IMG/VR virus record: IMGVR_UViG_3300044641_002801 | Coordinates: 1 to 22,230 of that record | Direction: 5' to 3' (one strand) | Origin: a virus | Length of the DNA: 22,230 nt | Part shown: positions 1 to 22,230 of the stretch, one piece after another | How positions within the stretch are numbered: the stretch's first letter is position 1 | Layout: each line of letters opens with the position of its first letter | Translations under genes and position numbers: made by a program | Notes under the pieces: model-generated | Seen by the model: only the letters and a program-made list of their open reading frames with translations | Database searches by the model: none | Told to the model about the DNA's origin: nothing

Positions 1-164
1 TGTACCCCTTGCCTTATCAACCAACGGCGTAGGTGTTCTTTTTCGCATTTTGTCCCTAGCCCATATAGCTTGGAAATCTCGCTTAAAGATTTGCCGTTAT
101 TGTATTCGCTTATTGTCTGTTCTTTCATCTGATGCCAGAAGTACTTTGTTATCTTATTGTCCAT
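1..164 (-). CDS. Helix-turn-helix protein, probable homing endonuclease N-terminus (partial)
   Basis: This reverse-strand gene starts at an ATG (164-162) and runs off the left edge of the window, leaving 54 complete codons with no stop. An AGGAG at 175-171 sits six bases before the ATG, an excellent ribosome binding site. The protein begins MDNKITKYFWHQMKEQ. Residues about 17-53 have the look of a resolvase-type helix-turn-helix: a YNNGKSLSEISKLYG stretch, then a second basic helix with HLRRWLIRQG. The gene lies between the missing N-terminal part and the visible C-terminal part of an intein in the terminase gene. Free-standing homing endonucleases are known at that spot in phage split inteins, and many carry DNA-binding modules like this. 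The nuclease domain is outside the window, so the endonuclease role is inferred from position. I prefer this reading to the forward one over the same bases because its composition is protein-like and it has a ribosome binding site. Confidence 0.68.
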   Translation of the reverse strand, partial: MDNKITKYFWHQMKEQTISEYNNGKSLSEISKLYGLGTKCEKEHLRRWLIRQGV

Positions 165-175
165 CGCGTTCTCCT

Positions 176-286
176 ATTAAGGTTCAAGTTACAAGCATTA
201 TAGCACAAGCGGCTCCAGTTGTCTACTACGATTTTACTGCACCCACCCATAGCAACTATGTAGCGGAAGGTGTTGTGCATCATAAT
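176..286 (+). other. Intein C-terminal splicing region in the TerL Walker A motif
   Basis: Just before the terminase P-loop SGKT, the reading frame shows the C-terminal intein blocks. KVQVTS (about 179-196) is a typical opening beta strand. VYYDFTAPTHSNYVAEG (about 221-271) matches block F, and VVHHN (272-286) matches block G with the penultimate His and terminal Asn. The next residue is Ser (287-289), the required +1 nucleophile. The mature protein would join the upstream Gly-rich half of the P-loop to SGKT. The P-loops of phage ATPases are a recurring intein insertion site. The splicing mode, in cis or in trans, cannot be decided here because the N-intein lies outside the window. Confidence 0.88.
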
Positions 287-1456
287 AGTGGAAAAACTTT
301 TATTCTCTGCTATGCCCTGTTTGTACGCGCACTGAAGGCACCGAATAGCAGACACCTTATACTGCGTCTCCGTTTCAATCACGCAAAACAGTCTTTAGCT
401 CTGGATACCATTCCTAAGATGCTTCGTCTGTGTTTCCCGAATGTAGACATCAAACTCAGTAAGGTAGACTGGTATTACACACTGCCTAATGGGGCTGAGG
501 TATGGATTGGTGGCTTAGATGATGGCGACCGAATTGAGAAGATTCTGGGACGTGAGTTCAATACTATCTACTTTAATGAAGCCAGCCAGTTAGACTGGAA
601 ATCTATTGGTACAGTTAAAACTCGTTTAGCCCTTAAACATCCGGCATTAGTAAATAAACTGTACTTTGACTGCAATCCCCCTAACAAACGCCATTGGCTG
701 TACAAAATCTGGATTGAGGGTAAGAATCCTGATAATGAGAACGTACCATTAGTAGATAAAGACACATACGGCTATCTGCGGATGAATCCCAGTGATAATA
801 CAGATAACCTAGCTGATAACTACATACGCAGTATATTGGATGGATTAAGTGAACGTGACCGTAAACGGTTCAGAGATGGTGAATTTACTGATGATGCGGA
901 AGGTGCATTGTTCAAATGGGAAGATTTATGCAAGTATAGAGTAGCAAAAGCACCTGATCTACTCCGTGTTGTTATAGGTATTGACCCTGCAGTGACTAGT
1001 AATGATGGTTCTAACAATACAGGTATAGTAGCGGTAGGCGTTGCTAAGCTAGGTAAAGAAGACCACTATTATGTATTAGGCGACTATACCATGTCAGGCA
1101 CGCCGTTTATGTGGGCTAAAGCAGCCATAGATGCCTATGATGCAACAGAAGCGGACAAGATAATAGCTGAAATCAACCAAGGTGGTGATCTAGTAGAGCA
1201 TAACTTACGTACCCTGCGGCCACTAATACCGTATGAGTCTGTGCGTGCTACCCGTGGTAAGGCTATACGCGCTGAACCTGTAGCTACCGTATCTGAAAAA
1301 GGTAGATTGCACATGGTAGGTGAGTGGCCTGAACTGGAAAATGAGCTAACAAGTTGGGCACCTGCATCCGGTGAACCTTCTCCCGACAGACTAGATGCTA
1401 TGGTATGGGCTGTACGCGCATGTATGGGTGCTAATAAGCGCATTGGGACATGGTGA
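176..1456 (+). CDS. terL: Terminase large subunit, C-terminal part, preceded by intein C-terminus (5' partial)
   Basis: TerL is the ATP-driven DNA packaging motor and the nuclease that cuts phage DNA at the portal. The visible part starts in an intein ending in HHN at 286. The terminase then resumes with SGKTF, the second half of the Walker A P-loop. A Walker B-like IYFNEAS follows at about 566-586, then a DCNPPNKRHW coupling motif at about 668-697. The C-terminal RNase H-like nuclease shows its acidic residues in GIDPAVTSNDG (about 980-1012), AEINQGGDLVE (about 1166-1198) and DRLDAMVWA (about 1387-1413). The N-terminal extein and N-intein are left of the window. The forward frame is open to position 2, but the part left of about 176 is probably a shadow of the reverse gene. 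No ATG, GTG or TTG lies in frame between 149 and 274, so the translation start of this part is unresolved. The start given marks the edge of the intein-like sequence, not a start codon. Confidence 0.93.
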   Translation: MKVQVTSIIAQAAPVVYYDFTAPTHSNYVAEGVVHHNSGKTFILCYALFVRALKAPNSRHLILRLRFNHAKQSLALDTIPKMLRLCFPNVDIKLSKVDWYYTLPNGAEVWIGGLDDGDRIEKILGREFNTIYFNEASQLDWKSIGTVKTRLALKHPALVNKLYFDCNPPNKRHWLYKIWIEGKNPDNENVPLVDKDTYGYLRMNPSDNTDNLADNYIRSILDGLSERDRKRFRDGEFTDDAEGALFKWEDLCKYRVAKAPDLLRVVIGIDPAVTSNDGSNNTGIVAVGVAKLGKEDHYYVLGDYTMSGTPFMWAKAAIDAYDATEADKIIAEINQGGDLVEHNLRTLRPLIPYESVRATRGKAIRAEPVATVSEKGRLHMVGEWPELENELTSWAPASGEPSPDRLDAMVWAVRACMGANKRIGTW

Positions 1457-1457
1457 C

Positions 1458-1486
1458 TTGACAGATTACTGAATAAATAGTATAGT
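1458..1486 (+). promoter_or_regulatory. Sigma70-type promoter before the portal gene
   Basis: A perfect -35 TTGACA (1458-1463) is followed by a 17-base spacer and a -10 TATAGT (1481-1486). It begins one base after the terminase stop codon. The start of transcription should be near 1493, giving a very short leader before the portal ribosome binding site AAGGA (1500-1504). The spacer contains ACTGAATAA, which recurs in the spacer of the tail tube promoter at 8469. Confidence 0.72.
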
Positions 1487-1509
1487 GCATTAACACTTTA
1501 AGGATAACT

Positions 1510-2994
1510 ATGCCTACAAAACGGAAATCGAATAAAGCGGATACTGTGGATGTACCTGTTCAGGTAATGCGGCAGTTACTCTATGGTAACTCTACTGGCA
1601 TATCTACAGGACGAATGGACTTTATGAATAGGACTGGTACGCATAACCAGTTCTCTGGTACACGCAATATACGTGAAGTTGCTGGCTATCCTGAGTTTTT
1701 AACGTACAATGACTATCTTACCGCTTATGATAGGCAGGATGTAGCAACCCGTGTTATCGAAACATATCCTGATTATACATGGATTGACGTACCTAGTATC
1801 TATGAGACAGAGAAACCTAAAGATACTAAGTTTGAAAAGGACATTAAAGCGTTATTTCAATCTGGTAATGTTATTTCTACCTTGCGTGCGCTAGATATTC
1901 TGGCAGGTATTGGTGAGTTCGGACTACTTGTTATTGGCTTAGATGACGGTGGTAAACTAGATTCACCTACTCTACCTATAGCCAAGTCACATAAAATTAT
2001 GTATATGCGCCCTTATACTGAGGGTGAAGTAACCATTAAGTCATGGGATACTGATCCTACTAGTGAACGGTACATGATGCCGCAAACATATGAAGTGACA
2101 CCTGCCGAATATACTGCAAAATCCTCAACACTTCCATTGATTAGCAAAAACTTTATTGTGCATCATAGCCGTTGCATCCACTTCGCAGACAATGCACTCA
2201 ACAGTGTTATCTATGGTACACCCAGATTGAAACGGGTATATGACCGTTTAATGGATATACTGAAAATTGTTGCTGGTTCCGGCGAAATGTTTTGGCGTGG
2301 TGCATATCAAGGTTTCAGTTTTGAAGCAGAAGCTGACGGCGAGTTTAGCGACGATGACAAAACCGCCATGAAAGAGTCCATTCAGAAATATCTGATGGGC
2401 ATGGATAGAGCAATGCTGCTTAAAGGTGTCAAAACCAATCCTCTTGCCCCTTCCGTATCTAGCCCAAAAGAACATTTAGACGCACAACTGACTATGGTGT
2501 CTATTGCTTCTCGTATTCCTAAACGTATTTTGACAGGTAGCGAGATGGGTAAGTTAGCTTCCACACAGGATGCAGCTAACTGGGCACAGCAAATCAAAAC
2601 ACGGCGTACAAATGTAGCATCTCCTAAGATACTGCGGCCTTTTATCCAGTTTTGTGTCAAGAACCACATTATATCTGCGCCTGTTGGTGCAGAGGATGCC
2701 TTTATAATTGAATGGCCTGCACTAGAGTTGCCTACTGACAAAGACCAGAGTGAAATCGCTATGAATTTCACTAATGCACTTGTACAGTATGCCACAAATA
2801 ACCTTTATATAGTGATTCCCTTCAATCTATATCTACAGAATGTCTGGAATTATCCTGTTGACCGTGCTAATGAATTTTCGGTACAGTTTGATAAGGCTGC
2901 CTTTGAAAAACTAAGTAAAGAATTAAATGAAAAGAAGAGTACTACTGGTGTACAGACACCTAAAAGTACGAAAAATGAGACACCTGAAGCATAG
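1510..2994 (+). CDS. Portal protein (DUF1073 family)
   Basis: The portal forms the dodecameric ring at one capsid vertex through which TerL pumps DNA and to which the neck attaches. The 494-residue protein fits the DUF1073 portal family. An early segment reads YNDYLTAYDRQDVATRVIE (residues about 71-89), followed by TYPDYTWIDVP. A central helical region has GTPRLKRVYDRLMDILK, and a later stretch contains IPKRILTGSEMGKLASTQD, resembling the portal crown and clip region. The C-terminal tail is charged, rich in Lys, Thr and Ser, and probably disordered. It follows terL, the classic terminase-portal order, and has its own promoter. The start at 1510 is set by AAGGA five bases upstream. The family name in databases mentions an anti-CBASS protein, but I see no HxT phosphodiesterase motifs here. 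Confidence 0.88.
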   Translation: MPTKRKSNKADTVDVPVQVMRQLLYGNSTGISTGRMDFMNRTGTHNQFSGTRNIREVAGYPEFLTYNDYLTAYDRQDVATRVIETYPDYTWIDVPSIYETEKPKDTKFEKDIKALFQSGNVISTLRALDILAGIGEFGLLVIGLDDGGKLDSPTLPIAKSHKIMYMRPYTEGEVTIKSWDTDPTSERYMMPQTYEVTPAEYTAKSSTLPLISKNFIVHHSRCIHFADNALNSVIYGTPRLKRVYDRLMDILKIVAGSGEMFWRGAYQGFSFEAEADGEFSDDDKTAMKESIQKYLMGMDRAMLLKGVKTNPLAPSVSSPKEHLDAQLTMVSIASRIPKRILTGSEMGKLASTQDAANWAQQIKTRRTNVASPKILRPFIQFCVKNHIISAPVGAEDAFIIEWPALELPTDKDQSEIAMNFTNALVQYATNNLYIVIPFNLYLQNVWNYPVDRANEFSVQFDKAAFEKLSKELNEKKSTTGVQTPKSTKNETPEA

Positions 2995-2997
2995 TAC

Positions 2998-3026
2998 TTG
3001 ACAGAAACCATATAATTTAGTAACTT
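2998..3026 (+). promoter_or_regulatory. Sigma70-type promoter before the protease/scaffold gene
   Basis: TTGACA (2998-3003), a 17-base spacer and TAACTT (3021-3026), starting three bases after the portal stop codon. The -10 match is weaker than at 1458. A consensus TATAAT lies inside the spacer (3011-3016), but it is too close to this -35 box to work with it. The expected start of transcription is near 3033, just ahead of the AAGGA at 3034-3038. Confidence 0.6.
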
Positions 3027-3043
3027 ATAACAAAAGGACAATT

Positions 3044-4294
3044 ATGGCAGAACTGGTAACTTTAGCATCAACAAAGGTAGATTCTAGTACGCTTCAACTT
3101 AAAACATTGAATGGGCGTACCTATCTCGTTGGCCCTCTCGTAATGGCTAAAGAACAGGTAATGAATGAATTGCTTTATACTAAGGATGAACTTACTAGAG
3201 GTTGCCCCGGTTGGAATGGTAGACCTGCAACGGTAGGACATCCTAAAGTAGACGGTAAATACTGTTCCGCTAATGTTCCTGCTATCTTAGAAGCGAACCA
3301 GATTGGGTTTATCTTTGATTCCAATATGGACAATGACAAGTTACGTGCGCAGTTATGGATTGACGTAACGAAACTTGATATGTTCCCTGAAGTACGGGAT
3401 GCGATTGCAAACGGCGTTATGCTTGAAGTATCAACAGGTTTGATGCTAGACATGACTGCAGATGAAGGTATGTTCAATAATGTTAAATACAAGGGTAAAG
3501 CAGTGAACCATTTACCTGATCATTTAGCCTTGTTACCCGGTGAGGTAGGCGCGTGCAGCATTAAGGATGGTGCAGGTTTCCCTCGTATCAACCGTATGTT
3601 TGCAGGCAATGAAGTTGCTTTTAGTGAACGTAATCGCCTGTTACGTGTAGCATTAACTACATTGTATACTGACACATACTTTTACCTTATTGAGTTATTT
3701 GATGATAGCGTTGTGGTAGCAAAGCAAGATAAACTATTTGCACACACGTATGCAATAGACAAGGAAACAGGCAAAGTTAGTATCGGTGTTGCGGTAGAAG
3801 TGTTCCAAAAGATAGACTATCCTCCAATCACACAATTAGGAGTTAATACAATGACAGAAGCAGAGAAGAAATCGAAGGATGAAGCAGATGCACTAGTCAA
3901 GGCTAATGCAGATGCGGAAGCAGCGACTAAGGTAGCAGCAGATGAAAAGGCCAAAGCTGACGCGGAACTTGCGGCTAATGCTGAGAAGGCAAGAGTAGAT
4001 GCCGAGAATGCTGAGAAGGCGCGTATTGCAGCACTACCTTCCCCAGAAGTAAATGAAGCACTAGACTTTCTTAAGTCTGAAAAGGCTAAGCTAGTTGCGG
4101 AGATACTTGCTAACAAGACAAATACTTTCACAGAAGTTGAACTGAACGAAATGAAGTTTGGTCAACTGCGTAAGATTGCTACACTAGCGACACCAACCCA
4201 CGCTAATGTAGATCGGTCTGGTTTGGGTGGCCCCGGTGGTATGACTGCCAATGGGAGTGTTGTTCATGATGAATCCCCCTACATTGGGGCTTAA
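3044..4294 (+). CDS. DUF2213-type prohead protease fused to scaffold-like C-terminus
   Basis: This 416-residue protein has two parts. Residues 1 to about 190 match the DUF2213 family found between portal and capsid genes. Visible motifs are GWNGRPATVGHP, with His66, LEVSTG, with Ser130, and HLPDHLALLPGEVGACSIKDG. A His in GHP and a Ser in a strand about 60 residues later recall the His-Ser pair of prohead proteases, but the catalytic role is inferred. Residues about 270-335 are an Ala, Glu and Lys-rich helix, almost certainly coiled coil, followed by a C-terminal helical tail. That layout is a protease with a scaffold domain, cleaved during capsid maturation. A second start inside the gene at 3851 would make the scaffold alone. 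AAGGA lies five bases before the ATG. Confidence 0.82.
   Translation: MAELVTLASTKVDSSTLQLKTLNGRTYLVGPLVMAKEQVMNELLYTKDELTRGCPGWNGRPATVGHPKVDGKYCSANVPAILEANQIGFIFDSNMDNDKLRAQLWIDVTKLDMFPEVRDAIANGVMLEVSTGLMLDMTADEGMFNNVKYKGKAVNHLPDHLALLPGEVGACSIKDGAGFPRINRMFAGNEVAFSERNRLLRVALTTLYTDTYFYLIELFDDSVVVAKQDKLFAHTYAIDKETGKVSIGVAVEVFQKIDYPPITQLGVNTMTEAEKKSKDEADALVKANADAEAATKVAADEKAKADAELAANAEKARVDAENAEKARIAALPSPEVNEALDFLKSEKAKLVAEILANKTNTFTEVELNEMKFGQLRKIATLATPTHANVDRSGLGGPGGMTANGSVVHDESPYIGA
3838..3853 (+). promoter_or_regulatory. Internal ribosome binding site and start for the scaffold
   Basis: AGGAG at 3838-3842 and ATG at 3851-3853 lie in the middle of an open coding frame and in phase with it. 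The spacing is eight bases. It lies exactly where the protease part gives way to the helical scaffold part, which makes chance less likely. Confidence 0.72.
3851..4294 (+). CDS. Nested in-frame scaffold protein
   Basis: Inside the protease gene, in the same frame, an ATG at 3851 is preceded by AGGAG (3838-3842) with an ideal eight-base gap. Translation from it gives a 147-residue protein starting MTEAEKKSKDEADALVK. Its first 65 or so residues are an Ala, Glu and Lys-rich helix, the usual composition of a phage scaffold, which templates capsid assembly and is then removed. The same arrangement is established for lambda C and Nu3, where the scaffold is made from an internal start in the protease gene. 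The C-terminal part contains FTEVELNEMKFGQLRKIATL, possibly the capsid-binding helices. The internal start is visible in the sequence. That it is used is inferred. Confidence 0.72.
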   Translation: MTEAEKKSKDEADALVKANADAEAATKVAADEKAKADAELAANAEKARVDAENAEKARIAALPSPEVNEALDFLKSEKAKLVAEILANKTNTFTEVELNEMKFGQLRKIATLATPTHANVDRSGLGGPGGMTANGSVVHDESPYIGA

Positions 4295-4306
4295 TAAGAG
4301 GTAACT

Positions 4307-4789
4307 ATGGCTGTAACACAAAATTCAGTTATTGTGCGCTCGTTTACTGACGTGTGGGAGGATGGTACTTTTGCTCACACTTCTTCGAGTTCAGAAGTAA
4401 TTTACCCCGGATACTTGGTTTACCAGTATTCTGGTGGCATTACTACCGGCGACCCTGCTGCTCTTCCTACATACCGCGTAAATGCTGACATCAATTATCC
4501 GCCCGTAATCGTATATGAAAACGATCTCATTGGTGAGACGATTGATGATGACATTGCTTCTGGCGATTACATCCGTGTCAAGTTCCTTGCTCCGGGTGAA
4601 AAGTATGTTGTATATGGTCAGTCCACAACCGCAATCGCAGTTGGCGCCCTGCTCAGTCCTCATACAGACGGTAAGGTTATTGCGCACAGTGGGCCAGGTA
4701 ACAACGCACAAACCCTATTCCGCGCAGAGACCGCAGTAGCGGCTGACGCTACCGACACCCGTCTAGTTGTTCGTGTTCTTCGCGTCTAA
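4307..4789 (+). CDS. Capsid decoration (cement) protein-like
   Basis: This 160-residue, beta-rich protein lies between the scaffold and the major capsid gene, where phages usually encode a head decoration or stabilisation protein. The sequence is rich in Val, Tyr, Thr and Asp with few long helices. Stretches such as DYIRVKFLAPGEKYVVYGQ and AIAVGALLSPHTDGKVIAH look like the small beta-barrel of structural cement proteins: a start-up value, a gate-like AVGALL turn and a closing RLVVRVLRV strand. The start at 4307 has AGAGG upstream. The assignment rests on position and fold impression, not on a signature motif. It could instead be a fibre-like head appendage. Confidence 0.62.
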   Translation: MAVTQNSVIVRSFTDVWEDGTFAHTSSSSEVIYPGYLVYQYSGGITTGDPAALPTYRVNADINYPPVIVYENDLIGETIDDDIASGDYIRVKFLAPGEKYVVYGQSTTAIAVGALLSPHTDGKVIAHSGPGNNAQTLFRAETAVAADATDTRLVVRVLRV

Positions 4790-4804
4790 TGAAAGGAGTA
4801 TAAT

Positions 4805-5920
4805 ATGTCTTTTGCCCCATTTATGGTTAATATTGATGAAGCAAACATTCCTGTCATTGGCGACTTTAACGCTTTTGATGTGAATGCTAAACGCCCTTAC
4901 CGAGGTGAGAAGCGTGCTGACCTAGCTTACATTACTGAATTTGCTGGTAATGATGACGCTGGTCAACCTGTTGCTAAGGCGCGTTGCGTCGGTGTTGCTA
5001 ATTCTACTACTCTACTTCGGGATGAGTGGAAGGTTATTGACTCCGCTATTGGCGTAGCCCGTCAGAAGCGGATGAACTTCGTAAACTGGCTGATCTCCAA
5101 GGGTTGCGTAATCGACATCCCGAACGGGCTAGGCGTCACACAGTACGAATGGCAGAACATTGGGAGTCTGGACGGCGCAGACATCAGCATGGACGGCTTA
5201 AAGCAGGGTGATACTGATCGTGTTGAATACACATCGGCCACCATGCCCCTGCCGATCATCACTAAGAACTGGCGTCTAACCCTCCGCTATCTTGAGGAAA
5301 GCCGCCGTAAGGGTATGCCTATGGATACCTACTTCATGTCTGAGACGGCGCGTGTTGTCACGCAGTACGTTGAGAAGATGGCAGTTACTGGTGTTGGTAA
5401 CGTCAAGTTTGGTGGCGATACCCTCTATGGTCTGCTTGATTCCCCGAACGTGTCCGCAGTTACTTCCGGTAACGGCGTGTTCACAGTAGCTTGGGATGAC
5501 GCAACTGCCACGGGCACAGGTATTCTGGCTGACGTTCGTGCAATGGCACAGGAGTTGAATGATAATCTGCGTTTCGGCCCCTTCGCTATGTGGCTACCGC
5601 AGAAGTATCAGCTTGCACTCGCTAAGGATTACTCAACCGAGTATCCCAAGACGATTGCACAGCGGATTCTTGAGACTGGTATCGTTTCTGAAATCCAGTA
5701 CAGCGATTACTTTACACAGTCTGGTGGTAAGGATCGCGTGGTCATGCTAGAAGCCTCCAAGGAAACCATTGCTATCGTTCGCGGTATGGAGTTCCGCGAT
5801 TTTGAATGGCAGAGCCTTGGTGGATGGGCAATGGATCACAAGATTGCCGGTATCTATGCTCCGCTAATTCGCGCAGATGCGGCAGGGCAGTACGGCATCG
5901 TCAAGGCTACCTTGGGTTAA
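4805..5920 (+). CDS. Major capsid protein (DUF2184, HK97-fold)
   Basis: The 371-residue protein forms the icosahedral shell. It has features of the DUF2184 group of HK97-fold capsid proteins: an N-terminal arm region with RPYRGEKRADLAYITEF, a helix with ESRRKGMPMDTYFMSETAR (residues about 164-182, the spine-helix region), a loop with GDTLYGLLDSPNVSAV, and late strands ending in APLIRADAAGQYGIVKATL. The capsid typically self-assembles with the portal and scaffold encoded just upstream. AAAGGAG precedes the ATG by six bases, a strong site as expected for the most abundant virion protein. The gene uses more C-ending codons than its neighbours, also typical of high expression. A hairpin lies 23 bases past the stop codon. 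Confidence 0.88.
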   Translation: MSFAPFMVNIDEANIPVIGDFNAFDVNAKRPYRGEKRADLAYITEFAGNDDAGQPVAKARCVGVANSTTLLRDEWKVIDSAIGVARQKRMNFVNWLISKGCVIDIPNGLGVTQYEWQNIGSLDGADISMDGLKQGDTDRVEYTSATMPLPIITKNWRLTLRYLEESRRKGMPMDTYFMSETARVVTQYVEKMAVTGVGNVKFGGDTLYGLLDSPNVSAVTSGNGVFTVAWDDATATGTGILADVRAMAQELNDNLRFGPFAMWLPQKYQLALAKDYSTEYPKTIAQRILETGIVSEIQYSDYFTQSGGKDRVVMLEASKETIAIVRGMEFRDFEWQSLGGWAMDHKIAGIYAPLIRADAAGQYGIVKATLG

Positions 5921-5943
5921 GGTTTGATACCAAAGTAGCGTCA

Positions 5944-5973
5944 GGGTATGCCGGTAGTAATACTGGCATACCC
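5944..5973 (+). terminator. Strong hairpin after the major capsid gene
   Basis: A 13-pair stem with one G-T wobble closes a four-base gtaa loop: GGGTATGCCGGTA pairs with TACTGGCATACCC. It sits 23 bases past the capsid stop codon and before the next ribosome binding site. The bases that follow are T-rich but interrupted (ttcattat), so it may be a partial terminator or an mRNA-end stabiliser that lets more capsid than neck protein be made. Confidence 0.7.
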
Positions 5974-5992
5974 TTCATTATATAAGGCACTT

Positions 5993-6631
5993 ATGATTTC
6001 AATACTTATGACACCTTGTTTTAAGACAGGTGAGTTTCAGGCACAGTACGAAACAATAAGTAAGACGATTGGGTGTGAATTTGAAGTACTATGCACACTG
6101 ATTAACGGTGATCCTGAACGTGATTGGTTTGAAGCGTACTTTAAGGCAAACAATATCAGATACCTAAAAGTACCAGATTTAGGATATACTACCCTGATAA
6201 ATATACTAGCAGCACGCGCATTAGGCGACATAATGTTATACATTGCGCCTAGTACGATTATAGACGAAACAGAACAAGACTGGGGTTTGAAGGTAGTTGC
6301 AGCATTAAGTGATAAGGATAGAATCTGCGGCGCGATCTTGTCACTAACACATAATGATTTATACTGCAGTGGATTAGCTATACCGCAACGGACATTTGTA
6401 ACATTGGGTTATTACTGTCATCCTCTATTTGAAACACAGGTATATGGGGTAAGATGGAATGCCTCCGTCTTGACAGAGTTCAAGCGATTGTATAATATAA
6501 CTTGTGGGTTTACATATCAGAATACATCTGACACAGATATGTATAAAGCGGATAGGTTACTGTTTGATATTACCCGTGCTGCGCGAATCACTGTAGCAAG
6601 CCGACTAGAACAATTTATGGAGGTCACATGA
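5993..6631 (+). CDS. GT-A glycosyltransferase-like protein lacking a clear DxD
   Basis: Starting at the ATG at 5993 gives 212 residues. The frame also has an ATG at 5948, but that lies inside the hairpin stem, and AAGG at 5984-5987 favours 5993. The protein opens ISILMTPCFKTGEFQ, the first strand and loop of a GT-A nucleotide-sugar fold. It continues with FEVLCTLINGDPE, then a GYTTLINILAARALGDIMLYI segment ending where the metal-binding DxD normally sits. Here that spot reads APSTIID. The later LAIPQRTFVTLGYYCHPLF resembles the acceptor part of phage glycosyltransferase-like proteins. Lack of the acidic pair suggests an inactive or altered enzyme. It is an accessory-looking insertion in the head-to-neck gene order. 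Capsid or DNA glycosylation would be a guess. Confidence 0.52.
   Translation: MISILMTPCFKTGEFQAQYETISKTIGCEFEVLCTLINGDPERDWFEAYFKANNIRYLKVPDLGYTTLINILAARALGDIMLYIAPSTIIDETEQDWGLKVVAALSDKDRICGAILSLTHNDLYCSGLAIPQRTFVTLGYYCHPLFETQVYGVRWNASVLTEFKRLYNITCGFTYQNTSDTDMYKADRLLFDITRAARITVASRLEQFMEVT
6470..6496 (+). promoter_or_regulatory. Possible internal promoter, 15-base spacer
   Basis: Both hexamers are perfect: TTGACA (6470-6475) and TATAAT (6491-6496). They are only 15 bases apart, well short of the 17 of the other promoters here. It lies inside the glycosyltransferase-like gene, upstream of the neck genes. The spacing makes activity doubtful. Confidence 0.25.
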
Positions 6632-7026
6632 CAGAGGCAACACCCTTGGTAAGTGATGCGGAATTAAAGAGTATATGCAGCGAATTAGACAGTACTGCAG
6701 TTACTACTTTGTTTATTAGTTCAGCGCACAGTATTGTATGGGAATACTTCGGTACTTCTACAAAATATACTGCTGCAAGACTAAAACTAATTGAGTTATA
6801 CTTAGCTGCTCACTTTGCTGCTATTACAAATCCAGTAAGTTCATTTGAAGGTGTAGGCAAGGTGCAGCAATCTGTACAGTATAAAGTAGGATTAGGTTTA
6901 CAGTACACCAAGTATGGACAACAGGCACAGATGCTAAGCGGCGGTACATTACTAGGTAAGAAGATAAGTATTACATGGCTTGGCACACTTCCTGCTGATA
7001 CGGAGACTGTCTATGCAACTAATTAA
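6628..7026 (+). CDS. Head-tail connector (DUF4054-like)
   Basis: A 132-residue, mostly helical protein with the look of the DUF4054 and gp6-type connectors that bind under the portal and start the neck. The key stretch is ARLKLIELYLAAHFAAITNP (residues about 50-69), the long helix that is most conserved in these adaptors, followed by a Gly, Val and Gln-rich segment with QYKVGLGLQYTKYGQQAQML. The ATG overlaps the stop of the upstream gene as ATGA (6628-6631), with GGAGG just before it, so the two genes are translationally coupled. The C-terminus overlaps the next gene by 14 bases. Confidence 0.72.
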   Translation: MTEATPLVSDAELKSICSELDSTAVTTLFISSAHSIVWEYFGTSTKYTAARLKLIELYLAAHFAAITNPVSSFEGVGKVQQSVQYKVGLGLQYTKYGQQAQMLSGGTLLGKKISITWLGTLPADTETVYATN

Positions 7027-7384
7027 GAAGTGCAGAATACATGATGCAATACTGTGGCGTAGCAAAGGCGACAATGGCCGTGGTACTAGCGTATATGAAT
7101 TGCCTGTACAGATTAAATGCAGATGGGAAGGTCTTGAATCACAACAGTTTACTGCTGATAGCATAGAGCACAGGTGTAACTCACTTGTACTTGTTGACCG
7201 AGACATAAAAGTAGGCGATATACTAAAGCTAGGACTACTAACTGCAGAAGTTGGTGACACTACAGACCCTACTTCACTGGATGATGTAAACTTTGTGCGG
7301 AAAGTGGAAAAGACTCCTACACTCCGCAATGCAGATATGACTAACTTTGACAAGGTAGCATGTTACGCTTATCTAGGGCAGTAA
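7013..7384 (+). CDS. Head closure / stopper-like protein
   Basis: The frame is open from an ATG at 6980, but 7013 is the better start. GGAG (7002-7005) lies seven bases ahead of it, and it overlaps the upstream gene by only 14 bases. The resulting 123-residue protein begins MQLIKKCRIHDAILWRSKG. It contains a WEG turn and a central SLVLVDRDIKVGDILKLG strand-turn-strand, consistent with the small beta-barrel stopper proteins that close the head after packaging. It is placed between the connector and the HK97 gp10-like protein, the usual position for that role. The call rests on position, size and beta character, as I see no signature motif. Confidence 0.58.
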   Translation: MQLIKKCRIHDAILWRSKGDNGRGTSVYELPVQIKCRWEGLESQQFTADSIEHRCNSLVLVDRDIKVGDILKLGLLTAEVGDTTDPTSLDDVNFVRKVEKTPTLRNADMTNFDKVACYAYLGQ

Positions 7385-8077
7385 ATGGCACAACTTAGAC
7401 ATAGTATACTTAGTGGTGGGAAATACTCGCACGGTAGTTATGTTAAAGGACTACTGAATCCTGCTAATGGTGTAGTTCAGATACATGTCAATTCAATGGG
7501 GTGGGATAAAGTATATGCTAGGTTACGCAGTATACCCCCATCAGTACAAATATCTATTAGTGCAGCAATGCGGAAAAACGCAAAGAGTGTAGCAGAAACC
7601 GCAAGAGAAAACGCGCCGGAAGATACAGGCGACTTACGAGAAAGCATAAAGGAAGTACCGACAGCGAATCCGTTAATGTGGACGGTAGAAGCAAACACAC
7701 CGTATGCCTACTTTGTAGAAGATGACATACATACAAGTTACTTGAAGAATGGGCCTCCCCCACCCTCTGTATTTGGTGACAGTGAAGGGCAAGGGCCACC
7801 GCAAGGGGCGCATTACATGGAAAGGGCCATTGCTGACACGGAAACGGCCAGTAGTGACGCTTTGTGGGCGGCGGTAAATGTAGGTGTAGCTAAGGCTTTG
7901 ACAATGGCAACAAGGGGCGATGGCGCAAAGCTAGATTTTAAGACAGGACGGGCTAGAGGTGCATTTGACTTTTTAAAGTCTGCTTATAAGGCGGGTATGC
8001 AGGTTGGTTATGCAGAAGGGGGTGGAGCATGGAGTCATGTTACACCTTTAGACATGGCAATAAGAGGTTTTGAATGA
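7385..8077 (+). CDS. HK97 gp10-like neck / tail completion protein
   Basis: This 230-residue protein carries the recognisable N-terminal pattern of the HK97 gp10 family. A helix with AAMRKNAKSVAETARENA is followed by PEDTGDLRESI (residues about 79-89) and a YAYFVEDD strand. These proteins join the head and tail or complete the tail end. The second half is longer than in the minimal family (about 100-150 residues). It has a Gly and Pro-rich loop and an Ala-rich helix with SSDALWAAVNVGVAKAL, followed by Gly-rich sequence. The ATG follows the previous stop directly, with AGGG upstream. The end overlaps the next gene by four bases (ATGA). Confidence 0.78.
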   Translation: MAQLRHSILSGGKYSHGSYVKGLLNPANGVVQIHVNSMGWDKVYARLRSIPPSVQISISAAMRKNAKSVAETARENAPEDTGDLRESIKEVPTANPLMWTVEANTPYAYFVEDDIHTSYLKNGPPPPSVFGDSEGQGPPQGAHYMERAIADTETASSDALWAAVNVGVAKALTMATRGDGAKLDFKTGRARGAFDFLKSAYKAGMQVGYAEGGGAWSHVTPLDMAIRGFE

Positions 8078-8472
8078 AAAGTTGTGCGGAAGAAATCATG
8101 GATTACTGTGCTAGTAAAGGCATAGGCAAGGTAGGCGAAACCCTGTTTTATCCTCGTGCTTTAGACAAGGCTAAGGAAGCAGTTGTGTTTACTGACCCAG
8201 AAGGTGGTAAGTTTGAACGCAGACTAGACGCTATAGCCTATGAACATGACTTAGTAGACGTATTTGTACGTACTGATACCCCTAGTCGGGGATATGAGTT
8301 AGTTGACAGGATTCGTGTTGTTGTTGAGGCTATTAAAGGCTATATTAGTCCGGATAAGACTAAATATGAATCTGCATTACTTGTATCACCCCCTAAACTG
8401 ATTTATGGGAAAGCAGACATGTATATACACTGTTTCCTTATAAAAGTCATGAGACGCAGTGTGCGTACTTGA
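8074..8472 (+). CDS. Tail terminator-like protein
   Basis: The 132-residue protein starts in an ATGA overlap with the gp10-like gene. Its mix of a first helix (CAEEIMDYCASKG), two or three beta strands and a long helix (YELVDRIRVVVEAIKGY) matches the small alpha-beta fold of phage tail terminators, which cap the tail tube and join it to the neck. Its place between the gp10-like gene and the tail tube gene is the standard one. The stop codon TGA (8470-8472) lies within the -35 box of the next promoter. It could also be described as a minor capsid protein of the same fold. Confidence 0.68.
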   Translation: MKSCAEEIMDYCASKGIGKVGETLFYPRALDKAKEAVVFTDPEGGKFERRLDAIAYEHDLVDVFVRTDTPSRGYELVDRIRVVVEAIKGYISPDKTKYESALLVSPPKLIYGKADMYIHCFLIKVMRRSVRT

Positions 8473-8497
8473 CGTTATCACTGAATAATGGTATTCT
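8469..8497 (+). promoter_or_regulatory. Sigma70-type promoter before the tail tube gene
   Basis: TTGACG (8469-8474), a 17-base spacer and TATTCT (8492-8497). The TGA inside the -35 box is the stop codon of the upstream gene. The spacer shares the nine-base word ACTGAATAA with the portal promoter. Transcription should start near 8504, ahead of AAAGGAG at 8514-8520. Confidence 0.68.
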
Positions 8498-8525
8498 TAA
8501 ATAAACCCTAACTAAAGGAGTTATT

Positions 8526-8963
8526 ATGGCTGATATTGGAAAGAACGCATTTGAACCGTCCGGTACTACTATGACTATCGGGTCATGGACTGTTTACGGA
8601 ATTGAAGTTACCCCACCTGCTTGGGATGGTGGTGATGCTATTGATATTACTACGCTAGGTAATTCAGGCTACAAGACTAAGATGGCACAGACATTAAAGG
8701 ATATTGGCGAATGTTCCTTTAGTGCGCACTATGACCCATCTGTTTTTGCCTCTGCACCTATCAATACGAATGGTCAGGTTGTCATTACGATCCCTAACTG
8801 GGGTGCGTTGACGTTCTACGGATACCTTCGTAGTCTGACACCTTCCGCTCTTACAGTTGGCGAAGCTGCTAAGATGGACGGCGTTATTGTTGTTACCAAT
8901 ACCGTTATTTCTGGTGTTGGCTCCGCTCGCACGATTACTGAAACCGCCCCAACTTGGTCGTAA
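8526..8963 (+). CDS. Major tail tube protein
   Basis: Hexamers of this 145-residue protein stack to form the tail tube. It begins with ADIGKNAFEPSGTTMTIG and continues with strands typical of gpV-like tube proteins: WTVYGIEVTPPAWDGGDAID, then TTLGNSGYKTKMAQTLKDIG. The DITTL plus K-rich loop is a common tube-protein feature. The rest is almost all beta with an NWGALTFYGYLRSLTPS segment. It lacks the extra C-terminal Ig domain of lambda gpV. A strong ribosome binding site (AAAGGAG, five bases before the ATG) and a promoter of its own fit its high copy number. It precedes the tail chaperone frames and the tape measure. Confidence 0.85.
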   Translation: MADIGKNAFEPSGTTMTIGSWTVYGIEVTPPAWDGGDAIDITTLGNSGYKTKMAQTLKDIGECSFSAHYDPSVFASAPINTNGQVVITIPNWGALTFYGYLRSLTPSALTVGEAAKMDGVIVVTNTVISGVGSARTITETAPTWS

Positions 8964-8980
8964 GATAAGAGAAAGATTAT

Positions 8981-9361
8981 ATGATTATTTCTGATGTATC
9001 AGCACTAAACAAGTACCTAAGCAAGCCTAAAGCCGTGAAGCTGGATGAGGACACCACTGTCCTTGTTAAGCAGTTACGAAACGCGGAGCTTGTTGCATTG
9101 CAGGAAAAGTGCAAGTCACTAGAAACTTCGGAAGATGGAGCACAGAATACCCAACCGATTGCCGAGTTACTGGCTTCACTACTTGTAGATGAGAAGGGTG
9201 CGCTACTGTACACTACGCCTGAACAGATTGCTGACCTTGCTAGTAATGTAACATTAGATTTCATTCGTGTATTCTTCCTGCGTGTATGGGAAGCGTATGG
9301 GTTTGGTGAGAAGGAGTTGGCTTCTGCGGAGGCGCAATTTCCACTCAAACCCAATCCTTAA
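8981..9361 (+). CDS. Tail assembly chaperone, G-like frame
   Basis: The 126-residue protein matches the first of the two tail chaperone frames of long-tailed phages. It is acidic and helical, with SKPKAVKLDEDTTVLVKQLR at the start and a long DFIRVFFLRVWEAYGFGEKE helix later on. Chaperones of this type coat the tape measure protein while the tail tube assembles and are absent from the virion. The upstream ribosome binding site is weak (AGAGAAAG). The stop TAA (9359-9361) lies inside an overlap with a second frame beginning at least at 9267, whose protein continues the chaperone. This implies a ribosomal frameshift near the end of the gene. The predicted fusion is the GT-like form. Confidence 0.8.
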   Translation: MIISDVSALNKYLSKPKAVKLDEDTTVLVKQLRNAELVALQEKCKSLETSEDGAQNTQPIAELLASLLVDEKGALLYTTPEQIADLASNVTLDFIRVFFLRVWEAYGFGEKELASAEAQFPLKPNP

Positions 9362-9677
9362 GTTTAAGTTTAGGTTAGCTATGGCATTGGGGCGTACAGT
9401 GGAAGAACTGGATGCCTCAATGACCACAGATGAGTTTTACCAATGGATAGCGTACTCCTCGCTAGAACCTTGGGGTGAAGATCGTGCAGATTGGCGGTCA
9501 GCACATACTAACGCTTTACTGAGTAGTCTGTTAGGGTCGGGCAAGAAGCAAATCAAAATCACTGACTACCTGTTAAAGTTTGAGAAACCTAAAGTTAGAC
9601 CTGATGCAGGACTATCAGTTAATGAGCGGAATAAGTTAGCATTACAGCGTATGTTTCCTACGAGTAAGAAAGGATAA
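9339..9677 (+). CDS. Tail assembly chaperone, T-like extension (frameshift product)
   Basis: This frame is the second half of the tail chaperone pair. The sequence after the G-like stop reads FRLAMALGRTVEELDASM followed by DEFYQWIAYSSLEPWGEDRA, a clear T-type pattern. The T part binds the tape measure or tail tube subunits. Its codons start at positions divisible by three, and those of the G frame one base earlier, so the shift needed is +1 (or -2), not the -1 of lambda. The start given is the likely earliest entry point (TTC at 9339). No good start codon with a strong ribosome binding site precedes it, although an ATG at 9381 has a weak AGG ahead. The end at 9677 is two bases before the tape measure start. 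Confidence 0.75.
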   Translation, partial: FHSNPILKFKFRLAMALGRTVEELDASMTTDEFYQWIAYSSLEPWGEDRADWRSAHTNALLSSLLGSGKKQIKITDYLLKFEKPKVRPDAGLSVNERNKLALQRMFPTSKKG

Positions 9678-9679
9678 GC

Positions 9680-12430
9680 ATGACAAGTTATCTTGGTGTT
9701 ATTCGTACGGTGATGCTGGCTGATACGTCGCAATTCAACCTTGCTATTCGTAACGCATCTAATGAGATGCGCACGAGTGCTATGCGTATGCGCACGTCTG
9801 CACAGTCTCTCGTTGGTATCGGTGCAGCACTCAATCTAGGTATCACAATACCCGCTTTACTCGCTGTCAGGGCGGTAGCTAAAGCGGGTATTGAATTTGA
9901 TACTAACATGATGAAGATCAAAAATGTTACTGATATGACATCAGCATCATTTTCTGACTTCAAAAAAGCGCAACGTGATCTATCCTTTTCTATTGGTGTA
10001 TCCCAAATCGAGTTATCAAAAATTGGGTATCTTGCTGGTCAAGCACAGTTAAAGTCTACTGCACAGCTTATCAATTTCCAAAAAGCTGTGTCCATGTCAC
10101 AGATTGTATATCCTAGTGACGCTAAACCAGAAGATGTAGCCTCCGGTTTTATCAGTGTGATTAACTCTTTTGGGGTTAAAGAAAAAGACTATGAACGTAC
10201 AATGGCTGAGATGATTCAGACCATTAACTTAGGTACGATCTCATGGCAGGAATATTCCAGTACGATTCAACAGGTGGTAGCACTATCATCTAGCTTCAAG
10301 TCTCCTACCGCACTTAAAAACCTTAATATAGCGGCGGCTATAGCTACACAAGGTGGTGTACGTGGCCCACAGGTTATGACCGCCTTACGTAATGTTTACA
10401 CCCGTATTTATAAAGAGAGTGGACGGGAAGGATCAGGCTTAAACTATGTCGCGCAAACAAAAGGGTTTAAAAACGCAGCGGATATGTTTAAGGCCCACGA
10501 TTACGATTTATTGTCTTACCTTAAAGACGCTACAGGGCAAGGATTGTTTGCTACACCAGAGTTCCTGCAAGCCATAAAGTTAGGGTCACGTGAAATTACT
10601 ACGGGTGCTAAACTTGCTAATGCTGATCCTGCTGTAGTTGAAAGAACCAAGAGACAATATGATAGGGCATTATCTGACTTCTTAGAAAAGTATGAAGAGG
10701 CGGTAAACTCTCCTATCAATATAATGAAACGGTTTGGCAGTGCATATAGTAATCTGAAACTAGAGTTTTGGTCTACTATGGGGCCGACCATACTAAAGAT
10801 AACTTTAAGCCTAACTGAGTTTTTGAAGACCTTATCTAGATTGCCAGAATCAGCTAAAAAGTTACTAATATTGGGTGTTGCCTTAGCGTCTTTTGGCTCT
10901 ATGCTTGTGCTATTTGCAGGTATGTTAAAATCTGCAGTAATGACATTAGGCATTCGTAAAAAAATACAAGAAGCTGCCTTAGCAGGAGAAGGTACGGTTG
11001 AGGCGGTAAGTGCATCCCGCGCAACTAGAGCGGCATTACAAGAGCAGATACTTAGGGCTAGATTAGCAAGAGCAAATGCGCTTACTGAAGCGGTGTTGGC
11101 GCGTAATGCTGCAACCGCTGCAAAGAATACGGCAAGTGCAGCTAAGAACATGGGGAAAGCTGCTGCCACTGCAAAAACTGCTGCTGCAGCAATGACAGTA
11201 GCCGAGCTGATAAAAGCAGCAAAAGCCGCTGTTGGTAAAACAAGTCCATTACGGAGAGGCACAGCCTTCGATCATTCTGCTTTAGTATTACGTAATCCTA
11301 ATATGAGGGGGACACGGTCTACTAAGTATTTCCGCAACATGCTTGGAAGGTTTTTACCTATGCCCATAGGCGGGAGAGGCGTTACGCAATTCCCTCCTGC
11401 TGTGCGTAATAGTTATACCGGTTTCTATCCTGCTGCTGCACGCGCCTCCAGTGGCCTAATGAATATTCCTACCCCTAGTCCATCAAGACACCGTAACCCC
11501 TCCTTTGCCCCTTACGTTGGTTCAACAGCAATGTTCTCAGGTACTATTCCGCGTTTCTTTGAACGGTTAGGTGCAGCACTAATAACCTTTACTGCAAACA
11601 TAGGTAAATGGACTGTAATTGCATTACGTTTTGCTGGAATTGCTGCATTAATCTATACTGTATTTAAAGGCTTATGGGACGCATTAGCTGTAACTTTATT
11701 CCCTGCATTAGAGAGTTTTGGTGTTAAGATTGAAGAAGTTGCAGATGTAGTTGGGTATCTGACCAAGGCTATAGACCTACTAGCTAAGGCATTTGCGGTA
11801 CTATTCGTTACGCTTACACATGTAATTGAGGGAATATTCGGATTAACATTCAGATTAGTTGAGTCCTTCTCATGGTTATTTAACACTTTAGCGCAAGTAT
11901 CAAGAGGCCAGTTAGGAGCACAGGCAAATCCACTTGAAGCAGAAAAACGAGCTAAGTGGACTAAACAGGGTATCTCAAAAGAAAAGCAAGATGAACTTCT
12001 AGCTAAAGAAAAACGATTACACCCTGAACTTAATCCTTGGGATCAAATAAAGGCTATATGGAAGAAAGGCATTAATCCTACAACTGAACAGGAGAAATTA
12101 GAGGACTTATTAAACAGGTTCAGTAAGGACACACCGCCGCAACTAAAGAACATGTATGATGCGATTGATGCAAAGGCTAAGGAGGATACTATTGCTGTAA
12201 ACAATGAATTAGCTACTGCACCGTCCTCTAAATTCGCGGACTTTGCTGAATATGGCACACAAGCAGGATTCAATGCCATACAAGAAGGGCGTACAGGAGC
12301 GGCAGAGGAAATTATGAAACTACGGGAACAGGCCGCGCAACAGCATATAGAGCAGATTACTGCCATTGCGGAGAATGCGAAAACGGTAGTAGCAAAGTTA
12401 AACACCACAAACGATATACTTGATAAGTAA
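9680..12430 (+). CDS. Tail tape measure protein (TP901-type)
   Basis: The 916-residue protein sets the tail length and is carried within the tube until DNA ejection. At about 0.15 nm per residue it predicts a tail near 137 nm. The N-terminus has the TP901 core: a GVIRTVMLADTSQFNLAI strand-helix, then FDTNMMKIKNVTDMTSASF, then a helical region with NIAAAIATQGGVRGPQVMTAL at about 213-233. Membrane-like segments lie near residues 392-425, 643-680 and 700-735, as usual in tape measures. Between the first two is an Ala-rich helix (about 430-520), then a Pro, Arg and Gly-rich stretch. No peptidase or lysozyme domain is visible at the C-terminus. AAAGGA lies five bases before the ATG. Confidence 0.92.
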   Translation: MTSYLGVIRTVMLADTSQFNLAIRNASNEMRTSAMRMRTSAQSLVGIGAALNLGITIPALLAVRAVAKAGIEFDTNMMKIKNVTDMTSASFSDFKKAQRDLSFSIGVSQIELSKIGYLAGQAQLKSTAQLINFQKAVSMSQIVYPSDAKPEDVASGFISVINSFGVKEKDYERTMAEMIQTINLGTISWQEYSSTIQQVVALSSSFKSPTALKNLNIAAAIATQGGVRGPQVMTALRNVYTRIYKESGREGSGLNYVAQTKGFKNAADMFKAHDYDLLSYLKDATGQGLFATPEFLQAIKLGSREITTGAKLANADPAVVERTKRQYDRALSDFLEKYEEAVNSPINIMKRFGSAYSNLKLEFWSTMGPTILKITLSLTEFLKTLSRLPESAKKLLILGVALASFGSMLVLFAGMLKSAVMTLGIRKKIQEAALAGEGTVEAVSASRATRAALQEQILRARLARANALTEAVLARNAATAAKNTASAAKNMGKAAATAKTAAAAMTVAELIKAAKAAVGKTSPLRRGTAFDHSALVLRNPNMRGTRSTKYFRNMLGRFLPMPIGGRGVTQFPPAVRNSYTGFYPAAARASSGLMNIPTPSPSRHRNPSFAPYVGSTAMFSGTIPRFFERLGAALITFTANIGKWTVIALRFAGIAALIYTVFKGLWDALAVTLFPALESFGVKIEEVADVVGYLTKAIDLLAKAFAVLFVTLTHVIEGIFGLTFRLVESFSWLFNTLAQVSRGQLGAQANPLEAEKRAKWTKQGISKEKQDELLAKEKRLHPELNPWDQIKAIWKKGINPTTEQEKLEDLLNRFSKDTPPQLKNMYDAIDAKAKEDTIAVNNELATAPSSKFADFAEYGTQAGFNAIQEGRTGAAEEIMKLREQAAQQHIEQITAIAENAKTVVAKLNTTNDILDK

Positions 12431-12441
12431 AAGAGGTATGT

Positions 12442-13605
12442 ATGGCGTCAGATGTTGAAGTGATGGAAGTAACTAGTAAGGGTGATTCTTTTGGATTCAG
12501 TTTATCTGAACCAAAGGTACTGACTGCGGATACTGCACATGAAGCGACTAGATACTTTATAATTAATACGAAGGGTGGGGTACGTGCGCCGAATGATGTT
12601 TATTTACTGTTACCTAAAAAGGGTGACGTACACCCTGAAATAGCTGATTGTTACGTCAGTGACGTGACATGTAAGGTTACAGACGATGTACATATATATC
12701 AGGCGACAGTAAACTATAAATGGGTGAATCCTGCCCCAACCGATCCTAATTACCCTTGGTTACAACCAGCAGCCATTTCATTCAGTACAGACACGTCCAT
12801 TACCCGCGCTATGGATATGTCTTACTTACAATTTGGTGTTCCACCTGCCTCGCCCGGTGCTGCGGGTTCACCCGGTACTTTAATAGAAGATTGTACCCCG
12901 GCTAAACTGATAAATATGACTGTATTTGCTGGTGATGGTATAAACGCAACTATCCCCATTGTGAATGAGCCATTGCGTGAGCAACCAATGAATCTCCCGG
13001 AGGAACCTGTAACCTCAATAGCAATTACTATATCCTGCGCCATAGAGGGAGGTGGGGGGTTAAATAAGACTGCACACCATGATATATCACAAGCAGGGTT
13101 ACTCACCTTACTAGCCTGTTCTCAAACTGTATATGGGGATGTTGTTGCAGTTGGTAGACTTCCTATGGCTATACAAGGGTATACAATAAATCAATTTTGC
13201 GGGTATATTACTGATATTAAATGTGAGGCCATGTGGTACAAAAGTGAGATCATGGATGATACATTTGCGTACTACAAAGTAGATATTACTCTCTTAGATA
13301 ATCCTGAAACATGGATTAGAAAACTTATTAATCTTAGTTATAACTGTATAGTAGACGGCAAAGTAACCGCTATGACAGTTACTGACGGTAAGAATACGAT
13401 ACGGTCAAAGATAAGTAAACCAATGCGGATAAATCCAACAGGTGGGGCAGCACTTGATTTGGATATGGCTACTGGGATACTATATAACACCACATCAGGA
13501 CAAACTCCCGGCCCAACGTACACTTTACTGCACTTAACGAAACGGTTAAGTGACTGGGCAGCATTAAAAGCGTTCCTTATTACACGTAACGTAGATGTAA
13601 TCTAG
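12442..13605 (+). CDS. Unassigned structural protein, tail tip position
   Basis: I do not recognise this 387-residue protein. It follows the tape measure directly, where a distal tail or baseplate protein normally lies. It is mainly beta, with paired segments such as PNDVYLLLPKKGD and CKVTDDVHIYQATVNYKW. A Gly and Pro-rich loop (about residues 133-148, PPASPGAAGSPG) precedes a second domain with MNLPEEPVTSIAITISCAIE. The C-terminal part has TYTLLHLTKRLSDWAAL, probably a helix near the end. The start at 12442 has AGAGG about six bases upstream, and a nearby ATG at 12438 is out of frame. A distal tail protein is the most likely role, but only from position. Confidence 0.6.
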   Translation: MASDVEVMEVTSKGDSFGFSLSEPKVLTADTAHEATRYFIINTKGGVRAPNDVYLLLPKKGDVHPEIADCYVSDVTCKVTDDVHIYQATVNYKWVNPAPTDPNYPWLQPAAISFSTDTSITRAMDMSYLQFGVPPASPGAAGSPGTLIEDCTPAKLINMTVFAGDGINATIPIVNEPLREQPMNLPEEPVTSIAITISCAIEGGGGLNKTAHHDISQAGLLTLLACSQTVYGDVVAVGRLPMAIQGYTINQFCGYITDIKCEAMWYKSEIMDDTFAYYKVDITLLDNPETWIRKLINLSYNCIVDGKVTAMTVTDGKNTIRSKISKPMRINPTGGAALDLDMATGILYNTTSGQTPGPTYTLLHLTKRLSDWAALKAFLITRNVDVI

Positions 13606-13613
13606 GTTAAGGT

Positions 13614-14408
13614 ATGGTACTTACCCGATCACGATATAATGCGATGCAAGCCGACATTCAGGCTGCGAGTGTACAACGTGTCCCTACTAATACAGAGACA
13701 CAAAGTACAGAGACTAACTATGTCTATATCGCCAAGGTAACGCTATCTACTTCAAGCTCTGCAACGTCATACGACCAGATATATGTATACCAAGCTGATA
13801 TTCTATGGACACAGTTTGGTAAAACGAATTTAAATGTATGGACTACCAATAGTACGATTAAGGCAGGACAAACGGATTTACTGCTATCTAACTATGATTT
13901 AGCTGTACATGGTTCAAATGTGGTATATGTACCTTGTGTGCAACGCGGTATCTACTTTGAGAACATAACAACCGCCCCTGCATCATTACTTTGGAATCCG
14001 GTAATCACCCAGTATGTAGCACCTGTAACTGCAGACCCAAATGCAATACCACCAGTTGTCGGTGTAACTGAAGTACAACCTAGTGTTACTTTTACTAACT
14101 GTATATATCTTAGGTCACCTGTATACAAACTGCTTACTGATCCTGTGTTTTCACTGACATCTATTACTGCATCAGGTACATATTACTGTGGTGTAAAAAT
14201 CAGTGTTATAGACGGTTCTATAGGTAGTACGTTACTGCTAAGTACAACCTTAAGTAACGTAGTATACACTACTTTAGATGCAGCAAATGCAGACGCAGAC
14301 TATATGCGGTTGCTGATATGCAAGTTAAAGTACGATTCAGGTAAAAAGAAGTGGACACTAGTACTTAAATATGTAAATTCCGTACCGGAACTAGGTTTGT
14401 ATGCTTAG
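13614..14408 (+). CDS. Unassigned tail-region protein
   Basis: I do not recognise this 264-residue protein. It is rich in Thr, Ser, Val and Tyr and almost entirely beta in character, with patterns such as DQIYVYQADILWTQFGKTN and GTYYCGVKISVIDGSIG. Those fit a virion surface or baseplate protein better than an enzyme. The start at 13614 lies eight bases after the upstream stop. AAGG is only one base before the ATG, too close to work well, but AGG at 13604 lies seven bases ahead. A later in-frame ATG at 13644 would remove ten residues. It belongs to the same transcription unit as its neighbours. A baseplate-side structural role is inferred from context only. Confidence 0.58.
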   Translation: MVLTRSRYNAMQADIQAASVQRVPTNTETQSTETNYVYIAKVTLSTSSSATSYDQIYVYQADILWTQFGKTNLNVWTTNSTIKAGQTDLLLSNYDLAVHGSNVVYVPCVQRGIYFENITTAPASLLWNPVITQYVAPVTADPNAIPPVVGVTEVQPSVTFTNCIYLRSPVYKLLTDPVFSLTSITASGTYYCGVKISVIDGSIGSTLLLSTTLSNVVYTTLDAANADADYMRLLICKLKYDSGKKKWTLVLKYVNSVPELGLYA

Positions 14409-14420
14409 TAAGAGGATATT

Positions 14421-16349
14421 ATGACTGTTCGACAATATGCAATGGGAGTGGTAGTTTCAGCCGGGGTAACGATCACAGGTGTCCTGTGGTATCAGAACCG
14501 TATGCCTTACATAGCTGGTGAGGATATTACTGCTTGTGTTGCTGCTGCAGTTGAGCGTAAATGGGTCACGGACTGGATTACACCGTCTTACACTACAACA
14601 GTATTTAGGAAAGCATCTGATCTAGTACTAGCCGCAGACTTAATGCGAAAAGCTATTACTAATGCCAATGTGATATACCTAGACCCTAGAACATGGGATG
14701 AGGTAAGTGGTCTTGACATGGCTGTTAGTCATACATGGAGTGGATTACCCTATAGTATTGGTAATCAAGAGTATTTTCGTTCTATTACATTAGCAACACC
14801 TCTATCTACTTTTATGAACGGTATTGCATTAGCAGATAAAGTAACACCTTATTCTATTACCACAAATATAGTTGAGGTATTACACCAAAATCTTGTAATC
14901 GTATCACAAACCCCTACCACGTACCCAGATTGGCCGTCCACAGGACGCACGAATGGGACGATATTTACATATCAAATAAATCCGGTATGGGGTATGGGTG
15001 AGTATACTGATGGAAATGCGAACTGGCAACCTATATGGTATAACGAATGGGTAAGCGATCTGTGGTCTACGTATAGTATTTCTGGTGAAAATGTGTGGGT
15101 CAATTATAGTGGAAGTGTGACTGGGGATTATTCCTCAGGGTATTATTATGATGAGGGTATTGTCACTATCGGATACCATAATAGCTATTCACCGTCTACA
15201 TACACCACAAACTATGTAGTAATAAATGCTAGTACAAATCTGCCACTATATGCCCACGGGAAACCGGGTGATAAAATGCCTGATGTTGAAAAGATTAAAC
15301 CATTAATCGGCAACACTAACAGTTGGTGGGCCTACAAAGGCTTCAATGAACCATACGCTATGAATCAGGTAGAGACAAATGGCAGACCACTTTACTTCAT
15401 AACTACAAATGGGCTTAATCAACTGCGTAAACTCGCTACTAATATGGTACGAACGGTAGATTTTGACTTTCCCTGCTCAAATAATGCAGTTACTTGGAGT
15501 ACTGCTGCTTCCCCTATTGTTCAATGGTACAGCAATACTTCAAATGATTTAGATACGGTATGGTCTAGTGCGGTTACTGCTATGCAAAGTGGGGTAGCGG
15601 TTACAAATTATACGGAAGTTAAAACCACATTACTGGGGCATATAACTGATTATGACGCAAGTACCTTTCTACTCACTGGCTACATGTATGGTACAAATTA
15701 CAACCATTTTGCGTATGTAGGTATTAGCAATAGGCGGTTTGAATACACGATGCCCACAATACCTGTTTTAGCATACACCAATGGGTATATTAAACGTATG
15801 CGCGTCTACGTTCAGTACGAGGTCACTGGGCCGCAATATATGACTTCCCTATACAATCTGCGTTACTATTTGCGGTACGTGCACAATACGCCACCGCTAT
15901 ACACACCAACAGAGGGGTTTGCTACCAAGACTGATGAGAATGTTGCTGACAGATTAGGATGGGATTATACATTCGGAACTGGTACTCCTTCGCTTGATGT
16001 CCCCACAAACATAACTGACGATATTTCTTTTGATGTTTCGGCTTTGGCTACTAATCGTGTATGGGTGTTAGTAGCAGATGTAAACAATCCAACAACACCC
16101 CCTTCTTTCTCATTAGGCCCAAGTGACTTAGTGTCAGCCGCATACACCTATCCTGAACCAAATTATGGGTATAACTGGGACTTTGCAGTACAGTATAGAG
16201 CAAAGCGATACTACACATATATAGTCCATTCCGCACTTGTAATAGACTGGGACTTTAAAATCTTTGGCGATACAGAATATGTACCAGAGGCATATAAACC
16301 AGCATGGACTACAAATAATATCCCTCCGTGGAGCACAAACAGCCCTTGA
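14421..16349 (+). CDS. Large unassigned tail protein with N-terminal hydrophobic segment
   Basis: This 642-residue protein is not one I recognise. Residues about 8-24 (MGVVVSAGVTITGVLWY) are a hydrophobic stretch after a short basic start, resembling a membrane anchor or signal sequence, unusual for a baseplate protein. The body is very rich in Tyr, Trp, Thr and Asn, with repeated TN, GYY and WYN groupings, typical of secreted beta-structured adhesive proteins. A late segment with DDISFDVSALATNRVWVLVAD resembles a jelly-roll or carbohydrate-binding domain. It takes the place and approximate size of a tail hub or host-recognition protein, but no hub motif is visible. AAGAGG precedes the ATG. 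The TGA stop (16347-16349) is inside the next promoter. Confidence 0.6.
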   Translation: MTVRQYAMGVVVSAGVTITGVLWYQNRMPYIAGEDITACVAAAVERKWVTDWITPSYTTTVFRKASDLVLAADLMRKAITNANVIYLDPRTWDEVSGLDMAVSHTWSGLPYSIGNQEYFRSITLATPLSTFMNGIALADKVTPYSITTNIVEVLHQNLVIVSQTPTTYPDWPSTGRTNGTIFTYQINPVWGMGEYTDGNANWQPIWYNEWVSDLWSTYSISGENVWVNYSGSVTGDYSSGYYYDEGIVTIGYHNSYSPSTYTTNYVVINASTNLPLYAHGKPGDKMPDVEKIKPLIGNTNSWWAYKGFNEPYAMNQVETNGRPLYFITTNGLNQLRKLATNMVRTVDFDFPCSNNAVTWSTAASPIVQWYSNTSNDLDTVWSSAVTAMQSGVAVTNYTEVKTTLLGHITDYDASTFLLTGYMYGTNYNHFAYVGISNRRFEYTMPTIPVLAYTNGYIKRMRVYVQYEVTGPQYMTSLYNLRYYLRYVHNTPPLYTPTEGFATKTDENVADRLGWDYTFGTGTPSLDVPTNITDDISFDVSALATNRVWVLVADVNNPTTPPSFSLGPSDLVSAAYTYPEPNYGYNWDFAVQYRAKRYYTYIVHSALVIDWDFKIFGDTEYVPEAYKPAWTTNNIPPWSTNSP

Positions 16350-16374
16350 CTAATCCGCAGTAATGCGCTACTAT
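16346..16374 (+). promoter_or_regulatory. Sigma70-type promoter before the 16394 gene
   Basis: TTGACT (16346-16351), a 17-base spacer and TACTAT (16369-16374). As at 8469, the TGA stop of the upstream gene lies inside the -35 box. The start of transcription would be near 16381, at the AAGGAG (16382-16387) of the next gene, so the leader would be nearly absent. Confidence 0.62.
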
Positions 16375-16393
16375 ATTTTATAAGGAGCAATTT

Positions 16394-16987
16394 ATGGCAG
16401 GACGCACTATAATTTCCTACTATGACATAGATCGTAATCGGTGGTGTGAATCTGACGGTTCAGCCATCCTTGAACGGCATTTCCCGTATTTCAACCTGTA
16501 TGAAACCCCTGTACTAGTCATAAACCTTATCAATAGTGACGCAGACCCAGTAACTATATTGCCTAATTCCACATTCCAGTTTGTTGTAACAGATATGGAT
16601 TATGACCCCATTGCAGTACCTATGACTGGTTGTGTCAATAACGAAGCAGATTATGAGGACGTAGACCCAGATAACGGTATATTTAGCTTTAGACTAAACT
16701 TTGCAACAGAAGAAGCAGAGGACTTACTGGATGGATACCGCAGACTACCTGTAGTAAGCAGCCTAAACATCATAGCACCTACTACTAGTTATAATATTAA
16801 CCTAATCGGTGACTCCATCCTTAACAAGGTATATAAGGACACCGCTTCCGTGATACCCGTGGGGGTAGCGTCACAGTATAGGGTGAATCCCAATGACGGT
16901 GGAGCGGATATTTGGGACTACGGCCAGTCGGCATGGTTACGGCCAGTACTTAACAATGGCATCCTCTCATACTATCCTGCCCCATAA
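16394..16987 (+). CDS. Unassigned small structural protein
   Basis: I do not recognise this 197-residue protein. Its first half has alternating beta strands with acidic loops (LYETPVLVINLINSDADPV, then TFQFVVTDMDYDPIAVPM). This looks like the Ig-like or BppU-type N-terminal domains that attach fibres to baseplates, though no signature settles it. A highly acidic linker with EADYEDVDPDNG follows. The C-terminal third ends with WDYGQSAWLRPVLNNG. A strong AAGGAG site and a promoter of its own lie upstream, and the fibre gene begins nine bases past its stop. An adaptor linking the fibre to the tail is the likeliest role, inferred from the neighbourhood. Confidence 0.58.
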   Translation: MAGRTIISYYDIDRNRWCESDGSAILERHFPYFNLYETPVLVINLINSDADPVTILPNSTFQFVVTDMDYDPIAVPMTGCVNNEADYEDVDPDNGIFSFRLNFATEEAEDLLDGYRRLPVVSSLNIIAPTTSYNINLIGDSILNKVYKDTASVIPVGVASQYRVNPNDGGADIWDYGQSAWLRPVLNNGILSYYPAP

Positions 16988-16995
16988 GGAATTAT

Positions 16996-19413
16996 ATGAA
17001 ATACTTAATATCTACATTTATACTGCTAGTTAATGCTGCATTTGCAGTTCCAGCAATTCCGACGAACGCAGTTACCGCAGAAACTGTAACTGTACTGTAT
17101 AACACGAACAGAGTTGCCTCACTGGGGCCAAGTAACGCCGTTACTCTCATAAACAGTATGATTAGGACTAATGCTACAGTCACTGGTATTAGTAACGCCG
17201 TTGTGGTACTGCAAAGTAACACCAACAACTGGAACACGGCTTATGGTTGGGGTAATCACTTTGGGTTATACAGGTTAATTGACTGGGTTCCCGGTTGGAA
17301 TGACGTAACTAATAAGCCGTCTACATTCGCGCCTGCACCACATGATTACACGTCTATAACTAATCCACCTTGGGCTACTACTAACTACACCGACGCCGTG
17401 GCCGCTGGCAAGGTCGGCACGAACGATCCCGCCTATCTCGCCGCCTGCACCGGGTCAGTCTACTACGCCGGGTTGACGACGTTCACTTCCAACCGCGTCG
17501 TGTGGATCGGGACGAACGCATTTGCAGCAGCAGCACAAACGAACGTCACCCATAACTCACTACTCGGCATCGAAGGCGCGGGGACGCTGCACGTGTCGGT
17601 TGGTCAGACGAACCTGATTAAGACCGCATGGCAGAACCCGTCCAGCGCAACAAACTGGACGTGGACTAGCGATGGCACACAGATCACGCTGACAGGCTAC
17701 ACCGGCCCGGATGATGTAGTTATGCCAAAAGAGTTGGATGGTTTGCCGGTAACAAGATCAGAGGTTCAATGGCCGTTTCCGTCTACAATTACAATTACAA
17801 GTATTACTGGGTCGATTTTGTTTGAAGGTATAGTTGAGTGGAACTCATCCGCAATCCACGATATGCCTGCACTCAAATCGGTGTCCTTTACCTCGATCAC
17901 AAACATAGGCCAGAATGCATTTTCCTATTGTCCGGCACTAACCGCTGTCTACTTCGGGCAGAACGCTATGCCTGAAGCAGAAGGAGTATATTTCGACACC
18001 CCCAACGTCACGAACTACGTCACCAGCAGCACCGCAACCGGATGGGGCGCTACGTGGTGCGGTCGGCCCGTGGTGCGGCTGCCCTTGTACACCGACGAGT
18101 TGCGGGTAAGAGGGACGAACGTCACCGACATGATCACGGCCGCGACGAACCCGATCCCCAGTTGGATCACGGCCGCGACGAACCCGATCCCCAGTTGGAT
18201 CACGTCCGCGACGAACGCCACGTGGATAGCCACCACGAATGCCATTCAGATCGCGTCCAATGGTTGCTACGTCTTAATGACCAACGCACTCACCGGGGCG
18301 ACGAACTCGCTGTGGATAGCGTTCACGAATTACAAAGGCTTCGTCAGTACAACCGACCCAGCCTATCTCGCGGCCTGCACCGGGTCCGTCTACTTTGCCG
18401 GACTGACGACCTATGTTTCCAACCGCGTGACGTACATCGGGACGAACGCGTTTACGGGCGGCAGCAGTGGGACGCAGACGAACGTCGCCCATAACTCACT
18501 GCTGGCCATCGAAGGCGCGGGGACGCTGCACGTTTCGGCGGCAGAGACGAACCGGATCGAAAAATCTTTGCAGTTCGGAACTTCGGAGGGAAAAGTACTG
18601 CTGTCTATTGGGGTTGCTGGGTACGACCAAGGTATAGGTTCAGTAAACGATTTGGTGGACCCAAGCCAAAACCCTGCGGCTGGGTATCTTTTCAGGTATG
18701 TCGACGGATTGTCCACAAAATATACACTGTATGATTCTGGAAACTTCGCTTCAGGGACGCACTATCTATCTCCAACGGGAAACGTCGCATCAGTGAAAAT
18801 CAACGGCACCAACCTGACGACGCTGCTCGACGGCAAGGTTGCGACAAACGACACGCGCGTCGTCAACGCCCTGACCAACTTCAACGACGCAATCCACGGA
18901 ACACGCGGCGGTCTTAACCTTCACGCGCTCGCAGATGCAAACGGCGCGGGGTTCTACAGCGCGGATCACTACAAGGCCGTCGAGAGCATGAAAGGCCGGA
19001 CGAACGCCTTTGAGATGGCCGTGGCGCACACGAATCGCAGTGACAACCCGCACGCCGTAACCCCGGCGCAGATCGGCGCGGTATCAAACACCCCGGCAGG
19101 CATCGCGGCGGCGGGTGGCATCGTTACGAACAGCATCCCCGGCCCCGGCTGCACAGACCTTGGCGCGACTCCAACAGTGACGATCACCGGCTTGACCGTA
19201 TCGCAACGCGCCGCGCCGACTGGCGTTTACACGGTGAGCGTCGCACAGGCGGCTAGTCGGTACACCTACGCGCTGGAGGTCGTATCAACGAACCCTTGCA
19301 CGCTCGCAGCCGGGCTTAATCTGCAAGGCTCATGGACGATCACCGGGACAAACATCCTCGCCATAGTGCCATGCACCGGCACGCTCTGGCGCGTGTACGG
19401 GAGGGGGCTGTAA
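16996..19413 (+). CDS. Mosaic tail fibre with signal peptide and BspA-like leucine-rich segment
   Basis: The 805-residue protein begins with a signal-peptide-like MKYLISTFILLVNAAFA followed by VPAIP. Next comes a coiled Asn and Thr-rich region, then the common phage fibre motif WNTAYGWGNHFGLY at about residues 75-88. A 65-residue module opening DPAYLAACTGSV and ending HNSLLGIEGAGTLHV (about 144-208) is repeated at about 454-521. Between the copies, residues about 216-360 resemble BspA-type leucine-rich repeats: ITLTGYTGPDDVVMP, ELDGLPVTR, AFSYCPALTAVYFG and TGWGATWCGRPVV. Next is an 11-residue repeat. The rest is fibre-like, with NPHAVTPAQIGAV near residue 687. The likely role is host receptor binding. 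G+C is well above the head genes. The signal peptide and mosaic build suggest acquired parts. Confidence 0.82.
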   Translation: MKYLISTFILLVNAAFAVPAIPTNAVTAETVTVLYNTNRVASLGPSNAVTLINSMIRTNATVTGISNAVVVLQSNTNNWNTAYGWGNHFGLYRLIDWVPGWNDVTNKPSTFAPAPHDYTSITNPPWATTNYTDAVAAGKVGTNDPAYLAACTGSVYYAGLTTFTSNRVVWIGTNAFAAAAQTNVTHNSLLGIEGAGTLHVSVGQTNLIKTAWQNPSSATNWTWTSDGTQITLTGYTGPDDVVMPKELDGLPVTRSEVQWPFPSTITITSITGSILFEGIVEWNSSAIHDMPALKSVSFTSITNIGQNAFSYCPALTAVYFGQNAMPEAEGVYFDTPNVTNYVTSSTATGWGATWCGRPVVRLPLYTDELRVRGTNVTDMITAATNPIPSWITAATNPIPSWITSATNATWIATTNAIQIASNGCYVLMTNALTGATNSLWIAFTNYKGFVSTTDPAYLAACTGSVYFAGLTTYVSNRVTYIGTNAFTGGSSGTQTNVAHNSLLAIEGAGTLHVSAAETNRIEKSLQFGTSEGKVLLSIGVAGYDQGIGSVNDLVDPSQNPAAGYLFRYVDGLSTKYTLYDSGNFASGTHYLSPTGNVASVKINGTNLTTLLDGKVATNDTRVVNALTNFNDAIHGTRGGLNLHALADANGAGFYSADHYKAVESMKGRTNAFEMAVAHTNRSDNPHAVTPAQIGAVSNTPAGIAAAGGIVTNSIPGPGCTDLGATPTVTITGLTVSQRAAPTGVYTVSVAQAASRYTYALEVVSTNPCTLAAGLNLQGSWTITGTNILAIVPCTGTLWRVYGRGL
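17425..17619 (+). repeat. Fibre module, copy A
   Basis: This 195-base stretch codes for 65 residues starting DPAYLAACTGSVYYAG and ending QTNLI. A second copy at 18355-18558 is about three codons longer and clearly related along its length. The HNSLLGIEGAGTLHV part is a variant of a fibre stalk motif common in phages. Confidence 0.88.
18132..18197 (+). repeat. Tandem 33-base repeat in the fibre
   Basis: Two identical 33-base units (18132-18164 and 18165-18197) are followed by a diverging third beginning at 18198. Each encodes the 11 residues ITAATNPIPSW. Perfect identity suggests recent duplication or slippage. The repeat may change fibre length. Confidence 0.9.
18355..18558 (+). repeat. Fibre module, copy B
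   Basis: A 204-base relative of the 17425-17619 module, with DPAYLAACTGSVYFAG, IGTNAF and HNSLLAIEGAGTLHV conserved. The main difference is a three-residue insertion in the Gly and Ser-rich middle. Confidence 0.88.
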
Positions 19414-20348
19414 TGCGTAGGGCCGTTTTAACAACCGCGCTATGGGCCGTTTGCGGGGCAGCGTTGGCGTTCGACGCATCGCCGTTGTTGCAGTGGATCA
19501 CGGCGGTTACAGGCGTCTCCGCAACGGGCGGCAACATATCCTATTACTCCACAAACGGCATCAACTTCCGCGTCCACATATTCACGAACAGCGGCACGTT
19601 CACGGTCACGGCGGGCGGCAGCGTTGACGCTCTGATTGTTGCTGGCGGTGGCGGGGGTGGTACTTATGCTGGCGGTGGGGGTGGAGCGGGTGGCTATGTT
19701 CAGAGTAATAGCGTCGCCATTACAACAGGAGTTTATGCGGTATCAGTTGGTCAAGGTGGTCAAGGTGGTGCTGCGGGCGCCACTGGAAATACGTGCGGAG
19801 GGTATTCTGGTAGCAACTCAACTTTTGCCAGTCTCTCTGCTACTGGTGGTGGCGGCGGTGGTAGTTTTAGGCAGTCTGATAACCAGACACAACCTGCGCA
19901 GGCTGGAGGTTCTGGTGGCGGTGGTCCTGGGTATGTATTTGGTACTTCAACTGGCGCTTCTGGTATCAATGGGCAAGGGTACAAAGGCGGAGACGGAAAA
20001 ACCGATGGAACATATCCCGGTGGTGGCGGTGGTGGCGCATTTTCTGTCGGCTTAGATGGTGTTATCGCCGTAGGTGGAGGAAATGGTGGTGGTGGCAAAA
20101 CTAACAGTTTATGCGGTATCACGTCGGTTTATTCTGGCGGCGGGGGAGGCGGCACAGGAGCGGCAGGAACGGCAGGCTTAGGTGGGTCGGGTGGTGGTGG
20201 CAATGGTTCGGCATCTTTGTCGAAAGCATCCGACGGGATCGGAAATACAGGCGGCGGTGGTGGCGGTGGTGGCGGGTATGCAGGCACCCCTGGAGACGGT
20301 GGCGGTAATGGCGGCTCTGGCATCGTGATTATAAGGTATGTTCAATAA
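19413..20348 (+). CDS. Glycine-rich tail tip adhesin with signal peptide
   Basis: Starting at the ATG at 19413 gives 311 residues. That ATG overlaps the fibre stop as TAATG and has a purine-rich GGGAGGGGG site upstream. An upstream ATG in the same frame at 19332 would lie inside the fibre gene and is less likely. The protein opens with MRRAVLTTALWAVCGAALA, a clear Sec-type signal peptide. A short beta region (ISYYSTNGINFRVHIFTNSG) follows. Residues about 75-300 contain many Gly runs of four or more, such as GGGGGGTYAGGGGGAGGY. The end, NGGSGIVIIRYVQ, is the characteristic closing strand of Gly-rich phage fibre domains. Gly runs of this kind form a polyglycine type II sandwich in the gp38 adhesin of phage S16. 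Receptor binding at the fibre tip is the likely role. Confidence 0.8.
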   Translation: MRRAVLTTALWAVCGAALAFDASPLLQWITAVTGVSATGGNISYYSTNGINFRVHIFTNSGTFTVTAGGSVDALIVAGGGGGGTYAGGGGGAGGYVQSNSVAITTGVYAVSVGQGGQGGAAGATGNTCGGYSGSNSTFASLSATGGGGGGSFRQSDNQTQPAQAGGSGGGGPGYVFGTSTGASGINGQGYKGGDGKTDGTYPGGGGGGAFSVGLDGVIAVGGGNGGGGKTNSLCGITSVYSGGGGGGTGAAGTAGLGGSGGGGNGSASLSKASDGIGNTGGGGGGGGGYAGTPGDGGGNGGSGIVIIRYVQ

Positions 20349-20362
20349 ACAAAAGGGGCCAT

Positions 20363-20557
20363 ATGAGCGACACGACAAGGCAGCAGGCGAGTTTTGGTAT
20401 ACATTCCGTGCGTGAATGTGCGAACCCAAGTATGCCCATTTACACGGTCGTCCCGCGCATTTCGTATGATGCGCCAAAGCCGTTTGATCGTTTAGCCTGT
20501 TGGAGAGCGATTGCAATTTTCCAGAGCCAACAGGCAGCGGCGGCAGCGGCATCGTGA
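20363..20557 (+). pseudogene. Short ORF with an out-of-frame Gly-rich fibre ending
   Basis: A 64-codon ORF starts MSDTTRQQASFGIHSV, with AAAGGGG (20352-20358) a few bases before the ATG. It ends in QQAAAAAAS only because the GGCAGCGGC stretch is read out of frame. In the frame of the TAG at 20578-20580, the same DNA reads ESDCNFPEPTGSGGSGIVII and then RYRTN, nearly the same ending as the adhesin just upstream. A single frameshift between about 20488 and 20530 would join the two. The likely explanation is a damaged or partial second fibre-tip gene, although a real short gene cannot be excluded. Confidence 0.45.
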
Positions 20558-20610
20558 TAATCAGGTATCGCACAAACTAGGAACCACCGAACACCGTAAA
20601 GGAATTTGAT

Positions 20611-20955
20611 ATGTCACCTCGCAAAATGGCACCAAAAGATTTACGCCTGCTTACCATGACAACCATGATATGCAGTATAATGTTTGCAGTATCATTGGCC
20701 TGTGCAGGTATAACTGATGAGGCATTATCTGCGTCACAGCAGGTTGAAAAGATGTCTATTGTAGGTGTACTGGCATTTGGCCTTATGGCATCTATGGGAC
20801 TAAACATATATTTAGTAAAGATTCATGATGGTAAGTACACCGAGTTAATCCAAACCGCAGTATTAGCTATGCAGACATGCCATGAAAGCAGGGATAAGTG
20901 GGAGCGGGAACGAGAACAGGAACGGTTATTGCAACAGGCAAGCAAGAAAGGTTAG
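20611..20955 (+). CDS. Holin-like two-helix membrane protein
   Basis: The 114-residue protein has two hydrophobic segments, residues about 13-33 (LLTMTTMICSIMFAVSLACAG) broken by a short acidic loop, and about 49-69. The C-terminus is charged and helical, with many Glu, Arg and Gln residues. That is the usual shape of a holin, which forms inner-membrane holes at the end of infection. It comes before a lipoprotein gene and a DUF1353 gene. No endolysin is in the window, so the lysis role is inferred from shape and place. AAAGGA precedes the ATG with a short gap. The G+C has by here returned to the level of the structural genes. Confidence 0.66.
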   Translation: MSPRKMAPKDLRLLTMTTMICSIMFAVSLACAGITDEALSASQQVEKMSIVGVLAFGLMASMGLNIYLVKIHDGKYTELIQTAVLAMQTCHESRDKWEREREQERLLQQASKKG

Positions 20956-20959
20956 CAAC

Positions 20960-21193
20960 ATGAAGCGAGTACTGATTATGTTATGCTTAGTTACTTCCGG
21001 TTGTGTAGGTACGTATGTGCATGTACCAAAGAAAGTAACTGTGCTGCGGTGTGCCGTGATTTATAAGTCTGAGTTTAGGGTTACTGAAAAGGGGGTTGAG
21101 TCATATAATGGTAAACCTGATGTGGATGCGATCAAGGCTGTAACTAATGTAAGTTGGTGGACTAGACTAGCAGCATTGTTCACAGGGGGCTGA
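20960..21193 (+). CDS. Small lipoprotein, possible outer spanin
   Basis: The frame is open from an earlier ATG at 20882 within the upstream gene, but 20960 gives the real-looking start. AAAGG is about eight bases ahead, and the protein opens with MKRVLIMLCLVTSGC, a lipoprotein signal ending in a TSGC lipobox with Cys15. The 77-residue product has a beta-like middle (VTVLRCAVIYKSEFRVTEKG) and ends with WWTRLAALFTGG. A lipoprotein next to a holin in a Gram-negative phage suggests an outer-membrane spanin subunit, but I see no matching inner spanin or Pro-rich region. Another exported protein is equally possible. Confidence 0.62.
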   Translation: MKRVLIMLCLVTSGCVGTYVHVPKKVTVLRCAVIYKSEFRVTEKGVESYNGKPDVDAIKAVTNVSWWTRLAALFTGG

Positions 21194-21195
21194 GT

Positions 21196-21732
21196 ATGGT
21201 TTATGGTAAAGACTTTTTCGTACTAGACCCAATCACAGGCGAGAAACTGCCCCTTGTCCTATCTGCTAAGGGCAAGCGACCTGTTATCTTACAGCCTGAA
21301 ACACATGCTTTTGCCTATCCTGATAACGGTAGTAGGGGATTCTGGCTTAAGCGCGATTTTACCATTGTATGCTGCTTCCGTGGCAAGTGGTATAAGATGA
21401 CTGTCAAGAAAGGCTTTGACTTTGACGGCGCATCTATTCCACAATGGGCATGGTCTGTTGTAGGTGACCCCCTAGCACTTACCATCTTAATAGCAGCCTT
21501 ATTCCATGACATCCTGTTTTGTGTAAATGATCCGGAATGGCCGTTATCAGTCACCAACAAGTTATTCCTTGAAATACAACAGGCTATTGGGTCATGTTGG
21601 GTAAAGCGCAATACAACTACTAAAGCGGTACAGGCTGCAGGTTGGGCAATGTGGAAGAAGGATGAGGCATACAAGGCAAAGTATCGCCCGTTCTTGGATA
21701 TAGTAGTAATAGATGCACCAGTTGTCGTATAA
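21196..21732 (+). CDS. DUF1353 family protein
   Basis: The 178-residue protein carries the DUF1353 signature: KKGFDFDGASIPQWAW (residues about 70-85), a following VVGDP, and a later AALFHDILF with the conserved His-Asp. This family is common in phage and prophage late regions, often near lysis or tail genes, and has no firmly established function. The DGASIP and HD residues could form an active site, but that is inference. The ATG at 21196 follows the lipoprotein stop by three bases with GGGGG upstream. It ends the co-directional block before the next promoter. Confidence 0.78.
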   Translation: MVYGKDFFVLDPITGEKLPLVLSAKGKRPVILQPETHAFAYPDNGSRGFWLKRDFTIVCCFRGKWYKMTVKKGFDFDGASIPQWAWSVVGDPLALTILIAALFHDILFCVNDPEWPLSVTNKLFLEIQQAIGSCWVKRNTTTKAVQAAGWAMWKKDEAYKAKYRPFLDIVVIDAPVVV

Positions 21733-21740
21733 ATTCTGTC

Positions 21741-21769
21741 TTTACAGAGGCAGATAAATAGTGTACAGT
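21741..21769 (+). promoter_or_regulatory. Sigma70-type promoter before the exported 21833 gene
   Basis: TTTACA (21741-21746), a 17-base spacer and TACAGT (21764-21769). Like the portal promoter, its spacer contains ATAAATAG. The -10 box is weaker. Transcription from near 21776 would leave a leader of about 57 bases with a hairpin at its very start. Confidence 0.5.
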
Positions 21770-21778
21770 ATTGTATAT

Positions 21779-21795
21779 CAACTAGAAGATAGTTG
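21779..21795 (+). promoter_or_regulatory. 5' leader stem-loop
   Basis: CAACTA and TAGTTG form a perfect six-pair stem around a GAAGA loop. The stem would begin within a few bases of the predicted transcript start, a position where hairpins can protect an mRNA from decay. It is short and A+T-rich, so moderate in stability. Confidence 0.4.
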
Positions 21796-21832
21796 TTTGT
21801 TATTGGGTAAACTCACGAAAGGGCATAAATCT

Positions 21833-22230
21833 ATGAAGAAACTTTTACTTGTTGCTGGTATGGTTCTTGTTGGTATGGGTGCACAGGCGGCAAACCTTGT
21901 TACAGGGCCAGATGTTTTTAAGACGGTACAATGTGCTGGTGTCAGCACAATTACTGTTGACCGTGCGCAGGAAGTATGGATTCCTGTTGGTGTTGCTATT
22001 GATGTTGGTAACGGCACAGAAACCAGCACCAATACACTTTCATTCCTTCCTACAGACGGGACTACACCCTTCCGTCTACAGAGCATTGTAATGGTTGGTG
22101 GGGCAGAAACTAACACATCCCTTAGCGATTATCCTGCCCTAGTATACGGTGACAAGCTGATTCTTGCTCCTGACCGCACTACCACTACCAATAAGTTTAG
22201 CGTCACACTGATCAAGCAAGTAATCCCACG
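21833..22230 (+). CDS. Exported beta-rich protein (3' partial)
   Basis: An open frame with 132 complete codons starts at ATG 21833 and runs off the right edge. It begins MKKLLLVAGMVLVGMGAQA, a textbook Sec signal peptide with likely cleavage after QA. The mature part is beta-like, rich in Val, Thr and Gly, with TVQCAGVSTITVDRAQEVW near its start and a single Cys in view. GAAAGGG at 21817-21823 lies about nine bases before the ATG. The gene has its own promoter and a leader hairpin, so it may be strongly expressed. I do not recognise the family. An exported phage protein could act at the host surface, for example in excluding other phages, or be another virion appendage. Both are guesses. Confidence 0.68.
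   Translation, partial: MKKLLLVAGMVLVGMGAQAANLVTGPDVFKTVQCAGVSTITVDRAQEVWIPVGVAIDVGNGTETSTNTLSFLPTDGTTPFRLQSIVMVGGAETNTSLSDYPALVYGDKLILAPDRTTTTNKFSVTLIKQVIP

Follow-up and report, generated by a model that had tools for sequence, protein, structure and literature searches.

The left end of one viral contig raised the question of how an intein and an endonuclease gene come to share the same DNA on opposite strands. The original prediction had offered two layouts, a split intein with a free-standing endonuclease gene or a continuous, cis-spliced intein with the endonuclease encoded antisense inside it, and had called the latter unusual. The window analysed here is a whole IMG/VR virus record (22,230 bases), whose first base falls within the intein, and its forward frame at positions 2–1456 runs from the C-terminal intein part through the TerL P-loop (SGKTF) to the remaining TerL. 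The intein portion is open on the plus strand from 2 to 286 with no stops, comprising a passenger linker (~2–165) and the C-terminal splicing part (~185–286), which ends in VVHHN. In a profile search the C-intein matched the profile of its relatives at 185–304 (E 3e-13), and Pfam Intein_splicing gave a weak match (E 0.025). The terminus HHN|SGKTF places the downstream splice junction at 286/287 on the plus strand, and comparison with the intein-less relative L003 shows that this is also the insertion site, N|S in the TerL P-loop (GGSR|SGKT), L003 reading ...GGGAGCAGA|AGTGGAAAAACC and the window ...CATCATAAT|AGTGGAAAAACT. L003, an intein-less phage colinear with the window over 6 kb (91.3% DNA identity), fixes the insertion site to the base, while L002 (99.3% identity) likewise starts inside the intein. 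The TerL C-extein (287–1456, plus strand) holds by Pfam the remainder of the ATPase domain and an RNase H-like nuclease domain, and Terminase_3, Terminase_6N and Terminase_6C were all above cutoffs in the window TerL. Much further along the window, a long ORF at 16996–19413 carries short tandem peptide repeats (ITAATNPIPSW / ITSATNATW) and is followed by a glycine-rich ORF at 19332–20348.

On the minus strand, an ATG at 164–162 lies six bases from an AGGAG Shine-Dalgarno site (175–171), bearing out the gene start read from the sequence at the outset; similar sites were present in many relatives, some having no clear Shine-Dalgarno. The contig end cuts this ORF and, because the window begins inside the intein, just the first 54 codons are visible (3–164), corresponding to the HTH-like part of the endonuclease gene. 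The helix-turn-helix that had been assigned to it was seen in the window as a sub-threshold Pfam HTH_28 match (E 0.086), consistent with the full-length relatives, and against the HNH profile the 54-codon ORF scored 3.8 bits (E 0.0019, as a single comparison). Searching with the 54 residues found no relatives in viral contigs and nothing significant in phages, and an exact 20-mer from the left end of the window was present in no other viral contig. The antisense start is 122 nt from the intein end, the Shine-Dalgarno-bearing starts of relatives being mostly at 113–149 nt, and the gene shares its phase (phase 1) with every one of the 60 relatives. Phase, start position, Shine-Dalgarno site, C-intein homology and the weak HTH match together suggest that the window belongs to the family described below, and its HNH domain would be expected to the left, past the contig end, where the relatives have theirs.

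As had been noted from the sequence, the C-intein frame has no ATG, GTG or TTG at 149–274, the next such codon being GTG at 275, and the TTG codons in the forward frame at 50, 113 and 146 all lie within the antisense overlap. This absence favours a fractured TerL, in which the halves of a split intein would be joined in trans, the endonuclease gene would stand free between them and translation of the C-half would start from a noncanonical codon, for instance the ATT at 176. Public annotation of relatives agrees with such a layout, since the locus of Pseudoalteromonas phage PHS3 is annotated as separate genes and RefSeq lists the TerL of E. coli MEI003 as a pseudogene lacking its N-terminus, beside an HNH gene. 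The forward frame did prove open across the antisense gene to the window edge, and the frame would be free of stops by chance with a probability of 0.02 if synonymous codons are drawn uniformly, or 0.28 if its own codons are permuted. Taken alone, the open frame of the window is therefore weak evidence and not decisive, and the case for a cis intein is carried by the relatives.

Relatives were collected by an HNH profile search combined with home-made N- and C-intein block profiles, requiring the HNH on the opposite strand between the blocks. The search yielded 49 loci, a count that is not a survey, the profiles having been derived from the first loci found; adding 11 named loci gave 60, which include a few near-duplicates and form 41 lineages at <70% protein identity. 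Their hosts were metagenomic phages, Pectobacterium/Dickeya phages (n=8), Pseudoalteromonas phage PHS3, the chromosome of Enterobacter cloacae (DSM 26481) and a single E. coli prophage (MEI003). The cultured-phage examples were reached through the HNH search, and the HNH frames of phages Koroua and Amona were intact. Scanning genome contigs with the C-intein alignment gave no confirmed locus, while scanning them with the L049 TerL led to enterobacterial prophages; no cultured phage matched the L016 intein protein, and no plasmid matched the intein protein from the E. coli locus. Exteins tested by Pfam were terminases wherever a family matched, and five loci with P-loop-like insertion sites (L044, L047, L050, L051 and L052) gave no terminase match by Pfam. 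In viral contigs, intein-bearing TerL relatives had Cys as the first intein residue, HHN|SGKT at its end and a single frame of ~300 residues, whereas the intein-less relatives (L003–L006) read G(S/A)R|SGKTF. The antisense HTH+HNH gene was on the opposite strand in phase 1 at 60/60 loci, and at every one of them its ORF stopped within the intein. A tree of the HNH proteins did not tell one origin from several, and its deep branches were open. Pectobacterium phage records showed a single 'hypothetical protein' with no HNH annotated. Two further features were observed at these loci. A second intein of the same TerL, with the HNH on the sense strand as in the canonical layout, adjoins the antisense-type intein at L018:4022-4867, L021:7357-8277 and L027:7240-8190, and in E. 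coli MEI003 (L132:3034-5439) the C-part of TerL has an in-frame tandem duplication, in which VVVNSSNPPVKDRVNSMNAMFCNANGERR is directly preceded by a near-identical copy.

The N- and C-intein blocks lay in one ORF at 49/49 loci, though detection did not require a shared ORF, and one open frame was also found at all 11 named loci, so that at none of these relatives did the halves occupy separate ORFs. We then calculated the stops expected if the antisense protein is kept and synonymous codons are redrawn, either uniformly or by permuting the gene's own codons. In 41 representatives (<70% identity, 7,387 codons), the intein frame contained 0 stops, compared with 260 (uniform) or 250 (permuted) expected. 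As controls, we used 44 HNH stretches, mostly free-standing, for which no intein flanks had been detected on the opposite strand; these had 123 stops in the same frame, compared with 111 (uniform) or 131 (permuted) expected. The absence of stops in the inteins, against roughly the expected number in the controls, indicates that the open frame is kept by selection and is no by-product of HNH sequence. A fractured gene would have no need of such stop avoidance, which, together with the shared ORF, makes a split intein very unlikely; no support was obtained for a start at ATT 176, and the layout initially called unusual is the one found throughout the relatives. On this comparative sequence evidence, we consider it highly probable that the locus is a contiguous cis-splicing intein in the TerL P-loop that carries an antisense homing endonuclease gene.

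Codon-position patterns were also compared between the two strands. In the HNH region, the antisense third positions (equal to sense second positions) were the most variable, and identity in the antisense reading exceeded that in the sense reading in three groups (0.60 vs 0.25, 0.88 vs 0.68 and 0.97 vs 0.93), while in N-Hint, C-Hint and C-extein the sense third positions were generally the most variable. These patterns indicate that the strand under protein-level selection switches at the linker. In the L024–L033 group and in L116, L132, L134 and L136, the antisense HNH frame continues across the N-terminal splicing block, and its tail there looks conserved (e.g. YLLGTxHHLxKAGI...LYRKYA). Since third positions vary less in this stretch than they do in other parts, constraint may act on it from both strands, and in the E. 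coli/Enterobacter, Pectobacterium and L024–L033 branches the overlap with the N-splicing block may be functional on both.

Spurious antisense ORFs are numerous in phage genomes, and the antisense frame might thus be a chance ORF or an artefact of metagenome assembly. For the family this was refuted by the profile-level HNH homology, the constant phase, the stop avoidance and the finding of the layout in E. coli MEI003, Enterobacter cloacae, PHS3, and Ymer and its kin, which are complete genomes or cultured phages, and overall we regard it as extremely improbable.

The two products of the locus were then assigned to families and folds. PF14890 (Intein_splicing) was above cutoff in both sense inteins tested (n=2), and C1, H65, H304, H305 and N306 were invariant in 22 alignment rows, so the relatives carry the residues of an intein. 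The AlphaFold model of the sense intein, predicted from the alignment, had a Hint fold at residues 1–90 and ~262–306 (pLDDT 94–98) resembling the Ssp DnaB and Mtu RecA mini-inteins, with a disordered linker between the two parts (pLDDT ~40). Among the nuclease domains suggested at the outset, HNH was found in the relatives and Vsr-like and GIY-YIG were not: six antisense proteins matched HNH_3 (PF13392) with 26.4–39.4 bits, above the curated cutoff of 24.8, and H111, R112, H131 and N143 were invariant. The AlphaFold model of the antisense protein (pLDDT 84) had as its best Foldseek match the homing endonuclease I-HmuI (E 0.017, probability 1.00). I-HmuI is borne by a group I intron, whereas five loci examined here gave no Rfam match at the gathering threshold, and a group I or group II intron was rejected. 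An endonuclease in the intein's own frame and polypeptide was likewise not what was found, the HNH being on the opposite strand in 60/60 loci.

In some phages HNH proteins act together with terminases, and the HNH described here sits in TerL wherever the host gene is identifiable. The antisense product could then be a packaging cofactor, comparable to those HNH proteins whose genes neighbour terminase genes, with the intein as mere shelter. We consider this improbable, given that the HNH goes with the intein, being contained entirely within it and absent along with it from close relatives, and that the HTH+HNH arrangement and the top fold match indicate homing enzymes such as I-HmuI. The distribution of the intein also points to a homing element: close relatives have intein-less alleles at the same site, and among E. 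coli genomes matching a TerL query the intein was present in 1/787. Within the E. coli/Enterobacter group, and likewise within the Pectobacterium group, third-position differences were fewer in the intein than in the extein (for example, 0.265 for the HNH core against 0.536 for the extein), a lower divergence as from recent spread, with constraint by the overlap as a possible alternative. Inteins often lose their endonuclease activity, and a search for a sigma-70-like promoter of the antisense gene at the E. coli locus found 0, compared with 2.7 in shuffles, as might be the case if homing were dead, splicing alone remained and the antisense frame were a decaying relic. A relic is, however, scarcely compatible with an antisense frame conserved at the protein level in the groups tested, with HNH residues that are invariant or near-invariant and with the reduced third-position differences, and we think it highly improbable.

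The antisense arrangement resembles large inteins with an in-frame endonuclease in its Hint blocks with C1, the block-B histidine and HN|S, in having nuclease information between the N- and C-blocks, in its insertion at a conserved motif and in the existence of intein-less alleles. It differs from them in that the nuclease has a gene of its own on the antisense strand and forms no domain of the intein polypeptide, and in that the sense linker is predicted to be disordered and evolves freely except for stop avoidance. In the fractured phage genes that Dassa et al. (2009, cited in PMC10448857) reportedly described, the order is said to be N-intein, endonuclease gene, C-intein; here, in contrast, the host gene is one frame with no stop between the halves. 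Mycobacteriophage TerL inteins, some of which have been shown to be active in splicing and as nucleases (PMC5050341), are similarly inserted in the TerL ATPase domain, and a word search turned up no antisense or opposite-strand endonuclease in that paper. Within the literature searched, the closest published case is the ShiLan domain, a hidden HNH in mycobacteriophage methylases (PMC11855218), whose HNH is homologous to the antisense HNHs (44% over 79 aa) and which also is a mobile insertion whose HNH gene overlaps the open frame of its host gene. The ShiLan HNH shares the strand of the host gene but not its frame, lacks a splicing domain and has no ribosome-binding site that could be detected (PMC11855218), whereas the HNH described here is antisense, inside a splicing intein and often preceded by a Shine-Dalgarno site; a ShiLan-type insertion was consequently rejected. 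Another hidden antisense HNH layout, this one with no splicing domain, is that of L074:3695-4300 and L100:3659-4414, where phase 0 HNH genes lie inside giant open frames (2611 and 2190 aa) with SLT/ddrB-ParB/helicase and Eco57I-like domains and no intein profile match. We found no antisense endonuclease within an intein in the literature searched, which excluded Dassa 2009 and a study of actinobacteriophage inteins of 'non-canonical architecture' (10.1101/2025.01.02.630785), and we do not claim priority.

We propose that the endonuclease gene is wholly nested in the intein, antisense over the long linker that joins the N- and C-splicing blocks, which is the usual location of the endonuclease in inteins. 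Translation of the sense strand would produce the N-extein, N-Hint, a disordered passenger linker, C-Hint and the C-extein, after which the Hint halves would fold, the intein would be excised and TerL restored. Antisense translation from its own Shine-Dalgarno site would produce the HTH+HNH nuclease, which probably cuts the P-loop site of intein-less TerL genes and would thereby allow the entire intein to be copied in. The loci likely represent a widespread and diverse class of mobile inteins, judging from the comparisons above, in which splicing and homing are split by strand, the antisense endonuclease having its own start and stop and the sense linker being a tolerated passenger. The family is apparently large and overlooked, and annotation would be corrected accordingly where such TerL genes have been called pseudogenes (RefSeq), hypothetical proteins or separate genes (phage depositors).

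If this reading is true, an intein would have a third way to carry a homing endonuclease, antisense and fully nested, in addition to in frame or in a broken gene, and splicing and nuclease expression could be regulated separately. The locus also provides a long antisense overlap in a conserved phage gene, with selection measurable on both strands. Our results suggest that the Hint fold is able to bear a long, evolving linker, and suggest a route to split inteins, since it would take just one stop codon in the linker to break the gene in two. The cultured phages and the E. coli prophage make the system testable now.
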